Shown one piece after another: positions 1-64,000 of a stretch of DNA of 64,000 nucleotides. Source of the DNA: Bathymodiolus brooksi thiotrophic gill symbiont (GTDB lineage Bacteria; Pseudomonadota; Gammaproteobacteria; PS1; Pseudothioglobaceae); NCBI RefSeq assembly GCF_903642095.1, contig NZ_CAHJWD020000194.1, positions 5,952-69,951 of the forward strand, written 5' to 3'. Numbering within the stretch: the first letter of the stretch is position 1; every line of letters begins with the position of its first letter. The position numbers were made by a program, and so were the translations under genes. The notes under the pieces were generated by a model. That model was not told the DNA's origin and did not search any database. It saw only the letters and a program-made list of their open reading frames with translations.

Positions 1-356
1 AAATGCAAAAAATTGCCAAAGAATGTGAAAGTGAGGTTATTACTATGTTCAAAGAAGCTTGCGAACAAGAAAAAGACTGGGCAGAATATTTATTCCGTGA
101 TGGCTCAATGATTGGACTTAACGCTGAAATCCTTAAGCAATACTTAGAATATATTACCAATGTGCGTATGAAAGCCCTTAATCTACCCCCTTTCTTTGAT
201 GAACGCACCAATCCCCTGCCGTGGATTAACCATTGGCTGGACTCTGATAATGTCCAAGTTGCTCCACAAGAAACTGAAATTACCTCATATTTGGTTAGTG
301 CAATTGACAACACTTTAGATGAGAAAGACACTGATTTTGGTAACTTTAAATTGTAA
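1..356 (+). CDS. nrdB: Ribonucleotide reductase class Ia beta subunit, C-terminal part
   Basis: This is the last ~117 residues of the small subunit of aerobic ribonucleotide reductase, which carries the diiron-tyrosyl radical used by NrdA to make deoxyribonucleotides. The tail reads like E. coli Nrd[21 protein letters not shown], then WINHWL and [10 protein letters not shown], and it ends in an acidic stretch finishing NFKL, the NrdA-docking tail. The frame is open to the window edge, so the N-terminal two thirds lie outside; the ATG at position 3 is internal. The gene directly after it is the matching YfaE-type ferredoxin. Identification is very secure; only completeness is unknown. Confidence 0.95.
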
Positions 357-359
357 CTC

Positions 360-629
360 GTGTTAAAAATAGAAGTTAGCAACATCAATGGCAAAACCGA
401 ATCACTATATGTATATGGCGATTATTCAATTCTGAGTGAATTAGAGGCACATAATGTATTAATTGATCACTCTTGCCGACAAGGGCATTGTGGCTCTTGC
501 ATACTGCAACTTTTATCGGGTGATGTAATGCATGAAGATTGTTTGGTGCCACTTTCTCCGGGGGAAATTCTTGCTTGTCAAGCTAAACCAATCACAGACA
601 TTAAAATAGGGTTGCGTGATTTTAGTTAA
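360..629 (+). CDS. yfaE: 2Fe-2S ferredoxin, YfaE type (NrdB cofactor maintenance)
   Basis: An 89-residue plant-type ferredoxin. Cys39, Cys44, Cys47 and Cys73 form the 2Fe-2S motif (CRQGHCGSC, later LACQ); Cys61 is additional. It begins at a GTG only three bases after the nrdB stop, so the two are co-translated. In E. coli YfaE reduces and regenerates the diferric-tyrosyl cofactor of NrdB; the position here makes the same role very likely. Its stop overlaps the stop of the convergent mnmH by 8 bp, leaving no room for a separate terminator. The symbol is assigned by context and family. Confidence 0.85.
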   Translation: MLKIEVSNINGKTESLYVYGDYSILSELEAHNVLIDHSCRQGHCGSCILQLLSGDVMHEDCLVPLSPGEILACQAKPITDIKIGLRDFS

Positions 630-1719
630 TTGATTTTTCACTCAGATAAGACAATACTTCTTCAGCGTTACCCTTAAACACTACTCTATTCATCTTTTTC
701 TGAATTTGATAATTATACATTGGGTCGTAATAATCTACTAACAACGCCTCGATTACTGAATAAAAACCTTTAATTTCACCCTGTTCTTGATACATTGAGA
801 GTGCTGTGTTTACTTTTTTCAACAATGCTTGATAACGCTCTAAACCTAGGCGTTTTTGGATTTTTTCTAGGCTGGTTAGCCAATAATTGGCAAAGTTAGC
901 AAACCCATGTTGACTATCAAGTTCCATGAAACTTTGACACATATCAATTACATACGCATCCATACTGACCTGAAGTCGCTGTTCAGTGCTGACCTCAAGT
1001 AAAACCAAGTCGGCTTGTTTGGTTCTGACCTGTAAGCAATCAGGAATGTGATTGGCACCGATGTTTGCACCTTCATCTTCAAAAATTAGATGGGCACAAT
1101 GTTGTTGTTTAATGAGTTCAATCGCCAAGGTGTTTTCAAAATTAATCTGTGTGGGCTGTGGCGTGGTGGTATTACCAAAGGCAGAGCCACGGTGATTTGC
1201 CAGACCTTCTAAATCAATTGTATTGTTAAGCTTGTCAAGTAACAAAGTTTTACCGCAACCGGTTTGCCCACCAATAACAACAGGTGTGATTTTTTGCATA
1301 ATTCTCTCTGTTTCCTCAATAAGAAACCGACGCAACGCCTTGTAACCACCTGCAATACGCGGATAATCAATACCAGTAGCCTCATAAATCCATTGCTGGG
1401 CGATTTGACTGCGTAATCCACCACGAAAGCAATACAAAGCACCATTTGGGTTATTTTTAATGAATTTAAGCCATGCTTCTATACGCTTGTCTTTTGCTTT
1501 GCCTTGCACCAATTGATGCCCAAGTTCAATGGCTTTTGCTTGACCTTTATTTTTGTAGCAAGTACCTATCTGCTCACGCTCATCATTGCTCATCAATATA
1601 AGATTTTGTGCATACGGAAAAGCACCTTGTTTAAATTCAACTGGTGCCCTGCTATCTATCAGAGGAGTGTCGGTGGAAAATAGATGGGTAAAATCGGTAA
1701 TTTGTGTTAATTCAGGCAT
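622..1719 (-). CDS. mnmH: tRNA 2-selenouridine synthase
   Basis: MnmH (SelU/YbbB) converts 2-thiouridine at the wobble position of some tRNAs to 2-selenouridine through a geranylated intermediate, using selenophosphate. From the ATG at 1719 it is 365 residues, the normal family length. An N-terminal rhodanese domain has the active-site Cys97 in [10 protein letters not shown], and a P-loop GGQTGCGKT lies near residues 150-158. A longer reading frame upstream lies inside selD and lacks homology, so 1719 is preferred; this start overlaps the selD stop by 8 nt, implying coupling. selD supplies the selenophosphate. Confidence 0.93.
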
Positions 1720-2743
1720 TGATTTGCACAATGGGTTGATTATTGTTTTCAACAATCTCGCCAATGGCTTCCAAATCAAAACCTGATTTTTGCATGACTT
1801 GGTGAAATTCAGATTCGGCACTATCAGATACCATAATCAACAATCCACCACTGGTTTGTGGGTCGCAAATAATAGATTGCATTTCATTGCTCATCTGACT
1901 AAGATTCTGTCCGTAACTTTCAAAATTGCGTTGTGCACCACCGGGTGAGCAACCATTGGCTAGATAATTTTTAATATTTGGCAGTATTGGCACTTTGTTA
2001 TATTGAATCGTTGCCGATACTTGGGATCCCAAGCAAACTTCTGATAAATGCCCACCTAATCCAAAGCCAGTAACATCGGTCATAGCGTTAATACCCTTGA
2101 TGCTGGCTAACTTGGCACCAATATCGTTAAGTTGACACATAATATCCATGACGCGTTTTTCATCTTCGGGCGTGATTTTCTTTTGTTTTTGTGCAGTAGT
2201 TAAAATGCCAACGCCTAAGGGCTTGGTAAGGTATATCTTGTCCCCTACTTTGGCAGTTGAATTTCTTTTTAGATGTTCAATCGCTACTTTACCCGTTACT
2301 GCCAAACCAAAAATTGGCTCAGGCGAGTCAATACTATGTCCACCTGCAAGCATCATCCCTGCCGCTTGGCACACGCTACGACCACCTTCAATAACCCGTT
2401 GCCCTACTTCGGCAGGCAATTTATCCAACGGCCAGCCAAAAATAGCAATTGCCATCAATGGCACACCACCCATCGCATACACATCACTAATCGCATTAGT
2501 CGCAGCAATTCGCCCAAAAGTAAATGGGTCGTCAACAATCGGCATAAAAAAGTCGGTAGTGCTAATAACCGCTTCGCCATTACCCAGATCATACACGGCG
2601 GCATCATCACGGGAATGGTTGCCCACTAGCAAATTAGGGTCAATAATTTCATCAATAGATGAAACTAAAATCTTGTCCAAAATTTTGGGTGATATTTTGC
2701 AGCCACATCCTTGTCCGTGACTATATTCGGTAAGTTTAATCAT
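1712..2743 (-). CDS. selD: Selenophosphate synthetase (selenide, water dikinase)
   Basis: SelD makes selenophosphate from selenide and ATP. The chosen start (2743) gives 343 residues beginning [10 protein letters not shown]; a further upstream start would add 18 unrelated residues and run into the MITE-like repeat at 2759-2848. Near the N-terminus [10 protein letters not shown] carries Cys13 at the place of the catalytic Cys/Sec (Cys17 in E. coli) and Lys16. [17 protein letters not shown] and [10 protein letters not shown] are typical of the family. It forms a two-gene operon with mnmH. No selA or selB is in view, so only the selenouridine use of selenophosphate is supported here. Confidence 0.95.
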
Positions 2744-2758
2744 AGTAATATTATAATA

Positions 2759-2848
2759 GAGACCTTTGCATAAATATGGATGATTGGCAGAATTCAATTT
2801 GATAAAAAGTGGATTTTTGATGATTATTCATATTTATGCAAAGGTTTC
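2759..2848. repeat. MITE-like element with IS5-type terminal inverted repeats
   Basis: A 90-bp element begins GAGACCTTTGCATAAATATG (2759-2778) and ends CATATTTATGCAAAGGTTTC (2829-2848). The ends are near-perfect inverted repeats with one mismatch in 20. The GAGACCTTTGCA end is typical of IS5-group insertion sequences. There is no coding potential inside, so this is a non-autonomous element or an internally deleted remnant. Flanks are TA-rich (AATA before, TAATA after), too ambiguous to define a target duplication. It sits 15 bp upstream of the selD start and probably supplies or disturbs its promoter. Confidence 0.7.
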
Positions 2849-2897
2849 TAATAGTAAATTTAAAATTTTCTTGCTCAGAAAATCAAGCAAGACTTAT

Positions 2898-4328
2898 TCA
2901 GAAGTCGCCTGATTGAATAAGTGTAATTATGGCTTTTTTGTTAATTTTGTGCGTTTCGCCTTTGTAAAGATTGGCCTCTAATTGTTGCAGTATGGAATCG
3001 AGTTCGCTTAAATCAAGGGGTAGCAACAAGTCAAACAAGGCTTTATCACCTTTGCTAGATTTAATTTGTCTGATTAAATCTTGATTTTTTTCTGGCTTTT
3101 GTCTGTTGTTAAGTTTTATACTTAAAAAACTGATAAGTGCACCAATGATAAGCCCCAGTAAGAGGTAATAATATTTTAATTTATTATTGACTGGTGTTTT
3201 ATTGTCAGGTTTTACAAGGGTTTCGGTTGTTGCTGCTATGACAGGACTGGCTTTATCGACTTGAATGTTAATAGGTTGGGAGCTAATGGTTTTTTTGGTT
3301 TGGGTTGCTTTGTCAAAATAATTAAGTTTTAGGCTGGGTATGACGAAACTTTGCCCACTAACAATAGCAAATTTTTGTTGCCAATCTTTGTAACTGGTAA
3401 TCGCATCATCACTGTAAATGGTGGCGTTATCAATCTCAATTTTAAAGGCTTCAATATCTTCAAAATTACCTTTGCCAACGATACTTACCGTTAAATTAAC
3501 GGCTTCCCCTTGCTTAACTTGAGTTTTGTCAACAATAGCCTTGAAGTTAAAATCACCAAAAATTCTGAGTGCATCTGGCAGGGGTTTTACGGTTAATGTT
3601 AAGGCGTTTGAAAATACTTTTTTCTGATTTTGCCTTTGCCTTGTGTCAAAAAAATTACCAAAAATACCGTTATTTTGATTGCCAATAGTGGCAACCAAAC
3701 TTGGGATATGAATGGTGCCAAAATTATTTGCACTAACTTTGTAACTCAATGTTTGAATATTATAGTTTTCATCAGGAGTGCGTATTACTTCGTTATTTTT
3801 GATAAACAACAAATCTTTTGAATCGGGTGCGGAAAGAACGATTTGATTGGTAAGTGGTAAGGATTTTTTTGCTTTAAAAGTAATGTTTAAATTAATAGTA
3901 TCACCTAAAAAAAATGTTGTTCTGTCCACCTTAATTTGCAAAATATAATCATCCCCTGCCTTAGCTTTGCTTGGCTTTTTAAAGGTTATTTTTATGGGTT
4001 GAGTGGTTTGCTTGACACCATCTACTGTTAGTGTATAAGCTGGAATTTGTAAGCTTTTTAAAGGTTTAAAAGTATAGGATTTACTATTTTTTATAGTGCG
4101 TCTATTGTTGGCAATACTAATGCTTTGAGAATTGTTTGTGTTTAAAACAGGATATCCTGCAATATTGCTAATCTCAGGAAACATAACCTTGCTACTATCA
4201 GCATTCAAAGTTAAAACAATGACTTCTCCCGGATAAAACCATGTCTGATTAACATTGGCTGAACTGAGTGCAAAAATTGGGGTGCTAAGTAGTAAAAATA
4301 AACTACCAAAGATTTTTTTTATCATCAT
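2898..4328 (-). CDS. batD: BatD-like protein (aerotolerance / oxygen tolerance family)
   Basis: About 476 residues starting at the paired ATG-ATG near 4328, with a signal peptide (KKIFGSLFLLLSTPIFA), a long beta-rich periplasmic part, and a single transmembrane segment near the C-terminus (LKYYYLLLGLIIGALISFL) followed by a cytoplasmic tail. This architecture and its place at the end of a MoxR-DUF58-BatA-BatB operon identify the BatD family. The start lies 26 nt inside the preceding TPR gene, so the two are coupled. The Bat complex has been linked to oxygen or envelope stress tolerance in other bacteria, but its biochemical role is not settled. Confidence 0.82.
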   Translation of the reverse strand: MMIKKIFGSLFLLLSTPIFALSSANVNQTWFYPGEVIVLTLNADSSKVMFPEISNIAGYPVLNTNNSQSISIANNRRTIKNSKSYTFKPLKSLQIPAYTLTVDGVKQTTQPIKITFKKPSKAKAGDDYILQIKVDRTTFFLGDTINLNITFKAKKSLPLTNQIVLSAPDSKDLLFIKNNEVIRTPDENYNIQTLSYKVSANNFGTIHIPSLVATIGNQNNGIFGNFFDTRQRQNQKKVFSNALTLTVKPLPDALRIFGDFNFKAIVDKTQVKQGEAVNLTVSIVGKGNFEDIEAFKIEIDNATIYSDDAITSYKDWQQKFAIVSGQSFVIPSLKLNYFDKATQTKKTISSQPINIQVDKASPVIAATTETLVKPDNKTPVNNKLKYYYLLLGLIIGALISFLSIKLNNRQKPEKNQDLIRQIKSSKGDKALFDLLLPLDLSELDSILQQLEANLYKGETHKINKKAIITLIQSGDF

Positions 4329-4992
4329 CGTTATTATTCTGTTTATTGAGTGGAATAAGCAAGGTTCTAAGGTCTTTATTAAGAGACTTTTCCCATCGCT
4401 GCTGTTTAATGGCATCCAATTTTTTCTCTTGTTGCCGCTGTTCTTTTTTACTGTCTTTTTTATTGTCTTTTTTACTGTCTTTTTTGTCTTTACCTTTGCG
4501 TTTCTTGCTATTTTTCTTACTGTTCTGTTGTTGCTTTTCTTGCTCTTTGCCTTTTTTCTGTTTTTTATTATCTTTGCTATTCTTGGCTTGTTCGTTCTTT
4601 TTTTGTTTGGCCTTTTGTTGTTTTAACATTTTTAAATTAAACAAGGCATCTTTATCTTGTTTTAATTTTAACGCCTCTGTGTAACTGTCAATAGCCTCAT
4701 CAATCTTTTTTAATTTAGCGTAAGTATTGCCAGTATTATACAAACGATTAAAATCCAAATCTTTTTGTTTAACGCTTTGATATTTTTCCAGTGCTTTCTC
4801 GTATAAACCTTGTTTGTAAAGGCTATTTGCTTGGTTTAGCTGTGCAGCGTCATTGTTAATATCAGCAAACTTTTCCGTAGCCGCTTTATAGTCTTGCTTT
4901 TGATAAGCGTTATTGGCTTGCTCAATGTGCAAAAAATCCAGCAATCCTGCCTCTACATTCATTGACAATAATACAAAAAAAATAAATTTCAT
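4303..4992 (-). CDS. TPR protein of the Bat operon (BatC/BatE-like)
   Basis: 229 residues. A short hydrophobic N-terminus (KFIFFVLLSMNVEA) looks like a signal peptide. Residues ~20-125 contain about three TPR units (NNAYQKQDYKAATEKF, NSLYKQGLYEKALEKY, GNTYAKLKKIDEAIDSYTEA). Residues ~130-200 are an almost pure Lys/Gln/Glu/Asp/Ser tract, low complexity and probably extended or coiled. In Bat operons a TPR protein of this layout is called BatC or BatE. Its ATG overlaps the batB stop (ATGA), and its end overlaps batD. The basic tail could contact membrane lipid or peptidoglycan; that is inference. Confidence 0.75.
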   Translation of the reverse strand: MKFIFFVLLSMNVEAGLLDFLHIEQANNAYQKQDYKAATEKFADINNDAAQLNQANSLYKQGLYEKALEKYQSVKQKDLDFNRLYNTGNTYAKLKKIDEAIDSYTEALKLKQDKDALFNLKMLKQQKAKQKKNEQAKNSKDNKKQKKGKEQEKQQQNSKKNSKKRKGKDKKDSKKDNKKDSKKEQRQQEKKLDAIKQQRWEKSLNKDLRTLLIPLNKQNNNDDDKKNLW

Positions 4993-5939
4993 GGTTTTTT
5001 AGGTAAGGAAAAAAATGCAAAAAATAACAATGCCAAAGCAAGTAACAAGGGGTAATAAAACAATTGACGCTTTTGATTAATTTTCATATCCTTGCTGTTG
5101 TTATGCCGATTAAAAGTATTGATAAAATTTGATAGGTCATTATTATTTAAGGAATATTTTAAATATTTCCCGTGCGTTTGGGTCGCTAATGTTCTAATAT
5201 TTGGATTCTCCCTAACATGAACAATATTTTTGTTTTGGTCTTTCAAAAGCCCATTTTCAGTGCGAATACTGCCCCCACTCTTGCTGGCAATATCAAAAAT
5301 AAAAATTTGTAGATTTTGCTCTATTGCATACGCAATCTCCTCTTCAAAGCTACTGTCATCACCGCCATCGGTCAGCAGTAATATTTGCTTATTTTCTGTC
5401 TTATCTATCAAATCATTGGTGGCTTGCAATAAATTGAGTATATTGGTGCCTTTTAGGTTGATACTACCTGTATGTAAATTTTTAATTAAGAACTCAAGAC
5501 TGGAAAAATCGTCTGTTAAAGGAGAAACTAAAAAAGTTTGACTGGTGAACCCTAAAATCGCAACACGCCAGCCATTGATTTTATTCAAATTGTGCAGTAG
5601 TTTGTTTTTTGCAAATTCAAAGCGACTTGGATAAATATCATTTGCCAACATAGAGTGTGACATATCAATCGCTACCACCAAATTACTCAAGTGTTTTTTT
5701 ATCTTAACTTCGCCCTTGTCAAGGGTCGGTTGACTCAACGCCAATAAAATCAAGATAATGGATAATAACAGTAATTTAAGGCGTGTTTTTAGACGCATTC
5801 CATGTTTGTCTAAACTGATTTTTTCCAGCACTTCAGGTGCAAACAAAGCCTCAAGGTTATTCTTCTTGTGGTGAATAAAAAACCACAACATAGCCACTGG
5901 AATGAGAGCGTAAAGTAATTCTATTTGTTCAAAATCCAT
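4989..5939 (-). CDS. batB: BatB, membrane-anchored von Willebrand factor A protein
   Basis: About 316 residues from the ATG at 5939 (a TTG five codons earlier is less likely). Two N-terminal hydrophobic segments (LLYALIPVAMLWFFI and LKLLLLSIILILLAL) are followed by a VWA domain whose MIDAS metal site is DMSHS with the later GTN and TDGGDD elements. A final hydrophobic stretch (YYPLLLALALLFFAFFSL) is a C-terminal membrane anchor. It overlaps batA by 19 nt and the TPR gene by 4 nt. VWA proteins of this kind work with MoxR AAA+ ATPases, here encoded at 8226-9164. Confidence 0.85.
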   Translation of the reverse strand: MDFEQIELLYALIPVAMLWFFIHHKKNNLEALFAPEVLEKISLDKHGMRLKTRLKLLLLSIILILLALSQPTLDKGEVKIKKHLSNLVVAIDMSHSMLANDIYPSRFEFAKNKLLHNLNKINGWRVAILGFTSQTFLVSPLTDDFSSLEFLIKNLHTGSINLKGTNILNLLQATNDLIDKTENKQILLLTDGGDDSSFEEEIAYAIEQNLQIFIFDIASKSGGSIRTENGLLKDQNKNIVHVRENPNIRTLATQTHGKYLKYSLNNNDLSNFINTFNRHNNSKDMKINQKRQLFYYPLLLALALLFFAFFSLPKKP

Positions 5940-6814
5940 GTGTTTCTCTGCCAAAAATAAAGGAATAAAAGTATTAACGCCAAACTTAGGGGGTAGTGAA
6001 AATAATAGGTTTTCTTTTCATATTTATTGATATTTATTTTGCTTTTTTCTAATTGATTGATTTGTGCATAAATGTCTTTTATGCCTTGAGCACTATTGGC
6101 TGAAAAGAATTCAGCACCCGTCTCTTGTGCAATTTCTCTCAAAACTTCAGCATTAAAATCTCTTGCATTACCAATGGCAATTGTATAAACCTTTATTTTG
6201 TTGCTTTTTGCACGCTTAATTGCCACTTCAAGTGGCACACTGTCTGTGTTATTTTTACCATCCGTAAGTAAAATGGCAATTTTTTCTTTAGATTGAGAGT
6301 CTTTAAAAAGTTTTGAACTCAAAAATAGGGCCTCATAAAGTGCTGTTTTTTGCTTTCCAGCAACGCCTACCTCAATATGACTGAGTATTTTGATAATGCT
6401 TTTTTTGTCATAAGTCAATGGAATGGCAGTATAAGCAAAATCTGCAAAAATACTCAGTGCTAATTTATCGGTTTTACGCTGTTTAATGAATTCCACAACA
6501 ATCTCTTTTACAATAGAAAACTTGTTGTTTTGTTGCATTGATCCAGAGGCATCTAAAATTAATGAGATTTCGTAACCTTCGCTGTTGTCCAGTATTATAT
6601 CCTTAGTTGTAACTGGGCTAGCAAGGGCAACAATAACCAAACTGAGGGTTAAAAATTTGAGTGCATTGCTTAACAATTGTTTGGATTTTACGACAGTTTT
6701 TAAACCTTCACTGTGTGGAAAATAAATAGAGAGTTTTTTCTCTTGACAGAAAAACAAACAAATAAATGCAACAATAATGGAGGCTAGCACATAGGGATAT
6801 TCAAAACTAAACAC
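5921..6814 (-). CDS. batA: BatA, membrane-anchored von Willebrand factor A protein
   Basis: 297 residues. I place the start at the GTG at 6814, which has an AGGGG ribosome-binding sequence 7-8 nt upstream and overlaps the preceding stop by 8 nt; the longer frame would begin at a TTG. Hydrophobic segments near the N-terminus (VLASIIVAFICLFF, ALKFLTLSLVIVALASPV) precede a VWA domain with intact MIDAS residues (LDASGSM, later LLTDGKNN). The C-terminus carries another membrane segment (YPLSLALILLFLYF). Paralogue of the neighbouring batB; both are standard parts of the Bat module. Confidence 0.85.
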   Translation of the reverse strand: MFSFEYPYVLASIIVAFICLFFCQEKKLSIYFPHSEGLKTVVKSKQLLSNALKFLTLSLVIVALASPVTTKDIILDNSEGYEISLILDASGSMQQNNKFSIVKEIVVEFIKQRKTDKLALSIFADFAYTAIPLTYDKKSIIKILSHIEVGVAGKQKTALYEALFLSSKLFKDSQSKEKIAILLTDGKNNTDSVPLEVAIKRAKSNKIKVYTIAIGNARDFNAEVLREIAQETGAEFFSANSAQGIKDIYAQINQLEKSKININKYEKKTYYFHYPLSLALILLFLYFWQRNTWILNK

Positions 6815-7178
6815 AAAGAAACCCCTTGATTTGTTCAATTAAATTTTGTTCTAATTGCTCAACTTTTTCTTTGTATTTATAAGCTAATAATGCCGTATTA
6901 ATTTGTTCAAAATCTGTCATATTACTATCATTCACCAATGCACTAGCATAACGACTGAATGTATAGGCCGTGGCTTTGCTGTCGTTAAAATCAAGGTTCT
7001 TAAGTATTTTGAGTGCCTTTCTTTTTTTGTCATTGCGACGCTTTAATTGAATTTTTTTCCAGCCAAAATAACCTGCAACTAGCACCATTAACAAGACAAC
7101 AAAAAGCACAATAAGCAGATAAATAAAGGAATTATCTGCAATAGTAACAAGCGGTTTAATGTCTTTTAAAGTATCCAT
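6807..7178 (-). CDS. DUF4381-type small membrane protein of the Bat operon
   Basis: 123 residues with one strong transmembrane helix near the N-terminus (FIYLLIVLFVVLLMVLVAGYFGW) followed by a basic cytoplasmic region (KKIQLKRRNDKKRK) and a helical tail with alternating Leu and charged residues. The size, single helix and place between DUF58 and batA match DUF4381 proteins, which have no known activity. The last codons GTGTTTAG contain the batA GTG start. It probably tethers or organises the DUF58/VWA proteins at the membrane (inference). Confidence 0.7.
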   Translation of the reverse strand: MDTLKDIKPLVTIADNSFIYLLIVLFVVLLMVLVAGYFGWKKIQLKRRNDKKRKALKILKNLDFNDSKATAYTFSRYASALVNDSNMTDFEQINTALLAYKYKEKVEQLEQNLIEQIKGFLCV

Positions 7179-7203
7179 AATTATTGTTTTGAGTGCCTTT
7201 TCC

Positions 7204-8019
7204 TCACTTTAAAATCTGTGAAAGTTTAACAAAAACATCGTCATTGGTGTAAATTTTACCAACATTGATTTTATGTTGAGCAAAATGCAAATAACGCTTG
7301 TCGTCCTCAATTTTTAATTGAGATTGGTATTTTTTTGCTAATTTTTTATCAAAATTCACTTCAATATTACTGTTATTTTGTGCGTTTTTTAAACTTAATT
7401 CTGTGCCGAAAAGCGGTAACTCTTCTAATGGGTCACGCACCAGTATTGCATTTATTTGGTTTTTATGGGCAATCATACTGTAGTCGATGGACTGGTAAAA
7501 ATCACCAATCACAAAAACCAATGATTTTGCTTGTTGAACTAAGTAGGTACTCAATGCCTCAGGATTTATCTGTATTTTTAACAAGTCAAAATTTAGCAAT
7601 GCTTCAGTTGCTACCAGCAAACTGCCCATATTATCAAGTTGAAAAACTTGCTGTTCATTGTTAAAGAAAAACACCAATTTTGTCTGATTTTTTTGCTGTA
7701 TAGAGGAATAGGCCAAATGTGCAACAATCTCAGCAATCAACTCGTTTTTCAGTCGCACAGAACCAAAATGTAGACTGCTGGAAAGCATTACGCAAATTAC
7801 CACATTAATTTGCCTGTCCTCGTTAAAAACATTGGTTTGCAATTCACCAGTTTTGCCACTGGCAGAAAAATTTATTTTGCGAATGTCATCGCCTGCTTGA
7901 TAGGGGCGAATTTCACAAAAATCCAAACCATCGCCTCGCATTTTTGACAAATGCTCGGCTGATTTTTGAGTGAAAACATTCTTTTTAACACGCAACAATA
8001 TTTCTTGTGCTGACATCAT
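7204..8019 (-). CDS. DUF58 domain protein of the Bat operon
   Basis: 271 residues. The N-terminal half has the DUF58 signature: a basic SKMRGDGLDFCEIRPYQAGD followed by RKINFSASGKTGELQTNVF (normally D-x-R-x-I-x-W). A degenerate VWA-like fold follows (NVVICVMLSSSLHFGS), without a full MIDAS motif. DUF58 genes nearly always follow a moxR gene, as here. The function is unknown but it is thought to be a scaffold for the MoxR/VWA system. The start is one of two tandem ATG codons; the first overlaps the stop of a small upstream frame (8016-8129). Confidence 0.8.
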   Translation of the reverse strand: MMSAQEILLRVKKNVFTQKSAEHLSKMRGDGLDFCEIRPYQAGDDIRKINFSASGKTGELQTNVFNEDRQINVVICVMLSSSLHFGSVRLKNELIAEIVAHLAYSSIQQKNQTKLVFFFNNEQQVFQLDNMGSLLVATEALLNFDLLKIQINPEALSTYLVQQAKSLVFVIGDFYQSIDYSMIAHKNQINAILVRDPLEELPLFGTELSLKNAQNNSNIEVNFDKKLAKKYQSQLKIEDDKRYLHFAQHKINVGKIYTNDDVFVKLSQILK

Positions 8020-8129
8020 AAGAGAACCACCGTATTATCACCACGCAATTTGAGAGATGCAAAAATTAGCATTTCATTCATCCAAAAACGAGCAGAACTG
8101 CCATTGATTTGTCGCAAAATAGTCATCAT
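8016..8129 (-). CDS. Small 37-residue ORF between moxR and the DUF58 gene
   Basis: A short frame starting at a tandem ATG-ATG (8129 and 8126) encodes MMTILRQINGSSARFWMNEM, then a hydrophobic/basic tail ending in NTVVLL. Its TGA stop lies within the ATGATG start of the DUF58 gene, an arrangement typical of translational coupling. The rest of the 206-bp gap between moxR and DUF58 has no other frame. It may be a genuine leader or coupling peptide, or the remnant of a longer gene. No family recognised; support is from position only. Confidence 0.3.
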   Translation of the reverse strand: MMTILRQINGSSARFWMNEMLIFASLKLRGDNTVVLL

Positions 8130-8225
8130 TTTTCTATAAATCATAAATACTGTATTCTAGTGTCTTTAAGCATATTTAAATAATTGTTCACTTCTTCTTT
8201 GTCATCTTATTTTGTGCTTGGTAAT

Positions 8226-9164
8226 TTATGGCACCTGAATCGCCTCAAGTATTTGCTTAATAATTGCTTTGACACTCATATTTTCAGCCTGTGCTTGATA
8301 ACTTAAAACAATTCTATGTTGCAACACTTCTGTTACCACGCTGGCAATGTCAAGCGGTGTAACAAAATCATTGCCCCGTATTAACGCCTTGGCACAACTG
8401 GCTTTGTATAAATCGATACTCGCCCTTGGACTGGCACCAAACTCAATATAATGTTTGATTGAATCCAAGCCATAATCTTGCGGGTAGCGTGTTGCAAAAA
8501 TGATTTTTAACATATAATTTTGCACTGCATCATCCACATGAATCTTCTCAAACTGTTGTCGAATTTTAACAATATCCGCCATATCTGCCACTTGCTCAAC
8601 CTGCTCAAAGCCATTAATAGCAACCCGTCTAACCACTTCTAACTCTTCATCTAGTGTATTGTAATCAAGCACTGTTTTTAGCATAAAGCGGTCAAGTTGT
8701 GCCTCTGGTAACTGATAAGTCCCCTCTTGTTCTACTGGGTTTTGGGTTGCCATAACCAAAAAAGGCTGCTCAAGTTTAAAACTTTCATCAGCAATGGTTA
8801 CCTGTCTTTCTGCCATTACCTCAAGTAATGCTGCTTGCACTTTAGCAGGTGCGCGATTGATTTCATCAGCCAGTAATAAATTGGTAAAAATCGGTCCCTT
8901 TTTAACGCTAAATTCACCTGTTTTTGGATTATAAATTTGCGCCCCTGTTAAATCACTGGGTAACAAATCTGGCGTAAACTGAATGCGTTTAAATTGAATT
9001 CCCAAAGCTTTGGATAAAGTATTGATTGCCGTGGTTTTTGCCAACCCTGGCACGCTTTCAACCAAGATATGTCCGCCAGCAATGAGTCCAATTAATAAAT
9101 GGTCAACCAGGTCTTCCTGTCCAATAATTACTTTTTGTATTTCTGTTTTAAGTGTTTTTATCAT
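8226..9164 (-). CDS. moxR: MoxR-family AAA+ ATPase (Bat operon)
   Basis: 312 residues. The nucleotide-binding site has Walker A in ESVPGLAKTTAINTL, Walker B in LLADEINRAP, sensor 1 in MATQNPVEQEGTYQLPEAQLDRF and an Arg-rich sensor 2 region near ASPRASIDLYKA. These are hallmark MoxR residues. MoxR ATPases act as chaperones that assemble or activate VWA-domain partners, here BatA/BatB and DUF58 downstream on the same strand. The start overlaps the dUTPase stop by 4 nt (ATGA), so transcription probably begins upstream of dut or further. Confidence 0.92.
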   Translation of the reverse strand: MIKTLKTEIQKVIIGQEDLVDHLLIGLIAGGHILVESVPGLAKTTAINTLSKALGIQFKRIQFTPDLLPSDLTGAQIYNPKTGEFSVKKGPIFTNLLLADEINRAPAKVQAALLEVMAERQVTIADESFKLEQPFLVMATQNPVEQEGTYQLPEAQLDRFMLKTVLDYNTLDEELEVVRRVAINGFEQVEQVADMADIVKIRQQFEKIHVDDAVQNYMLKIIFATRYPQDYGLDSIKHYIEFGASPRASIDLYKASCAKALIRGNDFVTPLDIASVVTEVLQHRIVLSYQAQAENMSVKAIIKQILEAIQVP

Positions 9165-9808
9165 AATGTGTATGCCTTTTCTAATTTTTCATAAAATTGT
9201 TCAGGAGTTAGGTCGGGGTAATCTTCCATAATTCTAAAAGCTACCACATTGTCTTCAACGCCACCCCATAATTTGATATAAGTACCCTCTTTATAACCGT
9301 GTTCTTGTCTAAAAGTGTTAAGCTGATTTTTAACCAAATAACGCTTATAAAGTTCTGCTACATCCATGTTCATTGTCGCCAGTGCCTTGAAAAAAAGCCC
9401 TGTAATTTCGTATAAAGCATTTTGTGATTTATCAACATTAGCACTGGCGGCAATGGCGAGCATTCTTTCTAAAATTTCCACAGTGAGTTCTGGATTAATC
9501 TCTCTTTCAGGCTGCATATCAGCGTAAGCCTCAGCAAATTTAGTATCGCCAAAGTGAATTGCCTCGGACATAATAAAATGCCAAATATCCACCAGTTCAA
9601 CTTTGGCATTATCTAAATCTGGATCGCCTTCAATATTTTTCCAGTGCTTCCAATTAAACGAGTCAATCGCCTCAGCGGCTTCCATATAAATACACCGCAA
9701 CCATGAAATTTGTCGCCCTTCTTTGGTAGCGCCTTCAGTCCAAATAAGTCCATTAGTAGCGTCGTTAAGTTTCTGTTGAAGCTCAAACATTTGCTTGATT
9801 TGGTTCAT
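9161..9808 (-). CDS. dut: Dimeric all-alpha dUTPase (dUTP diphosphatase)
   Basis: 215 residues of the dimeric MazG-like all-alpha NTP pyrophosphatase fold, not the common trimeric beta dUTPase. Magnesium-binding acidic motifs are visible: YMEAAEAIDSFNWKHWK near residues 40-57 and DNAKVELVDIWHFIMSEA further on. The enzyme hydrolyses dUTP to dUMP, keeping uracil out of DNA and feeding dTMP synthesis. This form occurs in epsilonproteobacteria, trypanosomatids, phages and some gammaproteobacteria. It is coupled by ATGA overlap to moxR downstream, with no obvious functional tie. The start is an ATG with a 40-bp gap to the rhodanese gene. Confidence 0.85.
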   Translation of the reverse strand: MNQIKQMFELQQKLNDATNGLIWTEGATKEGRQISWLRCIYMEAAEAIDSFNWKHWKNIEGDPDLDNAKVELVDIWHFIMSEAIHFGDTKFAEAYADMQPEREINPELTVEILERMLAIAASANVDKSQNALYEITGLFFKALATMNMDVAELYKRYLVKNQLNTFRQEHGYKEGTYIKLWGGVEDNVVAFRIMEDYPDLTPEQFYEKLEKAYTL

Positions 9809-9848
9809 AAAAATTTTCGTCTAAAATAAATTGGGTGAGTTATTATAA

Positions 9849-10163
9849 TCAATAAACAATCATTGAATTGTCAATTTTTTTTGCCCAAGCATCAATGCCC
9901 CCTTGTAAATTGATAATACGCTCAAAGCCGATAGAATCAAAATAGCGAGCAACTTGCATAGAGCGAATACCGTGATGGCAAATAACAACAGTTTCTTGCG
10001 TTTTGTCTAATTGCTCAATATTGCTCATAATTTGCCCCATTGGTAACAGTGTTGAGTTTTTAAAATGGCATTTATCCCACTCCCATTGTTCACGCACATC
10101 CAGAAGTAAAGGTTGATTGTTTTTTAAATAATCATTGAGTTCGGTAGCAGACAAATCTTTCAT
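9849..10163 (-). CDS. Single-domain rhodanese-like sulfurtransferase
   Basis: 104 residues forming one rhodanese domain: LLLDVREQWEWDKCHFKNS near the N-terminus, then the active-site loop ICHHGIRSMQVA with a catalytic Cys near residue 62, and INLQGGIDAWAKKID at the end. Such GlpE/PspE-like proteins carry sulfane sulfur; the physiological acceptor cannot be told from sequence. The start overlaps the VWA gene stop by 4 nt (ATGA), so it is the last gene of that operon. Confidence 0.85.
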   Translation of the reverse strand: MKDLSATELNDYLKNNQPLLLDVREQWEWDKCHFKNSTLLPMGQIMSNIEQLDKTQETVVICHHGIRSMQVARYFDSIGFERIINLQGGIDAWAKKIDNSMIVY

Positions 10164-11491
10164 TGTAGTTGTATCCTAGCACCCCATGGAATGACTTCTT
10201 TGCCTTTTACCAGCCACATAACAGGGTAATTAGGCTCAATTTCAGGGAATTTACCCTTGGCATCAGTAAAGTAAATTAACACATCGCAAACCTTATCTTG
10301 TGCATTAATATAATCAAACACAGGGTTAAAATTAGTGCCCTTGCCCCCGCCTAAAGAGGCAGGAAACTGCAATGCATCCCAAGCCTCAAAACGCCAAGGC
10401 GAATGCTCAGAAAGTTTATCATCACAGGCAATTAGAGTAATGCTGGCACGCAAATTGGCTTTAATGGCATTCACTTCCGAGACAAACTCATCCACTTCTT
10501 CTTGTGAAATGGATCCAGAAGTGTCAATTGCGACAGTGATGTCGATTTGATGGGATTTAAGTGCAGGCAAAATTGCCTCCCCGCTCCTGCGTGATGGGCG
10601 AGAATAGCTGAAATCATCTCGTGCAAGTGCTGACATATATTGTGCTAACAACGATTGCCATGAGACTTGAGGCTGTAAAAAGAAATCAACCAATTTGGCA
10701 AATTCGCCCTCTAATTTGCCCGCTTGTTGAGCGATTTGTGCACTTGAAGCAAGATTTTTTTGCCATTGAGTGGCCAGTTTTTCAATCTCATCAGGACGCA
10801 AAATAGCAGGTTGTTGCGCCAAGGAAGAGGCACCGCCCTGCTCACCTTCGTTTGCCTTACTTTGGGGTTTGGGCTCTTGTTGTAATTGATCTTCACGCAT
10901 ACCCCCATCTGATTGCTTAGAATCGTCATTCGCTTGGTCATCGTATAAATGCTGATCCATCGGCTCCTGATTAAGGTTGTCATCAATCATTGGGTAAATT
11001 TCTTCAGCAATCATACCTGCATATTGTTGAAAAATCGGCACATCAATCGGCGGATGAAAGCCCTCTTTAACCAGCAACGGATTGATAGCAAAATCACAAG
11101 CCAAATCCCACTTATGCTTGGTGCGATTACCTCGGCGGGCAAAATGAGTTAACGCACAATGCAAAGCCTCGTGAATTAAAACAAACTTAATTTGGTGTTT
11201 GTTAAGTGAATCGATAAACTCAGGATTGTAATAAAAACTTTTGGCATCTGTAGCACTGGTTTTGCACCACGAATCTGCTGCCACTAACGGCAAACGCAAC
11301 ACTAAATTACCCAAAAAAGGTCTATCCAAAATCAACTGCGTGCGTGCCTTAGTCAATTTGTTTTTAATGCCCTCTAAATCACTGTCGCTCAATAGGTTTT
11401 CTTGCGTTGATTGCACAATATCTTCACCAACTACCCTAACCTTTTCTTCGGGTGTAAGTGATTTATCTTGCCATGTTGGATATGTGTCCAT
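10160..11491 (-). CDS. VWA-like / putative metallopeptidase protein (DUF2201 type)
   Basis: 443 residues. The N-terminal domain has a zinc-protease-like HEALH at residues 107-111 (VLIHEALHCALTHFARR), the middle (190-240) is acidic and Gln-rich low complexity, and the C-terminal third is a VWA-like domain with a MIDAS motif DTSGS (ITVAIDTSGSIS) and YFTDAKGKFP. This is the predicted metallopeptidase/VWA family usually encoded beside a MoxR ATPase. The matching MoxR gene is present at 16410-17450 but separated by about 5 kb. The start overlaps the stop of the Toprim-like gene by one base (TAATG). Confidence 0.85.
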   Translation of the reverse strand: MDTYPTWQDKSLTPEEKVRVVGEDIVQSTQENLLSDSDLEGIKNKLTKARTQLILDRPFLGNLVLRLPLVAADSWCKTSATDAKSFYYNPEFIDSLNKHQIKFVLIHEALHCALTHFARRGNRTKHKWDLACDFAINPLLVKEGFHPPIDVPIFQQYAGMIAEEIYPMIDDNLNQEPMDQHLYDDQANDDSKQSDGGMREDQLQQEPKPQSKANEGEQGGASSLAQQPAILRPDEIEKLATQWQKNLASSAQIAQQAGKLEGEFAKLVDFFLQPQVSWQSLLAQYMSALARDDFSYSRPSRRSGEAILPALKSHQIDITVAIDTSGSISQEEVDEFVSEVNAIKANLRASITLIACDDKLSEHSPWRFEAWDALQFPASLGGGKGTNFNPVFDYINAQDKVCDVLIYFTDAKGKFPEIEPNYPVMWLVKGKEVIPWGARIQLQ

Positions 11492-12201
11492 TAGCTAAAC
11501 TCTGTTAGGGCAGACACACCCTTATAATCTAAATAGAACAAAGGTAAGGCACTTAATACGGCTACCTCTTTATTTGGGTCAATGTGTTTTTTTAATTGAG
11601 CATTAAAAATATCGTGTTGTTCAATCACACTATTAGGATTTTGACACTGTCCATTCACTAAAAAATTGGCTTTTTTAAGGTGCTTGCTAATTAAATTCAT
11701 AAAGTCATTCAAAGGTAATTCTGTTAATTCTTTAAGGCTTAAAAGGGATAAGTTTTTATAATGACTGCCTAACTTAATTTTTGTAGTAATGTCTTTAAAA
11801 TTAGAGTCAGAGTTGTTATCAGTCAAGGCTTCTAACATCGGATAACTCAGAAAAAGTTTCCCTTTGTCTGTTTCATTGTCAAATATTTTCAACATTTTTT
11901 TCATTATTTCATTGTTTGCCTCTGGCACATGTCCATCGTAGTCAAAAAATAGATATATTCTGGCAATATCATCTCTATCATAATCTTCTGAACTTAAATC
12001 ACTACACCCTTCCTTTAGCAATTCAAAAGTGTCTAAGTCTGGATCACCTGTCAATTTATTGTGTAAATCATATATGTGAGTACACCATGCAATTTCTATT
12101 CTTTTTATGTTGACAGGCAAGAGTTTAAGAAAAACATGCAGATATTGACGCTCTTGTTTTTTTCCTTCAAATACAAATAAAGTAATCGAATTGTCTGTCA
12201 T
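11491..12201 (-). CDS. Toprim-like nuclease candidate paired with ABC-type ATPase (RloB/AriB-like)
   Basis: 236 residues of unknown exact family. The N-terminus LFVFEGKKQERQYL (Glu12) resembles the first conserved Glu of Toprim domains, and YLFFDYDGH gives Asp87 and Asp89, the DxD pair; SYPMLEALTD follows near 119-128. Small Toprim proteins of this type partner with SMC/ABC-like ATPases in defence modules such as PARIS (AriB), RloAB or OLD-like systems. The start overlaps the ATPase stop by one base (TAATG). I infer the effector half of a phage-defence pair; nuclease activity and family are not proven by sequence alone. Confidence 0.6.
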   Translation of the reverse strand: MTDNSITLFVFEGKKQERQYLHVFLKLLPVNIKRIEIAWCTHIYDLHNKLTGDPDLDTFELLKEGCSDLSSEDYDRDDIARIYLFFDYDGHVPEANNEIMKKMLKIFDNETDKGKLFLSYPMLEALTDNNSDSNFKDITTKIKLGSHYKNLSLLSLKELTELPLNDFMNLISKHLKKANFLVNGQCQNPNSVIEQHDIFNAQLKKHIDPNKEVAVLSALPLFYLDYKGVSALTEFS

Positions 12202-13313
12202 TATTCAAATGCGTGGGCTTTATAAAGTTTTTGCAAATTATGTGCTTTGCGTAACTCTTGGTCGGTTAATTTATTAACAGAAGTAATTTTATTGTCATTC
12301 AAAATAAAATAACAATCAGGACGAGATAAATCGTTAGTCATAATATCGGTATTATGCGTGGTAAAAACAACCTGAACATCAATTTTCTGTAATTTTTTAA
12401 TGATAAATTTAGATAAATTATGATGGTAGAACGCATCAAACTCATCGATAAATACAAAAGAGGTTTTATTAGATTGAATGCGTTGATACCAGTAATAAAA
12501 CAAAGCCATAGCCCTTGTCCCTTGTGAAGCGATATCAAAAAAACTAATAGAGTCATCGCCTCCGAAGTCAAAAACTATTTTTTCTTCATTGTTTATATCT
12601 TTAGCAATCCCTAACTTACACTTAATACCTGCCTCATTAAGGAATTTTTCAAAATCAACAACATGCCCTTGATCAATAATATCTTTATCTATTGCTTTTG
12701 AGCCATTTTCCAGCCCTAAATAAGCACTATGCTCTAGTGAGCGGAAAAACAGCATTTTATTAATAAAATCAAAAAATTGATTAAATACAGCGTTGTTACC
12801 ATTGTTTTCTAATATAGTATTTTCTTTAACATACTTAACAATCGATAAATTAACATTGGCAATCTCTTGATTTAGACTTTCTGCACCTTGTAGAGAAAAA
12901 TTTGCATTCTTTTTTTTGCCAGTGCGTTTTACCGATAAAACTTCTTTCTTATTGATAGATAAAAACTCATCTAATAGAATTTCGTGATTGGTTTTTGAAT
13001 AACGATAAACCACTTCGTTTTGTTCAAATTTAAAACAATATTCAAATTCTGCATAAGGAATGCTAATTGGCTTGGTTAAATAATTCTGATAAAAACTCCC
13101 TTTGCTCTCATTGTCAGTTAAATGCTGGACAATATCAAATATCGCAAAGCCTAAATTAGATTTTCCAGAAGCGTTAGCACCGTAGACAATCGCAGTTTTA
13201 ACAACGCCTTCTTTGACAGATTGAGGGTTAAACTGATAGTCGCTAGCAGTAAAATCAAATGTTAGTTTTTTGTTAAAATTTTTAAAGTTGGTAACGCTAA
13301 ATTTTTCTAACAT
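12201..13313 (-). CDS. ABC/SMC-like ATPase of a candidate defence pair (AAA_15/AAA_21 type)
   Basis: 370 residues. Walker A is YGANASGKSN (44-53), a signature-like SQGTRAM lies near 260, Walker B is FVFIDEFDAF (286-295) and the H-loop is TTHNTDIM near 320. The N-terminus (MLEKFSVTNFKNF) is typical of the OLD/RloA/AriA class of DNA-repair-like ATPases. It is the first gene of a tightly overlapping unit with the Toprim-like gene. In PARIS and related systems the ATPase senses phage proteins and releases the nuclease; whether this pair does so is inference. A standalone anticodon-nuclease role is unlikely because no such domain is present. Confidence 0.75.
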   Translation of the reverse strand: MLEKFSVTNFKNFNKKLTFDFTASDYQFNPQSVKEGVVKTAIVYGANASGKSNLGFAIFDIVQHLTDNESKGSFYQNYLTKPISIPYAEFEYCFKFEQNEVVYRYSKTNHEILLDEFLSINKKEVLSVKRTGKKKNANFSLQGAESLNQEIANVNLSIVKYVKENTILENNGNNAVFNQFFDFINKMLFFRSLEHSAYLGLENGSKAIDKDIIDQGHVVDFEKFLNEAGIKCKLGIAKDINNEEKIVFDFGGDDSISFFDIASQGTRAMALFYYWYQRIQSNKTSFVFIDEFDAFYHHNLSKFIIKKLQKIDVQVVFTTHNTDIMTNDLSRPDCYFILNDNKITSVNKLTDQELRKAHNLQKLYKAHAFE

Positions 13314-13536
13314 AGTTATTTATTTTTTTGCATAAAAAAAGGTCATTCTACCCTAAAAACAAAATGCCGTTAAAAAAATACGGATGACCCCGTATGTTTT
13401 TGTGGCTGATTTTTAAAGTCTTTGGTGGGATTCAATTTTTGTCAACTTGATGCATTTCTACCCCTTGTTACTGGATTTAAAAAAAATACCTCAATTTATG
13501 TAAAAGTTTCAAACATAAAACGCTAAAATACTTCAA
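13314..13536. other. Divergent intergenic region with hairpin
   Basis: This 223-bp gap between the ATPase gene (leftward) and the TPR gene (rightward) must hold both promoters. At 13378-13395 an ATACGG/CCGTAT stem with a 6-nt loop is followed by GTTTTTG, terminator-like but oddly placed between divergent genes. An IS-end-like motif lies at 13494-13510. GCTAAAATAC just before the TPR gene could be a -10 element. No gene is seen. Confidence 0.4.
13494..13510 (+). repeat. IS5-like end motif, upstream of the TPR gene
   Basis: ATTTATGTAAAAGTTTC matches the right terminal repeat of the MITE at 2829-2848 with two differences. A same-orientation copy lies just past the other end of the gene, at 16343-16359. 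No partner left end is visible, so it is a remnant. Confidence 0.45.
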
Positions 13537-16299
13537 ATGGAAAAAAACAACAAGAAAAAAAAGAGGAAGGCTGGCCCTTTAGGTGAACAACAACATATAA
13601 AAAATGCTGAATATTACAATAATAAAGGCGTGTATTTTATCAATAAAAAGCGTTATGACAAGGCTCAACAATGTTTTGAAAAAGCTCTGTTACTTGATCC
13701 AAATCATACATATGTACATAGCAATATAGGTCAATTATTTCAAGAAAAAAAGTGTTTTAAAGAAGCGCAACAACACTTTGAGAAAGCTTTGTCACTTGAT
13801 CCAGAACAAGCGAATGCGAGGTGGAATTTGTCCTTGATGCAATTGACTCTAGGTAATTTTAGCCAAGGTTGGGAAAACTACGAAGCTCGCTACCATAAGA
13901 ATAAACAAAACTGGAAAGTTACCCCACTTAACATTAGCATTCCTCATTATCAAGGAGAAGGTGTTAGGGGTAAAAATCTACTTATTTGTTTTGAACAAGG
14001 CTTCGGCGATTCAATTCAATGTATTCGGTTTTTACCTTTGTTAAAAACCCAAAAAGGCGTTAAAGATATTATTTTGGTCTGCCAAGCACCACTTAAAAAA
14101 CTCTTTTCAAGCATAACTTGTATTGACCATCTGCTTGATGAGAATGAGTTTAAAAAAGCTGAAATTCATGGCATTGATCATTGGATGTTTATCATGAGCC
14201 TACCCTTGTGCTTTAATGTTACGCTAGAAACGCTGCCTCAAAAATTGCCTTATTTATCCACTTCCCAAGCAGCTAAAAACAAATGGAAGGACAAACTCCC
14301 TCAAGGTTTTAAGGTGGGTTTGGTTTGGAAAGGTAGCACTATCCATGTCTCCGATAAACAGCGTTCACTTGCTTCAATTAAATTATTAAAACCATTGTGG
14401 AAGATTTCAGAAAACATTAGTTTTATTAGTTTACAAAAAGGTGCAGGGGAAAAGGAGGCTCAAAATCCACCAGCAGATCAACCTTTGATTCACCTAGGCA
14501 ATGAAATTCAAGACTTTTCTGACACCGCTGCCATTGTTTCTCAACTGGATTTGGTTATTTGCGTTGATACTGCCATCGCCCATCTTACTGGTGCACTTAA
14601 CATTCCTTGCTGGGTTTTAATTCCCGATTACAATGCTGATTGGCGTTGGATGATTGACAGGGAAGACAGTGTTTGGTATCCCAAGGTGATGAGATTATTC
14701 AGGCAAACTGCTAGTGGCAATTGGGATGAAATCATTACCAAAGTAAGTGAAGCTTTAACTGCGTTAATTAACAACCCGATAACAGCCTCTCAAACAATTA
14801 AACATATAGAAAAAACAACAACGGCAGATGAATTTAACACCGATATTCTTCAACTTTACAACCAAGGTGATATTAAAGCGGCGCTACAACTTAGTAAACA
14901 AGCCTTAAAGTTGTTTCCAAAAAATGCAAACTTGCTAGAAAATGCAAGTGGGTTTGCGGGTATGCTAAATGAGACCACATTGGCAAAAAAATATGCTTTA
15001 AAAAGTTTGGAAATTAACCCAAATAACGCAAATACTCATAACAATCTGGGGCTATTATATAAGATACAAAAACGCTTTGATAAGGCGCAACAATACCTTG
15101 AGAAAGCGTTATTACTTGATCCAAATCATAGTGAAGTGCACAACAATATGGGTTTATTATTTCAAGAACAGCAGCAGTTTGACAAGGCACAACAATGTTA
15201 TGAAAAAGCTTTAAAGATTGACCCTAGCCATATTAATGCTCACAATGAATTGGCTAATTTATTGAAAACTAAAAAGCAATTTTCTGCGGCACATGCACAT
15301 TATAAAATAATCTTAAAACTTGATCCAAATAATGCTGGCGCAAAATGGAGTATATCTTTATTGCAATTAATAACTGGTGATTTTAAGCAAGGTTGGGAAA
15401 ATTATGAATATCGATACCACAAAGACAAAAAAAACAAAGTTGTAACGATGCCTGATATTTCTTCACCTCAATATCAAGGTGAAGACTTAAAAGGCAAAAA
15501 TATTCTCGTCTATTTTGAACAAGGTTTAGGTGATGAAATTCAATTTATCCGTTATTTACCTTTACTCAAAACCCAAAAAGGCGTTAGGGGCATTATCTTG
15601 GTATGCAAACCTCCACTTAAAAAACTCTTCTCAAGTATGAGTTGCATCGACTATATATTTGATAAAGATGAAATTAACAAAATAAGCATTCAAAAACTAA
15701 ACTATTGGGTATTTATCATGAGTTTGCCCTTGCATTTTAATACTAGAATACAAACTATTCCTAACCAACTGCCCTATTTATCCTCTCCAAAAATAGAACA
15801 AGACAAATGGAAGGATAAACTCCCTCAAGGCTTTAATATTGGTTTAGTTTGGAAAGGCGAATCCAGATATAGAGACGATGTTAGTCGTTCCTTGCCTTCA
15901 ATCAAAACCCTAAAGCCACTCTGGCAAGTTGCAGAAAATATTAACTTCATCAGTTTACAAAAAGGGGCAGACGAAGAGGTGCAAAACCCACCAGCAGACC
16001 AACCTTTAACCCACCTAGGTGATGAAATTCAAGACTTCGCCGACACCGCTGCTATCGTCTCTCAACTGGATTTGGTTATTTGTGTTGATACTGCCATTGC
16101 CCATCTTGCTGGCTCACTTAACATTCCTTGCTGGGTATTGCTTTCTGATTGCAATTCCGATTGGCGTTGGATGGTTAACAAAGAAAGCAGTGCCTGGTAT
16201 CCTGAGATAATGAAATTGTTTAGGCAAACCACTAATGGCGATTGGGGCGAGGTAGTTACCAAGATAGCTACAACCTTAACCCGCAAAATAAGCGAGTAA
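13537..16299 (+). CDS. Duplicated TPR / GT9-like glycosyltransferase protein
   Basis: 920 residues made of two homologous modules of TPRs plus a glycosyltransferase-9-like (heptosyltransferase fold) domain. Module A has TPRs at ~25-95 and the GT-like part at ~100-415; module B has TPRs at ~450-600 and the GT-like part at ~610-915. Paired motifs include QGWENYEARYHK / QGWENYEYRYHK, FEQGFGDSIQ / FEQGLGDEIQ and DLVICVDTAIAHL in both. The N-terminus is very basic (KKKKRK). Such proteins are thought to glycosylate proteins or envelope sugars; the substrate is unknown. No signal peptide. Isolated on the plus strand between two minus-strand units, which suggests insertion. Confidence 0.75.
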   Translation: MEKNNKKKKRKAGPLGEQQHIKNAEYYNNKGVYFINKKRYDKAQQCFEKALLLDPNHTYVHSNIGQLFQEKKCFKEAQQHFEKALSLDPEQANARWNLSLMQLTLGNFSQGWENYEARYHKNKQNWKVTPLNISIPHYQGEGVRGKNLLICFEQGFGDSIQCIRFLPLLKTQKGVKDIILVCQAPLKKLFSSITCIDHLLDENEFKKAEIHGIDHWMFIMSLPLCFNVTLETLPQKLPYLSTSQAAKNKWKDKLPQGFKVGLVWKGSTIHVSDKQRSLASIKLLKPLWKISENISFISLQKGAGEKEAQNPPADQPLIHLGNEIQDFSDTAAIVSQLDLVICVDTAIAHLTGALNIPCWVLIPDYNADWRWMIDREDSVWYPKVMRLFRQTASGNWDEIITKVSEALTALINNPITASQTIKHIEKTTTADEFNTDILQLYNQGDIKAALQLSKQALKLFPKNANLLENASGFAGMLNETTLAKKYALKSLEINPNNANTHNNLGLLYKIQKRFDKAQQYLEKALLLDPNHSEVHNNMGLLFQEQQQFDKAQQCYEKALKIDPSHINAHNELANLLKTKKQFSAAHAHYKIILKLDPNNAGAKWSISLLQLITGDFKQGWENYEYRYHKDKKNKVVTMPDISSPQYQGEDLKGKNILVYFEQGLGDEIQFIRYLPLLKTQKGVRGIILVCKPPLKKLFSSMSCIDYIFDKDEINKISIQKLNYWVFIMSLPLHFNTRIQTIPNQLPYLSSPKIEQDKWKDKLPQGFNIGLVWKGESRYRDDVSRSLPSIKTLKPLWQVAENINFISLQKGADEEVQNPPADQPLTHLGDEIQDFADTAAIVSQLDLVICVDTAIAHLAGSLNIPCWVLLSDCNSDWRWMVNKESSAWYPEIMKLFRQTTNGDWGEVVTKIATTLTRKISE

Positions 16300-16305
16300 T
16301 AAATA

Positions 16306-16393
16306 GCCTGCTTTTTAAGTAGGTGAAAAATAGATTTTTCACATTTATGTAAAAGTCTCTGAGTATTTGTTTGCGCTATTTTTAAAAAATAGC
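16306..16393. terminator. Hairpin cluster between convergent TPR and moxR-like genes
   Basis: Three inverted repeats lie here: CCTGCTT/AAGTAGG (16307-16323), GTGAAAAA/TTTTTCAC with a TAGA loop (16323-16342), and a near-perfect GCTATTTTT/AAAAATAGC at 16375-16393. The genes on either side converge, so these are likely bidirectional rho-independent terminators. An IS-end-like motif (16343-16359) lies in the middle. Confidence 0.55.
16343..16359 (+). repeat. IS5-like end motif, downstream of the TPR gene
   Basis: ATTTATGTAAAAGTCTC differs from the copy at 13494-13510 by one base and has the same orientation, so the two form direct repeats flanking the TPR gene. It resembles the right terminal repeat of the MITE at 2759-2848. 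No matching left end is visible nearby. Confidence 0.45.
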
Positions 16394-16409
16394 ACAAACC
16401 GACTTCAGG

Positions 16410-17450
16410 CTAATCAAACAAAGTATCAGCGATTGCACCAGCCCAGTTAGCAAATTCTGGAATAGTAAAAATTTCTTCACCGATGGCGCGCTGCATATCG
16501 GATACCAGCATTACACCGAGTTCTTTTTGTGGAAAATTACGGGCAAAGTTAAGAATATTACCCCAAATCTTTTCGGCATTGTCCTTACCTTTAACGCTAA
16601 TTGCCCTACCAACTAAGGCGGAACAAATAGCGTATTGCAAATCAATAGCATCAGGAATTGACACAGATTCTCCATTTACAATAGCATCCAAATCTGGCAA
16701 ATCTTCTAAATGTTCAATAAAAGTTGCCACTTCAACACCCGCCACTTCGCCAACACAGGCACTGGCGGCAGCTCTAAACAAATTCAAATTATTTTCAAAT
16801 TTTTGTAAAGCACGATGGGTGAACGCCCAAGTTCTAGGAGAGGGAAAAGCCACGGGATTATGTGCAGGGTCAAATTCAAACAAGTGTTCGGGGCGATAAC
16901 GCAAAAAGCCAATAATACGCTCGTCAATATCATTTTTATACGCCCAAGCAACCCAATCGTCTAAATTCACTTCCAATTCATAATGAGAAAAACGGTTGGA
17001 CAAAGGGGCAGGCATGGAATAAGTTACGCCACGGTCGCCTTGACGATTACCTGCGGCAAAAATTACCCAGCCATCAGGCACCACATAATCACCCAAACGC
17101 CTGTCTAAAATCAATTGATAAGCAGCAGCGGAAACACTGGGGGGTGCCGAAGTGATTTCATCTAAAAATAAAATACCTTGCTTTCCATGGCGTTTTTCAT
17201 CAGGCAATAGTGATGGAATCGCCCAATCAACTTGCTCACCATTTTTAAAGGGAATCCCACGCAAATCACTCGGCTCCATTTGTGATAAGCGAATATCAAT
17301 CATATTTACATTATGTTCACTGGCAATTTGGGAGATGATTTGAGATTTACCAATTCCAGGTGCACCCCATAACATAACGGGTGTGTGATGACCACAAAGA
17401 ACAGACTTAAACTCTTGATTTAAAATAACACTAACTTGCTCTGGACGCAT
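16410..17450 (-). CDS. MoxR-like AAA+ ATPase, partner of the DUF2201/VWA protein
   Basis: 346 residues. Walker A is WGAPGIGKSQI, Walker B is ILFLDEITSAPPSVSAAAYQ, and sensor 1 is FAAGNRQGDRGVTYSMPAPL followed by SNRFSHYELEVNLDDWVAWA. This is the AAA_5/MoxR group that is normally adjacent to a VWA/metallopeptidase-like gene. Here the expected partner (10160-11491) is on the same strand but about 5 kb downstream, past the TPR gene and the ATPase/Toprim pair. It starts with a single ATG at 17450, 63 bp from the divergent ybeD. The function of the pair is unknown. Confidence 0.88.
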   Translation of the reverse strand: MRPEQVSVILNQEFKSVLCGHHTPVMLWGAPGIGKSQIISQIASEHNVNMIDIRLSQMEPSDLRGIPFKNGEQVDWAIPSLLPDEKRHGKQGILFLDEITSAPPSVSAAAYQLILDRRLGDYVVPDGWVIFAAGNRQGDRGVTYSMPAPLSNRFSHYELEVNLDDWVAWAYKNDIDERIIGFLRYRPEHLFEFDPAHNPVAFPSPRTWAFTHRALQKFENNLNLFRAAASACVGEVAGVEVATFIEHLEDLPDLDAIVNGESVSIPDAIDLQYAICSALVGRAISVKGKDNAEKIWGNILNFARNFPQKELGVMLVSDMQRAIGEEIFTIPEFANWAGAIADTLFD

Positions 17451-17513
17451 AATTAACTTGAAAATATTAAAATTGACACCATTTTATAGCAATAGACACT
17501 AAAATTACTTAAT

Positions 17514-17798
17514 ATGATTAAACCTAATTCAAAACCTACTCCGGAAGAGATTTTTAACTTCCCTTGCGATTACCCCGTAAAAGTAATGGGTAAAGATTGC
17601 CACGAGTTGCACACTGAAATGTGTGCCATTATTGAGCGTTATGCTGGCGAAATTCATTCAAGTCAAATTAGCAGTAGAAAAAGCACAAAGGGCAATTATA
17701 TCTCCTACACTGTTAGAATTGTAGCGACCAGCGTATCGCAGCTAAATTCAATCAATAAAGAGCTTCAAGGTCATCCATTGATTGCCTATATACTTTGA
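17514..17798 (+). CDS. ybeD: YbeD family protein (DUF493)
   Basis: 94 residues with the ferredoxin-like UPF0250 fold: [13 protein letters not shown] near the start, [16 protein letters not shown] in the middle, and [15 protein letters not shown] at the end. YbeD lies directly upstream of lipB in many gammaproteobacteria and is thought to be regulatory; no enzymatic role is known. Its TGA stop overlaps the lipB start as TTGA, so expression is coupled. First gene of a ybeD-lipB-lipA operon. Confidence 0.92.
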
Positions 17799-18400
17799 AA
17801 ATTACCAAACTGGGGTTACAAAACTACACACAAACTTGGGAATTAATGCAAGTATTTAGTGCTAATCGCCAAGTTGATACTGAAGATGAGTTATGGATAG
17901 TTGAGCATCCGCCAGTTTTTACTCAAGGCATTTCTGGCAAAGTAGAACACTTATTACAAAATAGTGATATTCCTGTGGTGCAAAGCGACCGTGGCGGGCA
18001 AATTACTTATCATGGTCCTGGTCAATTAATTGTATATTGCCTAATTGATTTAAAACGCTTGGGAATTGGGGTAAAAAAAATGGTCTCGTTAATGGAAATG
18101 GCCATTATAGATGTGTTAAGCCATTACAATATCCACTCTCAAACAAAAAATGGTGCACCGGGTGTGTATGTCGCGGATGCTAAAATTGCTGCGTTAGGAC
18201 TTAAAGTAAAAAATGGCAGAACTTACCATGGATTAAGTTTAAATGTAGATATGGACTTATCCCCCTTTTCTCATATTAACCCTTGCGGATATCAGGATTT
18301 AGCGGTTACACAATTAGCAGATTTAACGGATAATATCAAGATTGAAACCATTGCCAGTGAACTCACTCAAACTTTAAAAAAATATGTTACAAGAAATTGA
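17795..18400 (+). CDS. lipB: Lipoyl(octanoyl) transferase
   Basis: 201 residues. LipB moves the octanoyl group from octanoyl-ACP to lipoyl domains of 2-oxoacid dehydrogenases and the glycine cleavage H protein. Signatures are [34 protein letters not shown] with the catalytic Lys, and [15 protein letters not shown] with the catalytic Cys. The only start consistent with the family N-terminus ([15 protein letters not shown]) is a TTG inside the ybeD stop (TTGA). The 3' end overlaps lipA by 17 nt. ACP for the pathway is encoded at 42034. Confidence 0.95.
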
Positions 18401-19331
18401 AATTAAAGCCTTAAAAGGCGAATCAAAAACAGCACGCCTAAAAATCAAGCCTGATGTTACACGCACACCACTGAGAAAACCAAGTTGGATTCGCATTAAG
18501 CACCCTACTGGCTCAAAAGTTGACAAACTAAAAAAGACATTGCGCTCGCAAAAACTATTTACTGTCTGCGAAGAGGCACAATGTCCTAATCTCGGCGAAT
18601 GCTTTAACCATGGCACAGCAACCTTTATGATTATGGGGCAAATTTGCACCCGCCGTTGTCCATTTTGTGATGTGGCACACGGTAAACCTAAGCCACTAGA
18701 TGTAGATGAGCCAAAGCATTTGGCACAAACGATTGAAAAAATGAACCTTAAATATGTGGTTATCACTTCGGTTGATAGAGACGATTTGCGTGATGGTGGT
18801 GCGGGTCATTTTAAGCAATGTATTGATGAAATTAGACAAACCACGCCACAAGTTAAAATTGAGATACTCACGCCAGATTTTAGAGGCAGAATTGACAAAG
18901 CACTTGAAGTCTTTAACACTTGTCCGCCCGATGTATTTAATCACAACTTAGAAACTGTGCCAAGTCTTTACCCTAAAGTGCGTCCAGGGGCTGATTATGC
19001 ATATTCACTAAAGTTATTACAATCTTTTAAGCAACAACATCCTGATGTTATCACTAAATCAGGCTTAATGCTGGGTGTGGGTGAAAACGAACAACAGGTG
19101 TTAAATGTATTATCTGATTTGCGATTGCACGGTGTAAATATGCTTACGCTTGGGCAATATTTGCAACCCAGTAAATATCACTTAGCCGTTGAGGAATATG
19201 TCACCCCTGAGCAATTCAAACGCTACAAAAACATTGCCACAGAAATGGGCTTTTCTCAGGTTGCTAGCGGTCCAATGGTGCGTTCATCGTATCATGCAGA
19301 TTTACAAGCGGCTGGTGAGTCTATTGGTTAA
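18384..19331 (+). CDS. lipA: Lipoyl synthase (radical SAM)
   Basis: 315 residues. LipA inserts two sulfurs into the octanoyl chain made by LipB. The N-terminal auxiliary cluster motif is [12 protein letters not shown], the radical-SAM CxxxCxxC is [10 protein letters not shown], and the C-terminal SSYHAD element donates the conserved Ser ligand ([11 protein letters not shown]). Length and all cluster ligands are normal. Last gene of ybeD-lipB-lipA. Fe-S clusters for it would come from the isc system at 55-61 kb. Confidence 0.97.
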
Positions 19332-19364
19332 AAAATGACTTTTTTTGGGTGTTTTTAATATGTT

Positions 19365-19384
19365 AAGACCTTTGTATAAAACAT
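19365..19384 (-). repeat. IS5-like end motif downstream of lipA
   Basis: AAGACCTTTGTATAAAACAT resembles the left terminal repeat at 2759-2778 (GAGACCTTTGCATAAATATG) with about four mismatches. It lies in the 133-bp gap between convergent lipA and the RND gene. No right-hand partner is seen. Confidence 0.35.
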
Positions 19385-19464
19385 AATTTCCCGTCCTAAT
19401 TTCAATTTTTACAGTTTTTTTAAAAAATGGTGTTACTAATAATTATTTACTTTAAGAGCCAACT

Positions 19465-22400
19465 TTAAATATCACTTTTATCTTCTTTTTTAAGCAAACT
19501 ATTGGTGTCAATTTTCTTAGGTTTGGAGTCCATTTCCTTAGAATCATTTTGAAGAATTTCCTCTGCAATAATAATACCATCTTGTTCGGTTTCTTGAATA
19601 ACAACTTCTTGCTTTACCTTTTTCTCAGTTTCCTGATTGGTCTCTTTTTGCTCAGTTTCTTGAGTAACAGCCTCTCGTGTAACTTCTTGCTCTTTGGGCT
19701 TAACCTTTTTATTTAATAGACCTTTAACCCATTTTTTTACATAACCAGTTTTAACTTTCGTTGTAGGTTTTTTCTTATTCTTAACAATATTGTATTTGGC
19801 ATCAGCATCCTCTTCGCCTGGTAATAAGCCCATATTAACAGCAATATTGCGACAAGATGCTTCACCTGCAGACAAAGTGCCCAACGGAATAACGATTAAA
19901 GTTAATATTGTTGAAACCAATACACCAAACAACAATGAAATTGCCATACCTTGGAAGATTGGATCAGACAAAATAACACTAGATCCACCAACCAATGCAA
20001 AAGCAGTAATCATAATTGGGCGTGTTCTAGAGGCACAAGAGTTAATAACCGCATCAAAAAATGGCACACCTTTGGCGTATTCTTGCACAGTAAAATCAAC
20101 CAGTAAAATCGAGTTTCGCACAATAATACCCGCCAAAGCAATCCAACCAATCATCGAAGTAGCAGTAAATTCTGCATTCAATAACCAATGCCCTGGCACA
20201 ATACCCAATAGCGTTAATGGAATAGGTGCCATAATTACAGCTGGAATAATAAAGTTACCAAACTGCCAAACAACCAACATATAAATAACCACTAATGCCA
20301 CTGCAAATGCAGTGCCCATATCACGGAAAGTTTCATAAGTTACTGTCCACTCCCCGCTCCACTCAAAACCTGGCACGGTTTGATCTTCTGGCGGGCCTAA
20401 ATACTCACCTTGTAGTTGCTTGCCATTCACAGTTTGGTAATCTAACAATAAATCATCAACACCAAACATTGCGTAGATTGGTGCACTTAAGCGACCAATT
20501 GGCTCCCCTAAAACATACTCAACATCTACAAGGTCTTTATGAAAAATTAAATCATCTTGCTTTTTATACACAAAAGAACCCAATTCAGAAATTGGAATCA
20601 TACCGCCATGTTGTGAAGGCACAGGTAGTTGTGTCAAATAAGAGAGTTGCGAGCGTCTAGATAATGGCACTTTTAAATAAACATACGAAGGCTCAAGTGC
20701 ATTTTTAAGGCGAATAGTGGTTACATTAAAACTACTTATTGCCATTGCGAGCGTTTCTTTAATGATTTGCACGCTAACACCAAAACGAGATGCTTTAATG
20801 GTGTCTACTTGAAAATTAATCACAGGATATTCATCACGCATTAAATTATCAATATCGGTCATTGTGCCTGATTTTTTAAACATCTCAGTTAAATCACTTG
20901 CTAACTTACGACGCGTTGCCTTGTCAGGTCCATAAACCTCTGCAACCACTGGGCGTAACACTGGCGGCCCAGGTGGCATTTCAACCACAGCATAATTGGC
21001 ACCTGCATCTAAGGCCACTTGTGCAATAAGTTGTCGTGCCTCAAGGGCAATTTCATGACTGGATCGGTGGCGTTCGCCTTTTTCAGATAATTGAATTTGT
21101 AACTCACCTTCTGAAGCGTTTTGCCTTAAATAAGAGTGCCTTACTAGACCATTAAAGTCAAACGGCTTAGCGGTACCAGAATAAGTTTGAATGGAAACCA
21201 CTTCTGGCATCTTGCGTAATATTTGTGCCATTTTATGTAAAGTAGAAGCCGTCTTTGGAAGTGCCGTGCCATCAGGCATATCAAGAGAAACACCAAATTC
21301 TGATTTGTTGTCCAATGGCAACATTTTCACTGGCACTGCCGTGGAATAAAACATTGACATTGATAAGAAAAATGCTGCTACCAAGCCAATTAAAAAACTC
21401 ATGCCATAAAATTTGATACTGAATAATTTAGAAATGACTAATCGGAAAAAAGTTTGCAACATCCTGCCTTCTTTTTCTTCTTTTTTGTGCATTTTATGCA
21501 AGACATCAATTGGTGGCACAAACTTCATCACAAAATAAGGTGTAAATGCAAACGCCGCAAATAATGAGAACATCATTGCCACTGAACCTAACACTGGAAT
21601 AGGTGCCATATATGGCCCCATCATACCACTTACCGCCGCCATTGGCACCAAAGCAGCAACCACAGTGAAAGTCGCCAAAATAGTTGGATTGCCTACTTCG
21701 CGAACTGCATCAATCGCAGTGCCAATGGTAATTTTGTTGTCAATTAACCAGCGTCGATAAATATTTTCGGTAACCACAATAGCATCATCCACCAAAATAC
21801 CAATAGAGAAAATCAGTGCAAAAAGACTCACTCTATCAATCGTCATACCCAACATCCATGCTGAGAAAATAGTCATTAATAAAACGACTGGGATAACCAG
21901 CGTTACGACAATTGCAGGACGAATACCGAGCGCAAACCAAACCAACAAGGTAACTGCACCTGTAGCAATAAAGAGTTTTTTAATCAGTGAATTAACTTTA
22001 TCTTTAGCAGATTTTCCATAGTTTCTACTAACACTTACCTCAACATTATCTGGAATGAGGCGCCCTTTAAGTTCTTTAACTTTAGCCAAAATATCATCGG
22101 CAACTTTAACACCATTGGTGCCAAATTTTTTCGCAATAGCAACAGTTACTGCTTGCTCACCAGTTGCCCTCACCTTATTCTTACTCGCAACACCTGTGTA
22201 ATGATTAACCATATGATTTGCTTCTTCTGGTGCATAATATACATCTGCCACATCACGAACATATACAGGTTTCCCCTCTTTGACTGCAACCACTAAATTC
22301 TCAATATCCTCTACTTTCTTAAAGAAGTCGCCTGAATAAACCTCCATTTTGTAGCCGTTTAACTCAATATCACCCGTATGTGAACTAACATTTGCACCAC

Positions 22401-23112
22401 TAATAGTACGTGAGATTTGCTGAATGGAGATGCCGTAACCCGCTAGACGACCAGGGAAAACATCAATATGAAAAATTTCTTTGCGTCCGCCCACCACAAA
22501 ACCGTGATTGGTGTTTGGCACTTTTTTGAGTTGCTGTAGCAATTCCAAGCCAAGCGCACGAAGTTGTCCATCATCTAAGGATTTCGACCATAATGTTAGA
22601 TTAATAATTGATACATCGTCAATTTCTTTTGGCTTTATCAAGGGTTGTCGAACGCTTGGCGGCATAAATTCAGAATTGGAGAGTATTTTGTCACGCACTT
22701 TGGTAACAGAATCGGTCATTTTTTGACCCACATCAAACTCAATAGTAATAATGCCACGACCCTTATCGCTCACTGAATACACATGTTTAACCCCTAAAAT
22801 ATCAGACATTAAACGCTCTAAAGGTTTGATAACAATATTAGACACTTCTTCCGAAGAGGCGCCCGGATATTCAACAAAAACATCAATCATCGGGACAGAA
22901 ATCTGTGGGTCTTCTTGGCGTGGCGTGGAAATAAGCCCCATAATACCTGCACCAAGCATAGCAAAGAAAAGAATGATAGAGAGTGGCGAAGTGATAAAGG
23001 CTTTTGTCAACTTACCCGCAACGCCCAACTCATAATTCTTTAAGTCGTCTTGGATGATATCTTTATCAATATTCTCTTCTTTAGAGGAATCAGCCTGTTC
23101 GTGTTTTTTCAT
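19465..23112 (-). CDS. RND-family efflux transporter, inner-membrane pump
   Basis: 1215 residues. The first ~1090 form a normal RND pump: a transmembrane helix near residue 35, a large periplasmic loop, helices 2-6 with the proton-relay pair in IGILVDDAIVVTENIYRRW (~residue 435), a second periplasmic loop and a C-terminal helix bundle. Residues ~1098-1215 are an extra charged tail rich in Lys, Glu and Thr with repeated QETEQ-type units, absent from typical pumps. The adaptor gene lies 60 bp upstream on the same strand. No outer-membrane TolC gene is adjacent. The substrate cannot be assigned. Confidence 0.88.
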   Translation of the reverse strand: MKKHEQADSSKEENIDKDIIQDDLKNYELGVAGKLTKAFITSPLSIILFFAMLGAGIMGLISTPRQEDPQISVPMIDVFVEYPGASSEEVSNIVIKPLERLMSDILGVKHVYSVSDKGRGIITIEFDVGQKMTDSVTKVRDKILSNSEFMPPSVRQPLIKPKEIDDVSIINLTLWSKSLDDGQLRALGLELLQQLKKVPNTNHGFVVGGRKEIFHIDVFPGRLAGYGISIQQISRTISGANVSSHTGDIELNGYKMEVYSGDFFKKVEDIENLVVAVKEGKPVYVRDVADVYYAPEEANHMVNHYTGVASKNKVRATGEQAVTVAIAKKFGTNGVKVADDILAKVKELKGRLIPDNVEVSVSRNYGKSAKDKVNSLIKKLFIATGAVTLLVWFALGIRPAIVVTLVIPVVLLMTIFSAWMLGMTIDRVSLFALIFSIGILVDDAIVVTENIYRRWLIDNKITIGTAIDAVREVGNPTILATFTVVAALVPMAAVSGMMGPYMAPIPVLGSVAMMFSLFAAFAFTPYFVMKFVPPIDVLHKMHKKEEKEGRMLQTFFRLVISKLFSIKFYGMSFLIGLVAAFFLSMSMFYSTAVPVKMLPLDNKSEFGVSLDMPDGTALPKTASTLHKMAQILRKMPEVVSIQTYSGTAKPFDFNGLVRHSYLRQNASEGELQIQLSEKGERHRSSHEIALEARQLIAQVALDAGANYAVVEMPPGPPVLRPVVAEVYGPDKATRRKLASDLTEMFKKSGTMTDIDNLMRDEYPVINFQVDTIKASRFGVSVQIIKETLAMAISSFNVTTIRLKNALEPSYVYLKVPLSRRSQLSYLTQLPVPSQHGGMIPISELGSFVYKKQDDLIFHKDLVDVEYVLGEPIGRLSAPIYAMFGVDDLLLDYQTVNGKQLQGEYLGPPEDQTVPGFEWSGEWTVTYETFRDMGTAFAVALVVIYMLVVWQFGNFIIPAVIMAPIPLTLLGIVPGHWLLNAEFTATSMIGWIALAGIIVRNSILLVDFTVQEYAKGVPFFDAVINSCASRTRPIMITAFALVGGSSVILSDPIFQGMAISLLFGVLVSTILTLIVIPLGTLSAGEASCRNIAVNMGLLPGEEDADAKYNIVKNKKKPTTKVKTGYVKKWVKGLLNKKVKPKEQEVTREAVTQETEQKETNQETEKKVKQEVVIQETEQDGIIIAEEILQNDSKEMDSKPKKIDTNSLLKKEDKSDI

Positions 23113-23172
23113 AAAACCTCTGTGTAAAAGATGGTGTTTTGATTATTATTCATGGTTTATGCAGGAGACTTA

Positions 23173-24318
23173 CTAAGTATCCATTCCTGAAATCATCATA
23201 ATGTTGGGATTGGTAACAATTTTTTCACCAATCTTTAGACCAGATAAAACACTTTTTTGATAGTCATTAACTTGCTCGCCAAGACGCACGAATCTTAACT
23301 CGGTTTTATTGGTTTGTGAATTAACAACAAACACACTTGGTAAGCTAGAACGCCATATAATCGCTGTTTCTGGAATGATTGGCATTAGCGAACCTGAATT
23401 TGTTTCAAAAATTTCCACCTCTGCATAAGCCCCCGCTAAGACTGGCGAATTTTCAGGTAAATCAAATTTTACTTTAACACTGTGTTTGTTATTATCAGCA
23501 ATTGGGTAAATTTGTGACAGTTTTGCATTAACCACAATATTTGCCATATCCAATTTAATGCGGTATTTTTTATTAAGCCTTAAACTGGTTACTAAGCGTG
23601 AAGGCACATTAAGTTCAACTTGTAGTTTTTTAATATTGGCAAACTTTATCAACTCCTGACCAGGCTGCACAATATCACCTTGATCAACATTCTTAACCAC
23701 GATAGCACCATCAAAAGGTGCAACAATGTTTGCATCTTTAAGGCGTGCCTCTACTTGTTTAAGTTTAAGTTTTGCTTGTGTTAATTTATGTTTTGCTTGT
23801 TGATAACTGGTATAGCGTGAAGTGCGTCTAGCAAACTTATCAAAATCAGGATTGCCTTGTCCGCTCATCCTTACCATTGGATCGGTAAACGCCGAAAACA
23901 TACTTGGAATGCCACCAAACATACTGCTTGAGTTTGGCGAAACAATTGATTGTGAATATTGCACACCTGCATTTTTAAGGGATTCATTAGCAGATTCTAT
24001 CTCTGCATAAACGGCATCTCTTTGCGCTTGAATAGATTCCTGCTCAAGGATTATTAAAATAGCACCTTTTCGAAATACATCACCTTCTTGTCCTTTGATA
24101 CTTAAAACATCGCCTGAAACCTGTGCTGACAAACTTACTTGTGCAGATGAAATTACCTTGCCACCAAGAAGTGCCCTTTTGTTAAGCGACATACCCTTTA
24201 CTATTTGAATACCGTAGGTAGAGCTAAAACTTTTCGAATCTTGTTTAAATTGTGCCACACTGGGAAGTGATAACGGCAGTAAAATCAATGTTGTTAAAAC
24301 TGTTGCCAATAAGCTCAT
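23173..24318 (-). CDS. RND periplasmic adaptor (membrane fusion protein)
   Basis: 381 residues. An N-terminal signal sequence (LLATVLTTLILLPLSLPSVA) leads into the lipoyl/barrel-sandwich half (SAQVSGDVLSIKGQEGDVFRKG), an alpha hairpin, the second lipoyl half (APFDGAIVVKNVDQGDIVQPG) and beta-barrel domains ending in SGLKIGEKIVTNP. The hairpin carries an unusual Met/Phe/Pro/Ser-rich loop at residues ~128-160 (SSMFGGIPSMFSAFTDPMVR). It links the pump at 19465-23112 to an outer-membrane channel. It is the first gene of the pair, so the promoter should lie between 24319 and about 24480. Confidence 0.88.
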   Translation of the reverse strand: MSLLATVLTTLILLPLSLPSVAQFKQDSKSFSSTYGIQIVKGMSLNKRALLGGKVISSAQVSLSAQVSGDVLSIKGQEGDVFRKGAILIILEQESIQAQRDAVYAEIESANESLKNAGVQYSQSIVSPNSSSMFGGIPSMFSAFTDPMVRMSGQGNPDFDKFARRTSRYTSYQQAKHKLTQAKLKLKQVEARLKDANIVAPFDGAIVVKNVDQGDIVQPGQELIKFANIKKLQVELNVPSRLVTSLRLNKKYRIKLDMANIVVNAKLSQIYPIADNNKHSVKVKFDLPENSPVLAGAYAEVEIFETNSGSLMPIIPETAIIWRSSLPSVFVVNSQTNKTELRFVRLGEQVNDYQKSVLSGLKIGEKIVTNPNIMMISGMDT

Positions 24319-24788
24319 AATTGCCTTATATAAAAATACGAAAATAACACCAAAACCGCCATTTTAACACTAATCTTATCTTTTTAATAAAGTATTACTG
24401 CTTCAATCCAAATATAGGAATTAAAAACACAAAAAACCTCTGGCATAATAGCTGCAACCAAAAAACACACTTTGCCAGCAGATGAATGCACAAAGATAAC
24501 CATATTCCTTTTACGCAACCAAGCCTTATTGCATTATGGGTATTTCAAACTACAAACTTGATGCTTAAGACATTAGAGTTGTCAGCCAACACTTTGCAAA
24601 CCTTGGTAGCAATCTCAGACTTTGTTAAGCTGATATAAAGGTAGCATTTGCAAAAAAAATCATCGTAAAGTTACTTGAAGTTTTTTCAAATATTGAAATA
24701 ACAAGCGTTGACGCTATATTTACATTTTCTATCTTTGAGTTGAGACATTAGGCTTTATAATAACCGTAATTTTTTAACACATAAAATA
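24319..24788. other. 470-bp intergenic region between divergent adaptor and pdxA genes
   Basis: The left part should contain the promoter of the RND operon, and TAATAACCGTAAT near 24758 lies close to the pdxA start. The middle holds a broken reading frame (24486-24751) described separately. I see no RNA gene or clear terminator. Confidence 0.45.
24486..24751 (+). pseudogene. Possible frameshifted remnant of a small gene
   Basis: An ATG frame from 24486 reads MHKDNHIPFTQPSLIALWVF and continues with a helical stretch (LMLKTLELSANTLQTLVAIS) to a stop at 24638. In another frame immediately after, ADIKVAFAKKIIVKLLEVFS continues with similar helical character to a stop at 24751. Together they look like one ~87-residue helical protein broken by a frameshift. 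No family is recognised; phasin-like or short regulatory proteins have similar composition, but I do not assign one. Confidence 0.35.
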
Positions 24789-25763
24789 ATGCTTGCATTT
24801 ACCCTCGGTGAACCTGCTGGAATTGGCCCTGATTTGGCAGTGATTATCGCCCAAGAGAAAACAGCGCAAGATTTATTGCTTTTTGCTGACCCTGATGTAT
24901 TAATATCAAGGGCAAAAACCCTTAACTTAACTCTTAAAATTAGCGAAACAGAAGGCAGTTACGAGTCCAATACTCTCTGTGTTTACCCTGTAAAAACTGC
25001 CGATAAAGTTGTTGCTGGTGTGCTGAATAAGAATAATGCTGAATATGTATTAAATACACTGGATTTAGCAACACAATATTGCCTTGATAGTAAAACTCAA
25101 GCATTGATTACTGGCCCTTTGCATAAGGGTGTTATTAATCAAGCAGGTATTTATCAGGATAAAAATGGCAAAGGTTTTAGCGGACATACCGAATATTTGG
25201 CTGAAATCTCTGGTGTTGATAAAACGGTGATGATGCTGGCTACCAAAGGATTGCGTGTTGCACTAGCAACAACACATATACCCTTATCTCAAGTGCCACA
25301 ACATATACATGCCAATTCTTTAGAGGAAACTTTGCGTATTATTCACAACGCTTTACAAAGTTATGGCATTCAAAATCCAAAGATTGTGGTTTGTGGGCTT
25401 AATCCACATGCTGGTGAAGGTGGATATCTTGGTTCTGAAGAAATTGAAATCATTAACCCTTTGATTAACAAACTAAATGCACAAGGTTTTAATCTTATCG
25501 GTAGCATACCAGCAGATACCGCCTTTACACCTGATGCACTACAAGGCGTGGATTGCGTGCTAGCAATGTATCACGATCAAGGGTTACCAGTGCTCAAAAC
25601 CTTGGGTTTTAAAAAAGCAGTGAATGTAACACTAGGTTTACCCTTTATTCGCACTTCGGTAGATCATGGCACTGCACTTAATTTAGCAGGCACAGGCAAC
25701 ATCAGTTTAGGCAGTTTACACACGGCGATTGATTATGCCAAAAACTTACTTAATTATGCATAA
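24789..25763 (+). CDS. pdxA: 4-hydroxythreonine-4-phosphate dehydrogenase
   Basis: 324 residues. PdxA oxidises 4-phosphohydroxy-L-threonine on the DXP-dependent route to pyridoxal phosphate. The three metal-binding His are visible in GFSGHTEYLAEISG, GLNPHAGEGGYLG and AMYHDQGLPVLKTLG. The N-terminus FTLGEPAGIGPD is the family start. Its end overlaps rsmA by 8 nt, as in the conserved pdxA-rsmA-apaG-apaH order of E. coli, where surA and lptD precede it; those are not present here. Confidence 0.95.
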   Translation: MLAFTLGEPAGIGPDLAVIIAQEKTAQDLLLFADPDVLISRAKTLNLTLKISETEGSYESNTLCVYPVKTADKVVAGVLNKNNAEYVLNTLDLATQYCLDSKTQALITGPLHKGVINQAGIYQDKNGKGFSGHTEYLAEISGVDKTVMMLATKGLRVALATTHIPLSQVPQHIHANSLEETLRIIHNALQSYGIQNPKIVVCGLNPHAGEGGYLGSEEIEIINPLINKLNAQGFNLIGSIPADTAFTPDALQGVDCVLAMYHDQGLPVLKTLGFKKAVNVTLGLPFIRTSVDHGTALNLAGTGNISLGSLHTAIDYAKNLLNYA

Positions 25764-26508
25764 GGCTCGCAAACGCTTTGGGCAAAACTTTTTAACCGAT
25801 AATCGGGTAATTGAACGCATTGTTGCGGTGATTGCACCAAAATTTAATGACAATTTACTTGAAATTGGCCCTGGGCAAGGGGCGATGACATTGCCTTTAT
25901 TGGAACAGGTTAAAAAATTAAATGTGATTGAGATTGACAGAGATTTGATTGCCTTGTTAATTGGTTTTGACAAAGACAATCTGGTTATTCATGAAGGTGA
26001 TGCACTCAAATTTGACCTTAGCACCTTGCCGAACCCGATTCGAGTAGTTGGCAATCTGCCTTATAACATCTCATCCCCCATTCTTTTTCACTTGCTTGAA
26101 AATCGAGAAAAGATAACAGATATGACTTTTATGTTACAAAAAGAAGTGGTGGAAAGAATAGTGGCAGACAAAGGTTCAAAAATCTATGGGCGTTTGAGTG
26201 TTATGATACAAGCATTTTTTGAGGCTGAATTAATCTTTATCGTTCCCCCTGAGTCTTTTAATCCAGCACCAAAAGTGGATTCTGCTATTATTTATCTCAA
26301 GCCACTACCCAAAACAGAAGTAAAAAATATGGCAATTTTTGAAAAAATTGTTAAGGCTTCTTTTGCACAACGCAGAAAAACCTTAAGAAATTGTTTAAAA
26401 TTACATCTTTCACAAGAACAAACCGCTATTGATTTATCGCAACGCGCTGAAATGCTTGCGGTGCAAGATTTTATCACCCTATCCAATGATTATGAAAAAC
26501 AACATTAA
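25756..26508 (+). CDS. rsmA: 16S rRNA dimethyladenosine transferase
   Basis: 250 residues from the ATG at 25756, which gives the family N-terminus HKARKRFGQNFL; an upstream frame start would lie within pdxA. SAM-binding residues are EIGPGQGAMTLPLL and IEIDRD, and the catalytic motif is NLPYNISSPI. RsmA (KsgA) dimethylates two adjacent adenines near the 3' end of 16S rRNA, a late step of 30S assembly. It overlaps pdxA by 8 nt and apaG by about 17 nt. Confidence 0.95.
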   Translation: MHKARKRFGQNFLTDNRVIERIVAVIAPKFNDNLLEIGPGQGAMTLPLLEQVKKLNVIEIDRDLIALLIGFDKDNLVIHEGDALKFDLSTLPNPIRVVGNLPYNISSPILFHLLENREKITDMTFMLQKEVVERIVADKGSKIYGRLSVMIQAFFEAELIFIVPPESFNPAPKVDSAIIYLKPLPKTEVKNMAIFEKIVKASFAQRRKTLRNCLKLHLSQEQTAIDLSQRAEMLAVQDFITLSNDYEKQH

Positions 26509-26863
26509 AATTACCATTCAAGTTTCGCCATTGCCTCAGTTTACCAATCCTTTTGAGAGTAAATATGTATTTTCTTACACGATTACCATTGTCAACAATG
26601 GTGAAATCGGCATGCAATTACTCAATAGACATTGGATTATCCAAGATGAAATGGGATACATAGAAGAAGTAACTGGCAAAGGCGTGGTTGGTGAACAGCC
26701 TCACTTATTGCCTGGCGAGTCATTTGAATACACTTCTGGTTCAGTTATTAAAACTCAGACTGGCACTATGAAGGGTAACTATAGTATGATTAATGATGAT
26801 GGCGAACACTTTGATGTTGATATTCCAGAATTTGTTCTAAGTGAGCCATACACGCTACAATGA
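26492..26863 (+). CDS. apaG: ApaG protein (DUF525, Co2+/Mg2+ efflux-associated)
   Basis: 123 residues of a fibronectin-III-like beta fold: IKITIQVSPLPQF at the start, YVFSYTITIVNNG, NRHWIIQDEMG, and GTMKGNYSMINDDGE. The start at 26492 (or the ATG at 26486) matches the family N-terminus; the longer frame would read through rsmA. ApaG affects cobalt/magnesium tolerance in Salmonella, and its biochemical role is unclear. It is coupled to apaH by an ATGA overlap. Confidence 0.92.
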   Translation: MKNNIKITIQVSPLPQFTNPFESKYVFSYTITIVNNGEIGMQLLNRHWIIQDEMGYIEEVTGKGVVGEQPHLLPGESFEYTSGSVIKTQTGTMKGNYSMINDDGEHFDVDIPEFVLSEPYTLQ

Positions 26864-27657
26864 GTGATTATTTAATTGGTGATGTTCAAGGGTGTTATGA
26901 TGCACTCCAAATACTACTCAAAAAAAGTCGTTTTTCCCTTGATAAAGACCGGCTGTTTTTCCTTGGCGATGTAGTCAATCGTGGCAATAAATCACTTGAA
27001 ACTTTACGCTTCATTAGAAACTTAGGCGACAATGCAAAAATGCTATTGGGTAACCATGATTTTCATCTATTGGCATGTGCACTTGGCGACAAAACGCCGA
27101 GTAATAAAGACACTTTTAATGATATTTTAAACGCCAAAGATGCACAATATTTAATTGGATTTTTACAAAAACAACCCTTGGTAATTGAGCACCAAGACGC
27201 ACTATTGGTGCACGCAGGCATTCCGCCAATTTGGGACAAAACCACCCTGTTAACACAAACTGCCACAGTTGAAAAACACTTACAAAGTCATCAGGCAGGC
27301 GATTTTATCAATATTATGTATGGCGACCATCCATACACTTGGGCAGAAGATTTAAATGCAATGGATAAATGTCGATATACCATTAACGCCTGTATGCGTA
27401 TGCGTTTTTGCAAGGCAGATAGCACATTAGAATTTAAAGGGAAAATGAATCACGATACTGCTCCTAAGGGCTTCAAGGCATGGTTTTTACAAAACAACAG
27501 AAAATTGGAAAATACCGATATTTTCTTTGGTCATTGGTCTACTTTGTCAAACATCGCTCAACCACATATCTACCCAATGGACAAAGGCTGTGCTTGGGGT
27601 GGTGCATTAAATATGATTCGCTTTGAGGACAAACAAATATTTTCTGTCAATTGTTAA
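26860..27657 (+). CDS. apaH: Diadenosine tetraphosphatase (symmetrical)
   Basis: 265 residues of a metallophosphoesterase. The metal-ligand motifs are GDVQGCYD near residue 8, LGDVVNRG near 33, LLGNHDFHL near 63 and a later FFGHWSTL. ApaH splits Ap4A into two ADP and can also remove nucleoside-tetraphosphate caps from RNA. Last gene of the pdxA-rsmA-apaG-apaH run; 23 bp separate it from the convergent dapF, with no obvious terminator. Confidence 0.95.
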   Translation: MSDYLIGDVQGCYDALQILLKKSRFSLDKDRLFFLGDVVNRGNKSLETLRFIRNLGDNAKMLLGNHDFHLLACALGDKTPSNKDTFNDILNAKDAQYLIGFLQKQPLVIEHQDALLVHAGIPPIWDKTTLLTQTATVEKHLQSHQAGDFINIMYGDHPYTWAEDLNAMDKCRYTINACMRMRFCKADSTLEFKGKMNHDTAPKGFKAWFLQNNRKLENTDIFFGHWSTLSNIAQPHIYPMDKGCAWGGALNMIRFEDKQIFSVNC

Positions 27658-27680
27658 ACTGAGGCACTGGGTTTGGTGCG

Positions 27681-28505
27681 TTAAATTTCTATTTGCCCTT
27701 CAAATACAAACTCAGCAGATCCTCGCATACACACGCCATAATTATCAATATCAATAAACAGGTCTCCTCCTTTCAATTTAACGGTGATTTCACTGGCATC
27801 AATTTTATTTATTTTATGTAAATATGCCGCAGTTGCACATGCGCCACTACCACAAGCCAAGGTTTCGCCCACACCTCGCTCATAAACCCTAAGCGTGATA
27901 TTATGCCTATCAACAATGTTTACAAAATTTACATTTACCCCTACTGGAAAATCAGCAGAACTTTGTATTTTTTTAGCAATTGTTTCAATTTCCTGACGAA
28001 TATCATCCACAATTAATACTGCATGCGGATTGCCCATTGACACCACACCAAGTGTCTCACCTTCAACGGTATAAGTTGCGTCAACATTGTCTAATTGCTC
28101 AAAAGGAATGTCTTTTGAATGCCATATTGGCTTCCCCATAATAACAGCAGCCTCATTGTTATTGTGAACAAGCAATTTCATCACACTCTCTTTAGTTTCT
28201 ACCACAATATCTTCACCAAACCCTTTATTGGTTAATTTTTTTTCAATTACAAAACGCGCAAAACAACGCGCCCCATTCCCACATTGCCCTACCTCAGAAC
28301 CATCGGCGTTAAAAATTCGATATTTAAAATCATATTTGCGGTCATCTGGCTTTTCAACTAACAGCAATTGATCAAACCCCACGCCAAAATGCCTATTTGC
28401 AAGTTTTTGAATTTGCACTACAGATAATAATATTGATTGATTGATTGCATCAATCACCATAAAGTCATTACCAAGCCCTTGCATTTTTGTAAAATTAATC
28501 AACAT
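27681..28505 (-). CDS. dapF: Diaminopimelate epimerase
   Basis: 274 residues from the ATG at 28505 (another ATG two codons earlier is possible). The two catalytic Cys lie in GQCGNGARCFARF and GETLACGSGACATA. The N-terminus INFTKMQGLGNDF is typical. DapF interconverts LL- and meso-diaminopimelate for lysine and peptidoglycan synthesis. It is monocistronic on the minus strand, with its promoter in the 28512-28829 gap. Confidence 0.95.
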   Translation of the reverse strand: MLINFTKMQGLGNDFMVIDAINQSILLSVVQIQKLANRHFGVGFDQLLLVEKPDDRKYDFKYRIFNADGSEVGQCGNGARCFARFVIEKKLTNKGFGEDIVVETKESVMKLLVHNNNEAAVIMGKPIWHSKDIPFEQLDNVDATYTVEGETLGVVSMGNPHAVLIVDDIRQEIETIAKKIQSSADFPVGVNVNFVNIVDRHNITLRVYERGVGETLACGSGACATAAYLHKINKIDASEITVKLKGGDLFIDIDNYGVCMRGSAEFVFEGQIEI

Positions 28506-28511
28506 ACGCAT

Positions 28512-28829
28512 ATTTTATTTCTGAAAATTATTTGAAAAATTATACATTTAACCTCTCTCCATTCTTAACAGTTCTATTTTAAAAAATAGAATCAACAAAA
28601 AAACCGCCCTCTCCATTCTAAATCTCACCCGCCATAGTGCTTATCAAGTAACGCTAAAGTTTTTTATAAATACCCTAATAACAAATGGTTAGCACTGTAA
28701 TTTATATTTACTCTGTATTTGGGCTAGAACAATAAACCCATAACTTCTATTTTTAGATTGAGAGGCTGTAAGTAAATAAACTTCGGGTAAAATCGTGTTT
28801 AATCTAATTCTTTCGAGTAAATAAATCTA
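28512..28829. other. 318-bp intergenic region with hairpin and short direct repeats
   Basis: The gap lies between divergent dapF and the DUF971 gene, so both promoters are expected here. TTCTATTTT (28572-28580) pairs with AAAATAGAA (28583-28591). This hairpin is bracketed by direct copies of CTCTCCATTCT at 28555 and 28609. AGTAAATAAA also occurs twice close to the DUF971 start. No coding frame or known RNA is recognised. Confidence 0.4.
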
Positions 28830-29183
28830 ATGCAAACACCCAGTAATATTACCCTTAATAAAGCAAAAAATCTTTTAACACTTACTTTTGACAATATCAA
28901 ATATCCGTTAACTTCCGAATATTTAAGAGTTCATTCACCTTCTGCTGAAGTGGTGGGACATGGACCGGGACAAGAAACTTTGCAAATAGGTAAAGAAAAT
29001 GTTGCTATCACACGCATTGAACCTACAGGTAATTACGCTATTGTTTTGTTTTTTAGCGATGGTCACGATAGTGGTATTTATTCTTGGGAACATTTGTATA
29101 ATCTTGCGACAGAGTATGATGTGCGTTGGTCTAACTACCTAAAAAGACTCAAGGATGCGGGGCATTCTCATAAGCAACACTAA
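28830..29183 (+). CDS. DUF971 (GBBH-like N-terminal domain) protein
   Basis: 117 residues. LTFDNIKYPLTSEYLRVHSPSAEVVGHG and YAIVLFFSDGHDSGIYSWEHLY are characteristic of DUF971, a fold shared with the N-terminal zinc-binding part of gamma-butyrobetaine hydroxylase and found in Fe-S assembly factors related to Mrp/NBP35. In bacteria it often stands alone with unproven function. The His-rich C-terminus (GHSHKQH) could bind metal. It lies 48 bp upstream of bamA and may share its promoter. Confidence 0.88.
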   Translation: MQTPSNITLNKAKNLLTLTFDNIKYPLTSEYLRVHSPSAEVVGHGPGQETLQIGKENVAITRIEPTGNYAIVLFFSDGHDSGIYSWEHLYNLATEYDVRWSNYLKRLKDAGHSHKQH

Positions 29184-29231
29184 ACGCTGTATAATTGCAT
29201 ATTTTTTTATTCTTTAACTTGCCTAGTTGCC

Positions 29232-31517
29232 ATGAAAAAAATAATCGTTAAACTTGTTTTAATGGCAAGCTTATTAAGTACTTCACTGGCTTTTTCAGCC
29301 TCCATTAAGAATATTGAAATTCTAGGTCTTAATGTTATTTCTAGAGGCACAGTGCTAAGTTATTTACCCGTTGAAGTTGGCGATGACTATGATGCACAAA
29401 CCTCATCGAAAATTATTCGTGTTCTTTACAAAACACAATTTTTTAAGGACATTGAAGTAACGGAAGAGGAGCAAATCTTAAAAATTAAAGTAACGGAAAA
29501 CCCACATATTAAATATGTAGATTTTCTCAATAATTCAGAGAAAGTACTTGACAAAGATACCGTTAAAAAAGTTTTAAGCAGTATGAACCTAACTCAGGGC
29601 AAGATTTTCAATAAAAAGCAATTGGATGAATTGATTGAGCAAGTAAAATCAACTTACATTAGCCAAGGTTACCACAATATCAAAATCACCAAAAATATTG
29701 AAATTGACAGTCAAAACAGAGTAGGAATTGAGCTTGACATTGCCGAAGGTGAAATTGCCCGTATCAAGACAATGCGCATTTTAGGCAATAAGGTAAAGAC
29801 AGAGAGGGAGTTACTTGGTTTGTTTGAAATTGGCGAACCCAATTGGTTTGTTTTAAACTATTTCACCGAAAAAGATCATTACTCAAAAATTGCATTAGAT
29901 GCAGGCATTGAGGCATTGAAATCGCAGTATATTAACTCAGGTTATCTTAGTTTTAAAGTAACCGATGTTAAAAGTGAATTATCTGAAGATAAAAAAAATA
30001 TTGATATCACTATTCAGATAAAAGAAGGCGACAAATACACAATTGGTAACATTATTTTTTCAGGAAATACATTAAATAAGTCTGATAGAAATCTAACAAA
30101 ATTACTAACAATTAAGCCTGGTAAAGTTTTTATGCGCAAAAAAATCATCAATGACATTAAAGCCATAACAGAAGCTTATACCGATCAGGGTTATGCTTTC
30201 GTTAAAGTAGATGTGGCAACTGCTGAAGGCAAAGTAGATCCTGTTATTGACTTAAATTTTAAAATTACACCGAAGAAAAAAGTTTATATTAATCGCATTA
30301 CTATTACTGGCAATACTAGAACACAGGATGAAGTTGTGCGTAGGGAAATCGATGTTTATGAAGGTGGACTGTATTCAGACAAAGCATTGGAAAATTCAAT
30401 AACCAAGATTAAACGACTGGGGTTCTTCTCCAATGTAACAATGAATGTTTCCAAAGTTAAAAACTTTAGCGATAAAATTGATTTAAACTTTGTAGTGGAA
30501 GAGACTAAAACTGGCACCTTTTCTATTGGTATATCTCACTCCAACAATTCTGGTGCTGCTTTTAATCTAGGCATAAAAGAAAAGAACTTTCTTGGTACGG
30601 GTAATGTATTAAATGCATCGGCGTCACACTCTGAAGCGGTAGAGGAATTATCATTATATTTTTCTAATCCTTATTTTACTCAAGATGGGCATAACATTAA
30701 TTATGGTATTTTCAATAAAAAAACTGATGGTGCAGAATTAGATGTTGCCTCTTATAAAATCAATCAAAGTGGGGGAAGTATCGGCTATGGAATCCCAGTT
30801 ACAAAAAATACACGCATTACTACAAATTTAAAACTTTCCAGCAGGGATGTTACTTGTGGAGCCACTTTTGCAAAGGACTACGAAGTAAAGCAGTGTGCTA
30901 GTAATGACAGAACCGAGGCCAAACTTAGTATAAATTGGAGTAGCAATACCTTAGATAATTACAACTTTCCAACAACAGGGGACAGAAAAAATCTTAACTT
31001 GAGTGTCGCATTGCCAGTTGCTGATTTTAGATATTACAAAATAAACGCTTCGAAAAAAAGATACCGTCCCATCTTTAAAAATATAACCTTAAAAACAAAT
31101 TCTAAAATAGGTATAGCACAGGGTTATGACAAGAAAGAATTGCCATTCTTTGAGCGATTTTATGGAGGTGGGTCTTCTTCTGTGCGTGGTTTTGACTTTA
31201 ACTCTTTGGGTGAAAAATACGCAAATGGAAAGGCCAAAGGCGGTAAATTATCTATACTATCAGGGGTTTCTATAATTTCACCGCTTACCTTTATAAAAGA
31301 CAGCAGCAATATGCGCATAAGTGCCTTTATTGATATAGGTGGCATTAGTGAAGAGGTATCTAGTTTTAAAGCCTCTAATTTGCGTGCATCTACTGGTGTA
31401 GCATTTACTTGGCTAACCCCTATTGGCCCGTTAGGTGTTTATTTTGCCAAACCTTTTTTAAAGAAAACAGGGGATAAAACCAAGTCTTTTGAGTTTACTA
31501 TTGGCACAAGTTTCTAA
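29232..31517 (+). CDS. bamA: Outer-membrane protein assembly factor BamA
   Basis: 761 residues. A signal peptide (IVKLVLMASLLSTSLAFS) precedes five POTRA domains (~residues 22-420) and a 16-strand Omp85 barrel. The conserved barrel-lid motif is present as SVRGFDFNSLGE, and the chain ends in a terminal Phe (TIGTSF) as outer-membrane barrels do. It inserts outer-membrane proteins in the BAM complex. The usual follower skp is missing; lpxD begins two bases after the stop. Confidence 0.96.
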   Translation: MKKIIVKLVLMASLLSTSLAFSASIKNIEILGLNVISRGTVLSYLPVEVGDDYDAQTSSKIIRVLYKTQFFKDIEVTEEEQILKIKVTENPHIKYVDFLNNSEKVLDKDTVKKVLSSMNLTQGKIFNKKQLDELIEQVKSTYISQGYHNIKITKNIEIDSQNRVGIELDIAEGEIARIKTMRILGNKVKTERELLGLFEIGEPNWFVLNYFTEKDHYSKIALDAGIEALKSQYINSGYLSFKVTDVKSELSEDKKNIDITIQIKEGDKYTIGNIIFSGNTLNKSDRNLTKLLTIKPGKVFMRKKIINDIKAITEAYTDQGYAFVKVDVATAEGKVDPVIDLNFKITPKKKVYINRITITGNTRTQDEVVRREIDVYEGGLYSDKALENSITKIKRLGFFSNVTMNVSKVKNFSDKIDLNFVVEETKTGTFSIGISHSNNSGAAFNLGIKEKNFLGTGNVLNASASHSEAVEELSLYFSNPYFTQDGHNINYGIFNKKTDGAELDVASYKINQSGGSIGYGIPVTKNTRITTNLKLSSRDVTCGATFAKDYEVKQCASNDRTEAKLSINWSSNTLDNYNFPTTGDRKNLNLSVALPVADFRYYKINASKKRYRPIFKNITLKTNSKIGIAQGYDKKELPFFERFYGGGSSSVRGFDFNSLGEKYANGKAKGGKLSILSGVSIISPLTFIKDSSNMRISAFIDIGGISEEVSSFKASNLRASTGVAFTWLTPIGPLGVYFAKPFLKKTGDKTKSFEFTIGTSF

Positions 31518-31519
31518 TA

Positions 31520-32515
31520 GTGTATAGATTAAAAGACATTGCTACTTTTATTGATGCCGAGTTAATAGGTGATGCGTCAATAAAAATCAACAGTCTTGCC
31601 ACTAGTTTTAATGCACAAAAAGATCAGCTCACTTATATTGCATCAAATAAATACAAAGCAGATTTACTGGACTTAAAAGCGGGTGCAGTTATCATAACCA
31701 AGGATTTATTGGAAGATTGCCCCACTAATGCCCTTGTGGTTGATAATGTTTATTTAGCTTTTGCTCAAATTACGCACTATTTTAAACAACAGCCGACCTA
31801 TCTTGATGGTATTCACACTAGTGCTCAAATTAACAGCAAAAACATTGCCAAGAGTTGCACTATTGGAGCGCATGTTGTGATTGGTAAAAACTGCACCATT
31901 GGCACTAATACAATAATTGAACAAGGTGTAATAATAGGGAATAATGTCATTATTCAGCCCAATGTGACTATTTTACAAAACTGCACCATTGGCAACAATG
32001 TCTTTCTTTCAGTGGGTGTGGTTATCGGCTCAGAAGGTTTTGGCAATGCTTTAGACAATCAAGGACACTGGCACACTATCGCACATCTGGGCAATGTGAT
32101 CATTGGCGATGATGTAGCCATTGGTGCAAATACTGTTATTGACAGAGGCACATTAGAAGACACGCAAATACACAGTGGCGTGCGTCTTGATAATTTGGTG
32201 CATATTGCCCACAATGTCAGTTTGGGTGCAAATACAGCAATCGCCGCAGGTGTAACTATTGGTGGCAGTGTCACATTAGGTAAACGATGTCAAGTTGGTG
32301 GTGGTGCGGTGATTGCCAGCCATATGTGCTTAGCAGATGATGTGATTGTTACTGGTGCTAGCACGGTGGATAAGCACCTGAATAAAGGGCATTACACAGG
32401 CTTTACCTCTATCTCCTTGCATTCAGATTGGAAAAGAATACAAATGTGGCTGTCAAAACTTGATAAAATCACGCAATATTTAAACATTAAATTAAAATCT
32501 TTAAAAGGACAATAA
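31520..32515 (+). CDS. lpxD: UDP-3-O-acylglucosamine N-acyltransferase
   Basis: 331 residues starting at a GTG two bases after bamA. The N-terminal uridine-binding domain ([20 protein letters not shown]) is followed by a long left-handed beta-helix of hexapeptide repeats ([20 protein letters not shown]). The catalytic His region is [13 protein letters not shown]. LpxD adds the second acyl chain during lipid A synthesis, using acyl-ACP. Very tight coupling to bamA and fabZ supports one envelope operon. Confidence 0.95.
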
Positions 32516-32517
32516 AT

Positions 32518-32961
32518 ATGGAAATGAACATTCAAGATGTTAAAAATTACTTACCGCACCGCTACCCTTTCTTATTGATTGACCGAGTATTAGAATTAGA
32601 AGTTGGCAAATCTATCGTTGCGCTTAAAAATGTTTCTTTTAATGAGCCACAATTCACTGGACACTTTCCTGAGCAACCAATTATGCCAGGTGTTTTGATT
32701 GTTGAGGCGTTGGCACAAGCCACAGGCATCCTAGCATTTAAATCTGAAGTAGGCAAACCGATTGACGGACAAATTTATATGCTGGTTGGCATAGACAAAG
32801 TGCGCTTTAAACGCATGGTTGAGCCGGGTGACCAATTGCGCCTTGAAGTGGAAGTTTTGGCAGTTAAGCGTGGGATTTGGAAATTTAAATGTGTTGCTAT
32901 AGTTGAGGGAAAAGTAGTTACCACTGCTGAGTTGATGTGCACCCAAAAGGCAGCAAACTAA
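32518..32961 (+). CDS. fabZ: 3-hydroxyacyl-ACP dehydratase FabZ
   Basis: 147 residues of the hot-dog fold. The N-terminal [12 protein letters not shown] and the catalytic block [22 protein letters not shown] contain the active-site His and Glu. FabZ dehydrates 3-hydroxyacyl-ACP in fatty acid elongation, competing with LpxA/LpxD for the same substrates. That explains its conserved place between lpxD and lpxA. It starts two bases after the lpxD stop. Confidence 0.96.
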
Positions 32962-32973
32962 AAGAGGTTTATT

Positions 32974-33765
32974 GTGGCAATACACCCTAGTGCAGTCATT
33001 GACCCTAGTGCAAAAATTCATGAAAATGCTGAAATATGTGCATACACTATCATTGGTGCAAATGTTGAAATTGACTCAGGCACCATTGTAGAATCCCACG
33101 CCGTCATACAAGGGCCAACCAAAATTGGTAAAAACAACCATATCTACTCATTTACCTCAATTGGTGGCGACCCGCAAGACATTACTTACGAAGTTGGACA
33201 AGAATCTAATTTAATTATTGGCAATGACAATCAAATTCGTGAATTTTGCACCATCAATCGTGGCACAGAAAAAGAGGAATCTGTTACTCGTGTTGGCTCC
33301 AACAATCTGTTTATGGCGTATGTGCATATTGCCCATGATTGCTATATTGGCGACCACATTATTATGTCAAACAACGCTTCATTGGCAGGACATGTGCGTA
33401 TACAAAACTGGGCAATTCTTGGCGGATTTACCTTGGTTAAACAATTTTGCATGATTGGTATGCATACTTATATTGGCATGGGTTGCCAAATCAATAAAGA
33501 CATTCCGTCTTATATGCTGGCATCAGGTGTGCAGACCCGTGTTCGAAGCATTAACGCCGAAGGTATGCGTCGTCGAGGCTTTTCAACGAATGCGATTGCT
33601 GCCATCAAGCGTGCCTTTAAAATAGTCTATCGTGGTTCTGGGTTACTTGACCAATCTTTGAAAAAATTGGAAGAAACTGAATCCGACCATTTGGAAGTCC
33701 TACAATTCGTAGCCTGTATTCGTAGTTCAAAAACAGGCATTATGCGTGGCCCTAACGAAGAATAA
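32974..33765 (+). CDS. lpxA: UDP-N-acetylglucosamine acyltransferase
   Basis: 263 residues starting at a GTG preceded by AGAGG. A left-handed beta-helix of hexapeptides (IHPSAVIDPSAKIHENAEIC) is followed by a helical C-terminus. The catalytic His is in YVHIAHDCYIGDH, and the GGDPQDITYE region is family-specific. LpxA makes the first committed lipid A intermediate. lpxB, which normally follows, is absent; murJ comes next after 7 bp. Confidence 0.96.
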   Translation: MAIHPSAVIDPSAKIHENAEICAYTIIGANVEIDSGTIVESHAVIQGPTKIGKNNHIYSFTSIGGDPQDITYEVGQESNLIIGNDNQIREFCTINRGTEKEESVTRVGSNNLFMAYVHIAHDCYIGDHIIMSNNASLAGHVRIQNWAILGGFTLVKQFCMIGMHTYIGMGCQINKDIPSYMLASGVQTRVRSINAEGMRRRGFSTNAIAAIKRAFKIVYRGSGLLDQSLKKLEETESDHLEVLQFVACIRSSKTGIMRGPNEE

Positions 33766-33772
33766 TATTTAG

Positions 33773-35302
33773 GTGGATAAGTCTTTTCTAAAGTCCAGTA
33801 GTGTTGTTACTATAATGACTTTTATATCACGCATTTTGGGCTTAATTCGTGATTATATTGTGGCACGATATTTTGGTGCGAATGGCTTAACAGATGCCTT
33901 CTTAGTTGCCTTTAAAATTCCTAATTTTCTCAGGCGTTTGTTTGGTGAAGGTGCTTTTTCTCAGGCGTTTGTGCCTATTTTGGCTGATGCTAAAGCTAAT
34001 CATAGTGAGGCGGAGGTGCAAAATATAATTAACCACATTGGCACCAAATTTTTAACCATTTTAATTATTCTCACTCTAATTGCTGTGGTCATTGCCCCCG
34101 CTATTATCTTTATGTTTGCTTGGGGTTTTTATTTTGATGCCGACCCGACCAAGTTTAACTTAGCAACAGATATGTTGCGTATTACTTTTCCCTACCTATT
34201 GCTGATTTCATTAACCGCATTTGCAGGTAGTATCCTCAATACTTATGATAAATTTGCTGTACCTGCCTTTACGCCAGTGTTGTTAAATATTTCGATGATT
34301 TTGTGTGCGGTTTATTTGTCAGAAAATTTAGCCACACCCATTATGGCACTGGCTTGGGGAGTGTTGATTGGTGGCGTTGTGCAATTGCTATTTCAAATCC
34401 CATTTTTAATCAAAATCAAAAAAATGCCTCACTTGGTAAAAGGCAACCACCAAGCCGTAAAAACTCTTAAAAAGCGACTAATACCTGCCCTATTCGGCGT
34501 TTCAGTATCACAAATCAATTTACTAATAGACACCATGATTGCCACCGTATTAACCAGTGGCAGTGTTTCTTGGTTATATTATTCAGATCGATTACTAGAG
34601 TTGCCTTTAGCACTGATTGGCATTGCCTTAGCAACAGTAGCCTTAGCCAAACTCAGTCGTCATTTTGCCAACAAAGATGAGCAAAAATTTACCCGCACAG
34701 TAGATTATGCTCTCAAAATTGGCTTAATACTTGGTGCACCTGCTTGCATAGGGCTTATCTTATTAGCAGAACCTTTGATGATTACTTTGTTTCAATATGA
34801 TAATTTTAATGCCTTTGCTGCTCATCAATCTGCACTTAGCCTGATGGCTTATGGCACTGGATTAATGGCGTTTATTGCAATCAAAATTTTAGCCCCTGTG
34901 TTTCTTGCCAGAGGCGATACCAAAACACCTGTTAAAGTAGGCATAATAGCAATGGGGTCCAATGTATTTTTAAATGTTATATTGGCTTATTACTATGCAC
35001 ACACAGGTTTGGCAATTGCCACCTCAATATCGGCGGTTATCAACGCTTCTTTATTGTATTACTACTTAAACCAACGCACTATTTTTACACTTTCCAAGAA
35101 TTTTTTCAAACTATTTCTTAAAGTTTTACTGGCAACTATTATAATAACCATCTTTATATTAAACTTTAATCAAACAATCAATGACTACTTGTATGCCAAC
35201 GCTTGGAACAGAGTGTTAGAAATAAGTTATGTTATTGGTCTTTCAGTGCTTATTTATTTTATAAGTTTAAGGCTGTTAGGCGTAAAAATGAGGAAATTAT
35301 GA
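33773..35302 (+). CDS. murJ: Lipid II flippase MurJ
   Basis: 509 residues with about 14 transmembrane helices. The N-terminus [20 protein letters not shown] and [20 protein letters not shown], then [20 protein letters not shown], is the MviN/MurJ signature. MurJ moves lipid-linked peptidoglycan precursor across the inner membrane and is essential. The start is a GTG with an overlapping GGTGG; the end overlaps yggX by 4 nt (ATGA). Its location directly after lpxA links lipopolysaccharide and wall synthesis in one transcript. Confidence 0.95.
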
Positions 35303-35565
35303 ACACTGTAAATTGTATCCACTTAAACAAAGAACTTGAAGCTTTAGAACGGGCACCCTATCCGGGGGAACTAGGCAAACGCATCTTAGACAATGTGTCC
35401 AAACAGGGCTGGCAAGCATGGCTAGATCATCAAACTATGTTAATTAACGAAAACAATCTTAATATGTTAGACGAAAAAGCACAAAGTTACTTAAAAGAGC
35501 AAATGGAAAAATTCTTCTTTTCTGCAGATGGAGCTGATGATATTGCAGGCTATACAAAAGAATAA
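35299..35565 (+). CDS. yggX: Probable Fe(2+)-trafficking protein YggX
   Basis: 88 residues from the ATG at 35299, which overlaps the murJ stop; a longer upstream frame is within murJ. Signatures are the N-terminal [11 protein letters not shown] with its conserved Cys, [11 protein letters not shown], and [14 protein letters not shown]. YggX protects labile iron and Fe-S clusters from oxidation in Salmonella and E. coli. It is joined to gmk by a TAATG overlap. Here it is not beside mutY, its common neighbour elsewhere. Confidence 0.93.
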
Positions 35566-36176
35566 TGGCCAATCTATTTATTATCGCCGCCCCCTCTGGT
35601 TGTGGCAAAACCTCTTTAGTTAAAGCACTGATTGAAAAAACGCAAAATCTTTGTGTTTCAGTCTCACACACCACGCGCACAGCCCGTTCAGATGAGACAC
35701 ACGGAAAAAACTACTTCTTTGTTAGCAAAGATGCATTTGATGAAATTAACGATAGCGATGGTTTTATTGAGTCAGCTTGTGTGTTTGATAATTACTATGG
35801 TAGCGCTAAACAAACGGTTAAAGATTTATTGGCAGCAGGTCAAGATGTGATTTTAGAAATTGATTGGCAAGGTGCCAGACAAGTTGAAAAAAGTTTTCCA
35901 AACATTACCAGCATCTTTATTATCCCCCCTTCCATTGAATCACTTAGAGCGCGTTTAACTGGTAGAGGGCAAGATGATACATCAATTATTGAGCGTAGAA
36001 TGCAAGACGCTGTAAGTGAAATGCAACATTATAATGAATTTGACTATTTGGTTATTAATGATGATTTTGAAACAGCACTTAATGATTTGTCCAATATTAT
36101 CCATTCGCAGAGATTAGATACTGAACAACAATTTTCTAAACATCAAGTCCTACTTGAAACTCTAATCCAAAAATAG
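35565..36176 (+). CDS. gmk: Guanylate kinase
   Basis: 203 residues. P-loop APSGCGKTSLVKAL; GMP-binding residues SVSHTTRTARSDE and EIDWQGARQV; lid RLTGRGQDD. Gmk converts GMP to GDP. It starts in a TAATG overlap with yggX and ends the bamA-to-gmk run. rpoZ, the usual follower in gammaproteobacteria, is not found in the next 160 bp. Confidence 0.95.
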   Translation: MANLFIIAAPSGCGKTSLVKALIEKTQNLCVSVSHTTRTARSDETHGKNYFFVSKDAFDEINDSDGFIESACVFDNYYGSAKQTVKDLLAAGQDVILEIDWQGARQVEKSFPNITSIFIIPPSIESLRARLTGRGQDDTSIIERRMQDAVSEMQHYNEFDYLVINDDFETALNDLSNIIHSQRLDTEQQFSKHQVLLETLIQK

Positions 36177-36360
36177 TATTAGCTCTTGCTATTACAAAAC
36201 TTATCAATCTGATTGTTAAACATTATGCCTCTCCTGTAATAATAAAGATTAATATTGGTTTTTGGTTTTCTATTTTTTGAATTAGGGGTGAAAGCCTTAT
36301 AAAAAAAACTTTAAATTAAGGTATGATGTTATCGTGTTTTTTATCTTTAAAAATAAGACA

Positions 36361-37206
36361 ATGAATCAAAAATTTACCTTACCTAGCGTTCAAGCCAATA
36401 CCGGTATTGGTGTTCAAAAATATCCGCCAATTCTATCGGCAGAAGAAGAATATGCCTTAGCTGTTGAATTGTATGAAAACCACGATTTGAGTGCAGCAAG
36501 AAAATTGGTGTTATCACACATGCGTTTTGTTGCCTTTATTGCACACGGTTACAAAGGTTATGGTCTTGAGCAAGCAGATTTAATTCAAGAAGGCACGATT
36601 GGACTAATGAAGGCGGTTAAACGCTTTAATCCTAATAAAAATGTGCGCCTTGCTTCTTATGCAGTCTATTGGATTCGTGCTGAAATTCACGAATTTATCT
36701 TTAAAAACTGGAAGATTGTCAAAGTTGCAACCACGAAATCACAACGCAAGTTATTTTTCAAACTTAAAAAAGCAAAATCACATATCTACACCTCGCTCAG
36801 TGTAGCGCAAGCAGAAGAAATAGCCAATGAACTAGGTGTGCGTCCTAAAGATGTTCTAGAAATGGAATCTCGATTACAATTCAATGATGTTGCCTTTGAG
36901 GCTACAGATTCAGACGAAGAAAACACCTTTGCCCCAGAGCGTTATTTAACTGACGCTAATGCACAAACACCTGAGCAACTATTGCTCAGTGATGACACTC
37001 GGAAAAACCAGCAACAACAACTTTATAAAGCACTTTCTGCGCTAGATGAAAGAAGTTTAGATATTTTACAATCTAGATACTTGAAAGAAGAAAAAACGAC
37101 CCTACATACCTTAGCAGATAAGTATGAAGTTTCCGCTGAAAGGATTCGTCAGCTTGAAAATAAAGCCATGCAAAAGCTTAAGAGTTTTTTAAAAGAACAA
37201 GTTTAA
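36361..37206 (+). CDS. rpoH: RNA polymerase heat-shock sigma factor (sigma 32)
   Basis: 281 residues from the ATG at 36361, giving the N-terminus NQKFTLPSVQANTGI. Region 2 has LVLSHMRFVAFIAHGYKGYG and DLIQEGTIGLMKAVKRFNP; the RpoH-specific box is QRKLFFKLKK; region 4.2 ends AERIRQLENKAMQKLKSFL. It directs transcription of chaperone genes. Unlike E. coli, where rpoH follows ftsX, it is followed after 36 bp by groES-groEL. TATGAT at 36323 is a possible -10 box, without a good -35. Confidence 0.95.
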   Translation: MNQKFTLPSVQANTGIGVQKYPPILSAEEEYALAVELYENHDLSAARKLVLSHMRFVAFIAHGYKGYGLEQADLIQEGTIGLMKAVKRFNPNKNVRLASYAVYWIRAEIHEFIFKNWKIVKVATTKSQRKLFFKLKKAKSHIYTSLSVAQAEEIANELGVRPKDVLEMESRLQFNDVAFEATDSDEENTFAPERYLTDANAQTPEQLLLSDDTRKNQQQQLYKALSALDERSLDILQSRYLKEEKTTLHTLADKYEVSAERIRQLENKAMQKLKSFLKEQV

Positions 37207-37242
37207 AAGCTCAAAAAAATTTAAATTTAAATAGGAGAAAAA

Positions 37243-39170
<1,928 letters not shown>

Positions 39171-39190
39171 ATCACCTGACTTTTGGTTAT

Positions 39191-39221
39191 AAAAAAGCCT
39201 CGTTTTTACGGGGCTTTTTTT
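39191..39221 (+). terminator. Rho-independent terminator after groEL
   Basis: AAAAAAGCCTCGT and ACGGGGCTTTTTT pair (with one G-T) around a short T-rich loop, ending in a run of T. It closes the rpoH-groES-groEL transcript 20 bp after the groEL stop. Confidence 0.88.
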
Positions 39222-39285
39222 GGCATGATACTTTACAAAATAGTTTAAAATAATTATAAAATATTGCCTTAACTTTTTACAACTT

Positions 39286-39411
39286 ATGAAACAAACAAAA
39301 CAACACTTTTTTCACTTTAAAATTCATCAAATAACCAGCCATCTTTCTCATATTTGGATGGAAATTTCACCATTTTCGTGCCTTTCTAAGTTAAATTGGG
39401 TTTATTTATGA
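39286..39411 (+). CDS. Small 41-residue ORF coupled to parE
   Basis: An ATG frame from 39286 reads MKQTKQHFFHFKIHQITSHL and ends in KLNWVYL; its TGA overlaps the parE ATG (ATGA). It is His-, Ser- and Lys-rich with no recognisable family. It could be a leader peptide coupling parE translation or chance. Support is positional only. Confidence 0.22.
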   Translation: MKQTKQHFFHFKIHQITSHLSHIWMEISPFSCLSKLNWVYL

Positions 39412-41291
39412 GTAACTATGACTCATCCTCCATTGAGGTATTATCTGGCTTAGACCCCGTACGCAAACGCCCAGGAATGTATACAGAGACTGAGCGTCCT
39501 AATCATTTAGCACAAGAAGTAATTGACAACAGTGTCGATGAAGCAGTGGCTGGATATGCGACAAAAATCAATGTGGTGCTTTGCAAAGATAATTCTATCT
39601 CAGTTGAGGATAACGGTCGCGGTATGCCTGTTGACATTCACCCTAAAGAAGGCGTATCAGGTGTTGAGGTAATTCTCACCAAACTTCATGCAGGTGGTAA
39701 ATTTTCAAATGATTCTTATCAGTTTTCTGGGGGGCTGCACGGGGTTGGAATTTCAGTGGTAAACGCCCTGTCAACGCTAGTAGAAGTGTGGATTAAACGC
39801 GATTCTAAAACACATTATATTTCATTTTCCAATGGCCTTAAAAAATCTGAACTTGAGGTCATTGGTGCTGTTGGAAAACGCAACACAGGCACCAAAGTTA
39901 AATTCACTCCAGATGCACAATTTTTTGACACAGTGAAATTTTCTATTACCAAGTTAAGGCACAATCTACGCTCAAAAGCAGTGCTATGCCCAGGTTTAGA
40001 TGTTACTTTCCACAATGAAATTGATGGCACTGAAGACCATTGGAACTACAAAGACGGCTTAAAAGATTATTTATCAGTTTCACTTGATGGCTTAGATTGT
40101 TTACCAGAAGTGCCATTTGTTGTAACTTACGAGTCTAACGAGCAACAAATGCATTGTTCGTTAGCGTGGACAGAATACAACACCAATGTTATCAGTGAAA
40201 GTTATGTTAACCTTATTCCCACCTCTCAGGGTGGCACGCATGTCAATGGGTTACGCTCTGGATTGACCGATGCTTTAAAAGAATTCTGTGAATTTAGAAA
40301 CCTATTACCGAAAAATCTCAAACTTACACCTGACGATGTTTGGCAAAAAATCGCCTATGTATTGTCTATTAAAATTTTAGACCCACAATTTTCAGGGCAA
40401 ACTAAAGAGCGATTATCCTCTAGAGAATGTGCCAGTTTTGTCGCTAATGTGGTTAAAGATATATTCAGTCTTTGGCTAAACCAACATACCGCAATTGCTG
40501 AAAAAATTGCTGAATTGGCAATTATGAATGCACAATCACGGATGAAAACAGGCAAAAAAATAATACGCAAAAAAATAGTAAGTGGTCCCGCTCTACCAGG
40601 AAAATTATCAGATTGCACTAGTAATGACCTTGATCAAACCGAAGTGTTTTTGGTTGAAGGAGATTCTGCAGGTGGCTCTGCTAAACAAGCACGAGATAAA
40701 GAATACCAAGCTATCTTGCCACTACGAGGCAAGATTTTAAACACTTGGGAGGTGGATTCAGACCAAGTGCTGGCAAGTAACGAAATACACGATATTAGCG
40801 TTGCCATTGGCTTAGAGCCAAATTGCAAAGACCTATCAGGACTAAGATATGGAAAAATTTGTATTTTGGCAGATGCAGACTCAGATGGTGCACATATTGC
40901 CACTCTGATTTGCACGCTATTTGTCAAACACTTTCCAAAACTGGTCAAAGAAGGGCATATTTATGTAGCAATGCCACCACTATATCGTATTGATGCTGGC
41001 AAACAAGTGCATTACGCATTAGATAATGCTGAACGCGATGCCATGATTAAGAAAATAGAAAAAGAAAACAAACGCGTTAAAATTCAAGTTCAACGCTTCA
41101 AAGGCTTAGGTGAAATGAACCCTTCGCAACTGCGAGAAACCACGATGTTACCTGACACCCGCCGACTGATTCAACTAACACTTGACAACCCACTGCAAGT
41201 CGATCAGATGATGGATATGTTACTGAGTAAAAAACGCGCACCAGACCGAAAGAAATGGCTGGAAGAAAAAGGCAATCTTGCCAATGTCTAA
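39408..41291 (+). CDS. parE: DNA topoisomerase IV subunit B
   Basis: 627 residues from the ATG at 39408. GHKL ATPase motifs are [26 protein letters not shown] and [14 protein letters not shown]; the Toprim motifs are [17 protein letters not shown] and [11 protein letters not shown], and [16 protein letters not shown] lies near the end. It lacks the ~170-residue insertion of GyrB, so ParE is preferred. It decatenates chromosomes with ParC, which is not in the window. Its end overlaps queC by 8 nt. Confidence 0.93.
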
Positions 41292-41958
41292 AGCAGTCAT
41301 TCTTTTATCAGGTGGCTTAGATTCTACCACCACGCTTGCTATTGCCAAATCCCAAGGATTTGATTGCTACGCATTGAGTTTTGATTATGGGCAAAAGCAA
41401 AAATCAGAACTGAATTCTGCTAAACAGATTTCTGAATTGTTTTCTACTATTGAGCACCGAATTATGACCATCTCTTTAAACGATATTGGTGGATCTGCAC
41501 TTACCGACAGTGCAATTGATGTGCCAAAATTTAAAAAGAGTAACGGCATCCCTATTACTTATGTGCCTGCACGCAACACCATCTTTCTATCTTATGCAAT
41601 GGCATGGGCAGAAGTGCTAGAATGCCAAGATGTCTTTATCGGTGTTAATGCGCTAGATTATTCAGGCTACCCAGATTGCCGTGCAGAATATATTAGTGCC
41701 TTTGAAACCATGGCAAATCTTGCTACCAAACAAGGTGTTGAAGGTCAAAAACTCACTATTCACACGCCATTAATAGATTTACATAAGGCGCAAATTATTC
41801 AAAAAGGTTTGGCATTAGGGGTAGATTATGCAATGACTACTACTTGTTATCAAGCGGATGAAAATGGCGATGCTTGTGGATTTTGTGATGCTTGTGAATA
41901 TAGAAAACTCGGCTTTAAAGCGGCAGGCATAATAGACCCCACCCATTATCAAAAATAG
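41284..41958 (+). CDS. queC: 7-cyano-7-deazaguanine synthase
   Basis: 224 residues from the ATG at 41284. PP-loop ATP site [27 protein letters not shown]; the C-terminal zinc site has four Cys across [20 protein letters not shown]. QueC converts 7-carboxy-7-deazaguanine to preQ0 on the queuosine pathway. The start is inside the parE end (8-nt overlap), so the two share a message. Confidence 0.95.
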
Positions 41959-41972
41959 TTGTAAAAACACTA

Positions 41973-42000
41973 TTGCATAAAACTATTTTTACGATAAAAT
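41973..42000 (+). promoter_or_regulatory. Predicted sigma-70 promoter of acpP
   Basis: TTGCAT (41973-41978), a 16-bp spacer and TAAAAT (41995-42000) lie 33 bp upstream of the acpP ATG. This separates acpP from parE-queC. Confidence 0.5.
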
Positions 42001-42033
42001 ACAACTTTTATAATAATAACACGGGAATAACAA

Positions 42034-42261
42034 ATGAGTATTGAGCAAAGAGTAAAGGCAGTGGTAGCTGAGCAATTAGACGCAAGTGGCGATATTGATA
42101 ACAACGCTTCTTTTATTGATGATTTAGGTGCAGACTCTCTAGACACTGTTGAATTAGTTATGTCGCTTGAAGAAGAATTTGACTGTGAAATTCCTGATGA
42201 TGAGGCAGAAAATATTACTACAGTTCAACAAGCAATTGATTATGTTAACAATAATTTGTAA
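42034..42261 (+). CDS. acpP: Acyl carrier protein
   Basis: 75 residues, very acidic. The phosphopantetheine Ser is in [20 protein letters not shown]. It carries growing acyl chains for FabF, FabZ, LpxA/LpxD and LipB, all encoded in this window. It has its own promoter upstream and a terminator-like hairpin just after, then fabF. Confidence 0.97.
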
Positions 42262-42284
42262 TTTCCATTTATTGACTTAAATTT

Positions 42285-42311
42285 AAAAGCGCTTTATTTA
42301 GCGCTTTTTTT
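42285..42311 (+). terminator. Terminator or attenuator between acpP and fabF
   Basis: AAAAGCGCT and AGCGCTTTT form a 9-bp stem with a 6-nt loop, followed by a T run. It would let acpP be made in excess over fabF, with partial read-through. Confidence 0.85.
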
Positions 42312-42337
42312 ATACAGAAAGAGGCTTTTGTGCAAAC

Positions 42338-43576
42338 ATGAATAAAAGAAGAGTTGTAATTACAGGTATGGGCATTGTTTCTCCCGTTGGTTCAAGCGTA
42401 TCTAGTGCATGGGACAACATCCTTAAAGGGCAATCAGGTATTAACACCTTGAGCAACCTTGAGACTGAAGGGCAATCAGTTACCATTGGCGGTTCAGTTA
42501 AAAATTTTGATATTGCTGATTATTTAAAACCCAAAGATGCCAAAAAAATGGATACTTTTATTCATTATGGCATGGCAGCAGGTATCCAGGCGATTGAAGA
42601 CAGTGGACTTGAGATTACTGAGGAAAATGCCGAACGCATTGGCGTTGCAATTGGCTCAGGAATTGGTGGCTTAAATTCAATTGAAAAAACGGCTGACCTT
42701 TTTAGAAAGAAAGGTGCAAGGCGAATTTCACCTTTCTTCGTCCCCTCCTCTATTATCAATATGATTTCTGGCAATCTGTCCATTAAATACGGACTTAAGG
42801 GTCCAAATTTTGCTATTGTAACAGCATGCACAACTGGCACACACAATATTGGCAACGCATCGCGTCTAATTGAATATGGTGATGCTGATGTAATGATAGC
42901 GGGTGGTGCTGAAATGTCAACCACCAATTGTGGCTTAGGTGGATTTGCCGCATTACGCGCCCTTTCTACTCGTAATGACGACCCAGCAACTGCATCTCGA
43001 CCTTGGGATCAAGACCGTGATGGCTTTGTGCTTAGTGATGGTGCTGGCGTAATAGTATTAGAAGAATATGAACATGCTAAAGCTCGTGGGGCAAAAATAT
43101 ACGCCGAAGTCTCAGGCTATGGCATGAGTGGCGACGCTTACCATATGACTTTACCCTCTAAAGGGGGTGAAGGTGCAGCTATATGCGTAAAAAATGCACT
43201 TCGAAATGCAGGTGTTAATGCAGAACAAATTGATTACATCAATGCACATGGCACCTCTACGCCTGCTGGAGACCAAGCGGAAACCGATGCCACTAAATTA
43301 GCATTTGGCAATCATGCTCACCAAATTGTAATGAGCTCTACAAAATCAATGACAGGTCATTTACTAGGAGCCGCTGGGGGCATTGAGGCAATTTTTACTG
43401 CCTTATCAATCAGAGATCAAGTGTCGCCACCAACTATCAATATTATTAATCAAGATTCTAATTGTGATTTAGATTATTGTGCTAATGAAGCCAGAGAGAT
43501 GAAAATTAACCATGCGCTCAGTAATTCATTTGGCTTTGGTGGCACTAATGGGACGATTTTATTGTCTAAGATTTAA
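42338..43576 (+). CDS. fabF: 3-oxoacyl-ACP synthase II
   Basis: 412 residues. The active-site triad is in [14 protein letters not shown] (Cys), [12 protein letters not shown] (His) and [16 protein letters not shown] (His and Lys). The N-terminus [15 protein letters not shown] is typical of KAS II. FabF performs the elongating condensation in fatty acid synthesis. It follows acpP after a terminator-like hairpin; pabC/mltG, which often come next, are absent. Confidence 0.96.
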
Positions 43577-43580
43577 AACT

Positions 43581-43598
43581 AAAGATAAGGTTATCTTT
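43581..43598 (+). terminator. Weak AT-rich hairpin after fabF
   Basis: AAAGATAA and TTATCTTT are perfect inverted repeats with almost no loop, ending in TTTTAA. It is too AT-rich to be a confident terminator. Confidence 0.3.
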
Positions 43599-43659
43599 TA
43601 ATGATGTAAATTCAACTGGCTCTCTACTTTTTTTAATTTCTATTTTTAGATTAAGAAAA

Positions 43660-43857
43660 TTAAAGTTGTTTAACGCCATCGTCAAACAATGATTTAGCAA
43701 AATCATAGATTCTAAGCACGCCATTTTGCACACTATTTTTCGCCATTTCTTTATTCATTGTTAAGGACCAGTATTCATTTGTTGATTTAAATTGAACCGC
43801 ACCGCCAGCAAGCGCTAAAATCACAATGCTACCCACTAAAATCTTAATTATTGACAT
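43660..43857 (-). CDS. Small membrane protein, unknown
   Basis: 65 residues: a single N-terminal hydrophobic helix (IIKILVGSIVILALAGGAVQF) followed by a polar tail ending in IYDFAKSLFDDGVKQL. It could be an inner-membrane anchored or exported peptide. AGAAGG lies just before the ATG but is spaced unusually close. It lies between prlC (same strand, 32 bp upstream) and fabF (convergent), so it may be the last gene of a prlC transcript. No family recognised. Confidence 0.5.
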   Translation of the reverse strand: MSIIKILVGSIVILALAGGAVQFKSTNEYWSLTMNKEMAKNSVQNGVLRIYDFAKSLFDDGVKQL

Positions 43858-43889
43858 ACCTTCTATTCCATAATAATAATAAAATTATT

Positions 43890-45833
43890 TTACCTGTTTT
43901 CACTCTCAATATAAATACCATTTGATTTAAGTAATGCCTTGATGCTAGGATTCTCTCCTCTAAATTTAATATATTGTGCCATAAAATCTAGACTACCGCC
44001 AACTTGTAATATTTCCTTTAAAAAGGAACTTGCTGCATTTGAGCCGATACCACCTTGGGATTGGACATAATAATACGCATCTGCTGCCAGCACTTCAGCC
44101 CATTTATAACTAAAATAGCCCGCTGCATATCCACCACTAAAAATATGTCCAAAAGTGTTTAAAAAGCGACCTTCATTCACACTAGGTATCAAGGCAGTTT
44201 CCTTCCTAATTTCATCTAAAATTACATAAGTATCTTTGTCTTCTGAATGCGTTTTAATGTCCCACAGGGAAAATTCACATTGACGCAACATACCGAGTGC
44301 CGATTGAAAATTCTTAGAGGCAATGAATTTATCGTATAAATCATCTGACAACGATTCACCCGTTTGCCAGTGCTTGGAAAGTAATTTAACCACAACTTGC
44401 TCATAGCAGAAAAATTCCATATATTGGCTCGGCAACTCCACCCCGTCCCAAGGCACACCCGCAATACCTGCCACTGATGGATACTTAACTGTAGTTAACA
44501 AATGGTGTAACGCATGGCCAAACTCATGAAACAAGGTAACAATTTCATCAAACTCAAATAAAGCAGGCTTGCCCTCAGAAGGAGAATTTAGGTTGCAAAC
44601 TACAAAAGCAACTGGCTTGTTATTGCCCATTAATGGCTGATAATCCGCCATCCATGCCCCACCTCGTTTGTTCTCCCTAGCATATATGTCCAAATAAATA
44701 CGCCCAACCAAACCTGCTTTATTGACAATATCCAACACCTGAACATCCGCATGATAGCATTGCTCATCTACCACCGTAATGTGGACTTGATATAGATTTT
44801 CGATGGTGGCAAACAACCCACTCAATACTTGTTTTTCAGGGAAATATGGTGCCAAATCTGATTGCTTAAAACCAAATTTTTTCTGTTTCAATTTTTCTGA
44901 ATAATACGCCAAATCCCAAGGCATTAAATCTATACCCGAAAATGCTTTAAGTTCTGCCAATTCCTGCTCTGCCTGTGGCTTTGATCGTTGCACTAAATCT
45001 TGCAAAAAATCTAACACTTGCTCTGTAGAATCCACCATTTTAGCGGCAATAGAGCATTGTGCATAATGCTCAAAACCCAATATTTTTGCCATCTCTAAAC
45101 GCAATATCAAAATCTCATCCATAATGGCTTTATTGTCAAACTTTTTATCAGTAATGCCGACCTCAGATGCACGGGAAACATACGCCTTATAAACTTCTTC
45201 TCGCAAATCACGCTTATCCGCATACACCATAACATCCATATAAATCGGTGCTTGTAAGCTAATTTCATAACCGTTATCCGACTTAACTTTGGCAAGCTTG
45301 TCTTCGTCATAACCTTTTAAGTCCACTTTGGAAACTGTTTTTTTCCATGCGTTAGTTGCCATTAAACTGTTTTTAGAAAATTGATTACTCAAAATACTTA
45401 AACGCTCTTTAATTGCCTTAAACCGAGTAGATTTTTCGCCTTTCAATCCCACGCCAGAAAGTTCAAACGCTTTAATACTTTCTTTAATGATATGCTGTTT
45501 CTGCTCATCCAAGTCTGTCTCCAAAAGATTTTTATAAGCTTGATACAACTTCTTATTGCTACTCATTTCCGTGTAAAAATTAGTAACTAGCGGTAAAGTT
45601 TTTTCATATTCGGCGTTAAACACCTCACTAAACATAACTGCATTAAGGTGAGAATTTACACTAATATGCTGTTCAAATTTAAATTCAAACCTGTCCAAAG
45701 GTTCAACCACCTCAGCCCAAGTTTTACCTTTGGCAGCTACATTCACCACCTTTAATCCTTCTTTGATTAAGGCTTGAACAGTTATAACAATATCTTTTGG
45801 GTAGAAATTAGGTTGATTAAGTATATTTTTCAT
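43890..45833 (-). CDS. prlC: Oligopeptidase A (M3 metallopeptidase)
   Basis: 647 residues. The zinc motif is LFHEFGHALHHLL, with the third ligand expected in the following GVELPSQYMEFF helix. A long helical N-terminal half gives the deep channel of thimet-type oligopeptidases. It degrades short peptides, including signal-peptide fragments. Length is slightly under the 680 of E. coli. Its ATG lies inside an IS5-like end motif (45831-45850), so the 5' region may have been reshaped. Confidence 0.92.
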   Translation of the reverse strand: MKNILNQPNFYPKDIVITVQALIKEGLKVVNVAAKGKTWAEVVEPLDRFEFKFEQHISVNSHLNAVMFSEVFNAEYEKTLPLVTNFYTEMSSNKKLYQAYKNLLETDLDEQKQHIIKESIKAFELSGVGLKGEKSTRFKAIKERLSILSNQFSKNSLMATNAWKKTVSKVDLKGYDEDKLAKVKSDNGYEISLQAPIYMDVMVYADKRDLREEVYKAYVSRASEVGITDKKFDNKAIMDEILILRLEMAKILGFEHYAQCSIAAKMVDSTEQVLDFLQDLVQRSKPQAEQELAELKAFSGIDLMPWDLAYYSEKLKQKKFGFKQSDLAPYFPEKQVLSGLFATIENLYQVHITVVDEQCYHADVQVLDIVNKAGLVGRIYLDIYARENKRGGAWMADYQPLMGNNKPVAFVVCNLNSPSEGKPALFEFDEIVTLFHEFGHALHHLLTTVKYPSVAGIAGVPWDGVELPSQYMEFFCYEQVVVKLLSKHWQTGESLSDDLYDKFIASKNFQSALGMLRQCEFSLWDIKTHSEDKDTYVILDEIRKETALIPSVNEGRFLNTFGHIFSGGYAAGYFSYKWAEVLAADAYYYVQSQGGIGSNAASSFLKEILQVGGSLDFMAQYIKFRGENPSIKALLKSNGIYIESENR

Positions 45834-45850
45834 ATTTATGTAAAGATTTC
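45831..45850 (+). repeat. IS5-like end motif overlapping the prlC start
   Basis: CATATTTATGTAAAGATTTC matches the MITE right end (2829-2848) at 17 of 20 positions. Its first three bases are the complement of the prlC ATG. No left partner is visible within the next 150 bp. Confidence 0.45.
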
Positions 45851-45990
45851 ACGATAGTTTAAAAAAAATTAAGCAATAAAGATACTTGCTCTTTATTAAT
45901 GGAAAATATCAAGTTTGAGTCAATAGCCTGAACCCCATAACTAGCACTAAGCTTTATAAAAACTTTATAGGGTTTTTGTATGCAATAATT

Positions 45991-46078
45991 TGGTGGAGAG
46001 AGAGGGATTCGAACCCTCGGTACCGTGAGGTACACCCGCTTTCCAAGCGAGCAAATTAAACCGCTCTGACATCTCTCC
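45991..46078 (-). tRNA. tRNA-Ser (anticodon GGA)
   Basis: 88 nt read on the minus strand. The acceptor stem GGAGAGA pairs with TCTCTCC, followed by discriminator A and an encoded CCA. The anticodon loop TTGGAAA gives GGA, reading UCC/UCU codons. A long variable arm (GGTGTACCTCACGGTACC region) is the class II serine form. The T arm has GGTTCGAATCC. It sits between prlC and metG, 17 bp downstream of metG's stop. Confidence 0.95.
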
Positions 46079-46094
46079 GTATAAAGGGGGTATT

Positions 46095-48101
46095 TTAACT
46101 GATTTTCATCCCTATTTGTGCGCCAGAATCGGGTAATAAAATATGTAAAGATTTTCCATCACTGGCGGCTAATACCATGCCTTCTGAGATGCCAAATTTC
46201 ATTTTTCTGGGTGCTAGATTGGCGACCATAACAGTGAGTTTTCCTTCTAGTTCTTCTGGTTTGTAGTGTGCTTTGATGCCAGCAAAGACATTGCGGGTAT
46301 TGTCTTCGCCAATGTCTAATGTGAGTTGCAATAATTTATCTGCACCTTTAACTGCTTGTGCTTTGACAATTTTAGCAATGCGTAAGTCAATTTTAGCAAA
46401 ATCATCAATTTGAATCATATTACCGCCCTCTTCTTGTGTTTTTTTCTTGGTAATTTGCGTGCTTTGTTTGGATTTTTCAATCACTTGATTGATTTGTTCG
46501 TCTTCAATGCGCGACATTAGTGGCTTAAATTTATTAATTTTATGCTTGGTGAGTGGGTGCTTAATGTCTTGCCAATTTAATGAATCAATGTTTAAAAAAA
46601 CTTCAACTTGTTCTGCCATCACGGGCAACACTGGCTTTAAATAAGTCATTAACACTCTAAATAAATTAATTGCTAAAGAGGCAACATCATGCACTTGTGC
46701 TTCCTTACCTTCTTCTTTAACGAGTTGCCAAGGCTTGTGTTCATCAATATATTGATTGGCTTTGTCAGCAAGTTTCATAATCTCACGCATGGCTTGACTG
46801 TAATTGCGTGCTTCATACAATTTAGCAATCTGCTCACCTTGATCAACAAATTCTTGATACAACTGCGATTCAACTGCATACGCCGACAAGGTTTTATCAA
46901 ACTTTTTCACGATAAAACCCGCACTTCGTGAGGCAATATTAACCACCTTGCCAACCAAATCTGAATTAACTCTCTGTTTAAAATCTTCCAAATTAAGATC
47001 AATATCGTCAATCTTAGCAGAAAGTTTATACGCATAATAATAGCGTAAATATTCAGGATTTAAACTCTCTAAGTAGGTTTTTGCTTGAATAAAGGTGCCA
47101 CGAGACTTACTCATTTTTTGCCCATTGACGGTTAAAAACCCATGTGCAAAAATCGCACTTGGTGTGCGATAATTCGCCCCCATCAACATGGCTGGCCAAA
47201 ATAGCGCATGAAAATAAACAATGTCCTTGCCGATAAAATGATACAACTCAGTTTCAGAATCCTGATTAAAATATTCGTCAAAATCAATATTTTGCTCATT
47301 ACACAACTTCTTAAAACTCGCCATATAACCAATTGGTGCATCTAGCCAAACATAAAAATATTTGCCTTCCACCCCAGGGATTTGAAAACCAAAATACGGT
47401 GCATCACGAGAAATATCCCATTGCTGTAAACCTTGCTCAAACCATTCTGCCAATTTGTTACTAATCTCGCCTTGTAAATGCCCTGCTTTAGTCCACGCCT
47501 TTAGTTGTGCTTCGAATTGTGGTAAATCAAAGAAATAATGCTCAGAATCTTTGGTAATTGGTGTTGCACCTGATACAGCCGACTTTGCATTTTTTAATTC
47601 TGTTGGTAAATAAGTCGCACCACAAGCTTCACAATTATCACCATATTGATCGCTGGCACCACATTTAGGGCAATCACCTTTGATAAAACGGTCAGGTAAA
47701 AACATTTTCTTTTCAGGGTCAAATGCTTGAGAGATGGTGCGAGTTTTGATAAAGCCACTCTTATTTAGTTTGTTGTAAATATCTGCTGATATTGCCTTAT
47801 TCTCATCTGAATGCGTTGAATGATATTGACTAAACCCAATCAAAAATGCTTTAAAATCTGCTTGATGGCGTTCGCTCACACCCTTAATTAATTCTTCTGG
47901 AGTAATGCCAAGTTCGTTGGCTTTCAGCATAATTGGCGTGCCGTGTGCGTCGTCCGCACAAACAAAATGGCATTCATTGCCCATCATCTTTTGAAAACGC
48001 ACCCAAATATCAGTTTGAATGTATTCTAATAAATGCCCTAAATGGATTTCACCATTAGCATAGGGCAGTGCCGAGGTAACAAGGATTTTTCTTGGTGTCA
48101 T
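46095..48101 (-). CDS. metG: Methionyl-tRNA synthetase
   Basis: 668 residues. The class I HIGH site is HLGH at 20-23 ([17 protein letters not shown]), the zinc knuckle is [18 protein letters not shown], and KMSKSRGTF is the second signature. The C-terminal ~110 residues ([20 protein letters not shown]) are the OB-fold tRNA-binding/dimerisation domain. Single ATG start. It is divergent from mrp, with which it shares a 70-bp promoter region, as in many gammaproteobacteria. Confidence 0.97.
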
Positions 48102-48170
48102 TATTAATATTAGGGTTAACCGATGCAGTTATACGATAAAATAATTCATTTTACTTAATTGGACACACTA

Positions 48171-49253
48171 ATGGCAGATTTAACTCAAGACCAGATTGAA
48201 AAAATTCTTAGCACTGTTGTGGATATTTACACCGAGCAAGATATTGTTTCTTCAAACGCACTAGATAGCACTGAAATCAACGGCGATAAAATCATTATTA
48301 ATATTGTCCTCAACTACCCAGCACAAAGTTACCACCAAACATTAACAGAAGCAATTGTAAATACATTGTCAAACGCTGGTGCCAAAGAAGTAACAGTCAA
48401 CATTGAGACAAAAATTGCCAAATATGCCACGCAAAAAGGGGTAGATGTGTTGCCAGAAGTTAAAAATATTATTGCCATTGCCTCAGGCAAAGGTGGGGTT
48501 GGAAAATCAACAACAGCCGTTAATCTAGCACTTGCACTGCAAGCAGAGGGCGCTAAAGTGGCTATTTTAGATGCTGATATTTACGGCCCTTCTCAGCCAA
48601 GAATGTTAGGCGTTTCCAAGCTCAAACCTGAAACCACTGGTGAAGGAAAATTACTTCCTATTTTAGGTCATGGCATGCAATCTATGTCAATCGGCTATTT
48701 GGTTGACGAAGAAAACCCAATGATTTGGCGTGGCCCTATGGTAACACAAGCTTTAGAGCAAATGCTACGCGATACTTTATGGCGTGGCATAGACTATATG
48801 ATTATTGACTTGCCACCCGGCACAGGTGATACACAACTAACCTTGTCACAAAAAATCCCAGTTAGTGGCTCAGTAATTGTAACCACACCACAAGATATTG
48901 CCTTACTAGACGCTAAAAAGGGTTTAAAAATGTTTGAAAAAGTCAATATTCCAATTCTAGGTATTGTTGAAAATATGTCATTACATATTTGCTCTAAATG
49001 TGGTCACGAAGAGGCAATCTTCGGCGTTGGTGGTGGTGAGTCAATGGCAAAAGATGCTGATGTGAATTTCTTAGGGGCTTTGCCATTAGAAATAGACATT
49101 AGAACAGATGTTGATGAAGGCACACCAACAGTTGTCAAAAAACCAGATGGAAAAGTGGCACAAATCTATAAAGAAATTGCCAAAAAAGTATCTGCCAAAC
49201 TCACTCAACAAGACAAAGCACTGAGTGCATTTCCAAGTATTACTATTGAGTAA
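48171..49253 (+). CDS. mrp: Mrp/ApbC P-loop ATPase, Fe-S cluster carrier
   Basis: 360 residues from the ATG at 48171 (a TTG four codons earlier is less likely). An N-terminal DUF59-like domain (~1-85) precedes the deviant Walker A IASGKGGVGKSTTAVNLALA, followed by DADIYGPSQPRM and LPPGTGDTQLTL. The CxxC bridging the cluster is in HICSKCGHEEAIFG. Mrp carries 4Fe-4S clusters to targets. Divergent from metG, a conserved arrangement. Confidence 0.95.
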   Translation: MADLTQDQIEKILSTVVDIYTEQDIVSSNALDSTEINGDKIIINIVLNYPAQSYHQTLTEAIVNTLSNAGAKEVTVNIETKIAKYATQKGVDVLPEVKNIIAIASGKGGVGKSTTAVNLALALQAEGAKVAILDADIYGPSQPRMLGVSKLKPETTGEGKLLPILGHGMQSMSIGYLVDEENPMIWRGPMVTQALEQMLRDTLWRGIDYMIIDLPPGTGDTQLTLSQKIPVSGSVIVTTPQDIALLDAKKGLKMFEKVNIPILGIVENMSLHICSKCGHEEAIFGVGGGESMAKDADVNFLGALPLEIDIRTDVDEGTPTVVKKPDGKVAQIYKEIAKKVSAKLTQQDKALSAFPSITIE

Positions 49254-49264
49254 ATTCGTTTAAC

Positions 49265-49687
49265 ATGGACTATTTAGCACAGTTTCAAGATCGCTTTATT
49301 GGTATCATGCAATGGGAGGATTGCCACGCATTGTTTGAAAAACTTAGCAACAATCCAAACGATTGGTATCTATACAATACCTCAAAAGTTGTGCCAAAAA
49401 CAGTGGTTAATGCTAATGATTTTCTTAATGCCATCAATAATATTAAAAAGGTTATTAAAAGTGAGCACCAAGAAAGGTATTGTGGTATTGTTTATACTAA
49501 CGACTTAAACAACCCTGATTTTGTGAAAATATTTCACCCAAACAATCTAGGAAAATCTTGTGGCAGCAGTGAAAATCCACCAATACCACAATGGTTATTA
49601 TCTAAAATAAAACCAATTGATATAATAAAAAGATTTGATCTTCCATCTGAAAAGAAAGGGTTTATTTCTAAATATTTTAAACTGTGA
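49265..49687 (+). CDS. Conserved-looking protein of unknown function, downstream of mrp
   Basis: 140 residues, soluble. DYLAQFQDRFIGIMQWEDCH, FEKLSNNPNDWYLYNTSKVV, ERYCGIVYTNDLNNPDFVKI and FHPNNLGKSCGSSENPPIPQ read as an ordered alpha/beta protein. There is no signal peptide or membrane helix. It starts 11 bp after mrp, so it is probably co-transcribed, which hints at Fe-S or redox work, but no motif proves this. I do not recognise the family. Confidence 0.65.
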   Translation: MDYLAQFQDRFIGIMQWEDCHALFEKLSNNPNDWYLYNTSKVVPKTVVNANDFLNAINNIKKVIKSEHQERYCGIVYTNDLNNPDFVKIFHPNNLGKSCGSSENPPIPQWLLSKIKPIDIIKRFDLPSEKKGFISKYFKL

Positions 49688-50006
49688 AAAACTTGAAGTA
49701 TTCAATGAGTGTTTTCATTGTAAAAAATTAGCATTTTGGTGGTTTTACACCCTTAGATAAACCTTTTAAAATCATTTGGAAATTAACTGCAAAAAATAAA
49801 GTTCAAGAAAATATTAGGACATTAAAATTATGGGAAATCAAAATTTATGGGTATACTGGAATTGTAAAGGCATTTATGTTGACATGTAGTAGTCTAATTT
49901 ACTTGGACATATTTTAAGCAAACCTCGCCCACTTCTCATGTCTAGCACTCGCTTAAAGGGCATGCTAAGCAATCAGATAGAATGATTTTTAAAAGCCTCT
50001 AAAAAA
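49688..50006. other. 319-bp intergenic region with degenerate coding-like sequence
   Basis: Just after the 140-residue gene, one plus-strand frame reads NCEKLEVFNECFHCKKLAFW before a stop, and a shifted frame stays open from 49732 to 49917 (62 codons, FGGFTPLDKPFKIIWKL onwards) without a proper start. This looks like a decayed gene with a Cys-x2-Cys knuckle. The end of the region has no recognised feature and no terminator for the FG-GAP gene. Confidence 0.3.
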
Positions 50007-53000
50007 CTAAAGTATTTGAACGCCTTCTTGAATCCAAAGCTCAACATTAGATGAAGTTGACATTCCTGCAGTATCGCTATGATGATAAATACTATAAGTT
50101 AAATCATTCATGATGGTTGAGGCTTTACCTGAATTATTAAATCCAATAGCATGAATACTATTCGTTTGACCACCTTGAACCATAAGGATATTAGTTTCAC
50201 TGGAAATGCTTAACAAATCATACAGATCGAGTGTTAATCTGTTGCCCAAAGAGGAGGAGGCATCAGAAAAAGAATGATATTGATTACTTTTTAAATCATT
50301 ATCTGCTGAATCTGTAAGGTTAATAACCTCAATGCCTTGGATACGACTATTGTTTATTGCCGTCAAATCTAAACTCAAACCTTTGCCAGTCAAATACAAA
50401 GTATCAAAACCGCCACCGCCATCGATTCTGGCGAGTAAATGGCTACTAAGAGCATTACTACCAAGTTTGTTAAGATTATCTGCATTAATGATAATCTTAT
50501 CATCGCCTTTACCTGCGTAAAAAACATCAGTTCCACCATTGCCTATTAAGGTATTATCATTCACGCCAGTAACAAATAATTCATCATTTGCACTACCTCT
50601 AAATGTATTGCCAGTTCCATTATCTTGAAAATCAATTACATGGGCACTGATTCCATATTGAGCAACATCCGTCAAATCAACAGCTGTGGTATCTTTTTTA
50701 CCAAATATTACATAGGATTTTCCTACATCTTTTCCCACGGTTGTATCTGCCTTATTAGCACCAACAATCAAGTCGTCTAAACCATCACCGTTGACATCAC
50801 CTGCTGAGGAGACTGAAAGACCGCTGTTATCACCAGTATTCTCACCGTTAATAACAAAACCACCTGTGCCAATGCCAGATACTGAGGAAATATCTGATAA
50901 ATTAACAGCAACACCACTCGTTTTGCCAAACACTACGAAAGATTTACCTGCATTAACTTTTCCGTCAGGATCTGCCTTATTAGCACCAATAATTAAATCA
51001 TCCAAGCCATCGCCATTAACATCACCTGCTGAGGAGACTGAAATACCACTCTGATCATTGTGATTTATGCCGTTAATGACAAAACCAGCTGCCACACTCG
51101 TGTTAGATGCTGCACTGATATCTGATAAATTGATAACGGCACCACTTTTTTTACCAAATACCACATAAGCCCTACCTGCCGCACCATTGCGTTCCACATT
51201 GGGAGCACCAATAATCAAATCATCTAAGCCATCGCCATTGACATCGCCTGCCGAAGATACCGAACTACCACTAAAATCATTACTCGCCTCACCATTAATA
51301 ACAAAACCACCATTATTCGATGTTAAGGCAATATCTAATAAATTAACAGCAGTATTGCTCGTTTTGCCAAACACCACATAAGATTTTCCCACATGTTTTC
51401 CTTTAATGGTGTCTGCAGTAGGCGCACCAACAATCAAATCACTCAATCCATCGCCATTAACATCACCTGCTGAAGAGACGGCTAATATAGTCAAGTTACT
51501 AGGTAGGTTACCACCACGCCAATTAACATCACCTGCTGAAGAGGCGGCTAATATAGTTTGACTCAAGTGCATTCGTCCAGTGATATCTTTACCGCCACCA
51601 ATGACAAAACCATCTGCACTGGTTTCGTTGCTAATAGTTGATAAATTAACAGCGGCAATAGTTTCTTTACCAAATACCACGAAAGATTTACCAGCAACCA
51701 TTGTTGACCCATGAGAACTAACAATCAAATCAGCAAAACCGTCGCCATTGACATCACCCGCTGAAGAAACCGAATGCCCACTGAAATCATTAGACTGTTC
51801 GCCATTAATGACAAAGCCACCTCCAATAGATGATGAGGCAATATTTGATAAATTAACAGCAGCACTGTCTTCCTTTCCAAACACCACATAAGATTTACCT
51901 GAATATTCTTTTCTAGCAGACTTTGCAAGCCAAGAGCCAATAATCAAATCATCCAAACCGTCACCATTCACATCGCCTGCTGAGGAAACTGAGTGACCGC
52001 TCCCATCGCCCTTATTTTCGCCATTGATTACAAAACCACCCCTACCCCGACCAGATGCTGTATCAATATTTGATAAATCAATAGGAGTGCCATTCGTCCT
52101 ACCAAACACCACATAAGACTTGCCTTTTAAAGATTTGGACATATCAGAAGGAGCGCCAATAATCAAATCATCCAAGCCATCACCATTCACATCGCCTGCT
52201 GAGGAGACTGAGATGCCACTCTTATCATCAACCTTTACGCCGTTAATAACAAAACCTTTTGCTACAGGAATAGTAATATCAGCAATAGCTGTATGGAGGA
52301 ACTCTGATTCGTTTTCGTGAATTCTTATGGCTAATATATCTTTTAAAGCCACCTTGTCAATACTAAATTCTCCATCTTCACCTGATTTCATTGTATAACT
52401 TAGCATTCTTATATTTGTGTCGTCTGTACCTGACCAAGCAGCTTTTACTGCTACACCATCTATTTTAAAAGTTTGACGATCCTCAAAACCTGTTGTTAAG
52501 CCATGAACCTTGTCACTAAAAGTAATCTTAAGAATAATGGTGTTACCATCCTTGACGAAGACAGTGGCTGACATGTTTAAAGTTGTAAGAAAAGACAAAC
52601 CTTGTTCTACCCATAATTTTGCTGTTGGAGCATCCTTATGAGAATAAACATTATATGTGACATTATCAACAGATTTTATTATGCTTAAAGCGTGAAACCC
52701 GACAGCACCAACGATGCTATCACTCTGCCCTTTAACTTTAATAATATTAGTTTCATTAGAGAGGTTCAAAAAACTATACAAATCAAGTGATAGCATATTA
52801 TACAAACTATCTGCATCTAATCTGTTCAGCCCAGACAAATCAATAGTTTCAATACCTTGAATACGGCCATTGCCTATTGTGGAGAGATCTAAAGTTAGAT
52901 TATTACCAGTCAACACTAAAGTATCGCTCCCGCTACCACCATTAACACTAGCCAGTAAATGACTACTAAGAGTATTGCGACTAAATTTAGCAAGGTTATC

Positions 53001-54752
53001 AGCATTAATGATAATTATGTCATCACCTGCACCTGCATTAAAGACATCGGCACCACCATTGCCCACTAGAATATCATTACCTCTACCCGCAACAAACAAT
53101 TCATCCTTTGTGCTACCCGTGAATGTTTCATTGCTATCATCGCCCTTAAAATCAATTGCATGGGCAATGCCACCAACGCTATTATTAACATCCGTCAAGT
53201 TAACGACCACTGTATTGGTTTTGCCAAATACTACATAAGATTTACCCGCATCTTTCCTTCCGATAGGGTCTGCTCTATTTGCACCAACAATCACATCATC
53301 TAAGCCGTCACCGTTGACATCGCCTGCCGAAGAGACTGAATAACCACTATAATCACTAGACTTCTCGCCGTTAATAACAAAGCCACCCTTGCCCACGCCA
53401 GACGCCGAATCAACATCTGATAAATTAATAGCAGTGCTACTTTTTTTGCCAAATACTACATAAGATTTGCCTGCCCATGCTCTCGCAAAAGGATCTGCTC
53501 CATATGCACCAATAATCAAATCATCTAAGCCGTCACCGTTGACATCGCCTGCTGAGGAGACCGACTGACCACTAAGATCCATAACTTTCGCACCATTGAT
53601 GACAAAGCCACCCGTGTTGGATATTGAGCCAATGTCTGATAAATTAATGGCTGTGGTATTCGTTTTACCAAATACTACATAAGATTTTCCCGCATTAGAT
53701 CCTCCAGTAGAATCCGCATAAAGAGCACCAACAATCAAATCATCTAAGCCGTCACCATTAACATCGCCTGCTGAGGAAACTGAATAACCACTATAATCAC
53801 CCTGTTTATCGCCGTTAATAACAAAGCCACCTATACCTATGCCAGATGTAGAAGCAATGTCTGATAAATTAATAACAGCACTATTTGCTTTACCAAACAC
53901 CACATAAGATTTACCAGCATTAATTTTTCCAGCAACAGACACATACTGACTACCAACAATCAAATCATCTAAACCATCACCATTAACATCGCCTGCTGAA
54001 GAAACTGACCAACCACTAAAATCGTTAGCATTTTCACCGTTTATAACAAAGCCACCCACGCCAACACCAGATACCGGATCAATGGCTGATAAATCAATGG
54101 CAGCACCACTTTTTTTGCCAAACACCACATAAGATTTACCTGCTTTTTCCTTTCCAGCCCATATGGCACCAATAATTAAATCATCCAAACCATCGCCATT
54201 GACATCGCCTGCTGAAGAGACTGACCGACCGCTAAGGTCTTCAGCTTTTGCACCGTTAATAACAAAACCACCCACGCCAACACCAGATACTGAATCAATA
54301 TTCGATAAATTAACAGCAACGCCATCTGCTTTACCAAACACCACAAAAGTTTTGCCCGCAACATGTTTTCCAGCAGGGCTTCCATTAAAAACACCAACAA
54401 TCAAATCATCTAAGCCATCACCATTAACATCGCCTGCTGAGGAGGCTGAATAACTGCTGGAATCGCCAGCCTTATTGCCACTAATGGCAAAACCTCCTTT
54501 ATTAGATGAAAGTGCAATATTTGATAAATCAATAGTAACGCCATTCGTCTTACCAAACACCACGAAAGATTTACTTGTATGTCCTGAGTTAACAGATTTT
54601 AAAGAAGAACCAATAATCAAATCATCCAAACCATCGCCATTCACATCGCCTGCTGAGGAGACTGAATAACCACTACCACCACCAGTCTTTCCACCGTTAA
54701 TCACAAAGCCTTGATTTCCAATTATTGCCTCTCTTTTGAATGTGGTTTTCAT
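50007..54752 (-). CDS. Giant FG-GAP repeat protein with RTX-like calcium-binding segments
   Basis: 1581 residues. Two blocks of seven FG-GAP/integrin-alpha-like repeats (motif cores near residues 47-488 and 862-1327) each carry the calcium loop DVNGDGLDDLIIG followed by SYVVFGK-type strands. Each block is followed by an RTX-like nonapeptide segment (GRGNDILVGNGGADVFNAGA near 555; a second near 1390-1420). Between them, residues ~600-830 hold an Ig-like part. There is no N-terminal signal peptide; with RTX segments this suggests type I secretion, but no secretion genes are adjacent. Probably a surface or secreted adhesin or host-interaction protein. It stands alone with a very strong ribosome-binding site. 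Confidence 0.85.
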   Translation of the reverse strand: MKTTFKREAIIGNQGFVINGGKTGGGSGYSVSSAGDVNGDGLDDLIIGSSLKSVNSGHTSKSFVVFGKTNGVTIDLSNIALSSNKGGFAISGNKAGDSSSYSASSAGDVNGDGLDDLIVGVFNGSPAGKHVAGKTFVVFGKADGVAVNLSNIDSVSGVGVGGFVINGAKAEDLSGRSVSSAGDVNGDGLDDLIIGAIWAGKEKAGKSYVVFGKKSGAAIDLSAIDPVSGVGVGGFVINGENANDFSGWSVSSAGDVNGDGLDDLIVGSQYVSVAGKINAGKSYVVFGKANSAVINLSDIASTSGIGIGGFVINGDKQGDYSGYSVSSAGDVNGDGLDDLIVGALYADSTGGSNAGKSYVVFGKTNTTAINLSDIGSISNTGGFVINGAKVMDLSGQSVSSAGDVNGDGLDDLIIGAYGADPFARAWAGKSYVVFGKKSSTAINLSDVDSASGVGKGGFVINGEKSSDYSGYSVSSAGDVNGDGLDDVIVGANRADPIGRKDAGKSYVVFGKTNTVVVNLTDVNNSVGGIAHAIDFKGDDSNETFTGSTKDELFVAGRGNDILVGNGGADVFNAGAGDDIIIINADNLAKFSRNTLSSHLLASVNGGSGSDTLVLTGNNLTLDLSTIGNGRIQGIETIDLSGLNRLDADSLYNMLSLDLYSFLNLSNETNIIKVKGQSDSIVGAVGFHALSIIKSVDNVTYNVYSHKDAPTAKLWVEQGLSFLTTLNMSATVFVKDGNTIILKITFSDKVHGLTTGFEDRQTFKIDGVAVKAAWSGTDDTNIRMLSYTMKSGEDGEFSIDKVALKDILAIRIHENESEFLHTAIADITIPVAKGFVINGVKVDDKSGISVSSAGDVNGDGLDDLIIGAPSDMSKSLKGKSYVVFGRTNGTPIDLSNIDTASGRGRGGFVINGENKGDGSGHSVSSAGDVNGDGLDDLIIGSWLAKSARKEYSGKSYVVFGKEDSAAVNLSNIASSSIGGGFVINGEQSNDFSGHSVSSAGDVNGDGFADLIVSSHGSTMVAGKSFVVFGKETIAAVNLSTISNETSADGFVIGGGKDITGRMHLSQTILAASSAGDVNWRGGNLPSNLTILAVSSAGDVNGDGLSDLIVGAPTADTIKGKHVGKSYVVFGKTSNTAVNLLDIALTSNNGGFVINGEASNDFSGSSVSSAGDVNGDGLDDLIIGAPNVERNGAAGRAYVVFGKKSGAVINLSDISAASNTSVAAGFVINGINHNDQSGISVSSAGDVNGDGLDDLIIGANKADPDGKVNAGKSFVVFGKTSGVAVNLSDISSVSGIGTGGFVINGENTGDNSGLSVSSAGDVNGDGLDDLIVGANKADTTVGKDVGKSYVIFGKKDTTAVDLTDVAQYGISAHVIDFQDNGTGNTFRGSANDELFVTGVNDNTLIGNGGTDVFYAGKGDDKIIINADNLNKLGSNALSSHLLARIDGGGGFDTLYLTGKGLSLDLTAINNSRIQGIEVINLTDSADNDLKSNQYHSFSDASSSLGNRLTLDLYDLLSISSETNILMVQGGQTNSIHAIGFNNSGKASTIMNDLTYSIYHHSDTAGMSTSSNVELWIQEGVQIL

Positions 54753-54754
54753 TA

Positions 54755-54761
54755 CTCCTCC
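54755..54761 (-). promoter_or_regulatory. Strong ribosome-binding site of the FG-GAP gene
   Basis: GGAGGAG lies two bases before the ATG at 54752 (GGAGGAGTAATG), the strongest Shine-Dalgarno match I see in the window. It fixes the start and suggests high translation. Confidence 0.7.
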
Positions 54762-54800
54762 AGAAGTTAGATAAAATTTATGCTCAATTCTACTCTAAAA

Positions 54801-54929
54801 TTATAAAATTAAGTTGATTATCTTTCTAAATCCAAAAGCAGAAATCGTTCTTTCTAATATCCCTTGATAACTACAAACCCAGTGCCACCCATCATAAGGC
54901 AAAGACTTAAAATTAGTCCATAGGAAATT
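54801..54929 (-). pseudogene. Possible C-terminal gene remnant
   Basis: An open minus-strand frame of about 42 codons with no start reads LWTNFKSLPYDGWHWVCSYQ followed by GILERTISAFGFRKI and a stop at 54801. The Trp-, Tyr- and Gly-rich composition is more protein-like than chance AT-rich sequence. No family is assigned. It is likely the last piece of a gene lost from this locus. Confidence 0.25.
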
Positions 54930-55060
54930 TTAAAAAGTTGTTAGGGATTTTGAGACAATATAATTACACTATTTCAGAATAGCACATTAGAGTCTCAGTT
55001 ATTACCTGAAATAAAGTTTAAAAGGGGTTGTCTCTAAATATTAAATAGGTTGACAAATTT

Positions 55061-55399
55061 TTAATGATTTTCGCTCACTTGGTTAATGGTGTATTTTGGA
55101 ATTTCAATTACCAAATCAATATTGTTAACAAGTGCTTGACAGGATAGGCGAGAATCTGGGTCTAATCCCCACGCTTTATCAAGTAAATCATCTTCTGTTT
55201 CATCAGATTCTTCAATGTCATCAAAACCTTCACGCACATAAATGTGGCAGGTGGTGCAGGCATTGGACATTTCACAGGCGTGTTCAATGTCAATATCGTT
55301 GGCAAGCATTGCTTTACAAATACTAACACCCTTCTCAGTTTCAATAACAGCACCTTCTGGGCAAAGTTCTTCGTGTGGCAATATAATTATTTGTGGCAT
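55061..55399 (-). CDS. fdx: 2Fe-2S ferredoxin of the Isc system
   Basis: 112 residues of adrenodoxin-type ferredoxin. Cluster Cys are in HACEMSNACTTCHIYV and RLSCQALV. An acidic loop (DDIEESDETEDDLLDKAWGL) is the partner-binding helix. Fdx supplies electrons for cluster assembly on IscU. Last gene of the isc cluster, 28 bp after hscA. iscX does not follow. Confidence 0.94.
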   Translation of the reverse strand: MPQIIILPHEELCPEGAVIETEKGVSICKAMLANDIDIEHACEMSNACTTCHIYVREGFDDIEESDETEDDLLDKAWGLDPDSRLSCQALVNNIDLVIEIPKYTINQVSENH

Positions 55400-55427
55400 T
55401 TTCTTACTCCTGTATTAAAACCAATTT

Positions 55428-57278
55428 TTAATTGGAAAATTCATTAACATTATGACCTTTCATGGCTTGTGCAATACTACTGTTCATACGCATTTCTACA
55501 AACTTAGCACTGACCGCTTCAAGGTTGTCTATTTTATCTTGAATGGCTTTCTCGTTGTTGTCTTTTGCAACGCCAGCTAACTCTAATCTAGCTTGCATAA
55601 TTGCGTCAACCATCGCTTTATCTAGCATTTCTGCATCTTTAGCCAGTGCTGAATCAATCGCTTCTAGTGTTCTGTCTGCTTCCACTTGTGTTTCGTGCAA
55701 CTGCCTAGATTCTATATCATCTTTAGCAAATAAAATAGAGTCTTTCAGCATTTGCTCCATCTCGCTATCACTCAATCCGTAAGAGGGTTTGATTGTCACA
55801 TCGGCTTTAACACCTGAAGTTTCTTCGTTGGCACTAACAGATAGCAAGCCATCAGCATCCACTTGAAATTCCACTCGAATGCGTGCATTGCCTGCAACCA
55901 TGGGCGGAATACCTCTGAGTTCAAATTTTCCAAGTGAACGGCAATCTTTAACCAATTCCCGCTCACCTTGCAGCACATGCACGCTCATTGCTGTTTGCCC
56001 ATCTTTAAAAGTGGTAAATTCTTGTGCTCTAGTAATAGGAATAGTAGTATTTCGATGCACCACCTTCTCTACCAAGCCACCCATGGTCTCCAAACCGAGC
56101 GACAAAGGTAACACATCCAGCAGCAACACATCCTCTTGTGATTTATTACCTGCCAATGAATTGGCTTGAATGGCAGCCCCTTTTGCCACCACTTCATCGG
56201 GATTAATAGTGCATAAAACAGGCTTGCCAAATAAATCGCCAACCATGCTTCTAACCAAAGGCATTCGAGTTGATCCACCCACCATGACAATGTCTTTAAT
56301 TTCACTCATTTCAATTTCAGCATCTCTTACCGCTCGTTTAGTCAATAACAATGTGTGCTTGATTAACACCTTAGACAAAGATTCAAATTTTTCTCTGGTA
56401 ATGCGATACGGTGCTTCCACGCAGTTGAATTCAGCCAACTCATGATCAGTTAAAGTTTCCTTTGCAGTGCGTGCAAACTGCTTAATTTTCTGCATTTGCA
56501 CAGGGGTTAATTCACCCAGTTTTAACATTTCGACACAATCATCAATAATCAATTGGTCAAAATCATCGCCACCTAAAGTAGAATCACCACCCGTTGCCAA
56601 CACTTTAAACACCCCTTTTTGAAAACTCAAAATCGAAACATCAAAAGTGCCACCCCCCAAATCATACACAGCATGAATACCCTCTTCACCTGACTCTAAG
56701 CCATAAGCAACTGCCGCCGCCGTTGGTTCATTTAATAATCTTAAGGTATTTAATCCTGCCAGCGTTGCCGCATCTTTGGTGGCTTGTCGTTGTGCATCGT
56801 TAAAATAAGCAGGCACAGTAATCACAGCACCGACTAAATCGCCACCAAGGGCTTTTTCCGCACGCTGTTTGAGCGAGGTTAAAATAGTTGATGAAATCTC
56901 TACCGCAGACAAATCACCCATAGCGGTATGAAATTGCACATTATTGCCATTTTCCACCAAGTGATATGGACAATTTTTAAAAGCCTTAACTTCTTGATAG
57001 CTCAATCCTATAAAGCGTTTAACCGATATAATTGTGTTAGTTGGGTCGGTTTTTGCATAAGGGCAAGCGTCGCAACCCACTGTGAGTTTATTGTCTTTAC
57101 CACAATGCACAACTGAGGGCAAAATCGCCTTGTTGTTTTCATCTTTCAGCACCTTACTCTCGCCACTTTGCACTGTCGCCACCAAAGAATTAGTGGTACC
57201 CAAATCAATGCCAATCGCTAATTTATGTTGGTGCGGTGCAGTGATTTGACCGGGTTCTGAAATTTGTAGTAATGCCAT
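55428..57278 (-). CDS. hscA: Fe-S cluster assembly chaperone HscA (Hsp70 family)
   Basis: 616 residues. The N-terminal ATPase domain has [49 protein letters not shown] and [10 protein letters not shown]; the C-terminal substrate-binding domain follows from ~residue 390. HscA is the specialised Hsp70 that recognises the LPPVK loop of IscU and releases the cluster. It normally follows hscB directly; here a zeta-like kinase and a small ORF lie between them. The start is an ATG 7 bp after the kinase stop. Confidence 0.96.
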
Positions 57279-57285
57279 TAGTAAA

Positions 57286-57906
57286 TTACTCCATTAACAA
57301 TGTAATTGTCAAGCCGTCATAAACAAACTGCGTCCAATTATTAAGTTCTGTATATTGCTTTAATGTTTGCTTTTTGCCTATATTTTCCACTCTAAAGATA
57401 AGTTTTGGACTGGCGTTATCAATAGAATTATCATAAATGTAACTTCTGTCGACCAAATTAATAATTTTCTGACAGTTCACAACTGATTTTTTATACCTGC
57501 TAATAATTTTTTCTATAGGAACTTGATGTCCGCCTTTTGACACTCGAAAAGCAATTCTACTGGCATTAATAGCAGGGTCTTTGGTTGCAATAAAGAATAG
57601 ACGAATAAAAAAACCGTTTTCTATTGCGTTTTTAACAAATTCAACATTTCCTTGGGTTGAAAAAACCGTTTCAAAAACTAAACTTTGTTTATTCTTTATA
57701 CACTCGTTACGCATTTTTTCTGCATAATTAGCAGCTTTAATAAAAGATTCTTTATCGTTCCATCCGCCAAACTTTTCTTGTGCAATATTATCAGGATTGA
57801 TATGGACAGCGTCTTTTAACCAAGGGTGTGTTAACAATTGTTGGGTAATGGTAGTTTTTCCAGACCCATTCGGCCCTGCAACAATGATTAAAACAGGTTT
57901 TTTCAT
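57286..57906 (-). CDS. Zeta-toxin-like P-loop kinase
   Basis: 206 residues from the ATG at 57906 (an upstream TTG is unlikely). Walker A is [37 protein letters not shown] and [20 protein letters not shown], then ETVFSTQG, match the zeta/PezT fold. Zeta toxins phosphorylate UDP-N-acetylglucosamine and block wall synthesis; others of the family use different small molecules. It is preceded by a 57-residue ORF (57917-58090) with a 10-bp gap, as in a toxin-antitoxin pair. Its presence inside the isc operon is unusual. The substrate is unproven. Confidence 0.75.
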
Positions 57907-57916
57907 CTTTTTCTTG

Positions 57917-58090
57917 TTATGAAAAGATTTGTTCAAATTGTTTTAACTTTGTAATTAATGTTTTTGAAGGTTTTGAATCGTCAAACCATCTTATGTTACT
58001 GTTTTCGCACTGCACATTTGTGCCAATATCTTTAAATAACTTGTCCAACTCAAGCATTGACTTTTCTTTTATATCAAATTTTTGTTTCAT
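57917..58090 (-). CDS. Putative 57-residue antitoxin partner of the zeta-like kinase
   Basis: The frame reads MKQKFDIKEKSMLELDKLFK, then DIGTNVQCENSNIRWFDDSK, and ends PSKTLITKLKQFEQIFS. It is small, charged and helical, without a DNA-binding motif I recognise. Its ATG overlaps the hscB stop (ATGA), and its stop lies 10 bp before the kinase ATG. This order (small antitoxin, then zeta-like kinase) is the usual one. The role is inferred from size and position. Confidence 0.6.
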   Translation of the reverse strand: MKQKFDIKEKSMLELDKLFKDIGTNVQCENSNIRWFDDSKPSKTLITKLKQFEQIFS

Positions 58091-58599
58091 AATAATTCAT
58101 CCATTAACTGATTTGCCTGTGTGTTGAGTTGTATATAAAACTTCAATTCTCTAACCAAGTTCTTAATTTTATCAAGGCTATTTTCCTTAAAAAAGACTTG
58201 TATTTGTTCAATGTTAATCTTAATTTTACCACCGACATCTGCAATAAAATCATCCAACGCCATTTCATTTTCTTCTGCTTTTATCGCCTCTAACGACTCT
58301 CTTAACTCAATTTGACTCATCAAAAAATTCACATTCATTTGCGTGTCTTTCTCATCAAAGGCATCAATACCTTGTAACTCTAATAAATAAGTGGCGCGCA
58401 ATAATGGCGACTTTAGCGTATCAAAAGCACTGTTAATCAACGAGGTATTTTGCACAGCAAGCGTTTTTTCTTTGTCGCTACCTGTGGCAAATTTATCGGG
58501 ATGATGTCGTGCAATTTGCGTTTGATAAATTTGCTCTAAAGCAACTAAATCTATTGAAAAATCAGCCTCTAAAGAGAATAATTCAAAATAATTTTTCAT
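58087..58599 (-). CDS. hscB: Fe-S cluster co-chaperone HscB
   Basis: 170 residues from the ATG at 58599. The N-terminal J domain (KNYFELFSLEADFSIDLVAL) has HPD in IARHHPDKF; the C-terminal three-helix bundle binds IscU. It stimulates HscA ATPase activity during cluster transfer. Its stop overlaps the small antitoxin-like ORF by 4 nt, so that ORF is translated from the hscB message. 17 bp separate it from iscA. Confidence 0.93.
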   Translation of the reverse strand: MKNYFELFSLEADFSIDLVALEQIYQTQIARHHPDKFATGSDKEKTLAVQNTSLINSAFDTLKSPLLRATYLLELQGIDAFDEKDTQMNVNFLMSQIELRESLEAIKAEENEMALDDFIADVGGKIKINIEQIQVFFKENSLDKIKNLVRELKFYIQLNTQANQLMDELL

Positions 58600-58616
58600 A
58601 GTCAAGAAAACTTAAT

Positions 58617-58940
58617 TTACACAGTGAAGGATTCACCACAACCACATTCAGCTTTGGCATTTGGATTGTTAAACTCAAACCCTTCATTAAGTCCTTCTTT
58701 GACAAAATCTACTTCAGTGCCATCTAAATAAACCAGACTTTTGGCATCAATAATAACTTTAACGCCATTGTCTTCAAAAACAGTGTCGTCATCATTTGCA
58801 CTGTCAACAAATTCCATGTTATAACCTAAGCCAGAACAGCCTGTAGTTTGCACAGATAAACGAATACCGATGCCAGTGCCTCGATTGGCTAAAAAACCAA
58901 CAACACGATTAGCGGCAGTATCTGTTAAAGTGATTGCCAT
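58617..58940 (-). CDS. iscA: Iron-sulfur assembly protein IscA
   Basis: 107 residues of the A-type carrier family. The three cluster Cys are Cys35 (TTGCSGLGY), Cys99 and Cys101 (ECGCGESF). It delivers iron or clusters, especially for 4Fe-4S targets such as LipA. Nine bp after iscU, in the canonical order. Confidence 0.95.
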
Positions 58941-58949
58941 AACTAAAAC

Positions 58950-59327
58950 TTACGCTTTACTTCTAATGTCGTCAATGGCTGCTTTAATTGCATCTTCAGC
59001 CAACACTGAACAGTGTATTTTTACAGGAGGCAATGCCAACTCTTCGGCAATATCAACATTTTTAATTTGCGCTGCTTCGTCCAATGTTTTGCCTTTAACC
59101 CATTCTGTTAATAATGAACTTGAAGCAATTGCTGAACCACAACCATAAGTTTTAAATTTTGCCTCTTCAATCACGCCATTATCATCCACTTGAATTTGCA
59201 AACGCATCACATCGCCACAAGCGGGAGCACCCACCATACCTGTGCCAACATTTTTAGCATCCTTGTCCAAAACACCCACATTGCGTGGATTTTCATAATG
59301 ATCCAATACCTTTTCACCGTATGCCAT
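58950..59327 (-). CDS. iscU: Fe-S cluster scaffold IscU
   Basis: 125 residues. Cluster ligands are Cys37 (GAPACGDV), Cys63 (YGCGSAIASS) and Cys106 (KIHCSVLAED). The HscA recognition sequence LPPVK lies at 99-103. Clusters are built on it from IscS sulfur. A 78-bp gap separates it from iscS, and it has AGGAG before its ATG. Confidence 0.97.
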   Translation of the reverse strand: MAYGEKVLDHYENPRNVGVLDKDAKNVGTGMVGAPACGDVMRLQIQVDDNGVIEEAKFKTYGCGSAIASSSLLTEWVKGKTLDEAAQIKNVDIAEELALPPVKIHCSVLAEDAIKAAIDDIRSKA

Positions 59328-59405
59328 CTTCCTATCTCCTTATTAAATACTTACTGTTATTTTAACCTTGTTTGAGCCATTAACCTTGCACCTATTACAC
59401 TTATT

Positions 59406-60620
59406 TTAATGCGCAGCCCACTCAACCTTACTTAAATCAATACCTTCTTTAAACATATCCCACAATGGCGATAAATCACGCAATTTTTCTACTTTTTCAC
59501 GCACCAAAATAATGGCTTTATCAATATCTGCCTCAGTGGTATATCGCCCAATGCTAAAACGAATAGAACTGTGTGCCAATTCATCATTTAGCCCTAATGC
59601 CCGTAACACATAAGACGGCTCAAGACTGGCACTGGTGCAGGCTGACCCTGAAGATACGGCAATTTCGTTAATTGCCATCATCAGTGATTCACCTTCTACA
59701 TAATTAAAACTAATGTTGAGATTACCAGGAATACGATGCACCAAATCACCATTAACTTGCACTTCTTCCATATCCACAAAACCTGCTAATAAGCGGTCTC
59801 GTAGCGCAGTAATTCGTTTATTTTCCTCAGCCATTTCAGCTTGTGCAATGGCAAATGCCTCGCCCATACCTGCGATTTGGTGCGTTGCCAGTGTGCCTGA
59901 ACGCATACCACGCTCATGACCGCCACCATGCATTTGCGCCTCTAAGCGAATGCGTGGCTTACGACGCACGAACAGGGCGCCAATGCCTTTAGGGCCATAG
60001 ATTTTGTGTGCTGAAAAACTCATTAAATCTACAGGTAATTCACTCACATCAATAGCCACCTTGCCAGCAGATTGTGCAGCATCAACATGGAAAAATACTT
60101 TATGCTCACGGCACAATTTGCCAATTGTCTCAATGTCTTGAATCACGCCAATTTCATTGTTCACATGCATAATAGAAACCAATATTGTCTCTTTACGAAT
60201 GGCATCTTTTAATACTTGTAAATCTAACAGACCGTTTGGCATTGGGTCTAAATAGGTTATTTCAAACCCTTCTCTTTCAAGTTGACGACAAGTATCTAGC
60301 ACGGCCTTATGTTCTGTTTTCAGCGTAATAATGTGATTGCCTTTTTTCTTATAAAAATGTGCCACCCCTTTAATTGCCAAATTATCTGACTCAGTTGCAC
60401 CCGAAGTAAACACAATCTCCCTCGGGTCGGCACTAATTAAATCTGCCACTTGCTTTCTGGCTTTTTTAACCGCCTCATCCGCTTGCCAGCCGTAATAATG
60501 TGAATTAGAAGCAGGATTGCCAAAATCGCCATCCATAGTTAAGTATTTCATCATTATTGCAGCAACACGCTCATCAACAGGCGTGGTTGCAGAATAATCC
60601 ATATATGTAGGTGTTGTCAT
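59406..60620 (-). CDS. iscS: Cysteine desulfurase IscS
   Basis: 404 residues. The PLP Lys is in [18 protein letters not shown], and the mobile catalytic Cys loop is [17 protein letters not shown]. The N-terminus [13 protein letters not shown] is typical. It supplies persulfide sulfur to IscU and to tRNA thiolation enzymes such as TtcA at 62688-63416. Three bp after iscR. Confidence 0.98.
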
Positions 60621-60623
60621 TAT

Positions 60624-61049
60624 TTATAATCCTTTGTTAAGATTGATATCGTGATTGTCAATTACCATTTGCAGGGTTTTGCCATTCAAAAATGTTCTAA
60701 TTTGTTGGCTAACCTCACACCATAACTGATGAGAGATACATTGACGACCGTTATTGCATCCACTCATTCCTTTGCAGCGACGGAGGTCTATGTTTTCATC
60801 AACCGCTTCAATGATTTGCGTTAAGCTAATATCCTTTGCCTTGGCATCAAGTAAGTAACCGCCCCCAGGGCCGCGTACACTTTTTACCAATGCCGCCTTT
60901 CTAAGTTTGGCAAATAATTGCTCCAAATAAGACAAAGAAATATTTTGTCTTTGAGAAATAATATCTAGCGTAATGGGCTTACCCGCATTATTAGATGCCA
61001 AATCTAACATTGCTGTTACTGCATAACGACCTTTGGTGGTTAACTGCAT
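60624..61049 (-). CDS. iscR: Fe-S cluster regulator IscR
   Basis: 141 residues of the Rrf2 family. The winged helix (TTKGRYAVTAMLDLA) is followed by cluster ligands Cys92, Cys98, Cys104 and His107 in CKGMSGCNNGRQCISH, identical in spacing to E. coli. With a 2Fe-2S cluster it represses the isc operon. It is the first isc gene, under the promoter at 61077-61104. Confidence 0.95.
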   Translation of the reverse strand: MQLTTKGRYAVTAMLDLASNNAGKPITLDIISQRQNISLSYLEQLFAKLRKAALVKSVRGPGGGYLLDAKAKDISLTQIIEAVDENIDLRRCKGMSGCNNGRQCISHQLWCEVSQQIRTFLNGKTLQMVIDNHDINLNKGL

Positions 61050-61076
61050 AATTTAATATTTCCTTTAAAACTTCAT

Positions 61077-61104
61077 ATTATATATAACCAAGTATTTTAG
61101 TCAA
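61077..61104 (-). promoter_or_regulatory. isc operon promoter with IscR type-1-like site
   Basis: On the minus strand TTGACT (61104-61099), a 16-bp spacer and TATAAT (61082-61077) form a near-consensus sigma-70 promoter. The spacer, with flanks CTTGACTA and TACTTGGTTAT, resembles a type 1 IscR-binding site overlapping -35, as in E. coli. The -35 touches the cysE stop. Confidence 0.65.
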
Positions 61105-61724
61105 GTTTTATTTTCAATTTCATCTAATCGCTTAAGAATAGATTTTATTGCCTCAATATTCGGGTCGTTATCATTACTCACGCCGTATGCATCAAAACTT
61201 AAATGCTCTGATTTATCACTCAACACCCTACCCGGCACACCCACCACAGTTTCATTCGCAAAAACAGGCTTGGTCACCACTGCATTTGAGCCAATTCTAA
61301 CACCATCCTCAAGTGTAATCGGACCCAAAATCTTTGCACCCGCACCAATCACCACATTGTTTTTCAAGGTAGGATGACGCTTACCTTTGTCCAAAGTTGT
61401 GCCACCCAAGGTAACCCCATGATAAAGCGTGCAATCATCGCCAATTTCAGCCGTCTCGCCAATCACCACACCCATGCCATGGTCAATAAAAAATCGTCTA
61501 CCAATTTTCGCCGCAGGATGAATTTCAACACCTGTTAGCCACCTTGCCAACATGGAAACAAACCTAGACAACCATTTAAGGTTCCACCCCCATAATCGAT
61601 GCGACAAGCGATAAAATAACATGGCCTGAACGCCAGAATAAGTGGTTATTATTTCAAAAGTGTTTCTTGCCGATGGGTCACGCTCAAATACACTCTGAAT
61701 ATCTTCAATAAATTTCATCCGCAT
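61101..61724 (-). CDS. cysE: Serine O-acetyltransferase
   Basis: 207 residues. An N-terminal helical part ([20 protein letters not shown]) is followed by the hexapeptide beta-helix [20 protein letters not shown], with the catalytic His in [20 protein letters not shown], and then [20 protein letters not shown]. This is the short EpsC-type CysE. It makes O-acetylserine for cysteine synthesis, feeding sulfur to IscS. The ATG at 61718 is an alternative start. Ten bp upstream lies the minimal CRISPR-like pair, whose last bases (AGAAAG) may serve as ribosome-binding site. Confidence 0.93.
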
Positions 61725-61733
61725 ATTTTAATC

Positions 61734-61821
61734 TTTCTAAGCCACCTATGTGGTGGTAAATATTTCTGACGGCAATTCAACCCAAAGTAGTTGCTTTTAA
61801 GCCACCTATGTGGTGGTAAAT
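61734..61821 (-). CRISPR. Minimal orphan CRISPR: two type I-F-like repeats, one spacer
   Basis: Two 28-nt repeats (61734-61761 and 61794-61821, 26/28 identical) flank one 32-nt spacer (61762-61793); the 60-bp period is that of type I-F arrays. On the minus strand the repeat starts ATTTACCACCACATAGG and ends TGGCTTAGAAA. From memory of the I-F consensus (GTTCACTGCC to GCTTAGAAA) about 20 of 28 positions agree, and the differences in the stem are paired: CTGCC/GGCAG becomes CCACC/GGTGG. No cas genes are in the window. A pair of regulatory hairpins is the alternative explanation. Confidence 0.7.
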
Positions 61822-61855
61822 TTTAGTATAACGCTGAGTATGCTGAAATAACAGT

Positions 61856-62695
61856 CTAATATTTCGTAACACCCTTAAAGCGCTTATAATTCCACAAATA
61901 TTGTTCAGGTTTGGTCTTTACCAAGTTTTCAATCACCTGATTCATTTTTGCCACATCTTCCGCCAATACACCCGATTTTGACAAAACATCTACAGGCTCA
62001 ATATTCAATTCATACCCCCTGCCCTTGTCTAATCGTGTCGCCCAAGTCAACAACACTTTAGCATTATTTTTTCTAGCCAACTTAACCAACAGCGTCATTG
62101 TTCTAATATTCTGCCCAAAAAAAGGTGCCAAAACACCCTTCTCTTCTCCCGGATACTGGTCAGGCAAAATAATAACCAATTGGTCATTCTTTAAAGCGCG
62201 TTGCAATTTTAAAACGCCTTTATTATTCGCTGTTACCATAAACAAATTTTGTTGTTCACGCACAGAAAGTAACAGAGCATTTTGCTTTTTATTGCTCAAT
62301 TCTTTATACATACAAGTAGTCGTTCTATAAAGTGACGCCACACGCAACACAACCTCCCAACAGCCAAAATGTGGTGCTAATAAAATAATACTTTGCTCAG
62401 TTTTAAAATGCTGCTCACCCTTTATTTTAACCACATGTCTTGCGCTATGCTCAAAACTGTTAAACCAAATAAAACCAGACTCACTCAAGCTCTTACCCGT
62501 TTCAATTAAAGATTTTTTAATCAAATCTTGTTGTTGCCTTTCGTCTAAATCTGGAAAACAAATATCAATATTTTTACTAACCACAGACTTAGAGCGGTTA
62601 TTCGTCAAATACAACAATCGACCCATTCCCTTACCGATAAAATGGTTAAGCCTAAGTGGCATCAAGGCAAAAAACTTAAAAACAAATTTAATCAT
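61856..62695 (-). CDS. Lipid A late acyltransferase, LpxL/LpxM family
   Basis: 279 residues. The HX4E catalytic motif is APHFGCWE (His109, Glu114). An N-terminal membrane-associated helix (KFVFKFFALMPLRLNHFIGK), QYPGEEKGVLAPFFG and the ending EQYLWNYKRFKG are typical of the HtrB/MsbB family. It probably adds a secondary acyl chain to lipid A, downstream of LpxA/LpxD made from 31-34 kb. Which position it acylates is unclear. Its start overlaps the ttcA stop by 8 nt. Confidence 0.88.
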   Translation of the reverse strand: MIKFVFKFFALMPLRLNHFIGKGMGRLLYLTNNRSKSVVSKNIDICFPDLDERQQQDLIKKSLIETGKSLSESGFIWFNSFEHSARHVVKIKGEQHFKTEQSIILLAPHFGCWEVVLRVASLYRTTTCMYKELSNKKQNALLLSVREQQNLFMVTANNKGVLKLQRALKNDQLVIILPDQYPGEEKGVLAPFFGQNIRTMTLLVKLARKNNAKVLLTWATRLDKGRGYELNIEPVDVLSKSGVLAEDVAKMNQVIENLVKTKPEQYLWNYKRFKGVTKY

Positions 62696-63416
62696 TCACC
62701 TCATCCAGCATCGGTTTCATTGCACTTAATAGATTTTTATACAAATTAGGTGAACGCTTTTCTTCATTCAACAGCCACTGCTTAAAATGATCTCGCTCAC
62801 TCGGCATACTAAAGCACGCAGGACACGAATCCGCAATCACTGGCAAATCAGCAAATTCAGCAAAATCCGCCAACTGCCGCTCACGCACATACGCCAGCGG
62901 ACGAATAACACGCAAATCTTTATTGTCAATAACATAATGCGCCTTCATCGTCTGAATTTTGCCATTATGACACATTGACATCATCAAACTCTCACATAAA
63001 TCATCCAAATGCTGCCCCAACGCCAGCACATTGTAACCCTCCCTACGAGCCGCTTGATACATTAAACCCCGTTTAATGCGCGCACAAAATGAACAATAAG
63101 AATCCCCTTTCATACTTTTTTTAGCCTGTGCCAAAATAGGAAATTCTTCAAAAAAATAAGGCACCTCAAACCGCTCAAAAAACCCTGCCAACGCCTGTGG
63201 CTCAAACCCTTCAACCTGTGGATCAATCGTTACTACTCCTAACTCAAATTTCACAGGTGAATGCGCTTGAAAATGACGCAAAATATGAAATAAACTCAAT
63301 GAATCCTTACCCCCCGACACCGCCAACAAAACTTTATCTCCCGCCCTAATCATCCCAAAATCAGCAATCGCTCTGCCAACTGGTTTAAGTAATAATTTTG
63401 GTATTTTTCTTATCAT
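62688..63416 (-). CDS. ttcA: tRNA 2-thiocytidine biosynthesis protein TtcA
   Basis: 242 residues. PP-loop AVSGGKDSLSL (SGGKDS at 34-39); cluster-binding Cys pair in YCSFCARIKRGLMYQAARR, and a third Cys in DSCPACFSMPSERD. TtcA thiolates C32 in certain tRNAs, using a Fe-S cluster and IscS-derived sulfur. Slightly shorter than E. coli TtcA (311), lacking its C-terminal extension, which is common in other groups. It overlaps the acyltransferase by 8 nt. Confidence 0.93.
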   Translation of the reverse strand: MIRKIPKLLLKPVGRAIADFGMIRAGDKVLLAVSGGKDSLSLFHILRHFQAHSPVKFELGVVTIDPQVEGFEPQALAGFFERFEVPYFFEEFPILAQAKKSMKGDSYCSFCARIKRGLMYQAARREGYNVLALGQHLDDLCESLMMSMCHNGKIQTMKAHYVIDNKDLRVIRPLAYVRERQLADFAEFADLPVIADSCPACFSMPSERDHFKQWLLNEEKRSPNLYKNLLSAMKPMLDEVND

Positions 63417-63442
63417 AATTTATCCAATGGCGAAACCACACT

Positions 63443-64000
63443 TTACTTATCTTGCCTTAAAACATGCGTATAAATCATCGTAGTTTGCAAATCACCATGC
63501 CCAAGCAAGCCCTGAATAGTGCGAATATCTGCCCATTTGCAATAGATGCGTGACAAATGAATATCGAAAAGCATGTGCCGAGACTTTTTTATGGATGTTT
63601 CTACACTTCTCAACAGCCACTTTAGTCGCCTTATTCACTGCTGACTGGTCAACACGATAGCGGTGTTCAACATTCGTGCGTGGGTCAATGGCCATATTCC
63701 TGCCAGCAAACACATACTGCCAACCAAACTTTTTATCTATATTCAGGTATTTTTTAACCAAAGCATTAAACGCTTGATTTTGAGTGCCGACAGCAACATT
63801 TTGTTTTACTGCTAAATCCGTTAAAAAACCCTCAACTTTATTTTCAGAATCTTCAAATAACTCTTGCTTATCTTGCATTTTAGAAAATTTAATAAAACGC
63901 TTTACCCAATCGCAACAACCATTTTCAGTTTTATAAGCATAACGCATTCGTTGCATTTTTTCACACATTTTCTGAATGATTGATTTTTTATCTGTTATCA
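63443..64000 (-). pseudogene. Integron-type tyrosine recombinase (IntI-like), broken
   Basis: The N-terminal part (RYAYKTENGCCDWVKRFIKF, VEGFLTDLAVKQNVAVGTQN then QAFNAL) matches integron integrases; the frame runs off the window edge. After KKYLNIDKKF the sequence jumps to GWQYVFAGRN, skipping roughly 170 residues including the first catalytic Arg. The later [15 protein letters not shown] is followed by a one-base loss; the shifted frame continues [20 protein letters not shown] then YTHVLRQDK to a stop at 63443, including the nucleophile Tyr. One internal deletion and one frameshift leave it inactive. Confidence 0.85.

What the first reader, a model, noticed from the sequence alone, without database searches (positions are those of the whole stretch)
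57286..58090. Zeta-like toxin pair spliced into the isc operon between hscB and hscA
A 57-residue ORF starts inside the hscB stop (ATGA) and is followed after 10 bp by a zeta-like P-loop kinase that ends 7 bp before hscA. isc operons normally have hscB and hscA adjacent. The module would thus be co-expressed with Fe-S assembly and regulated by IscR. A toxin-antitoxin inside an essential operon might be addictive, or the kinase may have been domesticated as a stress sensor.
Basis: partly seen in the sequence, partly recalled or inferred. Interest (0 to 1): 0.75.

Follow-up and report, generated by a model that had tools for sequence, protein, structure and literature searches.

The report
Toxin-antitoxin-like pair inside iron-sulphur operon
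A small gene plus a zeta-toxin-like kinase, probably an antitoxin and its toxin, sits in the middle of a bacterium's iron-sulphur assembly operon, and some relatives carry the same pair, or its ruins, at exactly the same spot although the pair's family tree does not follow theirs.

Summary
It is not an assembly accident. Of 60 hscB-hscA junctions read in the family, 46 are empty (3-36 bp) and 14 hold this module or remains of it (11 by search hits, 3 by eye): four with all kinase motifs, two with motif deletions, eight decayed. In 98 junctions outside the family the median gap is about 33 bp; the three widest hold no kinase. Both genes look purifying-selected. Kinases at this site form one clade (97/99) whose branching contradicts the host tree (AU p 0.0006 and 0.005). 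Two genera share a module 83% identical between flanks 68-74% identical. So the pair probably entered isc once, then moved between species into the same junction, decaying often. The kinase has a zeta/PezT fold; its nearest relatives elsewhere follow a small ORF that the window's small ORF resembles only weakly. Best reading: a promoterless, PezT-like toxin-antitoxin pair riding an operon with an IscR-like site, substrate not the canonical one. Toxicity, neutralisation and complex formation are untested. Addiction and domestication are not supported: most relatives lack or have lost the module.

The parts
57917..58090 (-). 57-aa small ORF, putative antitoxin; ATG overlaps the hscB stop (ATGA)
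   Evidence: clear homologues only at this junction in the family; purifying selection; weak profile match to the upstream partners of related kinases
57286..57906 (-). 206-aa zeta/PezT-like P-loop kinase, putative toxin (GPNGSGKT P-loop, D39, E79-T80, R117, R121, GGH, R137)
   Evidence: Pfam Zeta_toxin E 1.3e-13; model pLDDT 91; PezT, zeta and AvrRxo1 among the best fold matches; motif alignment
58087..58605 (-). hscB; a likelier ATG is at 58599
55428..57278 (-). hscA
55061..55399 (-). fdx (ferredoxin of the isc operon; name by eye)
   Evidence: translation; its homologue follows hscA in L017, L018, L025
58617..58940 (-). iscA
   Evidence: Pfam PF01521
58950..59327 (-). iscU
   Evidence: name recalled from sequence and order
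59406..60620 (-). iscS
   Evidence: name recalled from sequence and order
60624..61049 (-). iscR, with the Cys/His ligand pattern of IscR (name and pattern recalled)
61084..61108 (-). IscR type-1-like site (21 of 25 to a recalled consensus), just upstream of iscR
   Evidence: best match in the 64-kb window, both strands

Best explanation
The two ORFs are a zeta/PezT-like toxin-antitoxin pair: the 57-aa protein is made first, by translational coupling to hscB, and holds the kinase in check; free kinase would phosphorylate a metabolite, probably not UDP-N-acetylglucosamine in the canonical way, and stop growth. The pair brings no obvious promoter or terminator and lives as a guest of an isc operon with an IscR-like site. 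It entered the hscB-hscA junction once, in the SUP05 group of Gammaproteobacteria, then moved between species into that same junction, most simply by recombination between the short conserved gene ends, and it decays repeatedly. Shown: anatomy, homology, fold, selection, one clade at one site, conflict with the host tree, decay. Inferred: toxicity, neutralisation, single transcript, IscR control, substrate, the recombination route; the group's name rests on one record title (L017) and its NCBI lineage.
Against: No toxicity, binding or RNA data. hhalign gives only 6% probability (p 0.006; p 0.025 with fewer rows) for the small ORF against the upstream family; no Pfam, NCBIfam or PADLOC match for it. 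A zeta-like fold is shared with harmless kinases; polynucleotide kinase scores equally. Toxin-first decay is not significant given the kinase's length (about 0.78 per event by length alone). The AU groups were partly chosen after the identities had been seen. In G003-G022 hscA bases 61-600 are also somewhat alike (rank 5 of 121 pairs), so the right edge of the exchanged piece is not sharp. Synonymous sites are near saturation.
Confidence: 0.72

Rival explanations
1. The kinase was domesticated: it modifies an Fe-S assembly factor or senses Fe-S or oxidative stress, and so belongs in the isc operon.
For: It is co-directional and tightly spaced inside isc, with an IscR-like site upstream, and evolves under purifying selection.
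Against: 46 of 60 family junctions lack it and 8 of 14 copies are decayed; relatives lie on plasmids (33-40% identity) and nearer ones in unrelated operons; the copies move between species.
Confidence: 0.1
2. A non-toxic passenger: the kinase has some metabolic or salvage role, and the small ORF is only a leader that couples translation from hscB to the kinase.
For: The polynucleotide-kinase fold is equally close; the small ORF's C-terminal part varies greatly.
Against: Both ORFs are under purifying selection; related kinases follow small ORFs of several unrelated kinds, one ParD-like; a kinase with a ParD-like partner (Rv0366c-Rv0367c) was reported to stop growth, with rescue by the partner (PMC6362051, passages seen).
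Confidence: 0.15
3. A phage-defence (abortive infection) module that uses the isc operon for constant expression.
For: It moves horizontally and is often lost, as defence genes are; one relative (L019) lies between a large ATPase-like gene and a PAPS-reductase-like gene (names by eye).
Against: Only weak, generic ATPase matches in PADLOC; no defence gene recognised by eye in the isc operon.
Confidence: 0.1
4. The junction is an insertion hot spot that took up different copies independently, rather than one entry followed by transfer.
For: An unrelated DUF2625 gene sits at the same junction in G332, another family; the state tree needs 7 changes.
Against: The eight kinase rows tested from this site form one clade against ten others, 97/99, and the ten clear small ORFs share one N-terminus found only here in the family.
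Confidence: 0.12

Closest known systems
PezAT-Mtb (Rv0366c-Rv0367c), non-canonical PezAT-like pair (PMC6362051; passages seen)
   Same: 197-aa kinase with P-loop, catalytic Asp at residue 36 (here 39) and Arg at 116 (here 117), no GTXR motif, partner gene upstream; reported bacteriostatic and rescued by the partner
   Different: Its partner is a 129-aa RHH/ParD-like protein, not a 57-aa ORF; its neighbours named in the passages are not isc genes; its sequence was not compared here
epsilon/zeta and PezAT (1gvn, 3q8x, 2p5t)
   Same: Zeta/PezT fold, P-loop, Asp and Arg
   Different: Here 206 aa against 240-272 aa for the solved chains; no GTXR substrate motif; no sequence match of the small ORF to an epsilon family
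ng-epsilon1/ng-zeta1 of Neisseria (PMC5923241; passages seen)
   Same: Precedent for an antitoxin that wraps a zeta kinase in extended form, and for a non-canonical sugar-nucleotide reaction
   Different: Its zeta is 401 aa (PMC6362051 passage)
AvrRxo1-Arc1 (4z8u; PMC4938570, abstract and one section seen)
   Different: A type III effector that phosphorylates NAD (PMC6362051 passage); other context and size
Plasmid pairs annotated 'hypothetical protein + AAA family ATPase / zeta toxin family protein' (Pseudomonas KHPS1, Yersinia massiliensis, Piscirickettsia, Zymomonas)
   Same: Small upstream ORF (73-82 aa) that overlaps the start of a homologous kinase (33-40% identity)
   Different: On plasmids, with other kinds of small ORF

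Membership tests
Zeta/PezT-like kinases (Pfam Zeta_toxin) | Family profile match and zeta/PezT fold | tested here: met
Zeta/PezT-like kinases (Pfam Zeta_toxin) | P-loop, catalytic Asp, catalytic/antitoxin-binding Arg | tested here: met
   P-loop residues G11, G16, K17, T18, and D39, R117 invariant in A1; the equivalence to the zeta residues is by comparison with positions in PMC6362051, not by a residue-level structural alignment
Canonical UNAG-3' kinase toxins (epsilon/zeta, PezAT) | GTXR substrate motif | tested here: not met
   The window has F78-E79-T80-V81-F82-S83 where FET(V/L)xS is conserved in the 11 aligned rows, and no GTXR; motif definition from PMC6362051
Canonical epsilon/zeta, PezAT | Epsilon/PezA three-helix antitoxin beside the toxin | tested here: inconclusive
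   No Pfam, NCBIfam or PADLOC match for the 57-aa ORF; its structure was not predicted
Type II toxin-antitoxin system | Bicistron with the small antitoxin gene first, overlapping or closely spaced | tested here: met
   repeated in relatives
Type II toxin-antitoxin system | Toxin stops growth; antitoxin protein binds it and rescues | not testable with these tools
Type II toxin-antitoxin system | Antitoxin kept wherever the toxin is intact | tested here: inconclusive
   6 of 6 near-whole-length kinase frames have an open small ORF; 0 of 14 show the reverse; not significant given gene lengths
isc operon guest under IscR | Same strand, no internal terminator, IscR site at the operon start, IscR-dependent transcript | tested here: inconclusive
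   Strand, spacing and site met (consensus recalled); no RNA data

The most novel reading that the evidence does not exclude
The hscB-hscA junction of SUP05-group bacteria is a dedicated docking site for a promoterless toxin-antitoxin allele that circulates among mussel and clam symbionts and free-living kin (hosts recalled). It borrows IscR control, so that iron-sulphur stress changes antitoxin and kinase output, and it spreads by module-only exchange between conserved gene ends.
Probability: 0.2. Interest if true: 0.75.

Novelty: new variant of a known kind. Interest (0 to 1): 0.52.

Why it matters
Toxin-antitoxin pairs are usually studied with their own promoter or on plasmids (recalled). 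This one appears to live without a promoter inside a housekeeping operon, at one fixed junction in three genera (four with a by-eye stub), with intact, altered and ruined copies side by side. That makes a testable series for how such pairs enter, move and decay, and may link a growth-control kinase to iron-sulphur regulation in symbionts.

Tried and rejected
Assembly artefact: rejected, since single-contig genomes G002, G011, G085 and G088 show the module or its relic.

Small ORF as chance ORF: rejected by homologues (83% identity over 52 aa in G007, 42% over 55 aa in G002) and selection.

Small ORF in known families: nothing in Pfam, NCBIfam or PADLOC; one PHROG of unknown function at E 0.03, not followed.

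Module in isc operons outside the family: one search found 49 out-of-family places in 45 genomes; 28 of them were tested, and none has an isc gene within 1.5 kb or up to the contig end; the other 21 were not looked at. The three widest junctions elsewhere hold a DUF2625 gene (G332) and, in G312 and G203, only ORFs without a kinase by eye; three narrower ones fetched as L173-L175 were not inspected.

Selection for in-frame decay, to keep translation running into hscA: relics G003, G085 and G007 keep an open kinase frame, but the numbers are too few; left as a hint.

Promoter inside the module: promoter-like sites 5 against 5.5 expected, no terminator-like site. Rfam: nothing at gathering score in 55000-62000.

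Print: no paper in the held library has zeta toxin with hscB and hscA, or zeta toxin with Bathymodiolus; listings showed no title on this locus. Passages on toxin-antitoxin systems in two vent-symbiont genome papers (PMC7580541; PMC5581435) do not name it. Subscription journals are mostly not held.

Control counts: of 109 genomes with hscB, 3 family rows and 5 without a strong hscA match were dropped before typing; 3 of the remaining 101 had the genes on other contigs or strands, leaving 98. Gaps there are estimates from match ends.

Full report
Observation. On the minus strand the window carries iscR-iscS-iscU-iscA-hscB, then a 57-aa ORF whose ATG overlaps the hscB stop, 10 bp, a 206-aa kinase from ATG 57906, 7 bp, hscA and fdx. 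hscB and hscA reach their NCBIfam cut-offs (TIGR00714, TIGR01991). The kinase reaches Pfam's Zeta_toxin cut-off (51.3 bits against 22.3, E 1.3e-13). The small ORF matches nothing in Pfam, NCBIfam or PADLOC.

Junctions in the family. 83 family genomes were searched with hscB (71 hit) and hscA (70 hit at E <= 1e-150). I read the hscB-hscA junction of 60 of them. 46 have 3-36 bp between the genes. 14 hold the module or its remains: G000, G002, G005 and G022 with all kinase motifs; G011 (second lid arginine deleted) and G094 (FET motif deleted, small ORF grown to 162 aa) with long open kinases; G003, G085 and G007 with large kinase deletions that leave an open frame; G088 frayed; G004 with only an open small ORF. 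These eleven have search hits. The other three, G001 and G009 (frayed) and G021 (a 5' stub of the small ORF only), were assigned by eye from translated junctions of 150-380 bp. Nine more genomes, all of genus g3 and not fetched, have 14-17 bp between match ends, stop codon included; G063 and G073 lack a usable pair. A profile of the small ORF finds ten clear copies (E <= 5e-16), all at this junction; the next hit, G094 (E 0.004), also lies there, and the remaining weak hits (E 0.005-0.08) are elsewhere.

Control. In an even class sample, 98 non-family genomes with both genes on one contig have a median gap of about 33 bp; 19 exceed 100 bp and 3 exceed 400 bp. The widest, G332, carries a DUF2625 gene, so the junction can take other guests. 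The kinase family itself is common (48 of 369 class genomes at E <= 1e-12), but of its 49 out-of-family places there, the 28 tested have no isc gene near them.

History. In an hscB+hscA tree of the 60 genomes, presence against absence needs 7 changes. In a kinase tree, the 8 rows from this site (6 long and 2 deleted) form one clade against 10 kinases from elsewhere, support 97/99, so one entry into the site is the simplest reading. Inside that clade the branching contradicts the hosts: holding the five genus-g1 copies together is rejected (AU p 0.0006), as are the two g2 copies (0.005) and G000+G011 (0.017). These groups were partly picked after seeing identities. The last 60 bp of hscB are at background (0.70, rank 83 of 121 g1-g2 pairs), the first 60 bp of hscA are the most alike of 121 pairs (0.883, mean 0.80), and hscA 61-600 is rank 5 (0.778, mean 0.72). 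The exchanged piece thus begins at the hscB stop and ends within or after the start of hscA; this fits recombination between conserved gene ends or a site-directed process. I favour the first, by inference.

Selection. Pairwise dN/dS is 0.09-0.35 for the kinase and 0.09-0.61 for the small ORF where dS could be estimated; synonymous sites are near saturation in most pairs and some rows are relics, so these are rough. G003-G022, the closest cross-genus pair, gives 0.11 and 0.16.

The partner. Of the 10 nearest kinases outside isc, 8 follow an 'EPTDEEL'-type ORF of about 60-80 aa (longer in L138 if the first possible start is taken) that overlaps or ends within about 15 bp of the kinase start; L020 has one about 180 bp upstream and L022 one before a kinase that has lost its start (by eye). 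More distant relatives have other small ORFs: a ParD-like one of about 130 aa (L142, PF11903 E 3.3e-6), an about 80-aa 'GRPIYY' type (L135, L137, L141, L153) and others; for several distant loci the script found none or only a long or doubtful frame. The window's small ORF resembles the EPTDEEL type over about 29 columns: hhalign score 17.3 (p 0.006, probability 6%) against 7.6 +/- 1.8 in 200 column shuffles (none as high), about 7.2 with either profile reversed, and 10.0 against the GRPIYY type; with fewer rows p was 0.025. This is suggestive, not proof. In G135 the same type of pair sits between an hldD-like gene and a heptosyltransferase-like gene on one strand, with a 4-bp overlap downstream (names by eye), so living inside host operons may be a habit of this subfamily.

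Expression. There is no terminator-like site in the module, and promoter-like sites are at the shuffled number. The best match in the window to a recalled IscR type-1 consensus (21 of 25) lies just upstream of iscR. Co-expression under IscR is therefore likely but untested.

Judgement. I accept the toxin-antitoxin reading as most likely (0.72), as a new variant by place and mode of movement, not by chemistry. Addiction of the operon and domestication are not supported, since the pair is absent or ruined in most relatives. Kinase-first decay (five or more cases, none reversed) fits a toxin-antitoxin pair, but gene length alone explains it well enough.

Limits. I recall that the contig lengths of G006, G029 and G083 equal those of the B. 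septemdierum symbiont, R. magnifica and V. okutanii; no call confirms this. No bench data exist here.

Noticed in passing
L170:732-1418 (G332): A DUF2625 gene (E 4e-88) lies between hscB and hscA in a genome of another gammaproteobacterial family: a second, unrelated guest at the same junction.
   Followed up: partly
L009:1501-2222, L013:1501-2230, L010:1239-1965: A second, distant zeta-like kinase (about 30% identical) with a 54-57-aa ORF downstream; in G024 and G027 it starts 3 bp after a purU-like gene (name by eye). Another operon guest in the same family.
   Followed up: partly
L139:1486-2254 (G135): A near non-isc relative of the kinase with an EPTDEEL small ORF sits between hldD-like and heptosyltransferase-like genes (names by eye), same strand, overlapping the next start.
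   Followed up: partly
L108 / L018:2652-3140 (G094): The small ORF has grown to 162 aa with internal repeats (by eye), while its kinase lost the FET motif.
   Followed up: no
L015, L016 (G007:C14): Broken zeta-like kinase pieces elsewhere in G007, with stops inside.
   Followed up: no
L022:3701-4450 (Fibrobacteraceae MAG): A relative of the kinase that matches only from residue 42 on, its start lost or out of frame, behind an EPTDEEL-type small ORF; the same match occurs on two more contigs (L023, L024).
   Followed up: no
window 63443-63968, minus strand: Integrase pieces in two frames (Phage_int_SAM_4, Phage_integrase), apparently a frameshifted gene.
   Followed up: partly
window 50007-54752, minus strand: A 1581-aa protein of repeated 'SVSSAGDVNGDGLDDLI' (FG-GAP-like by eye) units next to the isc operon.
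   Followed up: no
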